Assembly: GCA_031270665.1 (NCBI GenBank)
Contig: JAISXD010000079.1
Coordinates: forward strand, 1 to 64,000
DNA from: Tannerellaceae bacterium
Lineage (GTDB): Bacteria > Bacteroidota > Bacteroidia > Bacteroidales > Tannerellaceae
DNA: 64,000 nt
Reading direction: 5' to 3'
The first letter of the stretch is position 1. Each line of letters opens with the position of its first letter. Made by a program: the position numbers and the translations under genes. The notes under the pieces were generated by a model. That model was not told where the DNA came from. It was given only the letters and a program-made list of their open reading frames with translations, and did no database searches. Positions 1-64,000 of the stretch are shown piece after piece.

Positions 1-1
1 A

Positions 2-70
2 TAACTTTACCGCTCGTCGGGACGGGTGCTCCCGCCCCTTGCCGCGGGGCGCTCCCCGAGCGATGAGTTA
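2..70. repeat. Nested inverted repeat / hairpin-forming element
   Basis: TAACT(2-6)/AGTTA(66-70), CGCTCG(11-16)/CGAGCG(57-62), inner GCCCC(34-38)/GGGGC(46-50). Confidence 0.5.
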
Positions 71-128
71 AAGATTTATTAAACAAATAAACGCTGACAC
101 AGTTTATCGGACACTACCGCTCAAACCG

Positions 129-156
129 CTGAATTATACCGCATTTCTAAAAAATC
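129..156. repeat. 28-bp direct repeat, copy 1
   Basis: ctgaattataccgcatttctaaaaaatc, identical to 3727-3754. Confidence 0.85.
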
Positions 157-283
157 CAAAATCACTATATTTCCTTATAGAACTTTTCTTCTTTATGGTT
201 GGGTACGATTTTGTTTGATATTTGGATTTGATACATAAATATTCATTTGTTCTATATTATTTGTAGTTGATTATTAGTTACTT

Positions 284-631
284 TCAATTTGTAATACTGA
301 TATTAACGGCATTCATGCCTTTTTTGCCACGTTCCAATTCAAAAGTAACTTTATTTCCTTCTTCTATTAAAGTGGATACACTACTGACATGGAAGAAAAA
401 CTTATCCATATTAACAGCATTTTCGATAAAGCCATATCCTTTATCCGGGTTGAAATATTCCACCCGACCTTTGAGTAACGCCTCTTCTATATCTTCCTTT
501 TTAGGGGTAGAAACTGCGATATTATCAATATCAATCTCCCGTTTTTTGACCGGATCGGGCGGTGTACTGGTTATAACTCCATTTTCGTCTACATAAGCAA
601 TCATATCCTCAAAAGAATCCTTTGGAATCAT
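284..631 (-). CDS. Cold-shock domain protein
   Basis: GRVEYFNPDKGYGFIEN...KFFFHVSSV is a CSD RNP-like signature. Confidence 0.85.
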   Translation of the reverse strand: MIPKDSFEDMIAYVDENGVITSTPPDPVKKREIDIDNIAVSTPKKEDIEEALLKGRVEYFNPDKGYGFIENAVNMDKFFFHVSSVSTLIEEGNKVTFELERGKKGMNAVNISITN

Positions 632-798
632 TTTTTCATCCTCTTTCCTTTGTTGTTTTTCTTTTCTCCTTTGTTGTTTGTTTTTTTTCTATTTCTCTCT
701 TATTAAATGATGATTTAGCCATACTTATTCGTAAAATATCTTTAATTTATTATTAATGAATATTTTTGGTTTTAAATTAACCGTAAAATACCATAGGC

Positions 799-1038
799 TT
801 ACCTCCCTGGTTTACGTAATTCAATATATCTCTTCACACGGGCATCTATTTCTTCCTGAGGTAGATGTGCCGGAAGCTCAATGGTAGTTCTATCATCGAT
901 AGTGATATGGATGACAGTTCCGGTATTTTTCTTTGTATTTTTCAATACCAACTCAGCCTGTTGTGTAGCCGACATTATTTCCCGGCGGGTAATTTCGCCT
1001 TCCTTCTTATTTACAGAAGAATTTTGTTTTGCTGCCAT
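799..1038 (-). CDS. Hypothetical small protein
   Basis: 79-aa ORF immediately downstream of and co-oriented with the DEAD helicase; plausible composition. Confidence 0.6.
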   Translation of the reverse strand: MAAKQNSSVNKKEGEITRREIMSATQQAELVLKNTKKNTGTVIHITIDDRTTIELPAHLPQEEIDARVKRYIELRKPGR

Positions 1039-1044
1039 AATTAT

Positions 1045-2160
1045 TTAGTTTGCGACAAGGAGTTTTCTTCCCGTCAGTTTTTGTATGTCTTTCAGCATTA
1101 CTTTTTCATCGTTTGCACAAAATGTCAAAGCAACACCTGTATTTCCGGCTCTTCCTGTACGTCCGATACGATGTACATAAGTCTCGGCTACATCCGGCAG
1201 ATCATAGTTTATTACCAGTTCCAGATTGTTAATATCAATTCCCCGGGCAGCAATATCTGTTGCAATAAGGGTTTGAATCTTATGCGATTTGAAATCCGAC
1301 AAAGCGCGTTGCCTGGCATTCTGGGATTTGTTTCCATGAATGGCTGCACTGCCTATTCCCGATTTACTGAGTATCCGTGCTATCTTATCAGCCCCATGTT
1401 TCGTTCGAGAAAATATCAGGGCAGATTTCTTTTTATCCTTTTTTAATAAGTTTATAAGTAAGTCCTTTTTCTCCTGCTTTTCGACAAAATAGATATATTG
1501 GTCTATTGTGTCTACTATCGACGATACGGGAGTCACTTCTACCTTCACAGGATTATGCAGGATAGAACGGGACAAAACTGCTATGGATGAAGGCATAGTC
1601 GCTGAAAAGAAAAGGGTTTGCTTTTCCTTTGGCAGTTTTGGTAACAGACGCTTAATGTCATGGATAAATCCCATATCCAACATACGGTCGGCTTCATCCA
1701 GTACAAAATGACAGATAGTATCTAAACTGATAATTCTCTGATTCATTAAGTCCAGCAAACGTCCAGGAGTGGCTACTAATATATCTATGCCTGTTTTTAG
1801 CTGATTTACCTGAGAGTTTTGCTTAACTCCCCCATAGATAACACAATGACGCAGACCTGTATATTTAGTATAGTCTGTAAGGCATTCATTGATTTGAATT
1901 GCTAATTCGCGGGTTGGAGTCAGAATTAATGCTCTTATTTCTCTTTTTTTACCGTGAGTTTTATTCAAGTACAATTGCTGGATGATGGGCAGTGAAAAAG
2001 CTGCCGTTTTTCCCGTTCCCGTTTGTGCCAATCCCAGAATATCCCGATTGACAAGGGCAGGAGTGATAGCCTGTTGTTGTATCGGTGTGGGCATTGTATA
2101 TCCTTTTTCGTTCAGAGCCCTTAATATCGGCTCAATAATAATTAATTCTTTAAATGTCAT
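1045..2160 (-). CDS. DEAD-box ATP-dependent RNA helicase (RhlE-like)
   Basis: AQTGTGKT, PTRELA, DEAD, SAT, HRIGRTGRAG motifs. Confidence 0.95.
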   Translation of the reverse strand: MTFKELIIIEPILRALNEKGYTMPTPIQQQAITPALVNRDILGLAQTGTGKTAAFSLPIIQQLYLNKTHGKKREIRALILTPTRELAIQINECLTDYTKYTGLRHCVIYGGVKQNSQVNQLKTGIDILVATPGRLLDLMNQRIISLDTICHFVLDEADRMLDMGFIHDIKRLLPKLPKEKQTLFFSATMPSSIAVLSRSILHNPVKVEVTPVSSIVDTIDQYIYFVEKQEKKDLLINLLKKDKKKSALIFSRTKHGADKIARILSKSGIGSAAIHGNKSQNARQRALSDFKSHKIQTLIATDIAARGIDINNLELVINYDLPDVAETYVHRIGRTGRAGNTGVALTFCANDEKVMLKDIQKLTGRKLLVAN

Positions 2161-2269
2161 ATTTTAATATTAAACTGTTAAATATTAAGATTACAGTATT
2201 TTATGAGGGTTTTACCATTTCAATATCAATGAAACAGCATTAATTGAAAGAAGTACCAATTGTTTTATG

Positions 2270-3013
2270 TCAATTGATAGCCTGAGTTATTATCCGTTCT
2301 GTCTTTTCAAAAAGCTCAGAGAAAGGCATATTCTTTACAGAGATGGGAGCATGGATTATAAAATCGAGTTTATTTCCTATACCCAGAGGGAAAGAACCCC
2401 ATTTCGTCATTTTCCACGAGTTATTGATTGTAACGGGAACTACATAAGCAGATGGAGCATATTTGCAGAGAATCTTCAATCCATTTTCGGCAAATGGCCG
2501 TGGTTTTTCGGTTTTACTTCTTTTCCCTTCAGGAAATATTACTGTTGTACGTTTGTTAGCTTCTATATATTGAGCCATCTTTTTTATGGCAGATAAAGAT
2601 TGCTTCGGATCTTTTCTGTTGATAAGTACCGATCCGCCATGATTCAGATTGTATGAGGATGGCAAGTCGAAGGGAAGTCCTGCTCCGACAAAGATAACAT
2701 CTACTTTTTCGGCAATTGATATTTTTACCATATCGGCATAGTTGGTCAAGGCAACCATGATATTTACACCGATTATACCTTTAGTCTTTTCTTTAGTTTT
2801 TTGTATTTCTTCCTTCAACCCGGAAATACACTTACTCAGATAATCTCCCGGAGATTTATGGTAAATCAGGCCTAATCCGGCACATGATATAACACCTATG
2901 CCTCTCTTATTAGCCACAGCCGAAGCTAACCCCGACAGGGCAACACCTACGCCCATTCCTCCTTGAATAACAGGAAGCTTTACTTCCATATTTCCTATAA
3001 AAAATGATTTCAT
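2270..3013 (-). pseudogene. In-frame chimera: N-terminus of nitronate monooxygenase fused to C-terminus of 1-acylglycerol-3-phosphate acyltransferase (PlsC-like)
   Basis: Residues 1-~119 (LPVIQGGMGVGVALSGLASAVAN...GVISCAGLG...DVIFVGAGLPFDLPS) are NMO-like; residues from ~124 (NHGGSVLINRKDPKQ...TTVIFPEGKRSK...VVPVTINNSW) are PlsC-like without the HX4D block. Confidence 0.75.
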
Positions 3014-3726
3014 CCTATATGCAGAAATGTGTCACGATATTGTGTTACACACCTTCGCGACTTGTTAATAAATACTACAAACAAGTAAGTTGATTTCGAT
3101 TTCGTTTTTTACGATGGGAAGTTCCGCAAAACAGTGGCGGAGCAAATCATTAAGAAGAAAGATGAAATATAAACTCGTTTGTTCAGAATACAAATGTACG
3201 AAAATAAATCGAACTTTTGGTTTATTATCTTGGTGCTTATGAAATACTATATAAAAAAGAGGAATATGTTGTAACAGTTTTAGAAGTTTTCTATGAAAAA
3301 AATGGTTTCAGAGGGAGTCATATGATTGACTCGTATGAAATGATAGAATCTGATTGTGCAAATAACTTCGGACTGTACTGTTTTAGAATATGATTATGAA
3401 ACTCATAGAGAGGAGCAAACATAGAAGATGAATTGCACGGAGATTTACAAATCAGACTTATCTGGCCGATGGGAAATTATGCATGCCCATTGGTCTTTTG
3501 TTCTACCTGATAAAAAACGGGTAGGACAATTATGGATGAAAATAAAGAAAAGAGATTATAGGAAACGGATATAATAATAATGGTGTTTTATCTTTGAAAA
3601 CAAAGATGTTTTCATAACTTTGTACTTGGAGAAGAGTTATTTGAAGTGGTGAAAAATGAAGCGAGGTAAAGCGACTAAGTAGTTTCTAAATCATTACCTA
3701 TCGCTAAATATTGATGGTTCAACCCC

Positions 3727-3754
3727 CTGAATTATACCGCATTTCTAAAAAATC
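3727..3754. repeat. 28-bp direct repeat, copy 2
   Basis: Identical to 129-156. Confidence 0.85.
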
Positions 3755-3995
3755 ACTACCTTTGTAATTCTAAAATTATACAGACCGCAAGCAATAAGCA
3801 TGACTAAATCATCAAAACCAAACTTGCGGCATATGAAACGCTTTTTGACAATACGACATTTTTTGACGCCTCCGTCCGATATTTTCCATTGTCTTAATCA
3901 AAATAAATCACAACTGATTGAATTTATCTATTGCATTTGCTCTAATATTAGCTGCTTTATTTATGATTACTTACTGTTTTGTTTACCTTGTTTTT

Positions 3996-4085
3996 CACCG
4001 TTCACCTTTGTGACCGGGTACTGTCACGGGCGTGAACGGATCCAGTCACCCTTGTGACCGGGTACTGCCACGAGGGTGAACGGTG
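3996..4085. repeat. Compound intergenic repeat: tandem 37-bp units within an outer inverted repeat
   Basis: CACCGTTCACC(3996-4006)/GGTGAACGGTG(4075-4085); GTGACCGGGTACTGTCAC(4010-4027) repeated as GTGACCGGGTACTGCCAC(4054-4071). Confidence 0.85.
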
Positions 4086-4268
4086 GAAATGGATGGGGCA
4101 ACTATACGAAATGATCGTATACAAAAACACAGAAATATAGCTTGTTTTCATTAATGGTTTTTCTTTTCGGAAAATTTGTAAGCCCTTGTCCGAATCTTAC
4201 TTTCTCGCGCCGGATGCCCGTATATCGTTACAAAAACCGTTGTAATATATGTATTTTTTGATGATCTA

Positions 4269-4298
4269 TTGAAATGCTAAAATATTAATGTAAATTTG
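4269..4298 (+). promoter_or_regulatory. Bacteroidetes-type promoter (TTG-N19-TAAATTTG)
   Basis: Matches the TTG / TAnnTTTG consensus upstream of the 4356 CDS. Confidence 0.5.
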
Positions 4299-4355
4299 CG
4301 CCGTTTAATTACAAATCGTAAAAGAAAAGCAGATTCTACTAAATAAATCAAACAT

Positions 4356-4937
4356 ATGGGAAATAATAAAGTGATTGGCGCTAAGATAAAAAGTATCCGA
4401 GAATCGAAACAACTGTCTCTTACCGATATGGCCGAACGTTCCGGCTTAGGGATAGAACAGGTGGAGCGTATTGAGAACAATGTAGATTTTCCTTCCTTAG
4501 CGCCTCTGATAAAAATAGCCCGCGTACTGGGTGTACGTTTAGGAACATTTTTGGACGACCAGTCTGAGTTAGGCCCGGTTATCTGTAGAAAAAAAGACAG
4601 TAATGAAGACAATAGCATCAGCTTTTCCAACAATGCAACCGTCTCTCATAAACATATGGAATACCATTCCTTATCGCAAGATAAGTCCGGCAGGCATATG
4701 GAGCCTTTCCTTATCGATATAGCCCCTTCCGAAAATGCGGATTTCACCCTGTCTACGCATGAGGGGGAAGAATTTATCTACGTATTGGAAGGTATTGTGG
4801 AAATTAATTATGGTAAAAACACCTACCTGCTGGATGAAGGAGATAGTATTTATTACGATTCGATCGTGGCCCACCATGTTCATGCCGCCAATGGCAGCGC
4901 CGCGAAAATACTGGGCGTTGTGTATACGCCTTATTAA
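4356..4937 (+). CDS. XRE-family regulator with C-terminal cupin domain
   Basis: N-terminal HTH (IKSIRESKQLSLTDMAERSGL), C-terminal cupin (EGEEFIYVLEGIVEINYG...DSIYYDSIVAHHV). Confidence 0.9.
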   Translation: MGNNKVIGAKIKSIRESKQLSLTDMAERSGLGIEQVERIENNVDFPSLAPLIKIARVLGVRLGTFLDDQSELGPVICRKKDSNEDNSISFSNNATVSHKHMEYHSLSQDKSGRHMEPFLIDIAPSENADFTLSTHEGEEFIYVLEGIVEINYGKNTYLLDEGDSIYYDSIVAHHVHAANGSAAKILGVVYTPY

Positions 4938-4952
4938 AAACCAGGGAATCTT

Positions 4953-6605
4953 ATGGAATTACAAGAAAGAACCCTCGGACAATGGGTAGAATACTGGGCA
5001 GAGAAAACGCCTGATAAAGAATATATCGTTTATTCCGACCGTGATTTACGTTTCACCTGGGCGGTATTTAACGAACGGGTAGACAGGATGGCAAAAGGCC
5101 TGCTTTCCATCGGCGTAAAAAAGGGCACACATGTGGGAATCTGGGCAACGAATGTGCCCGACTGGCTTACGTTCTTATTTGCAGGCGCAAAAATCGGTGC
5201 CGTATTAGTGACCGTAAATACAAATTATAAGCAAAGCGAACTGGAATATCTGGTAGAAGATTCCGATTTACACACGCTTTGCATCACAGAAGGAGTGTTT
5301 GACGGCAGCTACATCGATATGGTGTACACGATGCTTCCCGAACTAAAGGATAGCCAGCGCGGATATATGCGAAGCAAACGTTTCCCGGAAATGAAGAATG
5401 TTGTTTTTATCGGACAGGAAAAATACCGGGGCATGTATAACACCCCGGAGTTATTGTTGCTGGGCGAGAACATCGACGACCGTACTTTATGCGAAGCAAA
5501 AAAACAGGTAACATGCCATGATGTGGTAAATATGCAATATACGTCCGGGACAACAGGCTTTCCGAAGGGCGTGATGCTTACGCATTATAATATAGCCAAC
5601 AATGGATTTTTTACCGGAGAGAATATGCAATTTACGACCGAAGACAAACTCTGCTGTTGCGTCCCCCTCTTCCATTGCTTCGGTATTACGCTTGCTTCCA
5701 TGAATGTGCTGACGCATGGTTGCACACAAGTAATGGTTGAACGGTTCGACCCGTTAGTTGTACTGGCCTCTGTACACAAGGAAAGATGTACCGCCTTATA
5801 TGGCGTGCCGACGATGTTTATTGCCGAGCTAAACCACCCGATGTTTAGCCTGTTCGACCTGTCTTCGCTCCGTACGGGTATTATGGCCGGTTCTTTATGT
5901 CCACCTGAAGTGATGCGGGCTGTTGTGGAAAAAATGCACATCCCCTATATCACCAGCGTGTATGGCCTTACGGAAAGTTCTCCCGGAATGACACAGAGCC
6001 GGGTAGGGCAATCGTTTGAAGAACGAACCACAACGGTGGGCCAAGAATTTCCGTTTACCGAAGTAAACGTATTTAATCCGGAAACGGGAGAAGAGCGCCT
6101 TGCAGGCGAACAAGGTGAAATTTGTTGCCGGGGTTATCTGTTGATGAAAGGTTACTATAAAAAACCGGAGGCTACCGCCCAGGCGATTGATAAAGACGGA
6201 TGGCTGCATAGCGGAGATTTAGGCGTTAAAGACGAAAATGGGAATTATCGCATCACCGGCCGCATAAAAGATATGATTATTCGTGGAGGAGAAAATATTT
6301 ACCCCAAAGAAATAGAAGATTTCCTTTATAAAATGGATGGTATAAAGGATATACAGGTAGTAGGCGTCAACTCGCCCAAATACGGGGAAGAAGTGGGCGC
6401 TTTCATTATTCGTCAGGAGAATACGCCCATAACGGAAGAGGATGTGAAAGAGTATTGCCGCGGACAGATAGCGCGCCATAAGATTCCCAAATACATTTTC
6501 TTTGTGGATGATTTCCCCCTGACCGGCAGTGGTAAAATTCAAAAATTCAAACTAAGGGAACTGTGCCTGGAACTGTTAGCCGGAAAAGGAATTAAACCTG
6601 TATAA
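4953..6605 (+). CDS. AMP-binding acyl-CoA synthetase
   Basis: [44 protein letters not shown] motifs. Confidence 0.95.
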
Positions 6606-6637
6606 TACTTTATACAATTTATGGACAGGTAACCCGT

Positions 6638-6666
6638 TTGTTTTAACAGGTAAATGTGTACCTTTG
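6638..6666 (+). promoter_or_regulatory. Bacteroidetes-type promoter (TTG-N18-TACCTTTG)
   Basis: Consensus spacing; lies over the upstream-most ATG of the 6654 ORF, supporting a start at 6726. Confidence 0.6.
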
Positions 6667-6725
6667 CCGCAGAATATCCCATAAAGGATGTTGTGCAACC
6701 AATAATAATTACTTTATACAAGCGT

Positions 6726-9700
6726 ATGAGACAGTATAAACTTATCAATAACATTTTAGGATGGATTGCATTTATCATTGCTTCCGCTGTTTATCTAATG
6801 ACAATGGAACCTACCGCCAGTTTCTGGGATTGCGGCGAGTTCATATCATCAGCCTATAAATTAGAGGTAGGACATCCGCCCGGAGCGCCGTTCTTTATGT
6901 TAACAGCCAATTTATTCACGCAATTTGCTTCAAGCCCTGATAAAGTTGCCATGATGGTCAATACGATGTCCGCTCTGTTCAGCGGCCTTACCATTCTTTT
7001 CTTGTTTTGGAGTATTACACACTTAGCCCGGAAAATCATTGTAACGAACGGGGAAGAAATGACGCCCGGACAAATGATCGCTATCCTGGGCAGCGGATTA
7101 ACAGGCGCGTTGGTTTATACATTCAGCGATACATTTTGGTTCAGTGCGGTAGAAGGCGAAGTGTACGCCTATTCTTCACTGTTTACGGCCGTCGTATTCT
7201 GGCTGATATTAAAATGGGAAGATGTGGCCAACCGTCCGCATGCCGATCGTTGGATTGTACTGATTGCCTATCTGATGGGGTTAAGCATTGGCATTCATTT
7301 ATTGAACCTGCTCTGTATCCCGGCGATTGTATTGGTCTATTATTATAAAAAATTCGCTAATCCTACAATGAAAGGAACCCTTGTAGCTTTGCTTGTTTCA
7401 TTTGCCATTGTAGGTTTAATGATGTATGGGGTAATACAAGGTTTGGTAGAGGTGGCCGGCTTATTCGAGCTGCTTTTTGTCAATGCACTGGGCATGCCGT
7501 ACAATTCAGGCGTCTTTGCATATCTTATCGTGTTATTAGCTGTTTTGTCATGGGCTATCTATGAAACGATGCGCGACAATCCGAACGAAGTAAAGATGAA
7601 AGTAGCCTTTATACTTTCCATTATTTTATTAGGTATTCCTTTTATCGGCAGCGGGTATATAGTAGGCGCTATCCTGATTATAGCCTTAACGGCATTCTTG
7701 TTCCGGTATAAGAAAATAAACACGAAAATGTTGAATACCGTTCTGATCTCTCTGATGGTTATATTCGTCGGTTATTCTTCGTATGCACTGATCATGATCC
7801 GTTCAACGGCCGGTACGCCAATGGACCAGAACTCTCCTAAAGACATCTTTACCCTGCGTACGTACCTGGCGCGTGAACAATACGGACAAGTGCCTTTGTT
7901 CTATGGACAGACCTACGTATCGGAAGTGAAATACCTGCGCCAGGGCAATATGTACACGGTAGAATTCAGCGAAGGCGAACCTACCTGGACGCGCATATCC
8001 AAAAAAGACAGCGCTGAAAAAGACAAATACTATGTATCAAAGCATGCAACAGACTACAAGTATGTGGATGAACTGAATATGCTTTTCCCCCGTATGTATA
8101 GCCAGCAGCCCAATCATGTGGAAGCATACAAAGAATGGGCGCAGGTAAAAGGTACACCGGTAAAATTCGACCGTCACGGGCAAATGGTTACAGTTATGAA
8201 ACCTTCTTTTGCCGAAAATCTTCGCTTCTTCTTTTCGTATCAATTGAACTTTATGTACTGGCGTTACTTTATGTGGAATTTCTCCGGGCGCCAGAATGAT
8301 ATTCAAGGCCGCGGCGAAATATTAAACGGCAACTGGATAACCGGAATCAAAGCAATAGACCAAGTGCTGGTTGGCCCGCAGGATGATATGCCGTATGATA
8401 TAGCAAAAAACAAAGGGCATAATGTGTATTATATGCTACCTTTATTGTTGGGGCTTATCGGTTTGTTCTATCAGGCCTATTCCGGGCAAAAGGGTATACA
8501 AAGTTTCTGGATTACCTTCTTCCTCTTCTTTATGACTGGTATAGCGATTGTGCTTTACCTGAATCAAACGCCTTACCAGCCGCGCGAACGGGACTATGCG
8601 TATGCCGGTTCATTCTATGCCTTCTGCATCTGGATTGGATTTGGCGTAGCCGGATTGGCCAAATTACTTGAGAAGTACGTAAAAGCATCTCCGGTAATAG
8701 CTGCCGCAGCAGCATCCGTACTGAGTCTTCTCGTACCTGTTCAAATGGCCGGGCAGAATTGGGATGACCATGATCGTTCCAAACGTTATATGGCGCGTGA
8801 TTTTGGACATAATTACTTAGAATCGTGCGAGCCTAACTCTATTATTTTCACCAATGGCGACAACGATACCTTCCCCTTATGGTATGCACAGGAAGTAGAA
8901 GGTATCCGTACGGATGTGCGCGTTTGTAATACCAGTTACCTGCAAACCGACTGGTATATCGACCAGATGAAACGCCAGGCGTATGAATCGGCCCCGCTGC
9001 CTATTAGTTGGAATCACGACGATTATGTAATGGGTACGCGCGACGCCGCCTATCTTTTTGACATGGTAGAACAACCTATTGATCTGGGAACAGCGCTTAA
9101 TTTTGTAAAATCAAATGATCCCCGGTATAAAAAACTTCCGGATTACAATCAGGAAATAGACTATATTCCATCAAAAAAGTTCACGTTTAAAGTAGACTCG
9201 GCAACCGTTGTGGAAAATGATGCGCTTGACCCGCCTTACCGCTCGCAGATGCTGAAAGATATGCAATTTGATTACAGCAATAAAACGACATTAGGGAAAC
9301 AGGAATTGATCATATTAGACATGTTGCAAACCAACAATTGGGAACGCCCGATGTATTATGCCATTACGGTGTCTCCCGATCAGTTTGTCAACCTCGACGG
9401 TTTCTTCCAGCAAACAGGGATGGCTTATCAGATTGTCCCCTTAAATGCAAAGAATACCAACTTAGCGATTAACACCGACAGAATGTACGACAATGTTATG
9501 AACAAATTCAAATGGGGAGGCGCCAATACGCCGGGTGTTTACATAGACGAAACTACAATGAGCATGTGCAGGAGCTACCGCGTGTTTATATTCGGAAAAT
9601 TAGCAACCTCTCTTATCAACGAAGAAAAATATGATAAGGCCCTTGCAATACTTGATAAATGTGTAGAAGTGTTACCTTCGGAAAACATTCCATTGGATTA

Positions 9701-9983
9701 CAGCATCTTATCCATTGCCGAAAGTTATTACATACTCGGGCAAAAGGAAAAAGCGGCCGCCCTCTATGAAGAGTTGTTAAACAATATGATGCGTAATATT
9801 CGCTGGTTCTTCCGTTTGAAACCGTCTCAGTTAGCGTCTGTTGCCAACACACTGGAAAGTGATTTATACATTATGCAAGAAGCGTTACGTGTCATTGAGC
9901 ATTTCGATCCTGACTTGAGTAATAATTATATGGAAGAGTTCAATAATTTCCGTATGGCCTACACATCCGTACCCAGGAATTAA
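6726..9983 (+). CDS. DUF2723 family multi-TM protein (glycosyltransferase-like)
   Basis: TASFWDCGEFISSAYKLEVGHPPGAPFF is the DUF2723 signature; many TM segments; TPR-like C-terminus. Start moved to in-frame ATG 6726. Confidence 0.9.
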   Translation: MRQYKLINNILGWIAFIIASAVYLMTMEPTASFWDCGEFISSAYKLEVGHPPGAPFFMLTANLFTQFASSPDKVAMMVNTMSALFSGLTILFLFWSITHLARKIIVTNGEEMTPGQMIAILGSGLTGALVYTFSDTFWFSAVEGEVYAYSSLFTAVVFWLILKWEDVANRPHADRWIVLIAYLMGLSIGIHLLNLLCIPAIVLVYYYKKFANPTMKGTLVALLVSFAIVGLMMYGVIQGLVEVAGLFELLFVNALGMPYNSGVFAYLIVLLAVLSWAIYETMRDNPNEVKMKVAFILSIILLGIPFIGSGYIVGAILIIALTAFLFRYKKINTKMLNTVLISLMVIFVGYSSYALIMIRSTAGTPMDQNSPKDIFTLRTYLAREQYGQVPLFYGQTYVSEVKYLRQGNMYTVEFSEGEPTWTRISKKDSAEKDKYYVSKHATDYKYVDELNMLFPRMYSQQPNHVEAYKEWAQVKGTPVKFDRHGQMVTVMKPSFAENLRFFFSYQLNFMYWRYFMWNFSGRQNDIQGRGEILNGNWITGIKAIDQVLVGPQDDMPYDIAKNKGHNVYYMLPLLLGLIGLFYQAYSGQKGIQSFWITFFLFFMTGIAIVLYLNQTPYQPRERDYAYAGSFYAFCIWIGFGVAGLAKLLEKYVKASPVIAAAAASVLSLLVPVQMAGQNWDDHDRSKRYMARDFGHNYLESCEPNSIIFTNGDNDTFPLWYAQEVEGIRTDVRVCNTSYLQTDWYIDQMKRQAYESAPLPISWNHDDYVMGTRDAAYLFDMVEQPIDLGTALNFVKSNDPRYKKLPDYNQEIDYIPSKKFTFKVDSATVVENDALDPPYRSQMLKDMQFDYSNKTTLGKQELIILDMLQTNNWERPMYYAITVSPDQFVNLDGFFQQTGMAYQIVPLNAKNTNLAINTDRMYDNVMNKFKWGGANTPGVYIDETTMSMCRSYRVFIFGKLATSLINEEKYDKALAILDKCVEVLPSENIPLDYSILSIAESYYILGQKEKAAALYEELLNNMMRNIRWFFRLKPSQLASVANTLESDLYIMQEALRVIEHFDPDLSNNYMEEFNNFRMAYTSVPRN

Positions 9984-9985
9984 GT

Positions 9986-10597
9986 ATGTTTATTGAGCAA
10001 CCTCCCCGTATATACAGGATACTGTTCCCAGGGGCAATCTGGCGAATGCCGTCGAAAAACAAATGTGTTTACCTCACGTTTGACGACGGGCCCATTCCCG
10101 AGATTACCCCTTGGGTTTTAGACTTATTGAATCAATATGATATTAAAGCCACCTTTTTCTGTGTAGGAGATAATGTACGTAAGCATCCCGCTATTTTCCA
10201 ATTGATTTTGGATCAAGGTCATCACATAGGAAACCACACATTCAATCATCTTCAAGGCATCCGGTTCCAGACAAAAAAATATCTGGACAACATAAAGAAG
10301 GCAAACGAATATATCCATAGTCACTTATTCCGCCCCCCTCACGGGCATATGCGATTTCCGCAAACGTTATTTCTACGCAAACAATATAAGATAATCATGT
10401 GGGACGTAGTCACACGGGATTATAGCCCGCATATGACGCCGAACGGCGTTTTTAATGTAGTAAAAAATTATACCCGTAACGGTTCGATCATCGTTTTCCA
10501 CGATTCTCTTAAAGCCGAAACAAACATGAAAGAAGCCCTTCCCCGCTCCATCGAATGGCTCAAACAAGAAGGATATGAATTCAAATTGCTTGATTAA
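9986..10597 (+). CDS. Polysaccharide deacetylase family (NodB homology)
   Basis: YLTFDDGPIPEITPWVL, HHIGNHTFNH, FRPPHG motifs. Confidence 0.92.
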   Translation: MFIEQPPRIYRILFPGAIWRMPSKNKCVYLTFDDGPIPEITPWVLDLLNQYDIKATFFCVGDNVRKHPAIFQLILDQGHHIGNHTFNHLQGIRFQTKKYLDNIKKANEYIHSHLFRPPHGHMRFPQTLFLRKQYKIIMWDVVTRDYSPHMTPNGVFNVVKNYTRNGSIIVFHDSLKAETNMKEALPRSIEWLKQEGYEFKLLD

Positions 10598-10660
10598 TCT
10601 TTCCAGATCGGCGAATAAATCCACCGTTTTGCAAACAATTAGATGAAGCATTAGAAAATA

Positions 10661-11557
10661 TTATTCACGAACAGGCATACAGCCGGTGTAATAAACCCAC
10701 TCTCTTTCTCTGTCAATCCGGAAAGAGAGCCTGACTGAAGAATATACCCCCCTTATCCGGGCAGAGATAGTATCGCCCATTGATTTGTACATGGCAAGCG
10801 TCTTATTTTGTTCATTAGGCAGAAAACCATAACAACACAAATTCTCTTCACTCAAAAACAAGTCTGCTGCCAACCACTTATCGGTTATCCGCCATGCAGG
10901 CGTTCCTCCTTCCAACACATACAGGTTCAACCCTTTTGTCGGGAATATTATGTTTAAGGGAGCATTTGTGTCAAAAGAGGAACGTAGTTGTTTCATTTCT
11001 TCAGGGAAAGAGGCATCCGGATTTAACTGTTGTTCGGCTACTTTTTCCAACAACTTTTTACTATAACTCCCTACCCAAACGCCATTATAGGTAAAATAGC
11101 CAAAAAACCGGTTATTCACATCGGCATAATAATAAAACGCCATCCCGCTTACGTTCATTTTTACCGGTTTATAAGCTTTAAAATGACCTTTCAGCATTTT
11201 TTCAATGGCATTCATCATTCTATCCCCACCCTGAACATAACAAATAACGCCTTGTGAATGAAAAGACAGCACCAATGATTGCAGGTGTTGGCTTTCCCTG
11301 ACAAAAGAAAGGAACAAAGAAGGAATTTGAGAAACGAAAACATTATACAACGCCTGCTTTTCCAGTATCATGCTGTTAAATACAGACGGGCGGTTCACGG
11401 CCAACAAGGCATTCACATCCGGCGGTATTACATTATATATGTCTACCCGGGTATTTGATTGCTGTATTTTTGTAGACCGGATATATCCCCCTATAACCAA
11501 TGACATAATCAATAAAGCAAATAAGCCGATCAGTATTTCTTTTAAATACGTTTTCAT
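10661..11557 (-). CDS. Hypothetical membrane-anchored protein
   Basis: 298-aa ORF with N-terminal TM segment, upstream of nth. Confidence 0.7.
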   Translation of the reverse strand: MKTYLKEILIGLFALLIMSLVIGGYIRSTKIQQSNTRVDIYNVIPPDVNALLAVNRPSVFNSMILEKQALYNVFVSQIPSLFLSFVRESQHLQSLVLSFHSQGVICYVQGGDRMMNAIEKMLKGHFKAYKPVKMNVSGMAFYYYADVNNRFFGYFTYNGVWVGSYSKKLLEKVAEQQLNPDASFPEEMKQLRSSFDTNAPLNIIFPTKGLNLYVLEGGTPAWRITDKWLAADLFLSEENLCCYGFLPNEQNKTLAMYKSMGDTISARIRGVYSSVRLSFRIDREREWVYYTGCMPVRE

Positions 11558-11559
11558 TT

Positions 11560-12192
11560 TTATTTTAGGAAATAGTTACACCAGGGTTTCAAACCACACA
11601 TATCGCATTTAGGACTCCGCGCCGTACAGGTATATCTTCCATGCAGAATCAGCCAATGATGCGCTTTGGCAATTAACTCTTCAGGAATATGTTTCACCAG
11701 CTCCTTCTCTGTTTCTAAGGGTGTTTTACTGTTATTTGTCAATCCTATCCGGTTGGAAACACGGAATACATGGGTATCAACCGCCATCGCCGGCCTGTCA
11801 TATACTACAGAGGCAATCACATTAGCCGTTTTTCTTCCTACACCTGGCAGCTTTTGTAATTCATTTATATCAGAGGGGACAATGCCGTTAAAATCATTGA
11901 TCAGCATTTGGGCCATCCTAACCAGATGCTTCGATTTATTGTTGGGGTAAGAAACACTTTTGACATATTCGTATACAACTTCAGGGGTAGACGCAGCCAA
12001 TACTTCTGCCGTAGGGAAAGCTTCAAATAAGGAAGGAGTTACTATATTTATCCGTTTGTCGGTACATTGGGCGGATAAAATAACGGCAATAAGTAATTGG
12101 AATGGGTCTTTATAATGTAACTCCGTTTCAGCAATCGGCACATTCTCTGTAAACCAACCTATAACACCTTTATATCGTTCCTCTTTCCGCAT
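11560..12192 (-). CDS. nth: Endonuclease III
   Basis: HhH LPGVGRKTANVI; C-X6-C-X2-C-X5-C Fe-S loop (CTARSPKCDMCGLKPWC). Confidence 0.95.
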   Translation of the reverse strand: MRKEERYKGVIGWFTENVPIAETELHYKDPFQLLIAVILSAQCTDKRINIVTPSLFEAFPTAEVLAASTPEVVYEYVKSVSYPNNKSKHLVRMAQMLINDFNGIVPSDINELQKLPGVGRKTANVIASVVYDRPAMAVDTHVFRVSNRIGLTNNSKTPLETEKELVKHIPEELIAKAHHWLILHGRYTCTARSPKCDMCGLKPWCNYFLK

Positions 12193-12219
12193 ACTTATGA
12201 AGAATCCTCGTGTGTTTCT

Positions 12220-12245
12220 CCCCGGGCACGGTTAGAAGCCCGGGG
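12220..12245. terminator. Hairpin between pheS and nth
   Basis: CCCCGGGC(12220-12227)/GCCCGGGG(12238-12245); no strong U tract. Confidence 0.5.
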
Positions 12246-12272
12246 AAATGGTAAATGATTCAGGTTCTCAAT

Positions 12273-13292
12273 TTAATTGGCAGACTCGAACTGTCTCAAA
12301 AAACGCATATCATTTTCAGAGAACATGCGCAAGTCTTTCACTTGATATTTTAAATTTGTAATACGTTCAATCCCCATGCCCAACGCATAACCGGAATAAA
12401 GATTGCTGTCTATGCCACAATTGTCTAACACATTGGGATGTACCATTCCGCAGCCAAGTATTTCCACCCAACCGGTATGTTTACAGAACGGACATCCTTT
12501 CCCTCCGCAAAGATTACAGGAAATGTCCATCTCTGCCGAAGGTTCCGTAAACGGGAAATAGGAAGGGCGCAAACGTATCTTCGTATCTTGTCCGAACAAT
12601 TCCTTTGCAAAGAAAAGCAATACCTGCCGGAGGTCGGCAAAGGAAACATCTTTATCTACATATAAAGCTTCCACCTGATGAAAAAAACAATGTGCACGGT
12701 AAGAAATGGCTTCATGGCGGTATACACGCCCCGGACAAATAATACGGATAGGAGGTTGCGTCTTCTCCATTATACGTGTTTGAACGGAAGAGGTATGTGT
12801 ACGAAGCAATATCTCAGACGTATGTTGAATAAAAAAGGTATCTTGCATATCGCGGGCGGGATGATCCTGTGCAAAATTCAATGAAGAGAACACATGCCAG
12901 TCATCTTCAATTTCAGGGCCTTCGGCAATACTAAACCCTAAACGCCCGAATATATCACAGATTTCCTTTTTAACAATCGATAAAGGGTGGCGGGTTCCCG
13001 GATTAACGGGATAAGCCGTGCGGGTCAAATCAATATCATCGTCAATCGCCTGCGCATCGGCAAACATATCTTTCAATTCATTAATCCGCTGCCAGGCTCT
13101 TTCTTTCAATTGATTCAGGTGTTGCCCCACCTCCTTTTTCCGGTCGGCTGCTACTGTACGGAAATCATCCATCAATTGAGAAATTTCACCTTTTTTACTA
13201 AGATATTTAATTCGTAGTGCTTCTATTTCATCTGCATTCGCTGCTTTCATCTCCTCTACTTCGCGAAGCAGCGCATTTATCTTATCGATCAT
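12273..13292 (-). CDS. pheS: Phenylalanyl-tRNA synthetase alpha subunit
   Basis: HPLSIVKKEICDIFGRLGF, FHQVEALYVDK, GCGMVHPNVL, GMGIERI. Confidence 0.97.
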   Translation of the reverse strand: MIDKINALLREVEEMKAANADEIEALRIKYLSKKGEISQLMDDFRTVAADRKKEVGQHLNQLKERAWQRINELKDMFADAQAIDDDIDLTRTAYPVNPGTRHPLSIVKKEICDIFGRLGFSIAEGPEIEDDWHVFSSLNFAQDHPARDMQDTFFIQHTSEILLRTHTSSVQTRIMEKTQPPIRIICPGRVYRHEAISYRAHCFFHQVEALYVDKDVSFADLRQVLLFFAKELFGQDTKIRLRPSYFPFTEPSAEMDISCNLCGGKGCPFCKHTGWVEILGCGMVHPNVLDNCGIDSNLYSGYALGMGIERITNLKYQVKDLRMFSENDMRFLRQFESAN

Positions 13293-13442
13293 TTTCTATG
13301 ATAATTTCTTTAGACGAAACAAAGGTAGCCTTTTCTTTCTATAACACAATCGTTTCGATTAGTTCTTTTGTCGAGTTCCTGTAAAAACAAATTACGGTTC
13401 TATAAAGGTTGTTTTTTTAAAACCCTTTCTTATCTTTACATT

Positions 13443-14879
13443 ATGTTAATTGCTATTCAGATACAAGCTGTTGTCGGTACAATATTCTTTATTCTTTATT
13501 GTATCACGATTTTAGAGTTGGTGTTAGTTATCATTACCGAAAATAGAAATCCGCTCAAAGCCATCCCCTGGGTAGTGGTTTTGATATTGTTGCCCGGCAT
13601 CGGCCTGATTTTCTATTTTTTCTTTGGACAAGACAACCGTAAACAACGAATTATTTCCCGCCGGACATACAAACGTATCATGAGGCATCCGCAAACGGAT
13701 AAACACCATCACGATCATTGCACAGTGCCGGAACAATACAAGCCTTTATCTGTTTTATTAGGGCATAGCAATCAATGCGCTTTATTATATGGCAGCGAGA
13801 TTACTACTTATACAAACGGACAAGATAAATTTAACGCCCTGATTGAAGAATTGGGAAAAGCAACGCACCATATCCATCTGCAATATTATATCTTCCTCAA
13901 TGATGAAATCGGCAATCAAATCAAAGACATACTGATAGCAAAGGCTAAAGAAGGGATTGAAGTACGTGTCCTTTACGACGATGTAGGTAGTTGGAATGCC
14001 CACCCCGCTTTTTATAAAGAAATGCAGGACGCCGGTATTGAAGTGTATGCTTTCCTGCGTGTTGCCTTCCCGATATTTACAAGTAAAGTAAACTATCGAA
14101 ATCACCGGAAGATTGTGGTTATCGACGGCAAAGTAGGCTTTATGGGCGGAATGAATATAGCCGACCGGTATATAAAAGGAACAGCATGGGGCTCCTGGCG
14201 CGACACGCATTTTAAGTTTGAGGGGAAAGGAGTGCATGGCCTCCAATCAGCCTTTCTGATTGATTGGTACGTAGTAAGCAAAAAACGCCTGAATAATAAA
14301 ATATATTATCCGGAGGTATCCGCCGACACAAATAATATCATGCAAATCCTCACAAGCGGCCCTACCGGCCCATGGCGTACCCTGTTACAAGCAATCATAT
14401 TTATGATTGCCAATGCAAAAAAATACATTTATATACAAACACCCTATTTCTTGCCCACTGAGGGATTAAACCAGGCTTTACAAACAGCAGCGTTAGGCGG
14501 AATAGACGTCCGGTTGATGTTACCAAAGCGTTCCGACACCAAAACGGCCCATATGGCGTCACGTTCTTTCATTGACGATATGGTAAAAGCAGGAGCCAAA
14601 GTATTTTTCTACGAACCGGGGTTTCTACATTCAAAATCAGTTGTTTCCGACGATGAATTGACTTGCATCGGCTCCGCCAATATGGACTTTCGTAGTTTTG
14701 AACATAATTTTGAGATCAACGCCTTTGTTTACCAGAAAGCATTTGCCTTACAAATGAAAAAGATATTTATGCACGATATACACAGTTGCGAAAAACTAAT
14801 CCCTTCCCGTTGGTTAAAACGCCCGATCAAACAACGAATATCCGAATCGTTCATGCGTCTTTTCTCCCCGTTGCTTTGA
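13443..14879 (+). CDS. cls: Cardiolipin synthase
   Basis: Two HKD motifs (NHRKIVVIDGKVGFMGG; HSKSVVSDDELTCIGSAN); N-terminal TM segments; start at MLIAIQ. Confidence 0.93.
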   Translation: MLIAIQIQAVVGTIFFILYCITILELVLVIITENRNPLKAIPWVVVLILLPGIGLIFYFFFGQDNRKQRIISRRTYKRIMRHPQTDKHHHDHCTVPEQYKPLSVLLGHSNQCALLYGSEITTYTNGQDKFNALIEELGKATHHIHLQYYIFLNDEIGNQIKDILIAKAKEGIEVRVLYDDVGSWNAHPAFYKEMQDAGIEVYAFLRVAFPIFTSKVNYRNHRKIVVIDGKVGFMGGMNIADRYIKGTAWGSWRDTHFKFEGKGVHGLQSAFLIDWYVVSKKRLNNKIYYPEVSADTNNIMQILTSGPTGPWRTLLQAIIFMIANAKKYIYIQTPYFLPTEGLNQALQTAALGGIDVRLMLPKRSDTKTAHMASRSFIDDMVKAGAKVFFYEPGFLHSKSVVSDDELTCIGSANMDFRSFEHNFEINAFVYQKAFALQMKKIFMHDIHSCEKLIPSRWLKRPIKQRISESFMRLFSPLL

Positions 14880-15051
14880 CGGAGACATGCCGCTATCCCC
14901 TGTCTCTTTTTTACACATTGCTTATCCCGCACTCGCGGTTAAGACATTCGTTTATGCTGCAAACGGTAAAAGCAACAAATAAAATAATTGTCCTCATCTT
15001 TTTTGTATTTCGGGATAAGTGGCATCAATCCCTTAAGTTAATTACATGGGG

Positions 15052-15591
15052 TTAATGCCTGATAAAGATGCTGAAATTCACCGAGCCGTAAACCCGGCGC
15101 TGGTCAAAGTAAGGCAGGGATGAAAAATCATGCACTTTCGGATGTTCCATTACGAAAATACCTCCGTAGCGAAGTATATTCCGTTCGAGTATGAGAGACG
15201 GTATTCCGGGTAATTCTTTCAATTGGTAGGGAGGGTCGGCAAATATAAAATCAAAACTCTCTCTACGGGCCGATTGTATATAACGGAATGCATCTCCGCG
15301 GATCAGCGTTAAATCTTCCGTTTTCAGTTCGTTGGCTACCTTGGAAATAAAAGAAGCATGCAATCCTTCCTTTTCAACTGCCACGACTTTGCGACATCCC
15401 CGCGACAATAATTCAAAAGAAATACTTCCCGTTCCGGCAAAAAGGTCTAATGCGTCCAGCCCGTCCCAATCCAGCCAATTCCCTATTACATTAAAAATAT
15501 TTTCTTTTGCAAAATCTGTTGTTGGCCGGGCTTTGAATGAAGTTGGAACATCAAATCTGCGCCGTCCGTATTTTCCGCTTATAATCCGCAT
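15052..15591 (-). CDS. rsmD: 16S rRNA (guanine966-N2)-methyltransferase
   Basis: MRIISGKYGRRRF...RPTTDFAKENIFN...LDLFAGTGSISFE...FIFADPPY. Start chosen at internal MRII. Confidence 0.93.
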   Translation of the reverse strand: MRIISGKYGRRRFDVPTSFKARPTTDFAKENIFNVIGNWLDWDGLDALDLFAGTGSISFELLSRGCRKVVAVEKEGLHASFISKVANELKTEDLTLIRGDAFRYIQSARRESFDFIFADPPYQLKELPGIPSLILERNILRYGGIFVMEHPKVHDFSSLPYFDQRRVYGSVNFSIFIRH

Positions 15592-16406
15592 ACCGGCAAT
15601 AATATTAAATCCATAGGAGCCTGTAATATCTCTCCACCCATCCAATAGGCTTCGGATGGTATTTCTATTGGCTTAACATGTTGCAAATATACTTGCAAAG
15701 ACTGCGTTAATTTGCCGCATAAAGAACTGTCTCCTGCCAACGAAAACTGATCTTGTAATTGATCCATTTCCATCTGCCGCCATATATATAATGTATAATA
15801 GAGAATATCATCAGGCTGGTCAAAAGTAAACGAATTAACAAAATGCAGGTTTCCTTCCGAAAAACAGCTTATATCTACTCTGTTTTCATGTATGACAACA
15901 AACATATGCCCGGATTTTTCAGCCAGGCTCTGCTTTTGAAAAACAATAAGCTGGGGCGTTAGATAATTAACAAATACAGGATTGGTTAACGACCGGGAAC
16001 AAAACTCATACACCTCTTCTTCCATATCATACACAATTTTCACATCTTCTTTCCCTATTGAATCACTCAATGTATGCTTCTCTTGTGATGTAAAATTAAA
16101 TGCCAACCATTCGTTTTTCTGTTTTTCCGAAAACAATTTACCGGGTATAAGCGTATAACGAGGCGTTACAGAAAGAACATAGGTACGTTTATATGGCCAA
16201 ACCAGGTATTCGTTTGCAAAGAAGATTTCTTTCAGGAAAGTGGAATAAGGTATATTCCTGCCAAAATCTATATTCCTGAAAATATAGCTTTTGGTTTCGT
16301 TCGGATTATAGGCAGAAAAAGAAAGCCCACCCGGCCAAAGCCGGATGGACATTATGTATTTTTCCGAATTATCAATAATAAACGTATCAGGAATACTGAT
16401 CGTCAT
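15579..16406 (-). CDS. DUF3822 family protein
   Basis: MSIRLWPGGLSFSAYNPNE and location directly upstream of rsmD. Confidence 0.8.
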   Translation of the reverse strand: MTISIPDTFIIDNSEKYIMSIRLWPGGLSFSAYNPNETKSYIFRNIDFGRNIPYSTFLKEIFFANEYLVWPYKRTYVLSVTPRYTLIPGKLFSEKQKNEWLAFNFTSQEKHTLSDSIGKEDVKIVYDMEEEVYEFCSRSLTNPVFVNYLTPQLIVFQKQSLAEKSGHMFVVIHENRVDISCFSEGNLHFVNSFTFDQPDDILYYTLYIWRQMEMDQLQDQFSLAGDSSLCGKLTQSLQVYLQHVKPIEIPSEAYWMGGEILQAPMDLILLPVCGL

Positions 16407-16420
16407 AATAGCGCTTCCAA

Positions 16421-17047
16421 TTATTCCCAGTTACCGGCGTTGTTATTAATTTCAGTCAGCGAGCCGACACGCAGCCCGGGGAATTTACTTTGTTTGTTGG
16501 CTTTATCATTCAGATTTAACCGTTCTTGCCTGTTTAAATCGTTCAGATAGTCGTCAAATTTCACAGAAGCTTCAAATACGTTAATTGAATAACCGGAACC
16601 CGAAGTAAGCGTTACCGTATCCATATCAAACTGTACCTGCGTACCCGGCACATAACGAATCTCATCGGCTGCATACTCTTTTCCAAACAAGGTATCTTTC
16701 GCAAGCATCCAGAAAGTGTCGCGCCTGATTAACCCTTTCTTAACAGCTTCCTTTTCCGTCATTCCTTTTTCCAATTGTTCATCTGTAAGCACACCTTCTT
16801 TAATAAGGAATGGTAATTCTTTCTCATCTAAAAACTTAATCAAATCATCGAAAGAGCCGGCATGTACTTTATAGACATTTTTATACTCAATCTGAGCTTT
16901 ACGAATATCTACCAAACGAGCGATAATTGCTTTCTCCCGCTTTTCTTTTTCAGCTGTGAATTCTCTCGGCGTCTGGATACTCCTATAACACAGATATAGC
17001 AGTAACAAAACTGCTGCTATCAACAAAATATTCAATGTAACTTTCAT
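16421..17047 (-). CDS. Hypothetical membrane-anchored protein
   Basis: N-terminal TM segment followed by a coiled/soluble domain. Confidence 0.75.
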   Translation of the reverse strand: MKVTLNILLIAAVLLLLYLCYRSIQTPREFTAEKEKREKAIIARLVDIRKAQIEYKNVYKVHAGSFDDLIKFLDEKELPFLIKEGVLTDEQLEKGMTEKEAVKKGLIRRDTFWMLAKDTLFGKEYAADEIRYVPGTQVQFDMDTVTLTSGSGYSINVFEASVKFDDYLNDLNRQERLNLNDKANKQSKFPGLRVGSLTEINNNAGNWE

Positions 17048-17140
17048 GGTTTATATATTTTTTTAAATTTATTTCGTTCGGCAAATTTAAGAAAGAATCT
17101 TAAATACACTACCTTTATCACAAAATTATTATAAACAAAA

Positions 17141-18556
17141 ATGACAAATAACTATTTGATCCGCCAAATCCTGCATAATTTCCCTTTTGAGCCTACAAAA
17201 GACCAGCAATTGGCATTGAAAATGCTTGCTCATTTCCTGTCATTACGTGATACGGATTCTCTCCTTTTAGTAAAAGGATACGCCGGTACGGGAAAAACTT
17301 CTTTAATCGGCGCCTTGGTAAAAACATTGACCGAACTCAAACAAAAAACAGTATTGCTTGCTCCCACCGGGCGTGCAGCCAAAGTATTCGCCTCATACGC
17401 CAGTCATAAATCATTTACAATCCATAAGAAGATCTATCGCCAGAAAGCTTTTTCCAATGAACCGACGGGCTTTCTCCCGGCGGAAAATCTTCATAAAGAC
17501 ACTTTGTTTATTGTAGACGAAGCCTCCATGATTTCCAATGAAGGATTAGATTCGTCTGTTTTCGATAGCGGAAGATTGTTGGACGACTTAATACAATATG
17601 TATATTCCGGAGAAAATTGCCGGCTTTTATTGATAGGAGACGACGCGCAGCTTCTGCCGGTCATGCAGGCGGAAAGCCCCGCGCTAAGCGCTGACGTACT
17701 GAAAGGTTACAATTTGCAGGTTACTGCCTTAACACTTAAACAGGTAGTAAGGCAAAGCGAGGAATCGGGCGTTTTACTAAACGCCACGCACCTGAGAGAA
17801 AGGATTCGTACCGGCAAGGTGGATATCTATCCGAAACTGTTATTACAGGGTTTTGCCGACGTTAAACAAATAGCAGGGACAGACCTGATTGAAACAATCT
17901 CTACGGCATATGACAACTACGGGATTGAAGAAACGATGGTAGTAGTACGCTCCAATAAACAGGCCGTAGCCTATAACAATGGAATCCGAAACCGCATTTT
18001 ATATCGTGAAGAAGAATTATCGTCTGGCGATTATTTGATGATCGCTAAAAACAATTACTATTGGATGGATAAGCAACCTGATATGGATTTTATCGCCAAC
18101 GGCGATATTGTGCAAGTACTCCGCATACGCAACACCAGGGAGCTATATGGTTTTCGCTTTGCGGATGCAACCGTGCGTTTTCAGGATTATGACCTGGAAG
18201 CAGATATTAAAATCCTGCTCGACACATTGCAAACAGACACACCGGCCTTACCCAAAGAACTGAATGACAAATTATTCTATACCATTCTGGAAGATTATGC
18301 CGACATACCCACCAAAGCCGGAAAAATGAAAAAGATGAAAGCAGATCCTTATTACAATGTAGTTCAGGTAAAATACGCTTATGCCGTAACCTGCCACAAA
18401 GCGCAAGGCGGACAATGGCAAACGGTTTTCCTCGACATCGGCTACATCACGGAAAAGATGATGGGCGAAGAGTTCTACCGTTGGCTATACACCGCCGTCA
18501 CACGCGCAACCAAACATCTTTACCTTGTCAACTTGCCGGAAGCGTTTAGAGGATAA
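17141..18556 (+). CDS. RecD-like/UvrD_C_2 AAA ATPase helicase
   Basis: VKGYAGTGKTSL, DEASMIS, GDDAQLLPV, VTCHKAQGGQW, YTAVTRA. Confidence 0.92.
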   Translation: MTNNYLIRQILHNFPFEPTKDQQLALKMLAHFLSLRDTDSLLLVKGYAGTGKTSLIGALVKTLTELKQKTVLLAPTGRAAKVFASYASHKSFTIHKKIYRQKAFSNEPTGFLPAENLHKDTLFIVDEASMISNEGLDSSVFDSGRLLDDLIQYVYSGENCRLLLIGDDAQLLPVMQAESPALSADVLKGYNLQVTALTLKQVVRQSEESGVLLNATHLRERIRTGKVDIYPKLLLQGFADVKQIAGTDLIETISTAYDNYGIEETMVVVRSNKQAVAYNNGIRNRILYREEELSSGDYLMIAKNNYYWMDKQPDMDFIANGDIVQVLRIRNTRELYGFRFADATVRFQDYDLEADIKILLDTLQTDTPALPKELNDKLFYTILEDYADIPTKAGKMKKMKADPYYNVVQVKYAYAVTCHKAQGGQWQTVFLDIGYITEKMMGEEFYRWLYTAVTRATKHLYLVNLPEAFRG

Positions 18557-18745
18557 ACCTTGAAAAACATGTGGTTATTTCTTTTCAACCTGAGTTCGGG
18601 AAATGAAATCTACAGGAAGCAGTCAATAAAGCTCTCAGGTTTTCAATTATTTCGATATGGGTCTCCTGATTTATCCAGTCAATTGTATGATGAATGAATT
18701 TTATCATTTATATTTGCCGCATCGTATGATTCAAGGTTTTACAAT

Positions 18746-19315
18746 ATGGACAATAAGGAAAAGATTGATTGTTTACTAACAGATATTAAAGAATTGGAGA
18801 CGTTAGTTACCGGCATGCAGAAGGCGGAAGTTTATCCGGTATCTTTCTTCAACCTGACATTCGGCCTCGCGCATAAAATACTAACTGATTTGCACGAACT
18901 GGAAGGAAATCAGCTTGAGGCTCTGCGAAAACAGATGGAAGAGCATCAGGCTTTAATCAATTTGATTCCCCGCCCGGCGACAAAATCACATCCTGCCGTA
19001 CCGGAAATTATCGAACCCGTTCTGCCTTTCCCACTTTCCGGCAGTACGGAAAAACATATGGTATCGCTTCATGAAGCGCCGGGAAAACGAAATCTGCCGG
19101 ATCTGAAGAAAGCGTTCAGCCTGAACGACTGTTTTTATTTCCGCAGAGAACTGTTTAACGGAGACGCCGCCAAAATGAACAAGGTTATTTCAGACCTTAA
19201 CGCATTACGTACCTATGAAGAGTCGGCAACCTATCTGAATGAAAAGCTAAACTGGAATATGGAAGATACGATTGTAGGCGAATTTATGAAATTACTGGAA
19301 AAACGTTTCCTCTGA
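18746..19315 (+). CDS. Hypothetical protein
   Basis: 189-aa ORF with conserved-looking C-terminus (FYFRRELFNGD). Confidence 0.7.
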   Translation: MDNKEKIDCLLTDIKELETLVTGMQKAEVYPVSFFNLTFGLAHKILTDLHELEGNQLEALRKQMEEHQALINLIPRPATKSHPAVPEIIEPVLPFPLSGSTEKHMVSLHEAPGKRNLPDLKKAFSLNDCFYFRRELFNGDAAKMNKVISDLNALRTYEESATYLNEKLNWNMEDTIVGEFMKLLEKRFL

Positions 19316-19331
19316 AAATCAGTTATCGTTT

Positions 19332-20033
19332 ATGGCAAAACTGTTCGTTGTCCCCACCCCCGTAGGAAACCTGGAAGATATAACCCTCCGGGCGATTCGT
19401 ATCTTAAAGGAAGTTGATTTGATTCTGGCCGAAGATACCCGGACAACGGGCTTTTTATTAAAACATTTTGGGATACAAAACAAAATGGTATCGCACCATA
19501 AATTCAACGAACATAAAACGGTGGAACAACTGGCCATGCGTATTTTGGGAGGAGAAACTATCGCTTTGGTTTCCGACGCCGGCACTCCGGCTATCTCCGA
19601 CCCGGGTTTTATGTTGGTTCGCCAATGTATCAGCCAACATATAGACGTAGAATGTTTGCCCGGAGCTACCGCTTTTGTTCCGGCATTAGTCGTTTCGGGC
19701 CTGCCGAATGATACGTTTTGCTTTGAAGGTTTCCTGCCCCAAAAGAAGGGGCGCCAAAGCCGGCTGAAAGAACTATCCGCAGAAAGCCGTACAATCATAT
19801 GCTACGAATCACCCTACCGGTTAGTTAAAACACTCGCACAATTTGGCGAATATTTCGGAAACGAAAGACAAATAGCTGTTTCGCGCGAAATATCAAAAAT
19901 ACATGAAGAAACAGTAAGAGGAACAATTGACGAAGTTCTTAATCATTTTAAAATAAACAAACCGAAAGGGGAAATTGTTATTATAGTGGAAGGTCTGAAA
20001 GAAGGCAAAAAAGAGCAGCTACAGAAAAAATAA
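19332..20033 (+). CDS. rsmI: 16S rRNA 2'-O-ribose C1402 methyltransferase
   Basis: LFVVPTPVGNLEDITLRAIR, AEDTRTTGFLL, SDAGTPAISDPG. Confidence 0.96.
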   Translation: MAKLFVVPTPVGNLEDITLRAIRILKEVDLILAEDTRTTGFLLKHFGIQNKMVSHHKFNEHKTVEQLAMRILGGETIALVSDAGTPAISDPGFMLVRQCISQHIDVECLPGATAFVPALVVSGLPNDTFCFEGFLPQKKGRQSRLKELSAESRTIICYESPYRLVKTLAQFGEYFGNERQIAVSREISKIHEETVRGTIDEVLNHFKINKPKGEIVIIVEGLKEGKKEQLQKK

Positions 20034-20058
20034 GTTTTTAATTAAAAACAAACAGGAC

Positions 20059-20931
20059 ATGAAAAAGGTATTATTGATTTGTATCAGTGCAGTCTTAGTA
20101 ACATCCTGCGCTCAACACTCGGCAGAACGGCAAAGGCTTAAAGCCGAAAACGATTCATTGAAAATAGAAAACGCGAAGAATGTATCGGAAATGAATGATA
20201 TGTTGTCTATTTTAAATGATATTGAAGCCGATTTCCAATCCATTCGTGATGCGGAAAACTATTTAACGATCCAACAACAAAAAAACGGAGAATTTACGCT
20301 CAACGCCAGAGAGGAAATGAAACAAAACATGGATCTGATCAGTAAAACGCTTAGAAAGAACAAAGAACAAATCGCTCAACTGGAAGACAGGTTAAAGAAA
20401 AGCAACGTGCAATCTTCCTCTTTAAGGAAAACGATAGACCGTCTGGCTGCCGAATTAGACCAAAAGGCCAACATGATTATGGCCCTGCAAGAAGACCTGG
20501 CAAAAAAGAACGTACGGATTAAAGAGTTGGATGACATGGTAGTAACGTTAAGTGAAAACATCGAAGACCTGGCGTCAACCAGCTCCGTACAATCTGAAAA
20601 ACTAAAAGAGCAAGACAAGGCGCTGAACACAGCTTACTATTGTTTCGGCACATCAAAAGAGCTGAAAAGCCAGAAAATACTTTCCGGAGGAGGACTATTC
20701 GCCAAATCAAAAGCGCTGCAGGATGATTTCAACAGAGATTATTTTATTTCTATTGATATTCGTGAGGTAACTGAAATATCGTTGTTTACGAGTAAGGCTA
20801 AACTAAAATCCAATCATCCCGAAGGCTCTTACGAGTTCCTGAAAGACGGAGAAGGTAACCTCACGTTTAAGATCAAGGATATCAAATCATTCTGGAGCTT
20901 AGGCAAATTCCTGGTGATTGAAGTATCCTGA
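20059..20931 (+). CDS. Coiled-coil lipoprotein
   Basis: Lipobox (ISAVLVTSCAQ) and long heptad-rich region. Confidence 0.75.
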   Translation: MKKVLLICISAVLVTSCAQHSAERQRLKAENDSLKIENAKNVSEMNDMLSILNDIEADFQSIRDAENYLTIQQQKNGEFTLNAREEMKQNMDLISKTLRKNKEQIAQLEDRLKKSNVQSSSLRKTIDRLAAELDQKANMIMALQEDLAKKNVRIKELDDMVVTLSENIEDLASTSSVQSEKLKEQDKALNTAYYCFGTSKELKSQKILSGGGLFAKSKALQDDFNRDYFISIDIREVTEISLFTSKAKLKSNHPEGSYEFLKDGEGNLTFKIKDIKSFWSLGKFLVIEVS

Positions 20932-21623
20932 TGACATGCAAAAACCTCTTTATCGATTTGGACGATACCCTTTGGGATACGCATCATAACAACAAAGAAT
21001 GTCTCAAAGAAATATATACCGATTATGAATTTAACCGGTATTTTAACTCCTTTGAGACATTCTGCGATTATTATATGCCGCACAACTTACGGTTATGGGA
21101 ACAATACCGCAGCCATGAAATAGACCGCCAAACACTGATAACAGAGCGTTTTCGCTACGTCCTCCGGGTGAAAGGGATTGATGATAAAGAATCGGCCTTG
21201 CAATTGAATCATGACTTTCTGGAACGTACCACCACCAAGACCCGGCTTGTACCGGGCGCCATTGACTTATTGGAATATTTACGTCCTTCCTATAAAATGT
21301 ATATTCTTTCCAACGGATTCAGGGAAGTGCAATTCAGAAAACTCGTTAATTCGGGATTAGCCTCTTACTTCCTCCGGATGATTCTTTCGGAAGACGCCAA
21401 TATACAGAAACCACATAAGGGAATATTTGATTTTGCATTAATCAACACAAATTCCCGCCGTTCTGAAACACTGATGATTGGCGATAGTTGGGAAACCGAC
21501 GTCGTTGGCGCCCATAATGCAGGGATCGCCTCATTATGGTTTAATCCCGAAGGGCTTCCGGCAAAAGGATTCACGCCGGCGTATACCGTACGCTCATTAG
21601 CAGAGATCAAAGAAATATTGTAA
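20931..21623 (+). CDS. HAD hydrolase, YjjG-like
   Basis: FIDLDDTLWDT, ILSNGFREVQ, PHKGIF, MIGDSWETDVVGA. Confidence 0.9.
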   Translation: MTCKNLFIDLDDTLWDTHHNNKECLKEIYTDYEFNRYFNSFETFCDYYMPHNLRLWEQYRSHEIDRQTLITERFRYVLRVKGIDDKESALQLNHDFLERTTTKTRLVPGAIDLLEYLRPSYKMYILSNGFREVQFRKLVNSGLASYFLRMILSEDANIQKPHKGIFDFALINTNSRRSETLMIGDSWETDVVGAHNAGIASLWFNPEGLPAKGFTPAYTVRSLAEIKEIL

Positions 21624-21624
21624 G

Positions 21625-23214
21625 TTAAAATTCCGATGTGAAATGGAATTTAATAGCCGGAAAATCCTGTTGAGCCATTGTCAGCACATACGAAGAATCG
21701 GCTAAGTAAACATCTCGTCCTTCTTTATCCCAAGCCATGTATTGTACTTTTCGCTTCTTAAAGTTTTCAAGCATTTCGGCATCGCCGCTTTCTATCCAAC
21801 AAGCTTTATATAAACTAAGAGGTTCCCATTTACATTGCGCTCCGTATTCGTGCAAAAGGCGGTATTGGATCACTTCAAACTGTAATTGGCCAACTGTTCC
21901 GATGATCTTCCGGCCGTTAAACCGGTTTGTAAACAATTGGGCTACTCCCTCATCCATTAATTGTTCGATGCCTTTATTCAATTGTTTGGCTTTCATCGGA
22001 TCGACATTCTCAATATAGTTGAACATCTCGGGAGAAAAGCTTGGCAATCCTTTAAAATGAAGATTTTCACCTGCCGTTAAGGTATCGCCAATCGTAAAGT
22101 TTCCGGTATCGGGAAGGCCAATGATATCCCCGGCAAAAGCTTCGTCTACCACCTCTTTTTTCTGAGCCATAAAAGCAGTCGGGCTGCTAAAACGCATTAT
22201 TTTATCAAAACGGACATGCCTGTAATTCGCATTTCGTTCAAATTTACCCGAACATATCTTTACAAAAGCGATACAACTCCGATGGTTCGGATCCATATTG
22301 GCATGAATCTTAAATATAAAACCGGTAAAATTTTCTTCTTCCGGATCAACAACACGTTCCAACGCTTGTACCGGACGGGGGGAAGGGGCTATCCTGACAA
22401 AGCAATCCAGTAATTCTTTCACGCCAAAATTATTCAAAGCAGAGCCGAAGAACACCGGAGCAATATCTCCTTTCAGATACGTATCCACATCAAATGCCGG
22501 ATATACGCCTTCTATCAGTTCCAGGTCTTCACGCAACTTAACCGCCAAAGGGGCGTCTATATGCTTTTCAAGTTCAGTGCTATTCACATCTTTAAACTCG
22601 ATGCTCTCTGTTACATATTGTTTGCTCGGCGTATAGATATCCAGCTTCTTTTCATAAATATTATATACGCCTTTAAAGCGTTGCCCCATATCAATCGGCC
22701 AACTTAGCGGGCGAACCTTTATTTGTAGTTCCTCTTCTACCTCATCCAAAAGGTCGAACGGGTCTTTCCCATCCCGGTCGAGTTTATTAACAAACACAAT
22801 CACGGGCGTTTTGCGCATACGGCAAACCTCCATCAACTTACGAGTCTGTGCCTCCACGCCTTTTGCCGCATCAATAACGATAATCACACTATCCACAGCC
22901 GTTAACGTACGGAATGTATCTTCGGCAAAATCCTGGTGGCCGGGTGTATCCAGAATATTTATTTTATGACCTGCATAATCGAAAGCCATAACAGAAGTAG
23001 CCACCGATATACCACGCTGTTTCTCTATTTCCATCCAGTCGGAGGTAGCCGTTTTCTTTATCTTGTTTGACTTAACAGCTCCGGCTACATGAATGGCTCC
23101 TCCAAATAATAATAATTTCTCCGTCAATGTCGTTTTTCCGGCATCCGGGTGACTTACAATAGCAAACGTTCTTCTCCTTCTTATTTCCTCAGCATATGCC
23201 ATATCTGTTGTCAA
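21625..23214 (-). CDS. prfC: Peptide chain release factor 3
   Basis: [46 protein letters not shown]3-type C-terminus. Confidence 0.97.
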
Positions 23215-24077
23215 TCATTTAGCCTGGCGATCATTCGCCTCAGGCTTTCTTCCCAATGCGGGATTGTTAAACCATATTTCTTTTTTATCTTTCCTTTATT
23301 CAATACGCTATATTGCGGACGTACAGCGCGGGTAGGATAATCTTTCGTGTCAATAGGGGATATCTTACACGAAAGATGTTTCAATTCAACTATTTTCAGC
23401 GCAAAATCATACCAACTGCACACACCTTCGTTGGAATAATGATAGGTACCACGAATGAATTCTTTTTCCTCCGAATAATCTAGAATAGACAAGATAGCCG
23501 ACGCTAAATCACCGGAATAGGTAGGGGTGCCAATTTGATCGAAAACAACATTCAGTTCGTTTCGCTCCTTCCCTAAACGAAGCATCGTTTTCACGAAATT
23601 ATTTCCAAATTCGGAATACAACCAGGATGTCCGGACAATAACAGCATTGGGACAAACCGCCTTTAAAATAAGTTCGCCTTCATGCTTGCTTCTTCCGTAA
23701 GCAGACATCGGACAGGTATAATCGGATTCAACATAAGGAATACTATTCGTACCATCAAATACATAATCGGTAGATATATGTATCACTTTGGCTTTTGCTG
23801 CCGAAGCCGCCTCTCCTAAATTACGGACAGCATCACGGTTTATGGTTAAACACAACACCTCTTCGTCTTCCGCTTTATCTACAGCCGTATAAGCCGCACA
23901 ATTCACCACGTAGTCTACCTCATAGACCTCCATATAGTCCAGAAGAGCCTCTTTGTCACAGATATCTAATACCTCGACATCTGTAAAAAGAAACCTGTAA
24001 TGCAGATATTGTTTAGACAACAAGCGAAGCGAATTGCCTAACTGTCCGTTAGCTCCGGTTATCAAAATTGTTTTCAT
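23211..24077 (-). CDS. rfbD: dTDP-4-dehydrorhamnose reductase
   Basis: [41 protein letters not shown]. Confidence 0.94.
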
Positions 24078-24083
24078 CCTATA

Positions 24084-24632
24084 TCAATCGTCTAAATGTA
24101 ATTCACCTTTTAAATTTGCCCTGTATTTTTCGGATAGCATGGCAAGGAACAAACTGATTTGTTTAATGCCTTCCATTGTTTTGGAGCTCACTTCTTTATG
24201 TTGCATTCGTAACATCAGATAGCCATAGACTGCCGTAAAACAAGTCTCCAACTCCGGCATCTCTTCTCCGCCCGATTTGGCGCGCAACTGCACAATATAA
24301 GGAAGTGTTTTATAATATGCTGCTCCATAAATTATTTCCTCCGGAGACTTTAACAAATGAAGATGAAGGTCTGTCAACGTAATAATAACATTCCTGTTTA
24401 GTTGGATATGCCCCTTCTCCATAACCCCTTCAGAGCGCATCATCTCTATTAACTCTTCATACCACCGGGTTATTTCCTCCTTTACCTCATCGGATTGTCC
24501 ATATCCGGGAATAACCGTTTGTCGGATAACGTTAATATCAAAATGATTCGCCCGGATAATATCCTCAACCTGCCACATATAAAGTAAATATTCGGCAATA
24601 TTTTCTTTCCTTTTCCGTAGAGCAATAATCAT
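24084..24632 (-). CDS. DUF4924 family protein
   Basis: RKRKENIAEYLLYMWQVEDIIRA is the typical N-terminus of the family. Confidence 0.8.
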   Translation of the reverse strand: MIIALRKRKENIAEYLLYMWQVEDIIRANHFDINVIRQTVIPGYGQSDEVKEEITRWYEELIEMMRSEGVMEKGHIQLNRNVIITLTDLHLHLLKSPEEIIYGAAYYKTLPYIVQLRAKSGGEEMPELETCFTAVYGYLMLRMQHKEVSSKTMEGIKQISLFLAMLSEKYRANLKGELHLDD

Positions 24633-24673
24633 GCGTGCAAAATTACATAAAATACCTGGTATTTCATTTCATT
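24619..24673. repeat. 55-bp repeat copy 1 (promoter plus first codons of the DUF4924 gene)
   Basis: 51/55 identity by eye to 37078-37132; contains TAATTTTG (-7 box on - strand) and ATG. Confidence 0.85.
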
Positions 24674-24759
24674 CAGAAAAAAATACATCCGGAAAGGACA
24701 CCTCCAATCATCAAAAGGAAGCCTCAATTATAGCACACGGAATCGAAACATAGGATTCG

Positions 24760-25375
24760 TTTACGACTAGGCCAACCGGAACAGGAGCAACGACTGCGCT
24801 AACCCCGAAACAGTGATAGATAGGATAATGATACAGATTATAACCTGTAGCTTATTAAACCCATAGAAGACATTGTGCCGGAAGAGAAAAATTTATGCAC
24901 AATATTTGCCGGTTTATTTTCCAGATTCAATACCCATAAGAACAGTGAAACCGAAGCAATAATAAATGAACAAACATAGAATACAGGCTCATTCGGGATT
25001 CATTCATTACAATCACAGCGCCTGCAATCAAAGAGATCAACCGTTTGTTTGTACTCATTCTCACCAGAGTGCTTGCCGGATAAAGAGTTAATAATACATA
25101 GAAGAAAGCGATTGAAACAAGGCTGATAACCAAACGATACTTATTCCAATGCTTATTTATACTCTGTTTCGAACAATAAGCCACAACAGATAAAAATGCT
25201 CTCCAACGGCCAGCAACCATATATGGCGCATGGGATGTATTCCCCAATTAAAAGCAAAATAATAATTAGACAGATAAGAGGCTATGTATCCCAATCCATC
25301 CCATGAAATAAAAACACCAACCAATACAACTGACAGATAGTATATGGGGAAAATCCGTAGAACACAAAACGGCAT
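24760..25375 (-). pseudogene. Degraded acyltransferase-3 family membrane protein
   Basis: LRIFPIYYLSVVLVG...HIWLLAVGEHFYLLW (OafA-like) is frameshifted into MGNTSHAPYMVAGRW...SLVSIAFFYVLLT; downstream reading also broken. Confidence 0.7.
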
Positions 25376-25526
25376 TCGAGGAGAACTATCCCACTGAATA
25401 CAGGGACTTTAATTCATCATAGACTGTAATGTGGGTTAAAGTGCTCTCGTCCGAATTTTATTTGCTTGCATGCAAGGATAGGAGTTAACACTCCAACTGC
25501 AATTCACATCATCCAAGATTTATTTT

Positions 25527-26453
25527 TTATTTATGTACATTTCTATACGACGTTTTCAGCATGTTGGAGTGAGGGTCATGGCAAGTGATACAGTTCATTC
25601 CTTCATAAACACCCGTAGGGGTTTTGTCGTCTTCCGAACCGATTTGTCGGGCAGTATTTGGTGCATGGCATTGCATGCAGAGCAAGGTATTCGGATCGTC
25701 TATAATCTGTCGTAAAGAATCTTGTTCAAAGAGCGTGATTTTTTGTAAATCGGCAGACGGCATATGGCGTCTATCCGCTCTCATATACAAAGCTGTAGCC
25801 GGATATTTCGCTTTCTCCGCAAGTGTAGCTCTTGTATTTTCATCCATCTTTTCGTATGGAATATTACGTGGTTGCTCATGGTGTGATTGATGGCAAGCTA
25901 AACAAGAAATCGTAGGTTTGTTCATTTGTTTGGTCTCTTTTATCTTCCATTTGTCCACATCGCCTACCATCGTCATTAACACATCGATATCTCCGTCATA
26001 AAACATCCCATGGCAGCGAAAACAATCCCAATAAGGACGTTCCATCTTATTGTGTTCGACATCCATGAATATATCCTTATAAGAGGCTGAATGTGCCCCG
26101 CTTTTCCAAGCTACCAGTTCTGCCTGATGGCATTCTGCACACCTGTTTGCGATGGCTAAGGATTGTTTTTCACTCAGATAAATATCCTCAAATGTCTTTT
26201 TTTTCGTAAAATGGGTATAAATCATATTCAGCTTCTCCTTTGCGCTTTGTACGCTTTCCAATGCTTTTCCATGACAATCAATACAAACTACTTCCGCATG
26301 GACAGACTGTTCCCATTTGGAACAGACAGGTTTTATTTCATGGCATAAAGCACAAGTATAGTTAGGATATAAGGTATTCCAAGTGACATATGATGATATT
26401 CCTACTATAAAAAAAGCTACCAGCATAATCAAAATGTAATATCGCTTTTTCAT
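25527..26453 (-). CDS. Multiheme (7 x CXXCH) membrane-anchored cytochrome c, NapC/NirT-NrfH-like N-terminus
   Basis: N-terminal TM; CALCH, CIDCH, CAECH, CFRCH, CLACH, CMQCH, CITCH. Confidence 0.9.
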   Translation of the reverse strand: MKKRYYILIMLVAFFIVGISSYVTWNTLYPNYTCALCHEIKPVCSKWEQSVHAEVVCIDCHGKALESVQSAKEKLNMIYTHFTKKKTFEDIYLSEKQSLAIANRCAECHQAELVAWKSGAHSASYKDIFMDVEHNKMERPYWDCFRCHGMFYDGDIDVLMTMVGDVDKWKIKETKQMNKPTISCLACHQSHHEQPRNIPYEKMDENTRATLAEKAKYPATALYMRADRRHMPSADLQKITLFEQDSLRQIIDDPNTLLCMQCHAPNTARQIGSEDDKTPTGVYEGMNCITCHDPHSNMLKTSYRNVHK

Positions 26454-26474
26454 TCTGTTTGTCCTTTCTTCTTT

Positions 26475-28112
26475 TTACATCCATTTACTTGCAATATGTC
26501 CTCCTACTCGGAAAGCTAGCGCCATGATAGTCAGTACCGGGTTGAATCCTCCGTTTGTCACCATCAGACTTCCGTCGGCAACATAAAGGTTTTCCATATC
26601 ATGTATCCTGCCGAATGAATCTGTTACCGATGTGGCTGGATTGTTCCCCATCCTGCATGTCCCGCCCTGATGCTGGCCTCCTCCTTGTTGGCCTTCGCCT
26701 CCTCCCCGTCGCCAGATTTTTACAGCTCCGGCTTTGATGAAAATTTCTTCTGCTTTCGACGACAAGAATTGGCAGTTTATTTTATCTAAAGGATGATGTC
26801 CGCCGGAAAAGGCTGCAACAGGAACCCCCCAAAAGTCTTTCACATCCTCCGCAATCGTCACCCGTGCGTCAAAAATAGGAATCTCTTGTATAGGACCTAC
26901 CAACAGACCTGTCCGTTGGTAGTTCTCCCGTTGATACTTTTTATGCTCTTTTCCCCATGTAGGCGAACCCGGAGGGCGTTGGTCGGTAAAGGCATAAGGC
27001 CCCAGGAAGAATTCATTAGCCAATAATCCACCGCCGATTATACCTTTATTGTGATGGTTATAGTCCATGATGCCCAAAGTCGTGTTCGGCCCGGTGGTCA
27101 AATCAAGAATATCGAAATCAAAAAGAGCGACTGCACCGGTATAGGAATGCCCCTGATGATTACGTCCTACCCAGTCGTTATTATTCCCTATCCCATTTGG
27201 GAATTCGACCGATTTGGAATTAAGGAGCAGACGAGCCGTTTCATGTGCAGAAGCCGATAATACAATAATATCCGCTTCCAACGTTTTCGATTTGTTGTTT
27301 TCATCGAAATAAGCTACACCTGTCGCTTTGCCTTTTCCGTCGGTATGGATTTTGTAAACGAAACAATTGGTTTTCACCTCGCAATTGCCGGTCTGCATGG
27401 CTACCGGGATAACCGTGTTCTGGGTGCCGTTCTTGGCATTGACAGGGCAGGCGGTTCCTACGCAGTAGCGGTTACGGATACAAGCTCCTCGCCCGTTGTA
27501 AGGAACGGAATTCCTCAGCATGGGAACAGGAAACGGATGAAGCTCCATATTCTGGCATACATTTTTCAAGAATTCCCCTTCCCTGCTATATTCAAAAGGC
27601 GGCATAGGATATGGATTATCTTTATTGGGAGCAAAAGGAATACCAGACATATCACCGGCTACTCCGATTTCTCTTTCTGCCTTATCATAACTAGGTGCCA
27701 AATCTTCATAAGAGATAGGCCAGTCGTCCAACGTAGAACCTTCCACTGCGCCGTAGGTCGATTTCATCTTAAAGTCTTCAGGCATAAATCTCCAAGCCAT
27801 CGCTCCGTATGAAACCGTTCCAGAGCCTACGCATGCAGCAATATGGTTTACAGCACGATAAACCGTATTGCGTTTTCCGTCAGGGCTGATCAAGACACGA
27901 GGATTCTTTTTCCCGTCCGGTCCGAAAGAAGTACCTAAATCCTGTACGCGCTGAGAGATTAATTCATCATTGAAATGCTTATCGTACGAAGGCCAGTCGC
28001 CCCGTTCGAAAAGAGTAACCTTGATGTTGCTTGTCGCTAATTCTTTAGCCACAATACCTCCTCCGGCACCCGCTCCGACAACTATTGCTGTTATATATTT
28101 ATTTTTCCCCAT
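26475..28112 (-). CDS. GMC family FAD-dependent oxidoreductase
   Basis: AIVVGAGAGGGIVAKELA FAD-binding motif; C-terminal GGTCRMGNNPATSVTDSFGRIHDMENLYVADGS..NP. Confidence 0.93.
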   Translation of the reverse strand: MGKNKYITAIVVGAGAGGGIVAKELATSNIKVTLFERGDWPSYDKHFNDELISQRVQDLGTSFGPDGKKNPRVLISPDGKRNTVYRAVNHIAACVGSGTVSYGAMAWRFMPEDFKMKSTYGAVEGSTLDDWPISYEDLAPSYDKAEREIGVAGDMSGIPFAPNKDNPYPMPPFEYSREGEFLKNVCQNMELHPFPVPMLRNSVPYNGRGACIRNRYCVGTACPVNAKNGTQNTVIPVAMQTGNCEVKTNCFVYKIHTDGKGKATGVAYFDENNKSKTLEADIIVLSASAHETARLLLNSKSVEFPNGIGNNNDWVGRNHQGHSYTGAVALFDFDILDLTTGPNTTLGIMDYNHHNKGIIGGGLLANEFFLGPYAFTDQRPPGSPTWGKEHKKYQRENYQRTGLLVGPIQEIPIFDARVTIAEDVKDFWGVPVAAFSGGHHPLDKINCQFLSSKAEEIFIKAGAVKIWRRGGGEGQQGGGQHQGGTCRMGNNPATSVTDSFGRIHDMENLYVADGSLMVTNGGFNPVLTIMALAFRVGGHIASKWM

Positions 28113-28650
28113 ATCTATTTTGTCCTGCTATGAACGGATAATTCAAATTCATCATGCGATAACTTATGTAATCTTTATTTCCACCGTGATGAGGCGCACC
28201 GTAAAAGCCTTGCATCGTATTGCGTCTGACTATTCGGAAAAACTCTCTTTGCGAGGCTTTCTCCCAATGCTCTTCGGGGAGTTCGCCTTTTTCCATGGTC
28301 AACAATAGCTGGGTTTGATCATCCCAAGATAACGCAGTGAATTCTTTGTTATAAACGGATGTGCAATACGAATTAACGGCTTGGATACCTTCGTGGTAAA
28401 GTTCTTTTAGCTCCGGAAACCGGATATAAATCTGTCTGTCAATATAATTGACAACTCCGGAATCGATTGCTCCGGGATATTCATCCGTCGGAATAATCTG
28501 CTCACAGATGGCACCTAAACAGTCCGCCTGTAGGGGAGAGAACGAACGATAAGTTTGTGTTTTCCCCCTCGTACTACAGGCCGGTAACAATAATGTGCTT
28601 CCATATAAAGCAATACATTGCTTTATAAAATTGCGACGATTATATTTCAT
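28099..28650 (-). CDS. Gluconate 2-dehydrogenase subunit 3 family protein, Tat lipoprotein
   Basis: NRRNFIK Tat-like motif plus LLPACS lipobox; QADCLGAICEQIIPTDEYPGAIDSGVVNYIDRQI. Confidence 0.88.
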   Translation of the reverse strand: MKYNRRNFIKQCIALYGSTLLLPACSTRGKTQTYRSFSPLQADCLGAICEQIIPTDEYPGAIDSGVVNYIDRQIYIRFPELKELYHEGIQAVNSYCTSVYNKEFTALSWDDQTQLLLTMEKGELPEEHWEKASQREFFRIVRRNTMQGFYGAPHHGGNKDYISYRMMNLNYPFIAGQNRYGEK

Positions 28651-28654
28651 ACGA

Positions 28655-30193
28655 TTAGCATCTCCAAGGACGTTGCCTGTTTATTTGTTGCGATAATACT
28701 TCTGCTGCAATATTTACATCATCCACAATTTGGAAATCATACATGCCGACGCAAATAAAGTCGGCACCTCCTTCAAATGCATATTTGAATCCTTCGTTCG
28801 GATGTATGGCACCGGCGGCCAACACTTTAAATGCTATCCAAGGCTGTTCCAAGTTCTTCATGTATTCAATGGTTTCTTCCGGATTGGTACACCATATGTT
28901 GTCGTGCCTTTCTTCGGGCTTGGCCGACCAATAGTTGATATGATGCAACGTCTTTACCCAATAGTCCGGTTTGATTCCGATATCCACACAACGTTTAACC
29001 ACTTCCAAAGAATGCGCTCCGATACCGGCAGGTACACCTTGCCGTCTTATTTTTTCAATCCATTCGCCAACAATTTCGAAGCTTTCTCCTCTGCGTAAGA
29101 TACGTTCTGTTATCTCACCTTGTATATAGCAGGTTGCCGCGCCATTGTCGATAGAGATCTTAATACCTTTGTCAACATCTCCCACGCCTGCACAGTCCGA
29201 AATAAACTGGATTTTTCCTCGTGTTTCTTTCCAGTACGCATTAATAAGCGGTGTGAGGGATGTGTTCAGGATAATAGCATTCATACCACATTGCTCTCCT
29301 AATTGTAGTGTCTCGAACACTTTTTCTTGCGTATGGTATTTCTTGACCAATGAAGGGACATAGATCAAGTCACGGGAATGTGCCCATCCTCCGATCAGGT
29401 TACATCCCATAAACATTCGGCTCATTTCCACATTCCCTATTTTTGCCCTAGGTAAAGTGCCCTTTAAGTCTTTCAGATCAGTGAATTCGAATGTACGGGT
29501 AGTAGCACCGGATATAGAGTCTATAGCCATAGGTTTACTGAACGCATTGGTCCGTACAGCCGCCCAGGTAAATGCGCTAATAAAAGGGATAGAAGCTAAA
29601 CTATAGATGAAATTCCTTCTTTCCAAAGTTTCTCTTTCCTCTTTGGTTACTTCCCGGCATGGATGTTCCGGCTGGGATTCTTTTTCTTTATTCTTATGTA
29701 TTTTTTTGTTTATGAAATCTTTTACCAGTTTTAAATTGACCTGAACAAGAGAAGGCAGAAAAGCTATCAAAATCAAGGCAAGCATCTCTATGAGGTTCTT
29801 GTCAATAATCATATAGCTGCCTTCTTTCATGGAGTCGGCAATTGTGAAAGGGGGGTTAGCCGTATAATACAAAAGCAGCAAGGCTGCTCCTCCGATTGCT
29901 GCAATACGTGTGAAAACACCGAAAATCAAAGCCAATCCGATAAGGATCAATCCCCAGATATTACAGAAGTTAACAATGGCAAGAATAGTGCTGTTATCTG
30001 CCATGGCATGGAAAATACCGGAAAATATCCAATCGGAATACATCAAATAACTTGCTGCACTCCATGCAGGATTAGCCAACTTTATGATCCCTTCATACAG
30101 GAAATGCCACCCGATAAACATTTTCAATATTAATATCAATAATAATTGTGTGTTATTAAAAACAACTTTCGATTCTACTTTTTTAATTTCCAT
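28655..30193 (-). CDS. DoxX-domain membrane protein fused to a C-terminal aldo/keto-reductase-like (TIM-barrel) domain
   Basis: N-terminal DoxX (FIGWHFLYEGIIKLANPAWSAASYL, 4 TM), linker with ERRNFIYSLASIPFISAFTWA, C-terminal GNVEMSRMFMGCNLIGGWAHSRDL. Start chosen at MEIKK. Confidence 0.8.
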   Translation of the reverse strand: MEIKKVESKVVFNNTQLLLILILKMFIGWHFLYEGIIKLANPAWSAASYLMYSDWIFSGIFHAMADNSTILAIVNFCNIWGLILIGLALIFGVFTRIAAIGGAALLLLYYTANPPFTIADSMKEGSYMIIDKNLIEMLALILIAFLPSLVQVNLKLVKDFINKKIHKNKEKESQPEHPCREVTKEERETLERRNFIYSLASIPFISAFTWAAVRTNAFSKPMAIDSISGATTRTFEFTDLKDLKGTLPRAKIGNVEMSRMFMGCNLIGGWAHSRDLIYVPSLVKKYHTQEKVFETLQLGEQCGMNAIILNTSLTPLINAYWKETRGKIQFISDCAGVGDVDKGIKISIDNGAATCYIQGEITERILRRGESFEIVGEWIEKIRRQGVPAGIGAHSLEVVKRCVDIGIKPDYWVKTLHHINYWSAKPEERHDNIWCTNPEETIEYMKNLEQPWIAFKVLAAGAIHPNEGFKYAFEGGADFICVGMYDFQIVDDVNIAAEVLSQQINRQRPWRC

Positions 30194-30274
30194 ATCACTT
30201 TTATAAATATTATGTCTTTGAGGCTGTAAGCTCCAGAGGTGCGCCGTTGGAGGTACACCTCCGGAATTCATTCA

Positions 30275-31831
30275 TTAATAGCCAGGATTCTGATGTCCGG
30301 CTAATTCAGGATTCAAACGTAGTTCCGACTCCGGTATCGGCCATAAGTAATTTTTGGAGGTATCAAATTTACGGACTTCAACCAAGATGGTCTTCCTTTC
30401 CCCTGTTCCCAACTCCGTATAATCCATTCCCTGCACGGGACCGTTTAATACGATTTCTGCTGTTCTCCAGCGAAGGATATCGAAGTACCTCAGGCTCTCG
30501 CCGGCGAATTCCATACGCCTTTCCTTTCTGACGGCTTGACGGAACTGTTCCTGGGATAAACCTTGCAGGTCGGGAAGTATATTGTTGTCGCCTCCCCTTG
30601 CCCTTGCTCTCACTTTGTTTATCGCATCATAGGCTAGTGCACTTGGACCGCCTATTTCGTTTTCCGCTTCAGCAAACATCAATAAGACATCCGCGTAACG
30701 CATCAGCATGAAGTTGATATGACAGCGAGTGATATATGTCATATCTTCTTTCAATACATATTTCTTGTACTGATATCCCGTGCATGTAGCATAATACGAG
30801 TGCCCGGCTTCATCGACGCTCCCGCTTCCCGGAGTCGGGTCGAATGTCATATTGTCTAAATAGGGATGCGGATCGCCCGGCATGATGAAATTAGCATTTC
30901 TCCGGCTGTCACCTGCTTCATACTCATCTATTAATGACCGGGTGGGAACATAATTGCTTAATCCTTGAGCTGAACGAGGTCCGATTGTTTCAAAAACACT
31001 ATTCATTCTCAAATCCGGCATATACTGATCATCCAGTAAGACTTCTATATTCATCTCATTTTCATACGTGAACAAATTTGCATAGTGGGGAAGCAAGGCG
31101 TAGCCATATGCAGCCTTCATGACTTCTTGGGTGGCTGCTTTTACTTCAGTATATTTCCCATTATACAAGCATATCCTGGCTTTTATTGCCCATGCCGCAC
31201 CTTTTGTTATTCTGCCAAGTTCTTCGTTATTCGCATATTTCACAGGAAGGTAACCGATAGCCTCATCCAAATCACGCAGGATGGATTCAATAATCGTATT
31301 TTTACTTTCACGTGGTTTTTTCGAATCATCAATAATTGTAATGGACTCTGTGACGAAAGGTACATCTCCATACAATATGGTCAACATATTGTATATCATG
31401 GCTCTGATAACCAACGCTTCACCTTTCAGGCGATTCTTTAAGCCCGTATCCATACCTGGTATATCTCCGACATGCGCAATGACATCATTTGTCCTTCTGA
31501 TATAGTTGTATGATTCCGTCCAGATATCTTTGACGAAGCCCCAAGACGAATTAAATGAGCCGTTTGCAACCATGTATCCTCTTTGCCAGGTTTGCGTAGT
31601 ACATGCATTGTCGGAACAACCTTCAAAATCAAATTGGTGCAACCTGAATATAGGGCTGAAAGCCTGATAACAAGCATTTGTTGCTAATATCCCGTCTTTT
31701 TCCTGTTGCCAATATTTGTCTGTGGCAATACGGTCTGTCGGATCAGTAACCAGAAAGCTATCATCACAACTGATACACATTGATAATGTAATGATGAAAA
31801 AGCTCAATAAATATATTTTTTTAGTTTTCAT
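30275..31831 (-). CDS. RagB/SusD family nutrient-binding lipoprotein
   Basis: Lipobox (SMCISC), RVRARGGDN, RKERRMEFAGESLRYFDILRW, C-terminal LWPIPESELRLNPELAGHQNPGY. Confidence 0.95.
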   Translation of the reverse strand: MKTKKIYLLSFFIITLSMCISCDDSFLVTDPTDRIATDKYWQQEKDGILATNACYQAFSPIFRLHQFDFEGCSDNACTTQTWQRGYMVANGSFNSSWGFVKDIWTESYNYIRRTNDVIAHVGDIPGMDTGLKNRLKGEALVIRAMIYNMLTILYGDVPFVTESITIIDDSKKPRESKNTIIESILRDLDEAIGYLPVKYANNEELGRITKGAAWAIKARICLYNGKYTEVKAATQEVMKAAYGYALLPHYANLFTYENEMNIEVLLDDQYMPDLRMNSVFETIGPRSAQGLSNYVPTRSLIDEYEAGDSRRNANFIMPGDPHPYLDNMTFDPTPGSGSVDEAGHSYYATCTGYQYKKYVLKEDMTYITRCHINFMLMRYADVLLMFAEAENEIGGPSALAYDAINKVRARARGGDNNILPDLQGLSQEQFRQAVRKERRMEFAGESLRYFDILRWRTAEIVLNGPVQGMDYTELGTGERKTILVEVRKFDTSKNYLWPIPESELRLNPELAGHQNPGY

Positions 31832-31861
31832 ATTTTATTTTTTGTTTTTCAGGTTTTACAA

Positions 31862-34800
31862 TCAGAATGTCACATCTACACCGAAAGAGATTATCTTAGT
31901 TTGAGGATAATAATTGGATCGTCCGCTTGGAAATTCAGGATCCAGATTCTTAGCTTTCGTCAGTGTAAACATATTTTCCCCGGAAACATAGAACCTGATG
32001 TTATTTATATTGATCTTGTCCAAGATCGATTTCGGCAAAGAATAGCCTAATTGGGCGTTTTTCAATCTAAAATAACTGGTGTTCTGTATCCAATAATCCG
32101 AGGCTTCTTGATTATGAATCGTATTGTAAACCAAGCGAGGCCAAGTAGCATTTGTGTTTTGAGGAGTCCATCTATCCAGCATCTCTTTTGTTGTAAATCC
32201 ATCCCAAATAGGACCTTCTATCAAAGCACCTATTTGGTATCCGTTGCATTTCCCGATGCCATTGAAGAACAAATTCAAGTCGAATCCTTTATATCTTCCA
32301 CTTAAAGTCAGGGTGTAGGAATACCTTGGGATTGTAGAGCCTAAGACAACTTTATCATCGCTGTTTATAATATGATCATTATTCATATCTTTATAGATAA
32401 TGTCGCCAGGTGCGGTCATGGAATGTTGATAGGCATGATTGTCAACTTCTGACTGAGTTTTGAATAATCCTTCCGTCACGTAGCCATATAAAGAATTAAT
32501 AGACTCGCCTTCCTTATTAATATACCAGTCCCAGGTTGAATTTTCACCAAACTTCTTTATTTCATTTTTCACATCTGATATAGTGGCAATTACATTATAA
32601 TTAAAATCACCTATCTTGTCCTGATAATTAAAAGCTAATTCCCAACCGGTATTTTTGACTGCTCCAACATTTTGTACAGGTGCAGACAAACCTACAGTTG
32701 CAGGGATGTCTCTTCTTAGCAAGATGTCATCTGTGTTGCGAATAAAATAATCAGCAGTAACGGTTAGTTTGTTTTTCCATAATCCAAGATCAAAGCCGAC
32801 ATCAAAACTGGTAGTGGTTTCCCATGATATCAATTCGTTTGCCAGTGCGGTTTGTGCTGCTCCACTGACCAATTGACCGTTAAATGTGTAATTTTGACCC
32901 AACGTTATGGTATGGATATATTGATACAGGTCTATTTCCTGATTTCCCAATTTACCATAGGATGCTCTCAATTTTAAATTGCTGAACGTCTCATTTTCTT
33001 TCATAAATCCTTCTTCCGATATTCTCCAGGCACCTGAAAAAGAAGGGAAGAATCCAAAACGTCTGCCTTTGGCAAAACGGGATGAACCGTCGTAACGGAA
33101 ATTCGCTTCCAGCAAGTACCTGTCGTTATACGCATAATTTATTCTACCGAATACGGAACGCAATGTCCATTCATTGCTATAGCCGAAACTGTTTTTCCCT
33201 TCATCACTGCCTCTGTCTAATTCCTGAAGATCATTTGAATAGAAATCCCTTCTTTCACCGCCGGTTTGCTTCCATGAATTATATTCCTGTGAATAACCCA
33301 CTAATGCATGGATGAAATGTTGGCCGAATATTTTGTCGTAATCGGCTGTTGCCTGCCAGTTGACATAGTGGTTATGCTCATTTCTTTCTTGCAAGGAACT
33401 ATTCCAAGTCAGCGTCGTTTGCTTTGTGTCGTAATCTTTAAACTGATAATAGTTATAGTATCTTTTTCTTAAATCAAAATTTTCTTTGAGAGACATTCTT
33501 GCATTGATTGTAAAATCTTTAAACACTTTGTAGCGGATAAAAGGACTTGCAATTACCTGATAATTATTATATTTGTCGTAACCGGATTCATTTGCGGCAG
33601 ATAACGGGTTACGGTTGGTCGGTCCTAACGGATAGGTTCCGTCCGGATTACGTGCGGCAATAGTTGGAGGGACATCATGCAATAAATTCCAGTACACATC
33701 TCCTATTCGTGCAGGAATTTCCCTTTCCCTGACATTCACGCTTACATCTAAACCCGCATCTAATTTTTGGTGGAGTTTCAAGTCATTATTTACTCTTACT
33801 CCATATTGTTCAAAGTCGGTATTAATCATAATCCCTTCTTGGTGAAGGTAATTGATCGAGACAGCCGTTTTCAGCCTTTCCGTACCTCCATTGATGCTGA
33901 GATTATGCTTGTGCTGCAAGCCTGTCCTAAATAGCAGTTTCCACCAATCCGTATTCGGATATTTATAAGGGTCGGTGCCAGCCATGGTTGCGGCGATTGC
34001 TTCTTCGGAATACTTGGGTTCTCTGTTGGCATTAGCCAAAGATTCATTGACTAAGCGCATATAGTCATCTGCCGCCACCCATTCAGGAGCTCTCGCCAGC
34101 GATTGAAACCCTACATATCCGTTATATTTTATAGTCATGCCGTCGGTCGCAGCGCCTCTTTTTGTGGTAATCAAAAGTACGCCATTCGCAGCCCTGGCTC
34201 CATAAATAGCAGAAGATGCCGCATCTTTCAATATGGATATGTTTTCTATATCCTGCGGATTTACATTGTCGAGATTTGACACCATAACGCCATCAACAAG
34301 AATTAAAGGATTTGAATTGTTAAAGGTTCCAATCCCTCTGATTTTTATTTGAGCGGCATCTGCTCCTGGTTCTCCACCGGCATTAATAACAGTCATACCC
34401 GGCGACATACCTTGTAAAGATTGAGATACATTGGCAGAAGTCCTGTTAGCTAATTTTTCTCCTTTTATGGCATCTACTGCTCCTGTCAGATTTTCTTTCT
34501 TTTGTACTCCATAACCAATAATAACGACATCCTCCAGTTGATGGAGGTCTTCTTTCAAAACAACTGAAACTGTATTTCTGTCTCTGATACTTACTCGTTC
34601 AGCTATATAACCGATATAACGCACTTCCAAAGAGGTTGCAGATATCGGCGCATCAATCTGGAATTGTCCGTCAAAATCAGTGATTGTTCCTACTGTTGTT
34701 CCAGTGACAACAATATTAGCTCCTATTACGGGTTCTCCTTTCTGGTCGGTTACTTTTCCTGTAACCCTTCTGGTTTCCTGGGCAGAGGCTTTGCTCTCAT

Positions 34801-35098
34801 TTACTGTAAGGATAATGTCTTTATCGATAACCCGATAACGGACATTTGAACCATCAAATAGTTGGTCTAAAACAGAAAAGACATCTTTATTTTTTGCTTC
34901 TACAGATGTTTCCCTTTTCATATTAATCAACTTGTTATTGTAGAAAAAGTGAAAATCCGTCTGTTCTTCTATCGCATCTAATATCTGCGCTACAGGCGCC
35001 GATGACATATCCATCGTCAGTAAAGTTGTTTGGGCATAAGATATAGAAGCATAGATAAGACCAACAGACAAAACTAATAACAAGTTTGTCAATTTCAT
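31862..35098 (-). CDS. SusC/RagA TonB-dependent receptor with N-terminal STN domain
   Basis: STN-like MDMSSAPVAQILDAIEEQTDFHFFYN, carboxypeptidase-like RRVTGKVTDQKGEPVIGANI, plug DVVIIGYGVQKKENLTGAV, FGVDVTF C-terminus. Start at signal peptide MKLTNLLL; upstream in-frame ATG at 35176. Confidence 0.95.
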   Translation of the reverse strand: MKLTNLLLVLSVGLIYASISYAQTTLLTMDMSSAPVAQILDAIEEQTDFHFFYNNKLINMKRETSVEAKNKDVFSVLDQLFDGSNVRYRVIDKDIILTVNESKASAQETRRVTGKVTDQKGEPVIGANIVVTGTTVGTITDFDGQFQIDAPISATSLEVRYIGYIAERVSIRDRNTVSVVLKEDLHQLEDVVIIGYGVQKKENLTGAVDAIKGEKLANRTSANVSQSLQGMSPGMTVINAGGEPGADAAQIKIRGIGTFNNSNPLILVDGVMVSNLDNVNPQDIENISILKDAASSAIYGARAANGVLLITTKRGAATDGMTIKYNGYVGFQSLARAPEWVAADDYMRLVNESLANANREPKYSEEAIAATMAGTDPYKYPNTDWWKLLFRTGLQHKHNLSINGGTERLKTAVSINYLHQEGIMINTDFEQYGVRVNNDLKLHQKLDAGLDVSVNVREREIPARIGDVYWNLLHDVPPTIAARNPDGTYPLGPTNRNPLSAANESGYDKYNNYQVIASPFIRYKVFKDFTINARMSLKENFDLRKRYYNYYQFKDYDTKQTTLTWNSSLQERNEHNHYVNWQATADYDKIFGQHFIHALVGYSQEYNSWKQTGGERRDFYSNDLQELDRGSDEGKNSFGYSNEWTLRSVFGRINYAYNDRYLLEANFRYDGSSRFAKGRRFGFFPSFSGAWRISEEGFMKENETFSNLKLRASYGKLGNQEIDLYQYIHTITLGQNYTFNGQLVSGAAQTALANELISWETTTSFDVGFDLGLWKNKLTVTADYFIRNTDDILLRRDIPATVGLSAPVQNVGAVKNTGWELAFNYQDKIGDFNYNVIATISDVKNEIKKFGENSTWDWYINKEGESINSLYGYVTEGLFKTQSEVDNHAYQHSMTAPGDIIYKDMNNDHIINSDDKVVLGSTIPRYSYTLTLSGRYKGFDLNLFFNGIGKCNGYQIGALIEGPIWDGFTTKEMLDRWTPQNTNATWPRLVYNTIHNQEASDYWIQNTSYFRLKNAQLGYSLPKSILDKININNIRFYVSGENMFTLTKAKNLDPEFPSGRSNYYPQTKIISFGVDVTF

Positions 35099-35364
35099 AA
35101 CTCTGTATAATTTAAGGATAAACTGTGAAAATTCATTATTATCCTGAATCCATTGGAGATAATAATTCTTTATCATATTTTTGTGATGATTTAAGATTTA
35201 AAAAACTTATTCTTTAACTCGTTTCCGACCTGTTATCGATGTTTCATGCGGGAAAGTACTGCTAATGCTTTCTCGCATGTTTTGTGTAACAGGGTTTTCT
35301 CATAATTTTCATATTATACCATAGGCATTCTTATTTTAAATTAAACATACATTCTTATTTCTCA

Positions 35365-36396
35365 TTATAGTAAGGTTATTACGGTATGCTTTATCCCATT
35401 ACTGTCGTCTTCTGTGGTCTGGTTTGTCTTGAAATCTATATTGGATGATATCTTCAGGTAATCCAGTATTTGCGACAATTGCCGGTTTTGGAAGGTGCCG
35501 GTAAAGCGATAACTATTGATGACAGGATTTACGACTTCAAACTTCACATTGTAAAAATGTGAAAGTCTTTTTAGAACGTCGGGGATAGGGGTATCTTTAA
35601 ATATTAATTTACTTTCAATCCAGGCTGTTTCATACAAGGGATTTACCTTGTTAATTTGCATTCTCCCCGTGGAAAGGTCATATACGGCTTTATCAGATGG
35701 TTGCATCTGTATATGCTGGGTTCTCCCGTTATTGTTGATGCTCAAATTTATGGAGCCGGAGAGAAGGGTGGTTTGTATGATGCTGTCTTCTTCGTAGGCC
35801 TGGATATTGAATTTCGTTCCGAGGACATGGACGTTTAATTTGTTGTTTAATACGTTAACCATGAATGGTTGTTTTTCATTGTGCGTTACGTTGAAAAATC
35901 CTTCTCCTGTCAGCGATACGCGTCGTTCGTTCTTGTCGTATGGTATGGGGTAGCTAAGCGTGCTTCCGGAATTCAAATAGACTTCCGTTCCATCGGGCAA
36001 AGTAAAATTGATACGCATTCCTGAATTAGACTTTACGGTAATCAGTTGGGGGGCAGCATCTATGGCATTTTCTTTTTGATAAGATAAGATGGTTGACAAA
36101 ATTATTACACCAGCTATACAGGCAGCGGAAGTTATAGCCCTTCCAATCCAGATGTTTTGTTTTTTCTTCCGGATAGTTCGCCGTACGTTTGTCAAAGCCG
36201 GTAAAGGATTACGTGCCATGATCCGCTCGTATGTATGCCGGGCATGGTATATGCGAGCGATCTGCAACAGTTCCTTTTCATGCTCTTCGTCTTCTTTCAG
36301 CCAGTCTTCAACAATTGATTTTTCGTCTTCTGATGCCAAACCTTTTATATAGGCCAACAAGATGGTTCCTTCCGGTGAATCTTTCGTCATTTGCAT
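35365..36396 (-). CDS. FecR-family anti-sigma factor
   Basis: TVKSNSGMRINFTLPDGTEVYLNSGSTLSYP; central TM; DUF4974-like C-terminus. Confidence 0.93.
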   Translation of the reverse strand: MQMTKDSPEGTILLAYIKGLASEDEKSIVEDWLKEDEEHEKELLQIARIYHARHTYERIMARNPLPALTNVRRTIRKKKQNIWIGRAITSAACIAGVIILSTILSYQKENAIDAAPQLITVKSNSGMRINFTLPDGTEVYLNSGSTLSYPIPYDKNERRVSLTGEGFFNVTHNEKQPFMVNVLNNKLNVHVLGTKFNIQAYEEDSIIQTTLLSGSINLSINNNGRTQHIQMQPSDKAVYDLSTGRMQINKVNPLYETAWIESKLIFKDTPIPDVLKRLSHFYNVKFEVVNPVINSYRFTGTFQNRQLSQILDYLKISSNIDFKTNQTTEDDSNGIKHTVITLL

Positions 36397-36529
36397 TTAT
36401 TTCTCTTACTTTATATGTACGACAAATCCGACAGGCTTTTACCCCAAATGGAGACAGCGCTTTTTCTAAAATAAAAAAAATATCAGCTTAAAATTATATC
36501 TTTGCAATACACGTCAATGTGAATATGCA

Positions 36530-37063
36530 ATGGATGAATTTGATCTCTTGATGAAGCTATATCATGGTGATGCCGATGCTTACAAGCAGTTGTTTGTCCG
36601 GTATTATTCTCCTTTGGTGGAATACGCATCCCAGTTTCTCCCGGATGAAGATGCGGAGGAACTTGTCCAGGAGTTGATGCTTTATATATGGGAGAGCAGG
36701 GAAGAACTTATAATCGAAACCTCTTTGAAATCGTATTTGTTTACAGCCGTCAGGTTCCGTTGCCTGAATGCCATCAAAAAGCGGCTCTATCACGAACGGA
36801 TACATAACCTTATTTATGAAAAGATTAAAGACCGGTTCGACGATCCTGATTATTATCTGGCGAATGAACTGGCAGAATATATCCGGAAAGCTATAGGCGA
36901 ATTACCTGAAACCTATCGCGAAACGTTTGTTTTGAGCCGGTTTGGCGAACGTACCAATGTGGAGATAGCAGAAAAACTTGCCGTCTCTGTCAAGACGGTG
37001 GAATACCGTATCAAACAGTCCCTGAAGATACTTCGCATCAAGTTGGAAGATTATTTGCACTGA
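36530..37063 (+). CDS. ECF RNA polymerase sigma-70 factor
   Basis: DADAYKQLFVRYYSPLVEYASQFL, LPETYRETFVLSRFGERTNVEIAEKLAVSVKTVEYRI; possible -7 box TATCTTTG at 36497-36504. Confidence 0.94.
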   Translation: MDEFDLLMKLYHGDADAYKQLFVRYYSPLVEYASQFLPDEDAEELVQELMLYIWESREELIIETSLKSYLFTAVRFRCLNAIKKRLYHERIHNLIYEKIKDRFDDPDYYLANELAEYIRKAIGELPETYRETFVLSRFGERTNVEIAEKLAVSVKTVEYRIKQSLKILRIKLEDYLH

Positions 37064-37077
37064 TACCCTGAACACTA

Positions 37078-37132
37078 AGAGCAATAAGCATGCGGGCAAA
37101 ATTACATAAAACACCCGGTATTTCATTTCATT
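37078..37132. repeat. 55-bp repeat copy 2
   Basis: 51/55 identity by eye to 24619-24673, immediately 3' of the ECF sigma gene. Confidence 0.85.
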
Positions 37133-37180
37133 GCACAGGATTCATTTTCATCGGAATCGCAAAATCGGCACCGGCGGCGT

Positions 37181-37197
37181 TTCCGACATTGTCGGAA
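37181..37197. terminator. Hairpin downstream of the 37213-40188 CDS
   Basis: TTCCGACA-T-TGTCGGAA. Confidence 0.4.
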
Positions 37198-37212
37198 CGG
37201 TAACGCTGACGT

Positions 37213-40188
37213 TCAAGGCTTTTCCGGTTTCATGATTACGCCCAAACTCTTTTTCCCATCCATTTTGATGACGATCGGCGTATCAAAGCGAACATGGCGA
37301 AGGTAGTCTGTTTCCTGTACAGCCGGCCGGGCATTGAGAAATTCCCGGTCGTACCAGCCATCTTCCTTAAATGGGTTTATCGTAAAATAACCCACGCCAA
37401 AAGAAGTAAGATTCTGGAAGAAGTGAGTTCCCTGGCTGGGGTCAATCCGGTAATTCTCCAAGCCGGATTCTACAATCACCCGTGCATTGCTGATATGCGG
37501 CCACTTAACAGGGATACCCAACCAATGGTCGCTGCTTCCCCAACGACCCGGACCAACAAGTACATAACCTGCATTCCGGCCGGTGAACTCTTTGTTTATC
37601 TTCTCTATCTCGTAGGCGATTAATTGGTTGTTAGCCGAATTAAAAGACTCGTCCTTTACATATATTATATCATATACATTCGACACAATCCCATGTCCAA
37701 GCACACTGACAGACGAAATGATTGTATCTTCCGGTCTGGTTTCCGTCAAGTCTTCTTCCATCAACTCTTTATTGTCCACTATCGGACGGATCTGGAGCAA
37801 ATAGAACGTAGCCTTTTCCGAATGATTGGAGTCTATATTTACAGCAAATTCAATCTCTACAGGGCGCCCCATTTCTGTCTGCCCGATATATAACACCTTA
37901 TCTAACGTCTCCGCCAGCGGGAATACGTCATGCTGTAAGAGATTGGCAAACGAAATGATTTTTCTTCCTCCCGGATAATATCCGTCGCGAATAATCTGGT
38001 CGTAAGGGTCGTAGGTAGAAACGAGATATTTCAGCGAGCCATCGGCGTCGGCTTCCTTCACGCTCAATCTTAACAAATTAAACGAGTCGTCTATCGAAAA
38101 CTGATTAGCCATATTCTTCAGGTCGAGGGCATAAAACCGGGTTTGCGTTTCCTTGAGGGCAAATTCCATCGTACTCATCTGAAGGATATTATGTGGGTGA
38201 CGGGGCGAAAAGCGCAACGTTACGCCTCCATCTACAATATATTTTCCTAATCCCAAAGCCAGATTTACAATCCCGTCTTCCGCCTTTTCGTTTCCAATCG
38301 GATAGAAGTTTAATGAACGGGCCACGCCCGACATCGTAGGATAGAAATGGGAATTATACTGCGAACCTACTACTTCCTGCAATACAATCGACATCTTTTC
38401 CTGGTCTATCAGATTGGAAGTAGCTGTCATATAAGCCTTACTGTCTTTATAAAAAACCGATGCATAGACAGCCTTGATAGCGTCGCTCACGGTATGGAGC
38501 ATTTCGTATTTGTCGGGATTTTTCGGAACCATATACGTTGAATATATCCCGGCAAAGGGCTGGTAATGCGAATCCTCCAGCAAACTGGACGAACGCACGG
38601 CTATCGGTCCTTTCACCACGTCGAAGAATGCCATCAGGTCTTCTATTAACATGGAAGGCAGGCTGGCGCGAAGAAAATATCTCAATATCGTATCATCATC
38701 CGGTTCGCTCAGCGCCAAAGGATAAAGTTCATTCGATTCCATAAATTCGTCGAAGATATCGGAACAGATCACCACTGTTTTAGGAATCGTAACGGCAAAG
38801 TTTTCCCGATACAGTTCCGTCGAACGTTTTACCATAGCGCCTATAAAAGCCAGGCCTCTGCCCTTCCCCCCTAAAGAGCCATTTCCTATGCGGGCGAAAT
38901 TACTATACTCATCAAACCGCTCCTTTTGATAAATAGCAACGATGCCGCTATTCTTCATCCGGCGATACTGAACGATTAAATCAAAAATCAATTGCCGGGC
39001 CTCGTCCATATCTTTATAGTCAATAACATCTACATGTTTCAACACTTCGGCAGGAGGAAACATCGCGCGCGAATAAAAGAAACGGGAAAAATGATTGCGG
39101 GACAGATGATAAACCAGCGAATCATCCGGTATTTCAAATATTTTCTTCTGCAAATCCTTCAAGTCTTTGATGCGCACAATCTCTTCCCGGGTCTTCGGAT
39201 TCAGAATAATAAAATCTCCGAAACCAAAATGGCGCATGATTTTCTTCCGTAAATCCTGCGGATAACTTTTTGAGTTCTTATCAATAAACGAAGTTCCCAA
39301 TTCGTCTGCGTATACCTTATTGGAGGCGTCGGACGATTCCATAACAAAAGGTATCACCAAGCCCGATTTACGCACATACCTGCCAAATTTATATCCCGCA
39401 TACGGGTCTTTCCGGCCTTCACGCATAAAACTCATATCCGAAATAATACCCAACATATGGTCTTTATACCGGTCGAAGATACGGACGGCTTCTTCATAGG
39501 TACGGGCTAATTTTATTTTGGGGCGCCCCCGCATACGCAACGTGCGCTGGTGGTCGTTCAAAGCCTCCTTTGAAAATTCCTGGCTTTGTTCCAGAACAAA
39601 CTTATATAAATAAGGCAAAGCCGAAGAATAAAAACGTACGGAGTCTTCCACCAGCAAAATAATCTGTACGCCCACGCTTTCCGTATCGTCGGGTGCATTC
39701 ATTTTGTCTTCAATCAGTTTGATAATGGCCAATAGTAATTCAGAATTGCCAAGCCAGCTGAATACATAATCGATAACGCTTAAATCCTCATACGCTACCC
39801 TTTTGGATACTTCTTTGGAAAAAGGGGTTAATACTACGATCGGTATAGCGGGATAATGTTTTTTAATCTCTTTAGCGGCGGCGAATATATCACGGTTGTC
39901 CATATTCGGCATGCAAATAATCAATTCGAAATTACGCCTTTGCAACTCGTCAAGCGCCTCTTCTTCCGTTGTAACTTGCGTGAAACGGGGAGGATAACGA
40001 AGGCTCAACGCGGTGTATTCATTAAATATCTGTTCGTCTACACGTCCATCGTCTTCCAACATAAATGCATCATACTTTGTTGCAATAAGCAATACATTAT
40101 ATATACGCTTATTCATCAGGTTGGCAAAAGATGTATCTTTAAATACCAAATTCTTAAAATCGGGAACGCCACTCATAAAATTTAACAA
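37213..40188 (-). CDS. PEP/pyruvate-binding-domain protein with receiver-like N-terminal domains (often named phosphoenolpyruvate synthase)
   Basis: Receiver-like IILLVEDSVRFYSSALP...GIISDMSF; PPDK_N-like GSLGGKGRGLAFI, FFDVVKGPIAVRSSSLLEDSHYQPFAGIYSTY, FYLLQIRPI. Confidence 0.85.
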   Translation of the reverse strand: MLNFMSGVPDFKNLVFKDTSFANLMNKRIYNVLLIATKYDAFMLEDDGRVDEQIFNEYTALSLRYPPRFTQVTTEEEALDELQRRNFELIICMPNMDNRDIFAAAKEIKKHYPAIPIVVLTPFSKEVSKRVAYEDLSVIDYVFSWLGNSELLLAIIKLIEDKMNAPDDTESVGVQIILLVEDSVRFYSSALPYLYKFVLEQSQEFSKEALNDHQRTLRMRGRPKIKLARTYEEAVRIFDRYKDHMLGIISDMSFMREGRKDPYAGYKFGRYVRKSGLVIPFVMESSDASNKVYADELGTSFIDKNSKSYPQDLRKKIMRHFGFGDFIILNPKTREEIVRIKDLKDLQKKIFEIPDDSLVYHLSRNHFSRFFYSRAMFPPAEVLKHVDVIDYKDMDEARQLIFDLIVQYRRMKNSGIVAIYQKERFDEYSNFARIGNGSLGGKGRGLAFIGAMVKRSTELYRENFAVTIPKTVVICSDIFDEFMESNELYPLALSEPDDDTILRYFLRASLPSMLIEDLMAFFDVVKGPIAVRSSSLLEDSHYQPFAGIYSTYMVPKNPDKYEMLHTVSDAIKAVYASVFYKDSKAYMTATSNLIDQEKMSIVLQEVVGSQYNSHFYPTMSGVARSLNFYPIGNEKAEDGIVNLALGLGKYIVDGGVTLRFSPRHPHNILQMSTMEFALKETQTRFYALDLKNMANQFSIDDSFNLLRLSVKEADADGSLKYLVSTYDPYDQIIRDGYYPGGRKIISFANLLQHDVFPLAETLDKVLYIGQTEMGRPVEIEFAVNIDSNHSEKATFYLLQIRPIVDNKELMEEDLTETRPEDTIISSVSVLGHGIVSNVYDIIYVKDESFNSANNQLIAYEIEKINKEFTGRNAGYVLVGPGRWGSSDHWLGIPVKWPHISNARVIVESGLENYRIDPSQGTHFFQNLTSFGVGYFTINPFKEDGWYDREFLNARPAVQETDYLRHVRFDTPIVIKMDGKKSLGVIMKPEKP

Positions 40189-40218
40189 TTAAAAGTGACC
40201 AAAAGTAAGCAAAAAACT

Positions 40219-40247
40219 TTGCCGTTCCATAAAAATACATACTTTTG
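40219..40247 (+). promoter_or_regulatory. Bacteroidetes-type promoter (TTG-N18-TACTTTTG)
   Basis: Consensus elements and spacing, 36 bp before the gdhA ATG. Confidence 0.65.
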
Positions 40248-40283
40248 TGAGCATATTGTTACTTAAAATTTGAATTAAACGCT

Positions 40284-41618
40284 ATGAAGACAGATTTAAT
40301 TTTATCCTCATTAGAAGCTAAGCATCCTGGAGAAAAGGAATATTTACAAGCTGTAAAAGAGGTTCTCTTATCCATCGAAGATGTTTATAATGAACATCCG
40401 GAATTTGAAAAAGCAAAAATTATAGAACGTTTGGTCGAACCCGAACGTATCATCACCTTCCGCGTACCCTGGGTAGACGACAAAGGGGAGGTTCAGGTAA
40501 ATTTGGGTTATCGCGTACAGTTTAACAGCGCTATCGGGCCGTATAAAGGAGGTATCCGTTTCCACCCCTCCGTAAATTTATCTATCCTGAAATTTTTAGG
40601 CTTCGAACAAACATTTAAAAATGCCCTGACCACCCTTCCGATGGGAGGAGGAAAAGGAGGTTCCGATTTTGCTCCCCGCGGGAAGAGCGACGCTGAAATC
40701 ATGCGCTTTTGCCAGGCGTTCATTATGGAATTGTGGCGCAATATCGGCCCCGACACAGACGTTCCGGCGGGCGATATCGGCGTAGGAGGGCGCGAAGTGG
40801 GCTATATGTATGGCATGTACAAAAAACTGGCCCGCGAAAATACCGGCACATTTACAGGGAAGGGGATGGAATATGGCGGTTCTATCTTACGCCCGGAAGC
40901 AACCGGGTTCGGTTCACTTTATTTTGTACGCCAAATGTTGGAAACACAGGGTATGGACATTAAAGGCAAAACAGTAGCCCTTTCCGGCTTTGGAAACGTT
41001 GCCTGGGGCGCTGCCGTAAAAGCGACGGAATTGGGAGCTAAAGTAATCACCCTATCCGGCCCGGATGGTTACGTGTATGATTCCCAAGGAATAGCGGGAA
41101 AGAAAATCGAGTATATGCTTGAACTTCGTAATTCGGGCAACGATATTGTAGAACCTTATGTAAAAGAATTTCCAAATGCTGAATTTTACCCGAACAAACG
41201 TCCCTGGGAACTGAAAGCAGACATCGTAATTCCATGCGCTATCCAAAACGAATTAGACGAAAACGACGCCCGGCAAATCATTGCCAATAAATCGATCTGC
41301 GTAGCTGAAACCTCCAACATGGGCTGTACCGCTGAGGCCGTTGATTTATTCATCGAACATAAAATACTCTTCGCGCCCGGAAAAGCTGTTAATGCAGGCG
41401 GCGTTGCCACCTCCGGTCTGGAAATGACACAAAACGCCATGCACATTTCATGGACGGCAGAAGAAGTAGACGCCAAATTACACCAAATCATGAACGCCAT
41501 CCACAACCAATGCGTAACCCATGGCAAAGAAGGCAATTATATCAACTACGTAAAAGGCGCCAACATTGCAGGATTTATGAAAGTAGCCAAAGCGATGATG
41601 GCACAAGGTATTATCTAA
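40284..41618 (+). CDS. gdhA: Glutamate dehydrogenase
   Basis: VPWVDDKGEVQVNLGYRVQFNSAIGPYKGGIRFHPSVN, PMGGGKGGSDF, GFGNVAWGA. Confidence 0.96.
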   Translation: MKTDLILSSLEAKHPGEKEYLQAVKEVLLSIEDVYNEHPEFEKAKIIERLVEPERIITFRVPWVDDKGEVQVNLGYRVQFNSAIGPYKGGIRFHPSVNLSILKFLGFEQTFKNALTTLPMGGGKGGSDFAPRGKSDAEIMRFCQAFIMELWRNIGPDTDVPAGDIGVGGREVGYMYGMYKKLARENTGTFTGKGMEYGGSILRPEATGFGSLYFVRQMLETQGMDIKGKTVALSGFGNVAWGAAVKATELGAKVITLSGPDGYVYDSQGIAGKKIEYMLELRNSGNDIVEPYVKEFPNAEFYPNKRPWELKADIVIPCAIQNELDENDARQIIANKSICVAETSNMGCTAEAVDLFIEHKILFAPGKAVNAGGVATSGLEMTQNAMHISWTAEEVDAKLHQIMNAIHNQCVTHGKEGNYINYVKGANIAGFMKVAKAMMAQGII

Positions 41619-41638
41619 TTAAATATGGACAGGTTTAG

Positions 41639-41678
41639 TTGTTTCAGGTTAAGGGGTTATACCTTTAACCTGAAACAA
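41639..41678. terminator. Bidirectional terminator-like hairpin between convergent gdhA and lepA
   Basis: TTGTTTCAGGTTAA(41639-41652)/TTAACCTGAAACAA(41665-41678), perfect 14-bp stem. Confidence 0.8.
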
Positions 41679-41698
41679 GATCCCCCAATCATTTTTAC

Positions 41699-43489
41699 TT
41701 AATCCAGTTTCAATACGGCAAGGAATGCTTTTTGCGGGACTTCTACCGTTCCGATTTGCTTCATGCGTTTCTTTCCCTCTTTCTGTTTTTCCAATAGTTT
41801 ACGCTTGCGCGAAATATCTCCTCCGTAGCATTTGGCCGTTACATCCTTACGTACGGCTTTTACCGTTTCGCGAGCTATGATTTTCGACCCGATCGCTGCC
41901 TGTATGGCAATGTCAAACTGCTGACGGGGGATAAGTTCTTTCAGTTTCTCACACATCCGCCGGCCAAAGTTTACGCTATTGTCTACATGCGTCAGGGTAG
42001 AAAGGGCGTCTACCGGCTCGCCATTCAAAAGGATATCCAACTTCACCAGTTTACTCGGGCGAAAATCCTGGATATGATAATCGAACGAAGCGTACCCTTT
42101 GGAGATACTTTTCAGTTTATCATAAAAGTCTATTACGATTTCTCCTAAAGGCATATCGTAGTAAATCTCCACACGGTCGCCCGAAATATATTCCTGCCTG
42201 AGCAGTATGCCGCGCTTACCCAGGCACAAGGTCATAATAGGCCCGATATAGGCCGTATTGGTAATTACCGACGCCCGGATATAAGGTTCGTCAATATGTT
42301 CAATTAACGTGGGGTCGGGCAGTCCGCTCGGGTTATGCACTTCCAGGCAATTGCCCTTCTTGTCGTACACCTTATAAGATACGTTCGGAACAGTTGTAAT
42401 AACATCCATATCAAACTCCCTGTCCAAACGTTCCTGTACGATTTCCATATGAAGCAATCCCAAGAAACCGCAACGGAAACCAAAACCTAACGCTACCGAA
42501 CTTTCCGGCTGGAAGGTTAAAGAGGCGTCATTCAACTGCAATTTTTCGAGGGAAGTACGCAGGTTTTCAAAGTCTTCACTATTTATCGGATAAACGCCGG
42601 CAAACACCATCGGCTTAACTTCTTCAAATCCGGCTATGGCTTCCTTCGCCGCATTCTTCACATGGGTAATCGTATCCCCTACCCTTACCTCCCTGGATGT
42701 TTTAATGCCCGATATGATGTACCCCACATCCCCCGTGCGGATTTCACTCCGGGGAGACATTTCCAGCTTCAACACACCCACCTCATCCGCTTCATATTCT
42801 TTTCCGGTGGCGATAAACTTCACATGGTCGCCCTTACGGACAACGCCATTTGCCACCTTAAAGTAAGCAATAATACCGCGGAACGAATTAAACACGGAGT
42901 CGAATATCAAGCATTGAAGCGGAGCGTCCGGGTCTCCTCCGGGAGCCGGCACTTTTTCGATGACAGCGTTTAAGATATCATATACGCCTTCGCCCGTTTT
43001 CCCGCTGGAGCGAAGGATACTCTCCCGCTTACAGCCCAGCAGCTCTACGATCTGGTCTTCCACCTCGTCGGGCATCGCGCTCGGAAGGTCTATCTTATTG
43101 ATTACAGGAATGATTTCCAAGTCGTTCTCAATGGCCATGTAGAGGTTCGATATGGTTTGCGCCTGAATACCCTGAGCGGCGTCTACTATCAGTAAAGCGC
43201 CTTCGCAAGCGGCAATAGAACGGGATACTTCATACGAAAAATCCACATGCCCCGGCGTATCAATCAAATTCAGAATATACTTTTCATTGTTACGGGTATA
43301 TTCCATCTGGATGGCATGGCTTTTGATCGTTATGCCGCGTTCGCGTTCCAAATCCATATCATCAAGAACCTGCGCATGGTTTATTTCTATTGTTTTGGTA
43401 TATTCAAGCAAACGGTCGGCCAGGGTACTTTTACCATGATCGATGTGGGCGATAATACAAAAATTACGAATATTGTTCATCTGATACAT
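41699..43489 (-). CDS. lepA: Elongation factor 4
   Basis: [85 protein letters not shown]. Confidence 0.98.
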
Positions 43490-43660
43490 TTATTAGGCTT
43501 GCAAAGATAGGCATTTTTCAGGAATGCAGTCGAGTTCAGGGGAATGATACAGAATGAAAAAGAAGATATTGTTTGATATCGAAAAAAACATGTAATTTAG
43601 CGACGGCTTATTTTTGAGGAAACAAGTTATCTCTCTACGATATTTTTTAAATAAAATCAC

Positions 43661-44698
43661 ATGATAGTCTTTCATATCACATCGCCGGAAACCGGCATCG
43701 CCTGTGAGTTGCAGCAGAAAATAGATCAGCTCACCAAGCCTAAAGGGTCATTGGGTGCGCTGGAAACGGTCGCCATGCAAATAGGGTTGATACAGCAGAC
43801 GCTTTCGCCTGTTTTGCAGCAACCGGTAAATATCATCTTTGCCGCCGACCACGGGATTGCGGATGAAAACGTAAGTAAATCGCCGAAAGAGGTGACCCGC
43901 CAGATGATTTCCAATTTTCTCAACGGGGGGGCCGGGGTTTGTTTTCTGGCGCGCCAGCACGGCTTCCGGTTGATCGTTGTAGACGCCGGGGTAGATTACG
44001 ATTTCCCGCCCGACCTGCGGATTATACACCGTAAGATACGTAAGGGGACGCGGAATTTCTTACATGGACCGGCCATGAGGGCGAGCGAAATGGAACTGGC
44101 CATGCAATACGGAGCGGATATTGTAACGGAATGCCACGAGGGCGGTTCCAATATAATCAGTTTCGGGGAAATGGGTATTGCCAATACGGCCGCATCGAGT
44201 ATGTGGATGACCTGCCTGGCCGATATGCCGCTTGCCGCTTGCGTTGGCGCCGGAAGCGGACTGGACGGCGAGGGGGTAAGGCATAAACAGGAAATACTGC
44301 AGGCCGCTTTAGACAAGTATAAAGGCGATCGCAGCGTATTGGACGTAATGCGTTATTTCGGCGGTTACGAAATGGTCATGGCGGTAGGCGGCATGCTTCG
44401 GGCCGCCGAATTGAAAATGACGATTCTGGTGGACGGCTTTATCATGACGAACTGTGTGCTGGCCGCCTCTAAATTATATCCGGAAGTATTGCCGTATTGT
44501 ATCTACGGGCATTGCGCAGGCGAGGCCGGCCATAAAAAGCTGCTTGAGGCGCTTCATGCAACGCCCCTATTGCATTTAGGCCTCCGGCTGGGCGAGGGGA
44601 CCGGCGCTATCTGCGCTTACCCGGTTGTAAGTTCCGCCGTCAGGATGATTAATGAAATGCACAGTTTTTCAAAGGCTTCCGTTACCAAATACTTTTAA
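43661..44698 (+). CDS. cobT: Nicotinate-nucleotide--dimethylbenzimidazole phosphoribosyltransferase
   Basis: [58 protein letters not shown]. Confidence 0.96.
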
Positions 44699-44699
44699 G

Positions 44700-45443
44700 A
44701 TGCGGCAGCTACTGGCAGCTTTCATATTCTTTACCCGGCTACCGTTTGGGCGGCTGGCAGCTATCCCGGCTGAAAAATTCAAACGTATTATCCCTTACTG
44801 GCCGCTGACGGGATGGCTTACCTCCGGCTGTTCGGTGTTTGTTTTATACGTAACGTCATTGCTTTTACCCTATGGCATTGCTTTACTTTTTGCCATGATT
44901 GCCCGCTTGCTGCTAACGGGCTGTCTGCACGAAGACGGGCTGGCCGACTTTTTCGACGGTTTTGGCGGCGGGTCCTCGCGCGAACGCATTCTTGCTATCA
45001 TGAAAGATTCGCATATCGGTACTTATGGCGTGGCGGGGCTTTTGTTTTATTTTGCCTTGTTTTATGCCCTGTTGAGCCATCTTCCCCTTGAACTGGCAGG
45101 CGCCGCCATCCTTGCCGGCGACCCATTTGCAAAAGGCGTATCATCCATGATTGTAAATCGTTTACCCTATGCGCGGAGCGAAGAAGAAGCAAAGAGCAAG
45201 GCCGTTTATCCTAAAATGAGCGCCGGGGATTGTGCGATTTGTATCCTTTTTGCCTCACTGCCTTTAATCGGTCTGCCTGCCCCCCGGTATCTATTGGCCA
45301 CCCTGTTGCCTGTTATAAGCTGGTGCTTCCTTACCTGGCTGATGAAAAAGAAAATACAGGGTTATACAGGCGACTGCTGTGGCGCCTTATTTCTCCTCTG
45401 CGAAATAGGTTTCTACCTGGGCGTCCTGCTTATTTCCCGCTAA
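44700..45443 (+). CDS. cobS: Adenosylcobinamide-GDP ribazoletransferase
   Basis: FFTRLPFGR, GCLHEDGLADFFDGFGGG, MKDSHIGTYGV, GYTGDCCGA. Start chosen at MRQLL. Confidence 0.95.
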   Translation: MRQLLAAFIFFTRLPFGRLAAIPAEKFKRIIPYWPLTGWLTSGCSVFVLYVTSLLLPYGIALLFAMIARLLLTGCLHEDGLADFFDGFGGGSSRERILAIMKDSHIGTYGVAGLLFYFALFYALLSHLPLELAGAAILAGDPFAKGVSSMIVNRLPYARSEEEAKSKAVYPKMSAGDCAICILFASLPLIGLPAPRYLLATLLPVISWCFLTWLMKKKIQGYTGDCCGALFLLCEIGFYLGVLLISR

Positions 45444-45474
45444 TACACAACATCATTAGCCACCGGATGAAGCG

Positions 45475-45572
45475 TATCCTTCGTGGGGAAAGCTTTATCC
45501 TTTGTGGGGAAGAGTCTATCCTTTGTGGGGAAGGGCTTATCCTTTGTGGGGAAAGCTTTATCCTTTGTGGGA
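45475..45572. repeat. Tandem repeat, ~21-bp unit (4 near-complete plus 1 partial copies)
   Basis: TATCCTTTGTGGGGAA(A/G)(A/G)(G)NN at 45475, 45496, 45517, 45538; partial at 45559. Confidence 0.92.
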
Positions 45573-45627
45573 TAATTACCGGTCGCTTAGGGTTTCAACC
45601 CTGTCTATGCGTCACGTGGAAGAAGAT

Positions 45628-46338
45628 TTACCGGAGCGTTTCCGGTTTCCCCACGTCTGTCACTTGGACGCCGGGAGGAAAATAAGCCTGGATGTTCGTT
45701 CTGGCGCAAACGGACAGGTAGAAGTTGATGATGGAAAACTTGCCTGTCCATTCTTCCATCCATTCAAACAGCCGGGGCGAGATAACATGTACGCCGCCAA
45801 AGGCATATCCGGCGTATTTCTGCGGGTCGAGATCGGAGAAGAACGACTTAATTTCTCCCGTATCGCGGTTATGCCAGGCGCACAGCTTGTTGTCTTTGTC
45901 AAATAACAGGTGGCGGGAGGTGTCTCTTTTGCTTACCAGCAGGGTGGCAAGCGGGCCTGTGGCTACATGATGATTGTAAAAAGCCTTCAAATCCACGTTC
46001 GAGCGTATATCCACATTGTGCACCAGGAAAGGTTCATCGTCTCCGGCAAGGAACCTGGCGGCGTGCTTGATACCTCCCCCCGTATCCAATAAATAATCGC
46101 GTTCGTCTGAAATCTTGATTTTGACGCCGAAATTATCGTTTGCCACCAGGAAGTCGATAATTTGCCCTCCCAAATGATGTATATTGATAACAATCTCACG
46201 GAAGCCGGCAGCTTTTAATTTCAGAATCAGATGCTCCAGCATGGGTTTGCCGCCAATGGGCACCAATGCTTTGGGGATGTTGTCGGTTACCGGTTTGAGG
46301 CGCGTGCCCAAACCCGCAGCAAGAATCATTGCTTTCAT
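45628..46338 (-). CDS. Sugar-1-phosphate nucleotidyltransferase (MurU-like)
   Basis: MKAMILAAGLGTRLKPVTDNIPKALVPIGGKPMLEH. Confidence 0.9.
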   Translation of the reverse strand: MKAMILAAGLGTRLKPVTDNIPKALVPIGGKPMLEHLILKLKAAGFREIVINIHHLGGQIIDFLVANDNFGVKIKISDERDYLLDTGGGIKHAARFLAGDDEPFLVHNVDIRSNVDLKAFYNHHVATGPLATLLVSKRDTSRHLLFDKDNKLCAWHNRDTGEIKSFFSDLDPQKYAGYAFGGVHVISPRLFEWMEEWTGKFSIINFYLSVCARTNIQAYFPPGVQVTDVGKPETLR

Positions 46339-47765
46339 AATACGGCGTCAAAGATTTGTTCTATATTCTGTTCCCGGTGTGTCAGGTGGATTTTCACGCC
46401 AAATGCACTGTGCAGGTGTTCCGCCAGACGTTGTGCCGAATACACCGAACGGTGTCGGCCCCCCGTACACCCGAAACTAACCATCAGGTTTGTAAATCCA
46501 CGGTCTAAATAGCGTTTTACGCAAGCGTCTACAATCGTTTGTACATGTTCAAGGAAGCGGGTTATTTCGCCGTCGTCTTCAAGGAAGCGCACCACCGGTT
46601 CGTCCAGCCCCGTAAAATGGTTGTAACGTTCATACTTGCCCGGGTTGTTGATCGCCCGGCAATCAAACACAAAGCCTCCCCCGTTGCCGGCAGGGTCGTT
46701 AGGTATCCCTTTCTTATAGGCGAAACTTACGATTTTCACCTCCAGCATCCGTCTTTGGATATCGTCCGAAAACTGTTTCAGCCGGGTCAACGCGCGAAGG
46801 ACAGAGCAGAGGTACGGATATTCCGGGAAATCTTCCCGTAACAGCCGGCGCAGGTTCTCAATGGCGAAAGGAACGCTTTGTATGAAATGGGGCTTCTTTT
46901 CAAAGTATCCCCTGAAGCCGTAAGCGCCCAATACCTGAAGGGTGCGGAAAAGGACGAAATGGCGCAGGCGGCGAAGAAAATCCGCTTCGTCAACAGGCAG
47001 ATACCGGCTTAAGGCCGTCATATACCCGGCGAGCAATTCCCTCTTCAAACCTTCGGGATAATTGGCCTTGGCCTGCCATAAGAAAGAGGCGATATCGTAA
47101 TAAACAGGGCCTTTCCGCCCGCCCTGGAAATCGATAAACCACGGTTCGCCCTCTTTAATCATTACATTGCGCGACTGGAAATCACGATAGAGGAACGTAT
47201 CGGAAGGCGTACATAACAGCGCATCGCTCAGTTGCTGGAAATCGTCTTCCAGCCTGTCTTCCTGAAAATCCATGCCGGTAGCTTTCAGGAAGCAGTATTT
47301 AAAGTAATTCAGGTCCCAAAGGATTGAACGCCGGTTGAACGCCGGCTGGGGATAGCAGTATGAAAAATCGAAATCATGCGCCCCGGCTACCTGGACAGAA
47401 GGCAACAGCTCAATTGTCTTATGCAGCAAACGGCGTTCGCTTTCATCGAATACGCCGCTTTTGCGTCCTTTTTCAATGGCGTCGAAGAGTAAGGTATCTC
47501 CCAAATCTTCCTGTAAATAAAAGGATTTGTCGCCGGTCCAATAATATACCTGGGGAACAGGCAGGCCTTTGCGGCGGAAATGGCCGGCCATATAGATAAA
47601 GGCGCCGTTTTCTTCCTGCGACGTACCGCTTACCCCGATTAACGTTTGGCTTCCCGTGATGCGGAAATAACGGCGGTTGGAACCCGATGAGGGCAACTCA
47701 TTTATCTCCCTGGCCCGGCTGCCGGTATAGGAATAATAGATTTTATGTAATTCGTCTATGATCAT
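46335..47765 (-). CDS. APH/AmgK-like phosphotransferase fused to RapZ C-terminal domain
   Basis: N-terminal kinase (VPQVYYWTGDKSFYLQEDLGDTLL; FLYRDFQSRNVMIKEGEPWFIDFQGGRKGPVYYDIASFL); C-terminal GFVFDCRAINNPGKYERYNHFTGLDEPV...FGCTGGRHRSVYSAQRLAEHL. Confidence 0.9.
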   Translation of the reverse strand: MIIDELHKIYYSYTGSRAREINELPSSGSNRRYFRITGSQTLIGVSGTSQEENGAFIYMAGHFRRKGLPVPQVYYWTGDKSFYLQEDLGDTLLFDAIEKGRKSGVFDESERRLLHKTIELLPSVQVAGAHDFDFSYCYPQPAFNRRSILWDLNYFKYCFLKATGMDFQEDRLEDDFQQLSDALLCTPSDTFLYRDFQSRNVMIKEGEPWFIDFQGGRKGPVYYDIASFLWQAKANYPEGLKRELLAGYMTALSRYLPVDEADFLRRLRHFVLFRTLQVLGAYGFRGYFEKKPHFIQSVPFAIENLRRLLREDFPEYPYLCSVLRALTRLKQFSDDIQRRMLEVKIVSFAYKKGIPNDPAGNGGGFVFDCRAINNPGKYERYNHFTGLDEPVVRFLEDDGEITRFLEHVQTIVDACVKRYLDRGFTNLMVSFGCTGGRHRSVYSAQRLAEHLHSAFGVKIHLTHREQNIEQIFDAVL

Positions 47766-47793
47766 TCTCCTTATTTGTAATGCAAATATAGAG

Positions 47794-47833
47794 AAAAAAA
47801 CCGGTGTACAAGAAGTACGCCGGTTTATATAAG
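47794..47833. repeat. 40-bp direct repeat (terminator-like hairpin), copy 1
   Basis: aaaaaaaccggtgtacaagaagtacgccggtttatataag; identical to 48991-49030; stem AAACCGGtGTAC/GTACgCCGGTTT. Confidence 0.95.
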
Positions 47834-47926
47834 TTACACCTCTTGATATAAAAACCTGCTTTGTTGGGATGATTCAATTATTCGTTTGTGTTTGCGTTAA
47901 AGCAGAAATGTTTCGTCTGATCTATT

Positions 47927-48247
47927 TTATTCTTTCTCTTTCTCCTTGTTATTGAGAGGATAAAAATAGTCGACTACTAAAGTGAAAATAAAAGAAAAAA
48001 CACCTCCTGCTAAGGCTGTAAATAAATATGGAATAGAAAACCCACTCCACAACAAGTAAATTAACATGCACGAAATAAGAATATATAAAAGTCTAAGAAC
48101 AGTTGGAATACTATACCAGGAAAAAACCATTACAGAAGAAAAAGAAAACAACATAACAGGTTCAAAGTCCCAATTTGTTCCAAATCTCACAAACAGTATC
48201 ACAATGAATACGATAAAAGAATAACTAAAAAATATATTTCTCCTCAT
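47927..48247 (-). CDS. Small multi-TM membrane protein, candidate immunity/accessory protein of the GG-peptide cassette
   Basis: 106 aa, about 3-4 hydrophobic segments, lysine/glutamate-rich tail, downstream of and co-oriented with the two GG peptides. Confidence 0.65.
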   Translation of the reverse strand: MRRNIFFSYSFIVFIVILFVRFGTNWDFEPVMLFSFSSVMVFSWYSIPTVLRLLYILISCMLIYLLWSGFSIPYLFTALAGGVFSFIFTLVVDYFYPLNNKEKEKE

Positions 48248-48274
48248 GATGCCTATGATAATTAATTAAATACA

Positions 48275-48305
48275 AAAAGGTTGAGATTAATCTACTCAAC
48301 CTTTT
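48275..48305 (-). terminator. Rho-independent terminator/attenuator after the GG-peptide genes
   Basis: AAAAGGTTGAG(48275-48285)/CTCAACCTTTT(48295-48305), perfect 11-bp stem; on the - strand the stem ends in a T run (CCTTTTTGTATTT). Confidence 0.85.
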
Positions 48306-48321
48306 GATACGATTTATATTA

Positions 48322-48483
48322 CTAATGCCCCATACATGTAGAATAATATTGAGCATCCGTCTGAACAAAATATTCAGAAGAAGCACAAAGCATTCCAATG
48401 AAATATGATAACCAACTGCCACCATTAACTGATTCTATTTCTGAATAGTTCAGTTCTTCAATTTTAGATTCAACAGATTCCAT
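48322..48483 (-). CDS. Double-glycine-leader peptide A (bacteriocin-like)
   Basis: MESVESKIEELNYSEIESVNGG|SWLSYFIGMLCASSEYFVQTDAQYYSTCMGH; leader LNYSEIESVNGG fits LSxxELxxIxGG; GMLCA is a GxxxA motif. Confidence 0.75.
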   Translation of the reverse strand: MESVESKIEELNYSEIESVNGGSWLSYFIGMLCASSEYFVQTDAQYYSTCMGH

Positions 48484-48496
48484 ACATATATTATTG

Positions 48497-48682
48497 TTAC
48501 ATACAACTGTTAAAAGCATTATAGCCATCACGAAAATCACCCGTAGCTCCTCTATCAAGCATTTCGCCAACAGCTATTCCTATGAATAACCAAACAATGG
48601 GAGCAAGTCCTCCATTTGTTTCGTTCATTTCCATTTCATTCATTTTTTCTACTCCATAAGTAGCCGGATTCAAATTTCCCAT
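48497..48682 (-). CDS. Double-glycine-leader peptide B (bacteriocin-like)
   Basis: MGNLNPATYGVEKMNEMEMNETNGG|LAPIVWLFIGIAVGEMLDRGATGDFRDGYNAFNSCM; leader MNEMEMNETNGG has the -12/-8/-7/-4 pattern; GIAVG is a GxxxG motif. Confidence 0.75.
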   Translation of the reverse strand: MGNLNPATYGVEKMNEMEMNETNGGLAPIVWLFIGIAVGEMLDRGATGDFRDGYNAFNSCM

Positions 48683-48818
48683 AAATATAAAAATCAATTT
48701 GTCATCTACTCTTTCAAAGCTTTTCGATACCCGCTTCCCTGTATGTAAGGCTATCAGGCGATCTGTAAAAGTAATCAATTTTAACAACTTGCAAGTATTT
48801 CTGTTTCTCTTACAAAAG

Positions 48819-48853
48819 CAAAAGTACGACCGGTTTGTGCAATGACATTGCAC
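48819..48853 (-). promoter_or_regulatory. Putative promoter/operator of the GG-peptide operon
   Basis: On - strand: palindrome GTGCAAT-GTC-ATTGCAC (48837-48853), then 10 bp, then -7 box TACTTTTG (48819-48826). Confidence 0.5.
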
Positions 48854-48990
48854 GGAAGGAATTATTTTTAATGTTTCCGGAAAAAATATTCTTTCTTTCC
48901 GAATTGGCAGATACGGTCTTTTGAGTCGATTCATACTTTTCTTGCGCCGACAAGGCGTCGTAATAAGGCATAGTATAAAGTTGATGATAT

Positions 48991-49030
48991 AAAAAAACCG
49001 GTGTACAAGAAGTACGCCGGTTTATATAAG
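48991..49030. repeat. 40-bp direct repeat (terminator-like hairpin), copy 2
   Basis: Identical to 47794-47833; directly downstream of the second gdhA. Confidence 0.95.
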
Positions 49031-49061
49031 CATTCAAACAAATAAGTGTTATGCCGGTTGA

Positions 49062-50396
49062 TTAAAGTATCCCCTGAGCCATCATGGCTTTGGCAACTTT
49101 CATAAAGCCTGCAATATTAGCGCCCTTTACATAATCTACATATCCGTCGGGGCGTGTTCCGTACTGCGTGCATTGCGTATGGATGGAGTTCATGATAGTC
49201 TTCAGTTTATTGTCTACCTCTTCGCGCGTCCAACTAAGCTTCATGGCATTCTGCGTCATTTCCAAACCTGAAACAGCTACCCCTCCCGCGTTTGCCGCCT
49301 TACCCGGGGCATACAGTATTTTTGCTTCGAGGAAAGCGCTGACGGCTTCCGGCGTAGAAGGCATATTGGCTCCTTCCGAAACGGCTATACATCCGTTGGC
49401 CAATAATGTTTTAGCGTCGTCGCCCGTCAATTCGTTCTGTGTGGCGCCTGGCATGGCGATGTCGCATTTTTCACCCCACGGGCGGGCTCCTTCAACATAT
49501 TTGCAATTGTACTTTTCGGCATATTCTTTGATACGTCCGCGATACAGGTTCTTAAGTTCCATTATATACGCAAGCTTTTCACTGTCGATACCGTCAGGGT
49601 CGTAGATATAGCCGTTCGAATCGGATAAGGTAACCGGTTTGGCGCCTAATTCAATCAGCTTTTCAACGGTGTATTGGGCTACATTCCCGGAACCGGAAAC
49701 AGCTACCACTTTCCCTTTAATATCGATGTTGCGTGTTTTCAACATTTCCAACAGGAAGTAAACATTCCCATACCCTGTTGCTTCCGGGCGAATTAAAGAG
49801 CCGCCAAATTCCAGACCCTTCCCGGTAAATGTACCGGTGTTTTCGCGGGCCAGTTTCTTATACATACCATACATATAAGATACTTCGCGGCCGCCAACTC
49901 CTATATCGCCGGCAGGAACATCCGTATCGGGTCCGATATGGCGCCACAATTCCAACAGGAACGCCTGACAGAAACGCATAATTTCGGCATTGGATTTTCC
50001 TTTGGGATTGAAATCCGAACCACCTTTACCGCCACCCATCGGAAGGGTAGTTAATGAATTTTTAAACGTTTGTTCGAAAGCAAGAAATTTAAGGATAGAA
50101 GGATTTACCGATGCATGGAAACGCATCCCGCCTTTGTATGGGCCAATCACATTGTTGTGCTGGATACGGTAAGCCATGTTTGTGTGTACCTGCCCTTTAT
50201 CATCCGTCCAGGTAATACGGAAAGAGAATATGCGGTCGGGGATACAGAGGCGTTCAATCAGGTTGTTTTTTTCAAATTCAGGATGTTGATTGTATACTTC
50301 TTCAATCGACATCAATACTTCTTCAACCGCTTGATGATACTCAGGTTCATTCGGGAATCTTCTTTTCAAATCGCTTAATACTTCTTTTACTTTCAT
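49062..50396 (-). CDS. gdhA: Glutamate dehydrogenase (second paralogue)
   Basis: Collinear with the 40284 CDS: GPYKGGMRFHASVNPSILKFLAFEQTFKNSLTTLPMGGGKGGSDF, VSGSGNVAQY. Confidence 0.96.
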   Translation of the reverse strand: MKVKEVLSDLKRRFPNEPEYHQAVEEVLMSIEEVYNQHPEFEKNNLIERLCIPDRIFSFRITWTDDKGQVHTNMAYRIQHNNVIGPYKGGMRFHASVNPSILKFLAFEQTFKNSLTTLPMGGGKGGSDFNPKGKSNAEIMRFCQAFLLELWRHIGPDTDVPAGDIGVGGREVSYMYGMYKKLARENTGTFTGKGLEFGGSLIRPEATGYGNVYFLLEMLKTRNIDIKGKVVAVSGSGNVAQYTVEKLIELGAKPVTLSDSNGYIYDPDGIDSEKLAYIMELKNLYRGRIKEYAEKYNCKYVEGARPWGEKCDIAMPGATQNELTGDDAKTLLANGCIAVSEGANMPSTPEAVSAFLEAKILYAPGKAANAGGVAVSGLEMTQNAMKLSWTREEVDNKLKTIMNSIHTQCTQYGTRPDGYVDYVKGANIAGFMKVAKAMMAQGIL

Positions 50397-50562
50397 GGGT
50401 TTTGTTGTTTATTTTTAATATTATAACCAAATTGCTATCCGCATCCGGTCTTTTTACGACGGTGCGAAGATAAATTAAATTTCAAAGTAACAAAACACCT
50501 GAAAGAAAAAAAGCAAAAAAAATATCATTTCGATACGATTTTACGCTAAATGTTTCGATTTA

Positions 50563-50745
50563 TTACTTATTCCGGCTTTTGATGTTCTTACAGATTGTCA
50601 CGAACACAATGATTCCGGAAGCCGTCAGGGCAAAAATGACCCGAAAATCTATTTTTTGGCTGTTAGCAAGCAACAGGTAGCATAAGCCCCCCCATAGTAG
50701 CGTGATACATGCAATCTGGCTGTTTGTCAGTTTCCTTCGTGCCAT
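50563..50745 (-). CDS. Small membrane protein, hypothetical
   Basis: 60-aa ORF with two hydrophobic segments, co-oriented with neighbours. Confidence 0.5.
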   Translation of the reverse strand: MARRKLTNSQIACITLLWGGLCYLLLANSQKIDFRVIFALTASGIIVFVTICKNIKSRNK

Positions 50746-50757
50746 AATGTTGTTATA

Positions 50758-51150
50758 TTAATGTGAAGATAGCTGCGAGCCGAAAAAGATAAGCAGCCCG
50801 GCGCATACGGCGATAAGGATGAACAAAAAAAGTATCTGCTTTTCCAGAGGAAGATTCCTGAGGAAAGGAATATGGCGCGCCCATCCTGCTATGGTTTTGA
50901 TTTGTTCGGATTCTTCATTTTCAACAGGTATCTCATAGCCGTTGGCTACCATTACCTCAAGCGCATGCAACGCCTCGCTTTCCAACAATTCCACTCTGAC
51001 TCCGCCCAGATCTACATAACCTCGCATTACCTGTGCGGATATTTCATTCCTGATGTAGCAATCAATATCTTCCGATTTCAGCAGGGCAACCAATGCCCTC
51101 GCCTCGTCGGGATATTGAAAACGGGCTATCTCTACCATTTTGTCGTCCAT
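50758..51150 (-). CDS. DUF2007-like (putative signal-transducing) protein with C-terminal TM
   Basis: VEIARFQYPDEARALVALLKSEDIDCYIRNE...YVDLGGVRVELLESEALHALEVM. Confidence 0.8.
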   Translation of the reverse strand: MDDKMVEIARFQYPDEARALVALLKSEDIDCYIRNEISAQVMRGYVDLGGVRVELLESEALHALEVMVANGYEIPVENEESEQIKTIAGWARHIPFLRNLPLEKQILFLFILIAVCAGLLIFFGSQLSSH

Positions 51151-51249
51151 AACCGTATTTTTTAGTGTCGCGAAGGCAAAGATAGCTAAAAAAGAGGGGA
51201 AGTTATATAAGTAACAACCCTATGATAGCACAATTCCTATAAAACCGCC

Positions 51250-53589
51250 TTAGAATGTAACGGATATTTCTGCGCCAATTTGAAAAGGTTTGCCTTTCTG
51301 AATATAGGGTTGTTTCAAAGACTCGAAATAGAACGTGGCATATTGGGTGTTTGTTATATTCCGGCTCCAAATATCCAGTTTTACAATGCCTTTACGTACG
51401 CCAACCTTGGCATTTAACGATCCGTAGAACTTTTGGCTGACGTCGTTTAACTCCGTCCAGTAGATATTGCCCACGCCGCTAAACTGGAGGGAAGCGCCAA
51501 ACTGGTCGAACCAGCAATTACGCAGAAACCTGTTGTATTGCATGCCAACGTTTAAGGTGTTCCGGGGCGTATAAGGGATGTGATTCCCTTTACAATCGGT
51601 TTTAACTATTTCGCTGGCGTCGTTTTTTACTTCGTATACATAATCCCGGAAGGTGGCATGGGTGAATCCATAGTTAACATCCGCCGCCAGATGGTTTGTT
51701 ATTCTTGCCCGCAATGATAACTCCGCTCCAAAGCTGCTTGCTTTTCCTGCGTTGGAGAGATAACGCCCGTTTCCACTGTCTACAAATCTGGTAAGCTGCA
51801 TGTCTTTTATGTCCATATAGAACAATGTCAATTCGCTGTGGAGGAGATTGCTGATCAGTTCGCTCCGTATACCCAATTCGTAGTTCCAGCTTTTCTCCGG
51901 TTTGTAGGCTGTTACTTCGTCGATAGGTTCGGGTTTGTATTTTTCGGCTTTTGCTTCTCCCACAAATTGCGACATCATGTCGTATTGCATTTGGCTTTGC
52001 ATCAAATCTGCCGACATTTGCACATTGTATCCTCCCGTTTTATACCCTTTGGCTACGGACAGATACGTAAACGTTCTTGGCGAACATTCGTATTTCAGGG
52101 ATACTTTAGGTAATACCTGCCAGAAATCCTGCGAAATAAATTCATCCATAACCGTCGGATTAATATTCGGAATTTCAGTAACCTTATCGCTTACGCTGTC
52201 TCTACTCATTCCCATACGCATAACAGCGTTTGACTGATAATGCATTTCCTGTTTTTCGTAATCCAAACGAATACCGGCGGTGAGTGACAATCCTTTTGTA
52301 AACAAATTATCATAAGTGGACTGATGATAAAGGGCAAATCCATAGGCCGGCGTATCAAATGAACCGGGTATATAAAGTTGTTTGTCCATCACCCGGAGGT
52401 AGAACGGCATGGAAGGATTATTCTTTTTGATATTGTTGAATACCCGTTGCAGTATCTCTTTTATGCCATCTTCCTTAAAGGTTACAGGCCCGTCAATATG
52501 AAAGTCATTATTGAAACCGTACAGTCCGAAAGACCATTGGTAGTTATGGGGCGTATTGCTTTTAATGGCGATTTCTTCACTGATCGCTTTTTGTTTTTGC
52601 GCTTGGCGTAACGCGAAAATTGATTTAGGCGAAAAGTCCTGATCCATTAACATATCGTCTTTAAAATATTGGAAACCGGTTGTGCTACTTAGTATAAACC
52701 TGTTTGTCCGGTATTCTAAAAATAAGCTGTTTGTTAACACCTTGCGTGTATAATAGCAAGAATCGTTTATGCTTACCGGGTCTGTAACGCCTGTCTCTTT
52801 ATGATAAAGCCCATAAGGGAAAGCGCCCTGGTCTGCATAATCGTACGATAAAGTATATGCGGCGGAGAGATAGGGCTTTATTTGCCAGTCTAACTTGAAA
52901 CGCCCGCCTGCCGACTTTTCCCAATCCGCTTTTTTGCCGGTAAAGCTGTTTTTGAAGAATCCGTCGTTCCTGTCATAATATCCACTGAGCGAAAGACCTA
53001 CGGTTTGACCTATTTTCCTGTAGTGAGATACTTTTCCTTTCAATTGGCCGTAATTTCCTCCGGACAGGGAAAGCTTTGTACCCTGAAAGTCAAAAGGCGA
53101 AAGGGTATAAATATTAACAATGCCTCCCATGGCGTTTCGTCCGTATAACGTACCTTGTGGGCCACGGAATATTTCGATCCGCTGTATATCCGTCAATTCA
53201 AAATCGAAAACGCTTTTATCCAGATAAGGTATATTATCCACATATAAACCCACCGACTGGCCGCTACTACGTGTACCGATACCCCGTATATAAATAGCGG
53301 AGGTCAGTTTGGCCCCATAATCGGGAATATACAGGTTAGGAACAAACGAGCTGATATCTTTCAACGTATTTATCCGGCGTCCGTTTATTGCTTGTGGCGA
53401 TATAACAGATACGGAACCGGGTAATGTACGAAACGCATTTGTCTCCTTTACAGACGATGTGATAACTACCTCGTCCATATTATACGTTTTAATGGTATCA
53501 TTCGGATTGATGTTGTCTGCCTTACCTTTACCGGTATGCGCACATATAAGAATACAACTAACAATTATCCACCTAATCGACTTCCTCAT
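51250..53589 (-). CDS. TonB-dependent outer-membrane receptor
   Basis: Plug NAFRTLPGSVSVISPQAINGRRINTLKDI, RIEIFRGPQGTLYGRNAMGGIVNIYT; no SusD partner. Start at MRKSIRW. Confidence 0.92.
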   Translation of the reverse strand: MRKSIRWIIVSCILICAHTGKGKADNINPNDTIKTYNMDEVVITSSVKETNAFRTLPGSVSVISPQAINGRRINTLKDISSFVPNLYIPDYGAKLTSAIYIRGIGTRSSGQSVGLYVDNIPYLDKSVFDFELTDIQRIEIFRGPQGTLYGRNAMGGIVNIYTLSPFDFQGTKLSLSGGNYGQLKGKVSHYRKIGQTVGLSLSGYYDRNDGFFKNSFTGKKADWEKSAGGRFKLDWQIKPYLSAAYTLSYDYADQGAFPYGLYHKETGVTDPVSINDSCYYTRKVLTNSLFLEYRTNRFILSSTTGFQYFKDDMLMDQDFSPKSIFALRQAQKQKAISEEIAIKSNTPHNYQWSFGLYGFNNDFHIDGPVTFKEDGIKEILQRVFNNIKKNNPSMPFYLRVMDKQLYIPGSFDTPAYGFALYHQSTYDNLFTKGLSLTAGIRLDYEKQEMHYQSNAVMRMGMSRDSVSDKVTEIPNINPTVMDEFISQDFWQVLPKVSLKYECSPRTFTYLSVAKGYKTGGYNVQMSADLMQSQMQYDMMSQFVGEAKAEKYKPEPIDEVTAYKPEKSWNYELGIRSELISNLLHSELTLFYMDIKDMQLTRFVDSGNGRYLSNAGKASSFGAELSLRARITNHLAADVNYGFTHATFRDYVYEVKNDASEIVKTDCKGNHIPYTPRNTLNVGMQYNRFLRNCWFDQFGASLQFSGVGNIYWTELNDVSQKFYGSLNAKVGVRKGIVKLDIWSRNITNTQYATFYFESLKQPYIQKGKPFQIGAEISVTF

Positions 53590-53691
53590 AGCATATAAAT
53601 GATTAAAAATTACTGTTGCAAAGAAACAGCAATCTTTTTTTATGGGCAATCACTATATGTAGTGATTTTTCCGGCCTTAAATGTATTGCCT

Positions 53692-54252
53692 TTATAAGGG
53701 CGAAGACGCCAGCCCGTTCATTATGGCATAGAAGGTGAGGCCGGAAACGGTTTTTATGCCAAGTTTAGAGGTTATGTTTTTGCGGTGGGTGAGTACGGTG
53801 TTTAAACTGATATTCAGGGTGTCGGCTATATCTTTATTAGTAAGTCCCTGTACGATACACCTGAGTACGTCTGTTTCGCGGGAGGATAGTTCTTTACTTT
53901 TTTCATCCGTTGGGTTATTTCTTTCGGAAGCGAACAGTTGTTGCAGATTTTGGATAATGTCTTCCTGCGTGGCAAGTATATTCAGGTTATTTCCGGTGGC
54001 GAAGATTGCATCCCGGTTGATTAATAAAACGGTCTTGGCTTTGCGGGGGAGAAAGAAGTCGGTGTTTAAGACAAAAATTTCCGGCAGAGTGAAATAATAA
54101 TCGTAAGAGTCGCTGCTTGCCGAGGCCATACATTCAAAAGAAGAAAAACCGGCAATCTCAACCGGATGGAAATAATCTGTCAGTAAACTTTGCAAGCCGG
54201 CGTTCTGTAAGGTGTCGGGGAGAATAATCGCTATTTGCTTTGTTTTCTGCAT
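53692..54252 (-). CDS. LuxR-type HTH transcriptional regulator
   Basis: ELSSRETDVLRCIVQGLTNKDIADTLNISLNTVLTHRKNITSKLGIKTVSGL. Confidence 0.9.
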   Translation of the reverse strand: MQKTKQIAIILPDTLQNAGLQSLLTDYFHPVEIAGFSSFECMASASSDSYDYYFTLPEIFVLNTDFFLPRKAKTVLLINRDAIFATGNNLNILATQEDIIQNLQQLFASERNNPTDEKSKELSSRETDVLRCIVQGLTNKDIADTLNISLNTVLTHRKNITSKLGIKTVSGLTFYAIMNGLASSPL

Positions 54253-54264
54253 CTGTAGAATCGG

Positions 54265-54963
54265 TTATTGGCAATGTTTCTCCATCGTTGTTATCATTGG
54301 AGCAAGTATCCGGTAGCGGATACGGTTCTGTTGTTTAATATCTTTTTGGAGGTTATTTACGGCGATAATAACAGCATAGCAAAGGTTTTCATCGTATGTA
54401 CCCGAAAGGTGTTTTACCATAATCTTTTTTAAGTCGGCAAGTAATGCCTCCAGATTATCTTCCTGCTGTGGGGAAGATGCCTGTAGAACAGGCCGGTTCA
54501 TGCTTTTCTGCCATTTTTCGTTTAGAGCCAGGCAATAGGGAAACCATACCTTTTCATCATAATCCATACGCGCTTCAAACTCTTTTTTACATTCGGTAAA
54601 AAAGTTTCCTATAGAGGAGAGCGATCGATTACCGGGCGTACTTACCTTTATAAAATAAGTAAGGTGGCGTTCTATATTGGGCAATTGGTTCTGGCGGTAA
54701 TAATGATTTGTTTTTTGCAGGTAATCAATAATTAATGAAGTATGGAAAGACTGTAGTTTTTTTTCCGGGAAATACTCTTCATTTAAAAACGTGTTGATTA
54801 CCGTTAAAAAGAAATCCGTGTCTAATTGATAGTTACTGCAAATTTCATTAACAGTACTGTCGCCCAAGCCTAGACGAATGCCAAACCGGTTGATAACAGG
54901 AATGAGTGAAGAGTGTTCTTCCACCACTTCACTCATTTGCATAGTAGGGTAAACTAACGGCAT
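54265..54963 (-). CDS. Hemerythrin-like (RIC/ScdA-like) domain protein
   Basis: ScdA_N-like LIPVINRFGIRLGLGDSTVNEICSNYQLD and HHE-like FHTSLIIDYLQKTNHYY...DEKVWFPYC. Start at MPLVYPT, 1 nt after the preceding stop. Confidence 0.7.
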   Translation of the reverse strand: MPLVYPTMQMSEVVEEHSSLIPVINRFGIRLGLGDSTVNEICSNYQLDTDFFLTVINTFLNEEYFPEKKLQSFHTSLIIDYLQKTNHYYRQNQLPNIERHLTYFIKVSTPGNRSLSSIGNFFTECKKEFEARMDYDEKVWFPYCLALNEKWQKSMNRPVLQASSPQQEDNLEALLADLKKIMVKHLSGTYDENLCYAVIIAVNNLQKDIKQQNRIRYRILAPMITTMEKHCQ

Positions 54964-54964
54964 T

Positions 54965-55906
54965 TCAAGCTTCGTTCCATTGTTTACGCAATAATTCCAC
55001 AGCGGCAGGCAGTACAACCTCACGGTCGCCCTGACATCCGCACTCAAAACTTACATACTTGTCATAGCCGAGCATTTTCAAGCCTTTGAATCCGCTGATG
55101 TAGTTGTCCGCTTCCCCGTCTTCACCGGGCATGCTCCGGCGTTTACGGCTTGCCATGTGTACATGTTGCAGATACTTGCCGGCCGACAGGAAGGCTCCCA
55201 TATCGCAGGTTTCTTCCCATGTCATATGCCAGAAATCGCCCAAACAGGTAACGCCCGGATTGTTGATGTCACGACAAATAGAAGCGGCGTCGGCCACCTG
55301 GCGTAAATAAAACGCTTCTTTCCTGTTCAAAGGTTCCATAATAATGGTGGTACCATGTTCATGGGCAAACGTACCCAGGATATTGAATTGCTCACATAAG
55401 AAATCACGCGTTTCCTGTGTATGCGGCATCACGGGTTTCTGGTGATTAAACGCCGGCACGATAATGACGCCGGTAGACCCCAGCTCGCCTGCTGCGGCTA
55501 TGATTTCTTTCATGGTATCCATACACTGTTTACGGACGGCTTCTTCCGTAGAAAGAATGAAGCCTTCAAAACCGGCGCAGATAGCACTTACTTTTATGTT
55601 ACGGCCCTTCAGCGCATCGTTAATTTCTTTCACCCGTCCGGCTAATCCTCTGCCACCCGGTTCAAAACCAACAATACCTAATTTCTCAAAATAATCAAAC
55701 TTTTCATTCAAGTCCTTACCCGGAGCGGTACCTTCCTGAAAGGATAGTTTCAGGAAGGCCTTGCTGTTTGCACAGCAAGACCCTGATTCGGCCGTATCGG
55801 CCTGCGCCGGTTTACCTGAGCAGGCGGCCAAAGCCGCCCCGCCCATTGTAGTAACAGCAACGCCGGATAAAGATGTCCTTATAAAATTCCTTCTGTCAAT
55901 TGCCAT
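54965..55906 (-). CDS. Sugar phosphate isomerase/epimerase-like TIM-barrel protein, Tat lipoprotein
   Basis: DRRNFIRTSLSGVAV...AACSG (Tat plus lipobox); FDYFEKLGIVGFEPGGRG, IIMEPLNRKEAFYLR, LGDFWHM. Confidence 0.88.
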   Translation of the reverse strand: MAIDRRNFIRTSLSGVAVTTMGGAALAACSGKPAQADTAESGSCCANSKAFLKLSFQEGTAPGKDLNEKFDYFEKLGIVGFEPGGRGLAGRVKEINDALKGRNIKVSAICAGFEGFILSTEEAVRKQCMDTMKEIIAAAGELGSTGVIIVPAFNHQKPVMPHTQETRDFLCEQFNILGTFAHEHGTTIIMEPLNRKEAFYLRQVADAASICRDINNPGVTCLGDFWHMTWEETCDMGAFLSAGKYLQHVHMASRKRRSMPGEDGEADNYISGFKGLKMLGYDKYVSFECGCQGDREVVLPAAVELLRKQWNEA

Positions 55907-55912
55907 ACGTTA

Positions 55913-57298
55913 TTACTTTTTAGCAAGAGGTTTTCCAGGAACAGGAACGGTGAACCGGCTCATATCCATCTTACCGATGTTTAAATCTTTAGGCAGATAG
56001 TCAAGTGGAGAAGCCGCCATAGCATCCCATGTAACCATCTCACCCGTATAAGCCGATTCGCGCCCCATAATAGCAGCCATACAAGCTACGGCTGTTTCGG
56101 AAGCCTGGTCGATCGGTTTGTTGCCACGGATATGGTTAATCCAGTTCACATGCTCCAGTGTGTATGGGTCTTGTTGCTTGGTAGCCGCTTTTTCCGCTTC
56201 GTAGTCATATTTCCATACTTCATTGCCGGCAAGGTCTTTAATAACGGTGCCTGCTGCTGTAGACAAACTGCCTTTTGTTCCCTGGAAAAATTCGCTTACG
56301 TTGTTGACGCATCCGTCTATCTGGCGGCACATGCTATGCAGATGTATACCATTTTCCATTTCGAAATCAATACTGAAACTATCGTATTGATCGCCGGTTA
56401 TGCGGCGCTGGCGGGAACCGAAGCCAACGGCTGTTTTAGGTTTCAGGCCGGTAAACCATGTGAATACATCCAGATTATGTACATGTTGTTCTACGATATG
56501 GTCTCCCGAAAGCCATTTCCAGTTTACCCAGTCGCGAATCATCCATTCGCAATCGCTCCAGCCTGCCTGGCGTTCGCGGAACCAAAGCATAGACTGGTTC
56601 CAATAAACCGTACCGCCGGTGATTTCGCCGATAGCGCCTTCCATTACTTTCTGATAAGCGGCCACATAGCTGCGTTGGTGATGGCGTTGCGTACCTGTGA
56701 TAACGCAAAGGTTCTTAGCCAGGGCTTGTTTGGCGGTCGCCATGATGGTGCGATAACCAACCGGATCCACACAAATCGGTTTTTCAAGGAAAGAATGTTT
56801 TCCCTTTTCTGTTGCATATTGGAAATGAATCGGGCGGAAATTAGGAGGCGTAGCTACAATCACTACATCTACGCCACTGTCTATTACAGCCTTATAAGCA
56901 TCCAAACCAACAAAACGCATGTTTTCCGGTATATCAACGCCCTTGTCCGCTTTTAATTTTTCGGCCAGATTGTCAACGCGGTCTTTAAATGTATCGCCCA
57001 GCGCCGTGATCGTTACGCCGTTTGCTGCATTCAGGAAGTTGAATGCAGCGCCCGAACCGCGGCCGCCACAACCGATTATACCGGCTTTTAATTCTTTTCC
57101 GTCTGTAGCAAAGTCTACCAAATCAGGCACATAATAACTTCCGGGAGCCTTCAGAGGCTTGTTGCCCACGGCGCTTTCGCCGGCTCCGCCGCCACATGAG
57201 GATAATACTGATGCTGTGCTACCAGTTCCGATTGCGCCGATTGCGCCGGCCATCGCTGAACTTTTTAAAAATGATCTTCTACTGATTTCTTTTTTCAT
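55913..57298 (-). CDS. Gfo/Idh/MocA family oxidoreductase, Tat lipoprotein
   Basis: SRRSFLKSSAMAG...LSSCGG; LKAGIIGCGGRGSGAAFNFL; EKPICVDPVGYR. Confidence 0.92.
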   Translation of the reverse strand: MKKEISRRSFLKSSAMAGAIGAIGTGSTASVLSSCGGGAGESAVGNKPLKAPGSYYVPDLVDFATDGKELKAGIIGCGGRGSGAAFNFLNAANGVTITALGDTFKDRVDNLAEKLKADKGVDIPENMRFVGLDAYKAVIDSGVDVVIVATPPNFRPIHFQYATEKGKHSFLEKPICVDPVGYRTIMATAKQALAKNLCVITGTQRHHQRSYVAAYQKVMEGAIGEITGGTVYWNQSMLWFRERQAGWSDCEWMIRDWVNWKWLSGDHIVEQHVHNLDVFTWFTGLKPKTAVGFGSRQRRITGDQYDSFSIDFEMENGIHLHSMCRQIDGCVNNVSEFFQGTKGSLSTAAGTVIKDLAGNEVWKYDYEAEKAATKQQDPYTLEHVNWINHIRGNKPIDQASETAVACMAAIMGRESAYTGEMVTWDAMAASPLDYLPKDLNIGKMDMSRFTVPVPGKPLAKK

Positions 57299-57311
57299 GA
57301 TATTATAATTT

Positions 57312-58889
57312 TTAGTGTATTGATAATTCTTCGCATACTACACGGAAACCGATACCACGGATATCGGAATACCACCAAATACTTTTAGGTTGTTGCGGGT
57401 CTGTTTTCAACCACGCATCGTGTTTTGTATAATCACGGGCGGCTACACGCAGGTTGGCTGCATCCGAGGTGTAATTACCCCCGCGCACCACCCATTCGGC
57501 GCCTTCCGTTACTACCGGGTCAGCCGCACTCTCTTCCCCTTTTCCATAGGCTTCGGCATCGTACTTATCTGCACAATATTCCATCACATTGCCCAACATA
57601 TTTTTAAGTCCGAATGGATTTGCGTTTACTTCCGATGGTTCCTGCGTTCTGTTTTTACTGTTCTTGCTATAAATAACATACGAACCGATGGGGTCTGTCT
57701 CCGCACTGACAAATTTGCGCAAGAATCCTTCATCCGAGAACTTCTTTGGGTTGCCCGGGAAGAAATAAGGAGTTTCCGTACCGCCGCGGGCTGCATATTC
57801 CCATTCGGCTTCAGTGGGTAAGCGGTACTTTTTACCTGTTTTCAACGAAAGCCATTGGCAGAATGTTTCCGCAGCGTAGTGTGTCATGGTTATAGCCGGG
57901 CGGCTGCCCCCACCCCATCCCTGGTCGGGGAATCCAAACGGAGGCGTAGGACCTGATATGGCGTCTGCATCCGGACGGCTGTTATTGGCATAAATGTCTT
58001 CGGGAGGTGTGCGGCCTTCACTCATCGTATTGGCATAAAACGCCCAATACTGGTCCCACGTTACTTCCACTTCAGCCATGAAAAACGGGCTGATTGTTAT
58101 GTTACGTACGGGTGATTCATCCGTTTTATGGAAAGGCTCTTTGTCTGTGCTACCCATCCGGAATGTCCCGCCCGGTATGGCAATCATGTTAAAGGATACC
58201 ATCGTGCCGGGGATTTGCTCGGTATAGTTTGTAAAAGAAGTTACTACCGTGGAAGTTTGGAAAAACAGGCTCGGATCGATTGCCGACGAGCCGGCGGTTA
58301 CACCGGGGATACCGGTTAGCTTGCCATGGCTGTAATTCGGATTGTAATGGCCGGCGTCCAAATGACAACTGATGCATTGTAAATCCAACTTTTTCTCATT
58401 GTCTTCATAATACAGGTGGGCTGTAATGCCATCAGCCGTAATTCCTTCCGGGAATAAACTGTGATGACACTCTCTACACGATTCGTTCGGAATGTATGTA
58501 ACGGCATATTCCAACTCAGACATTCTGTCCCAATCATAATCGGCACTGTCTTTAGCCAGGTAGCCCCATACATCGCGCAGCCCTAACTTCGCTTTAGCCG
58601 TATAATGAGCCCAAGTGTGGGTTTGCGGGGGAAGATGGCATGCTACACAGTGTGTCTTCGTACCGCTTCCATTATTATAATGTTTGGATAATTTCCAACT
58701 GTTTTCCACATGCGGGTGTACATGGCACATCATACACGATTCGTCTGTTGAAAAATATACGGAAGTAAGATATATGCCGATAATACAACCGGCCCCCAGA
58801 ATGATTCCTGATAAAAGGAGGAAGGATTTCTTTTTAAAGAAACTTTTCTTCTCGGATTGTGTGTAGCGAGTTGATTTGTTCTTTACCAT
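57312..58889 (-). CDS. Multiheme cytochrome (NapC/NrfH-like) fused to a formylglycine-generating-enzyme (SUMF1)-like domain
   Basis: N-terminal TM plus CMMCH, CVACH, CRECH, CISCH; C-terminal MIAIPGGTFRMGSTDKEPFHKTDESPVRNITISPFFMAEVEVTWDQY...KYRLPTEAEWEYAARGG...WVVRGGNY...GIGFRVV. Confidence 0.92.
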   Translation of the reverse strand: MVKNKSTRYTQSEKKSFFKKKSFLLLSGIILGAGCIIGIYLTSVYFSTDESCMMCHVHPHVENSWKLSKHYNNGSGTKTHCVACHLPPQTHTWAHYTAKAKLGLRDVWGYLAKDSADYDWDRMSELEYAVTYIPNESCRECHHSLFPEGITADGITAHLYYEDNEKKLDLQCISCHLDAGHYNPNYSHGKLTGIPGVTAGSSAIDPSLFFQTSTVVTSFTNYTEQIPGTMVSFNMIAIPGGTFRMGSTDKEPFHKTDESPVRNITISPFFMAEVEVTWDQYWAFYANTMSEGRTPPEDIYANNSRPDADAISGPTPPFGFPDQGWGGGSRPAITMTHYAAETFCQWLSLKTGKKYRLPTEAEWEYAARGGTETPYFFPGNPKKFSDEGFLRKFVSAETDPIGSYVIYSKNSKNRTQEPSEVNANPFGLKNMLGNVMEYCADKYDAEAYGKGEESAADPVVTEGAEWVVRGGNYTSDAANLRVAARDYTKHDAWLKTDPQQPKSIWWYSDIRGIGFRVVCEELSIH

Positions 58890-59036
58890 TTGTTTTTATG
58901 CTCAACTATTTTTTCGTATAAGGATTAGATTATAAATTGGCAATAAAAGTAGCATATTTTATTGAATATAAAATAAAGATCAGATTATTTTTATAAATAA
59001 AATTATCCCGGTACTCCTTTTTTGTCTTTTCGTTAC

Positions 59037-60203
59037 TTATTCAATCCATTTTTGCCATTTCTGCTTTTCATTGTATCCGGCTTCTACCATGGTTTCAATA
59101 AATTGCATTCCTCTTACTCCGTCATGTACCGTGGGAAAGTCGAGCATTTTTCCGGCAGGCTTTTCGCCATTCTTTGTTTTTCTGAGCGTAGCGGCAAAAT
59201 TCCGGTAGATATTGGCAAATGATTCGATAAATCCTTCCGGGTGACCGCCCGGCGTACGGGTATTGTATTTCGCCAGGTCGCCGATAAACCCGTTATTACC
59301 CATTCGGATGATTTCTTTAGGCTTGTCTGTCCATTTCAGGTATAGGCTGTTGGGTTCTTCTTGGCGCCATTCCAACCCTCCTTTTTCTCCATAAACGCGG
59401 ATGGTAAGGTTGTTTTCTTCGCCGGCTGCAATTTGTGAACAAGTAAGGACGCCTGTCGCACCTTTATCGTACCGTAAAAAGGCAGCGCCGTCATCGTCTA
59501 TCGGGCGGCCGGGGGCAAACGCTTTCAAGTCGGCACAAAGCTCCGTCACTTTCTGTCCGGTGATATATTCGCTCAGGTGCCAGGCATGGGTGCCGATATC
59601 GCCTACCGCTCCGGCTTTACCCGAACGTTTCGGGTCTGTACGCCATCCGGCATTGTTGCCGCCTTGTAATTCGATTCTCTCGGACAGCCATCCTTGTGAA
59701 TATTCAACATATACCCGGCGGATTTTACCGAACTCGCCTTTGGTTACCCGTTCTTTCGCTTCTTTTACGGCGGGATAACCGGTGTAAACATGTGTGAGCG
59801 CCAGTATCAATCCGGTTTCTTCCACTTTTTTCTGTAGTGATTTAGCCTCTTCCAGTGAGAAGGTAATAGGTTTGTCTACCACTACATGAAATCCTCTTTC
59901 CAAAGCCATTATGGCCGGTTCGAAGTGCCATTTGTTGGGAGTTACAATCGTTACGAAGTCCATCCGTTCGCCCTCGGGAAGGGTTACTTCGTGTTCAAAC
60001 ATTTCCTGGTATGTTTTATATATCCTGTCTTCCGGCAGGAAATAAGAACGCCCCGAACCGATAGAAATATCAGGGTTCACACTAAAACATCCGCAGACTA
60101 ATTCGATCTGATTATCCAAAAAAGCAGCGCAACGGTGGATCGCGCCAATAAAAGCGTCGCTACCTCCACCAACCATTCCCATTCTGAGCTTCCTGTTTTC
60201 CAT
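59037..60203 (-). CDS. Gfo/Idh/MocA family oxidoreductase
   Basis: LRMGMVGGGSDAFIGAIHR; VVDKPITFSLEEAKSL; AGAVGDIGTHAWHLSEYITG. Confidence 0.92.
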   Translation of the reverse strand: MENRKLRMGMVGGGSDAFIGAIHRCAAFLDNQIELVCGCFSVNPDISIGSGRSYFLPEDRIYKTYQEMFEHEVTLPEGERMDFVTIVTPNKWHFEPAIMALERGFHVVVDKPITFSLEEAKSLQKKVEETGLILALTHVYTGYPAVKEAKERVTKGEFGKIRRVYVEYSQGWLSERIELQGGNNAGWRTDPKRSGKAGAVGDIGTHAWHLSEYITGQKVTELCADLKAFAPGRPIDDDGAAFLRYDKGATGVLTCSQIAAGEENNLTIRVYGEKGGLEWRQEEPNSLYLKWTDKPKEIIRMGNNGFIGDLAKYNTRTPGGHPEGFIESFANIYRNFAATLRKTKNGEKPAGKMLDFPTVHDGVRGMQFIETMVEAGYNEKQKWQKWIE

Positions 60204-60266
60204 TCTTATTTTAAATTTAGATTAATAATTAGCTTTCCTATTATATATAAAGTATTAGTAAAAAGA

Positions 60267-60301
60267 GCTGTGCTTATTATGAACCTAAGTCTAAGCACAG
60301 C
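60267..60301 (-). terminator. Intercistronic terminator downstream of susD
   Basis: GCTGTGCTTA/TAAGCACAGC stem; on - strand followed by TCTTTTTAC. Confidence 0.7.
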
Positions 60302-60341
60302 CCCCTGTTAAGCGTGTCAAATATACAAATTTTTCATAATA

Positions 60342-62195
60342 TCAATATCCTGGATTCTGAATCAATTTATCATTTCGGTTCTTTTCATCCCGGTGGATTG
60401 GCAAGAAATATGTTTTGTCAACAAATTCTCTCTTTTCCTGTGCCAATGGAATCTGTGTATAGATATAATCCCAACGGGTTTCATCATGCACATAGCTACT
60501 CTGTTTGCCAACACCTGGTTTTAGTGTAGCAATTACTTCTACTCCATAGAGGCTGTTCATTCCCGGACATTCTTTTCCGATTATCCAGCGGCGGACATCC
60601 CAGTAACGATGTTCTTCCATCAGAAACTCCAACCTGCGGTCTTCACGGTATAGCTGGCGTAATTCGTCTTTACTGGTTGTTGTTACTTCCGGCAGGCCTA
60701 CACGTTTACGGAACAGGTTAAAATATTTCCGGGCTTCTTCCAGTTCTCCTAATTCAATACAGGCTTCCACATAGTCATAAACAACCTCCGAGAAGCGTAT
60801 GAACGGGAAGAGACAATTTACCCTGTTACGATGGTCTTCCGCTCTGGGGTGGATAAACTTTTGCAGATAATAGCCTGTGTAAGTTGCATTCCATGTCTCA
60901 CCACCGCCGGAGCGCGTATCCATACCTGCAAAATAGGCGTCTTTAGCATCTGCCGGATCCAGTTGATAGTAACCGGTTTGTATCATACCGCTGGGTTCCA
61001 TGGCTGCATAATCCGCCGGGCGTTGAATCCATTGTTTTCCATCGTACATGATAGAAGCATAGAAACGCGGTTCACGATTCTTGTATGGATTTGCTTTATG
61101 TTCTGGTTTATTCCAGTCAAATTTAGTTCCATCCTCCATCAGATATGCATCTACCAAATCCTGTACAGGCGTATTGCCGCCCCAGGCATGATATCCGGAA
61201 GGTCCGTTGAACAGAGCCATCTTCGTGCCACTTTCATCTTTTGTTTCGATAAAATAACGAGAAAAAATATGCTCTTCCGATTCGTTTCCAAAGAATTCCC
61301 AGATAGCATTAGCTTTCTCTTCGGCCGCCAGCCCTTCGCCGCCATACGTTGAAAGCCCATGTCCCAGCGGATTGTCCATTAATGCTTTTGCTGCATTTTT
61401 CACAGCTCTCCACCTGTCTTCACGCGAACCTTCCGTGTAGAATAATAATTCTTTATTCGCATAGGAAGCCAGCGTCGATATTTTAGCCGTAGCTGTAGTC
61501 TGGTCGTGCAAATCGCTGGCAGCATCTGTCAGTACACGCACTTTCAAGGCCAAAACAGCGGCCAATGTGGCGCGCCCTTTCGGCGTATTGCTAAACGTAC
61601 GGTCCTTTAATAATTCGGCGGCATTGTTAATATCACTGAGAATCTGCTGGATCGTTTCCGTATAAGAAGACCGGGCGATGGAGAAATCGGGATCGGCTAA
61701 TTGCGTTACCTCCAACTGAAGAGGAATTCCACCATATCCCCTGGATAAACGATGGAAGAAATAAGCGCGAAGGAAATAAGCCTCTCCTTTCAATTGTACT
61801 TTGTAGCTATCTTCAAAGGTGGCATCATCAATATTTTTAATAAAATCGTTACAGGAACGGATGGTTCTGTACAAACGCTCCCATTGATGTCCTCCTTGCG
61901 TCTTGCCAAACCAAGCGAGGTTGGCTTCGGTCAGAGCACCCGCATTTGATTCTACATATTCCCTACCATGAGTGAATAATGTTTCGTCGGTAGCCGAGGC
62001 TTGCGCTTCTTCTGCAAATCCGGCATCTTGGAAGGCAAAGTAAATATTATACATATACGCTTCCGCCAAAGCTCCTTCAGCCCATACGGCGTCTGCTGTG
62101 ATTTCTTTTGGGGGGTCTATATTCATAAAATCATCACTACACGCATTCAGTAGGAATGCCGCGAACAAAATGATTATTATATTGCTATGTTTCAT
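60342..62195 (-). CDS. RagB/SusD family lipoprotein
   Basis: Lipobox LLNACS; RSCNDFIKNID, KGEAYFLRAYFFHRLSRGYGGIPL, LYREDRRLEFLMEEHRYWDVRRW, QNPGY C-terminus. Confidence 0.95.
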   Translation of the reverse strand: MKHSNIIIILFAAFLLNACSDDFMNIDPPKEITADAVWAEGALAEAYMYNIYFAFQDAGFAEEAQASATDETLFTHGREYVESNAGALTEANLAWFGKTQGGHQWERLYRTIRSCNDFIKNIDDATFEDSYKVQLKGEAYFLRAYFFHRLSRGYGGIPLQLEVTQLADPDFSIARSSYTETIQQILSDINNAAELLKDRTFSNTPKGRATLAAVLALKVRVLTDAASDLHDQTTATAKISTLASYANKELLFYTEGSREDRWRAVKNAAKALMDNPLGHGLSTYGGEGLAAEEKANAIWEFFGNESEEHIFSRYFIETKDESGTKMALFNGPSGYHAWGGNTPVQDLVDAYLMEDGTKFDWNKPEHKANPYKNREPRFYASIMYDGKQWIQRPADYAAMEPSGMIQTGYYQLDPADAKDAYFAGMDTRSGGGETWNATYTGYYLQKFIHPRAEDHRNRVNCLFPFIRFSEVVYDYVEACIELGELEEARKYFNLFRKRVGLPEVTTTSKDELRQLYREDRRLEFLMEEHRYWDVRRWIIGKECPGMNSLYGVEVIATLKPGVGKQSSYVHDETRWDYIYTQIPLAQEKREFVDKTYFLPIHRDEKNRNDKLIQNPGY

Positions 62196-62207
62196 AATGT
62201 GTATTAT

Positions 62208-64000
62208 TTAAAATGTTACTGTACAACCAATATTAATAACTTTTGACGGCGGTATAAAGTTACCTGTTTGTGTATCTCCTTCCGGATCAAAATAATCAAA
62301 ATTAGTAAATGTAACCAGGTTGTTTCCGTTCAAATATAAGCGTGCAAACGAAAGGAATTTCGTTTTTTCGAGAATATGCTTCGGAATGGAATACCCTATT
62401 TCGATATTTTTTAACCTTAAATAGTTGGTTTTTCGCAGCCAATAAGTATTGTATTGACCTTGCCCGCTATCCCAGTAATATTTGCCGCGAGCATGTACAC
62501 GCGGATGTTTATCCGTAGGATTGTCTACCGACCAGTGGTTTTCATAAATACTTATATGATAGTTCCCAATCTCGCCCGAGTCAAAATACACTCTGTTCCA
62601 AGCGTCGGCAGCGCCCTGGAACAAGAAACTCAAGTCAAAATCCTTCCATTGGAAAGAAGCATTGAAGGCATATGTCCATTTGGGGTCTTTATTCCTGTCA
62701 AACCGGACACGGTCGTCTGGAGTTATCTCTTTATCGCCGTCGGTATCCTTAAATTTCATATCACCCGGCTGAAGGCCTTTATCAGTAGTGATTTCATCAT
62801 AATTCGGACGGTTGGCCGTATCATTGATTTCATCCCAGTCTTTGAACACGCCGTCAAACACGTATACCAAACTTCGTTCTGGATAATTAATATCCATCGG
62901 GAAGGAATGCCCTGTAGATTTCTGCCATTCCGGCGCTCCCGGCGCTTCGTCCCAATACGTAATCTTATTTTTACTGTACAATACAGTACCCGACATACGA
63001 TAGCTAAAATCCTTACCGATCCGGTCGCTCCACTCAAGTTTCATATCAAATCCCTTGTTCTGCACTTCACCGATATTTTCAGCCGGCAGCGTTAACCCTG
63101 CTGTTTGAGGAATGGAAGCATTTCTTCTCCACAAAATTTTGGAACGCTTGTTGTAGAAATAATCGGCTTCCAGCGAGAAACGATTTTTGAGGGTACGGAG
63201 TTCAATCCCTACGTTTGAATTATTAGCGACCTCCCATGTAATCTTGGTATTCGGGAAACGGCTGGCCTCGAGGCCTTTCTGGTCGCCTCCGTCAACAATA
63301 TAACCATACGCATACTTATACGTTGCCAAGAATTGGTATTCCTGTAATTTACTATCAAAATATACCTGGTCGTTACCCATTTGCCCCCACGATCCGCGAA
63401 CCTTGAAATAGTCGATAAAAGAGAGGTTTTCTTTCCAGAAGTTTTCTTCAGACATACGATAGCCTACCAATACACCCGGGAAAAATCCATAGCGGTTGTC
63501 TTCCGGAAACATATAGGAAGCGTCGTAACGCCAAACGAACTCAGCCAGATATTTTTCCTTATAATTATAAGCGATACGTCCGAAATAGTTCATACGGGAT
63601 CTTTTCCAGTTTTTGTCCCATTCGTCGTTGCTTTTACTTAGTGCATCCTTTTCCTTATCACCTCCGGCATCAAAGAGTTGTACGGCTGTTGAAAGATAAT
63701 ATCTGCGCATGGCCTCGAAGTATTCATTATCGGACTGATCCTTTTCTGTACCAGCCAACAGGCTTATCCCATGATTCCCAAATGTTTTCTCATAGCTCAG
63801 AATACCGCCGGCCACTAAATTGGTCTGGTCTTCCGAATACATGTCTAACCGGGGATCCGGATGACTGGGATAGTTTAAACCGCCGGTTAGTTTTGGGGTT
63901 ACACCGTCAGCTTCTAATGATACGCCATCCCATGAATACAGTGTCCAAGGCTGGAACCATTTTTTTCGCTGGCTGAGAAATTTATCGTAAGCAATATTTA
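62208..64000 (-). CDS. SusC/RagA TonB-dependent receptor (truncated by window end)
   Basis: VINIGCTVTF C-terminus; NYLRLKNIEIGYSIPKHIL; reading frame stays open past 63842 (GGLNYPSHPDPRLDMYSED). Confidence 0.93.
   Translation of the reverse strand, partial: NIAYDKFLSQRKKWFQPWTLYSWDGVSLEADGVTPKLTGGLNYPSHPDPRLDMYSEDQTNLVAGGILSYEKTFGNHGISLLAGTEKDQSDNEYFEAMRRYYLSTAVQLFDAGGDKEKDALSKSNDEWDKNWKRSRMNYFGRIAYNYKEKYLAEFVWRYDASYMFPEDNRYGFFPGVLVGYRMSEENFWKENLSFIDYFKVRGSWGQMGNDQVYFDSKLQEYQFLATYKYAYGYIVDGGDQKGLEASRFPNTKITWEVANNSNVGIELRTLKNRFSLEADYFYNKRSKILWRRNASIPQTAGLTLPAENIGEVQNKGFDMKLEWSDRIGKDFSYRMSGTVLYSKNKITYWDEAPGAPEWQKSTGHSFPMDINYPERSLVYVFDGVFKDWDEINDTANRPNYDEITTDKGLQPGDMKFKDTDGDKEITPDDRVRFDRNKDPKWTYAFNASFQWKDFDLSFLFQGAADAWNRVYFDSGEIGNYHISIYENHWSVDNPTDKHPRVHARGKYYWDSGQGQYNTYWLRKTNYLRLKNIEIGYSIPKHILEKTKFLSFARLYLNGNNLVTFTNFDYFDPEGDTQTGNFIPPSKVINIGCTVTF

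Follow-up and report, generated by a model that had tools for sequence, protein, structure and literature searches.

A candidate two-peptide bacteriocin cassette of class IIb type in a Tannerellaceae genome

RESULTS

In the window, as we call the whole 64,000-nucleotide stretch of Tannerellaceae DNA analyzed here, two tandem genes encode small peptides with double-glycine (GG) leaders, A and B, and a gene for a small membrane protein lies downstream of them. We consider it probable that this cassette encodes a two-peptide bacteriocin resembling those of class IIb, together with a membrane immunity protein. A toxin is the best-supported reading because A matches a bacteriocin family model, the A-B pair is kept in relatives, the cores carry GxxxG-like motifs, a gene for a protein with four transmembrane (TM) helices is at hand and, in one relative, the pair lies at an exporter-side locus. 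The peptide genes are as follows.

48497..48682, minus strand: peptide A precursor, ATG start, 61 aa; the 25-aa leader is encoded at 48608-48682
48500-48607, minus strand: peptide A core, LAPIVWLFIGIAVGEMLDRGATGDFRDGYNAFNSCM
48322..48483, minus strand: peptide B precursor, ATG start, 53 aa; the 22-aa leader is encoded at 48418-48483
48325-48417, minus strand: peptide B core, SWLSYFIGMLCASSEYFVQTDAQYYSTCMGH

The stop codon of A and the ATG of B are separated by 13 bp, and in this, as in the strand, position and size of the two genes, the preliminary description proved accurate. It had also read a GG-leader pattern in both peptides, and every element of that pattern was found: M at -12, E at -8 and M at -7 in leader A, L, E and I at the same positions in leader B, and NGG at the end of each. 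The GxxxG and GxxxA motifs it had named are likewise where it placed them, GIAVG in core A and GMLCA in core B. Across the window and its relatives, the motifs are GIAVG, GLAFG and GIIIS in the A cores and GMLCA and GYIMG in the B cores. The locus thus has two adjacent genes for different small GG-leader peptides, with GxxxG or GxxxG-like motifs in the cores, as in class IIb. When the 64 kb was scanned in six frames for a GG-leader pattern with a short tail behind it, A and B were the sole matches; simulated Markov-1 sequence with the same dinucleotide content (n = 60) gave a mean of 0.4 matches, and an adjacent same-strand pair arose in 0 of 60. Both window cores have a net charge of -2, with one cysteine in A and two in B. 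The AlphaFold2 model of A, of low confidence (pLDDT 59), suggests a helix at residues 27-42.

Profile searches separated the two peptides. The preliminary description had pointed to models of the lactobin A/cerein 7B type as a check, and the answer was divided: A scored 26.5 bits against TIGR03949 (bact_IIb_cerein), the NCBIfam model for this class IIb family, and passed its cut-off of 21.5, whereas B, at 14.1 bits, fell below that cut-off and is therefore not a member. Against the lactococcin G/enterocin 1071 families (NF038034 and NF038035; curated cut-off, 37), A gave 13.1 bits with NF038035 and B gave no match; B was above the cut-off of no family. No Pfam family reached its cut-off with A, with B or with the membrane protein (a DUF2759 match of 16.1 bits lay under its own cut-off), and searches of solved structures returned no match. 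Some Bacteroidales peptides are already above the TIGR03949 cut-off, in 12 of 395 genomes.

Besides the window, full-length relatives of A were found only in Tannerellaceae bacterium Ct408_bin127 (G010) and Parabacteroides sp. Marseille-P3160 (G020), with 42% and 54% identity to the window peptide; the corresponding values for B are 38% and 30%. In both genomes A is followed by B on the same strand, the two genes being 27 and 29 bp apart. Lack of conservation of either ORF among relatives, which the preliminary description had named as grounds for giving up the pair, is thus not what we saw. Conserved residues (W, L, G, E, DR, DF and G) run through core A, and identity between A and its two relatives at codon positions 1, 2 and 3 is 0.55/0.70/0.38 and 0.63/0.73/0.46, which fits a coding sequence under selection. 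The codon pattern of B, compared with that in G010 (0.45/0.70/0.57), is not clear-cut, since identity at position 3 (0.57) exceeds that at position 1 (0.45). The A core has a net charge of -2 in the window, G010 and G020, as does the B core in the window and G010; B of G020 is neutral and has only an AxxxG-type match to the motif. The G020 pair directly adjoins an HTH gene, a C39 ABC exporter, HlyD and a two-component system.

Comparable arrangements occur farther afield. In G051 (locus L126, G051:C179, 561-1517), the same palindrome as lies upstream of A in the window is followed by a GG pair with GxxxG motifs and then by a 109-aa TM protein; this pair matched the lactococcin G-beta and G-alpha models at E values of 4e-5 and 2.6e-4 (23.7 and 21 bits, under the cut-off). 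In G340, from another Bacteroidales family, an exporter, an HTH gene and a GG pair occur in that order, and both peptides are above the TIGR03949 cut-off. The G340 locus (L088, G340:C20, 3-2717) consists of the end of a C39-type exporter gene, a small HTH gene and two tandem TIGR03949 peptides, and it also holds small membrane proteins and CPBP-like proteins.

Upstream of A lies a putative promoter of a kind that recurs among such cassettes.

48837..48853, minus strand: putative palindromic operator GTGCAAT-GTC-ATTGCAC, found in 8 of 125 family genomes
48819..48826, minus strand: TACTTTTG, a Bacteroidetes -7 promoter element of the form TAnnTTTG, separated from the palindrome by 10 bp

The layout here, GTGCAATGTCATTGCAC, 10 bp and TACTTTTG, is an instance of a general form common to the cassettes, GTGCAATnnnATTGCAC-N10-TAnnTTTG, in which TAnnTTTG is the Bacteroidetes -7 element. 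The eight genomes with the exact palindrome are mostly those with GG-peptide cassettes, and TAnnTTTG stands exactly 10 bp behind the palindrome at 10 of 12 cassette-type sites (among the 12, those on G010 C27 and C73 are contig ends of identical sequence and may be one locus). GG-peptide genes lie behind such promoters in the window, G020, G048, G012, G016 and G051; other genes so placed include those for an orphan membrane protein in G012 and, in G010, for a retropepsin-like protein and a DUF3267 membrane protein. Matches to the A-type leader occur in 6 of the 8 palindrome genomes versus 10 of 125 overall (P = 1e-6), and all three genomes with a cognate HlyD carry the palindrome (P = 3e-4), both P values ignoring shared ancestry. 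A palindrome in G114, inside a coding gene and with no -7 element, was rejected as a cassette promoter and treated as chance. DUF3267 putative membrane zincins are found downstream of the palindromic promoter at two loci, L055 (G016:C37, 6087-6620) and L054 (G010:C148, 5933-6460), and these genes may represent another immunity type.

One promoter common to several cassettes would also suit a different role, in which A and B are secreted pheromones that induce a peptide regulon through the two-component system at the exporter. GG-leader peptides act as pheromones in some bacteria, and sensor kinase genes, accompanied by response regulators wherever enough of the region was read, lie beside the exporter in G020, G048, G052 and G016. 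However, the promoter stays the same from cassette to cassette whereas the cores differ, A matches a bacteriocin model, and a tandem pair whose cores, 31-36 aa long, carry a hydrophobic stretch with GxxxG and which has a four-TM neighbor suits a two-peptide toxin better. We therefore regard signaling as less favored than a toxin and, taken by itself, as rather unlikely.

Two features follow the peptide genes.

48270..48310, minus strand: terminator-like hairpin between B and the candidate immunity gene, -15.3 kcal/mol, z -4.8
47927..48247, minus strand: candidate immunity protein, 106 aa, four predicted membrane helices (hydropathy and AlphaFold2)

The 106-aa gene sits 74 bp downstream of B, and AlphaFold2 places the helices of its product at residues 2-23, 29-42, 47-68 and 72-105 (mean pLDDT, 66); a fold search with this model returned nothing below E = 1. 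In the window, G010, G020 and G051, the GG pair is followed by a four-TM protein of 103-113 aa, and in G363 a similar protein of 113 aa lies within the same small cluster. Given proteins of the same size and topology after other GG pairs, the 106-aa protein is likely the immunity protein, a role assigned by position, size and topology only. By sequence, these proteins fall into two groups. To the first belong the 106-aa protein, a relative in G012 (29% identity, E = 2.7e-11) and, as a weak relative, the 109-aa protein that comes right after the GG pair of G051; the four-TM proteins of G010 and G020 (106-109 aa) and that of G363 make up the second. An hhalign comparison detected no homology between the two groups (probability 1.4%), and we therefore call them alike in size and topology only. 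LagC, the lactococcin G immunity protein, is 110 aa long with at least four predicted TM domains, and class IIb immunity proteins are dissimilar in sequence (PMC6957408). Hairpins occupy the corresponding position in G020 and G051. Because the window hairpin separates B from the membrane protein, coexpression is not certain, and the third gene may be expressed at a lower level.

The G012 relative stands directly behind the same palindromic promoter with no peptide gene (L056, G012:C67, 2655-3092), making it a candidate orphan immunity-like gene, that is, an immunity-only cassette. This bears on the idea that A and B act on the producer population, causing self-lysis, rather than on competitors. 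The precedent is the Naps of Neisseria, bacteriocin-like cationic peptides that have no detectable antimicrobial activity and promote autolysis (PMC11798529). In contrast to Naps, A and B are acidic, and both the four-TM neighbor and the cassettes that hold only immunity speak for protection against a toxin; we consider self-lysis very improbable.

On sequence grounds, the cassette is an insertion, and its surroundings carry the following marks.

47794..47833, minus strand: 40-bp direct repeat, copy 1, a terminator hairpin at the cassette end, -15.5 kcal/mol
48991..49030, minus strand: 40-bp direct repeat, copy 2, a terminator hairpin after the glutamate dehydrogenase gene
48897..48965, minus strand: remnant of a TolC-type outer-membrane factor, from its C-terminal part (tblastn to G016)
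48787..48897, minus strand: remnant of a small HTH regulator gene, from its 3' end, with the promoter embedded inside (tblastn to G016)

The cassette sits between genes for glutamate dehydrogenase and an APH-RapZ_C phosphotransferase, which are 150-300 bp apart in the same-genus genomes G004, G007 and G010 and 1,296 bp apart in the window. The GC content of the insert is 32.8%, against 42.6% for the window, and the two repeat copies, 100% identical, flank the insert and occur nowhere else in the window. The TolC relic is 91% identical over 23 aa to residues 362-384 of the G016 TolC (E = 3e-7); the HTH relic, interrupted by stops, is a weaker match, to residues 59-94 of the G016 HTH protein (E = 0.027). 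In G016 the intact order is HlyD-C39-TolC-HTH-peptide, and the window relics keep the same order. The simplest inference is that exporter loci of this kind are the source from which cassettes are copied, and that the promoter goes along with them. The phosphotransferase gene (46335-47765) encodes an APH-type enzyme fused to a RapZ C-terminal domain and adjoins a nucleotidyltransferase-like gene (45628-46338). A modified peptide (RiPP) was set aside on the flanking genes, glutamate dehydrogenase and APH-RapZ_C, which are not modification enzymes.

No exporter came to light in the window, in keeping with the preliminary description: it holds no Peptidase_C39 match, and none appears in the ORF list read from 42 to 55 kb. 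The corollary drawn at the time, that a C39 exporter must lie elsewhere in the genome, fared less well. A Peptidase_C39 profile search of the organism's own assembly, which is 58% complete, found no intact exporter; the sole match is a truncated 121-aa frame on contig 49 (L017, G000:C49, 3400-3765). That frame is inside a 12-kb contig and is followed by short frames resembling transposase remnants (putative). Cognate HlyD and HTH genes are also absent from the 58%-complete assembly. Given this assembly, secretion in the window organism is something that we infer. Sister loci of relatives encode the C39 ABC protein, HlyD and TolC. In G010, which is 93% complete, the pair is present with no cognate HlyD or HTH gene, and there is a different full-length C39 exporter, making export in trans plausible in that organism. 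Of the secreted two-peptide toxin or signal proposed in the preliminary description, then, the toxin is best supported, by the conserved pair and the match of A, and an intact C39 exporter is the part that did not emerge. The membrane-protein gene, the shared promoter and the insertion were absent from that description. The absence of such an exporter, with that of the cognate HlyD and HTH genes, from the available 58% of the genome and the state of G010 weigh against a toxin, as do the failure of B to pass any family cut-off, the acidic cores, the hairpin before the third gene and the lack of detectable homology between the two groups of candidate immunity proteins.

A cassette cut off from its exporter might instead be decaying, serve mainly for immunity or be a nonsecreted relic. 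The TolC and HTH remnants upstream would fit this, as would the truncated C39 frame in an assembly with no intact exporter and the G012 orphan homologue under the same promoter. However, none of the three ORFs is disrupted, nor is the promoter, the codon-position conservation of A fits selection, 42% of the genome is missing from the assembly, and G010 keeps the same exporter-less pair. We judge decay or an immunity-only role quite unlikely.

DISCUSSION

Returning to the two-peptide bacteriocin as the preferred reading, we imagine that a promoter-bearing cassette was acquired horizontally and that a regulator would activate its palindromic promoter. A and B would then be produced with their GG leaders attached, to be cut after GG and secreted by an exporter of the C39-peptidase ABC/HlyD/TolC type whose genes lie elsewhere. 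The cores may pair via helices with GxxxG-like motifs and, acting in synergy, could damage the envelope of related bacteria, with the 106-aa four-TM protein guarding the producer.

More tentatively, the window cassette may belong to a modular Bacteroidales family of acidic two-peptide, class IIb-like bacteriocins, built as promoter-peptide-peptide-immunity cassettes and inserted at scattered sites. One regulator would act on all of them via the GTGCAATnnnATTGCAC promoter, the exporter would be shared in trans, and orphan immunity cassettes would be part of the regulon; we hold this scheme as possible and no firmer than that. The common promoter provides a simple handle for locating further cassettes and probing the regulon switch. 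If the peptides are active, the range of class IIb bacteriocins would come to include a dominant gut order; the cassettes would also bring candidate dedicated immunity genes, which are missing for bacteroidetocins, and could serve as narrow-spectrum tools against Bacteroidales.

In the open-access literature we found no two-peptide system in Bacteroidales, which is not proof of absence, and no paper on bacteriocins of termite-gut Tannerellaceae. Bacteroidetocins are named as the known Bacteroidales class II bacteriocins (PMC10352776, PMC6671954). They are GG-leader peptides with a linked ABC exporter bearing a double-glycine peptidase domain (Coyne et al. 2019, PMC6671954); they are single class IIa-like peptides with leaders of 15-16 aa, no immunity gene was found for them, and the two that are characterized have four cysteines (PMC6671954). 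The window cassette, in contrast, has two peptides, leaders of 22-25 aa, at most two cysteines per peptide and a candidate immunity gene, and neither A nor B is a single class IIa-like peptide with four cysteines. With class II microcins, such as colicin V, which use PCAT-MFP-TolC export, it has the GG leader in common, and the loci of relatives encode C39 ABC, HlyD and TolC; however, the window cassette has two peptides, is not enterobacterial and showed no sequence relation to them in our searches.

The closest comparison is with class IIb. Systems of that class need both peptides, at about 1:1, to be fully active, and they have one membrane immunity protein encoded together with the pair and a dedicated C39 ABC exporter. 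Cores of that class are typically cationic, though this is not strictly defining, whereas A and B are both at -2. It is chiefly in this acidity that they depart from the Gram-positive class, and it may mean that in Gram-negative envelopes they have another target or are taken up by another route. The window cassette further differs in its Gram-negative host, in a B peptide under every family cut-off, in having no exporter linked to it in this genome and in a promoter that lies within the remains of an HTH gene. What it shares with class IIb systems is the tandem GG-leader pair, the GxxxG-like motifs and the adjacent multi-TM candidate immunity protein of about 110 aa.
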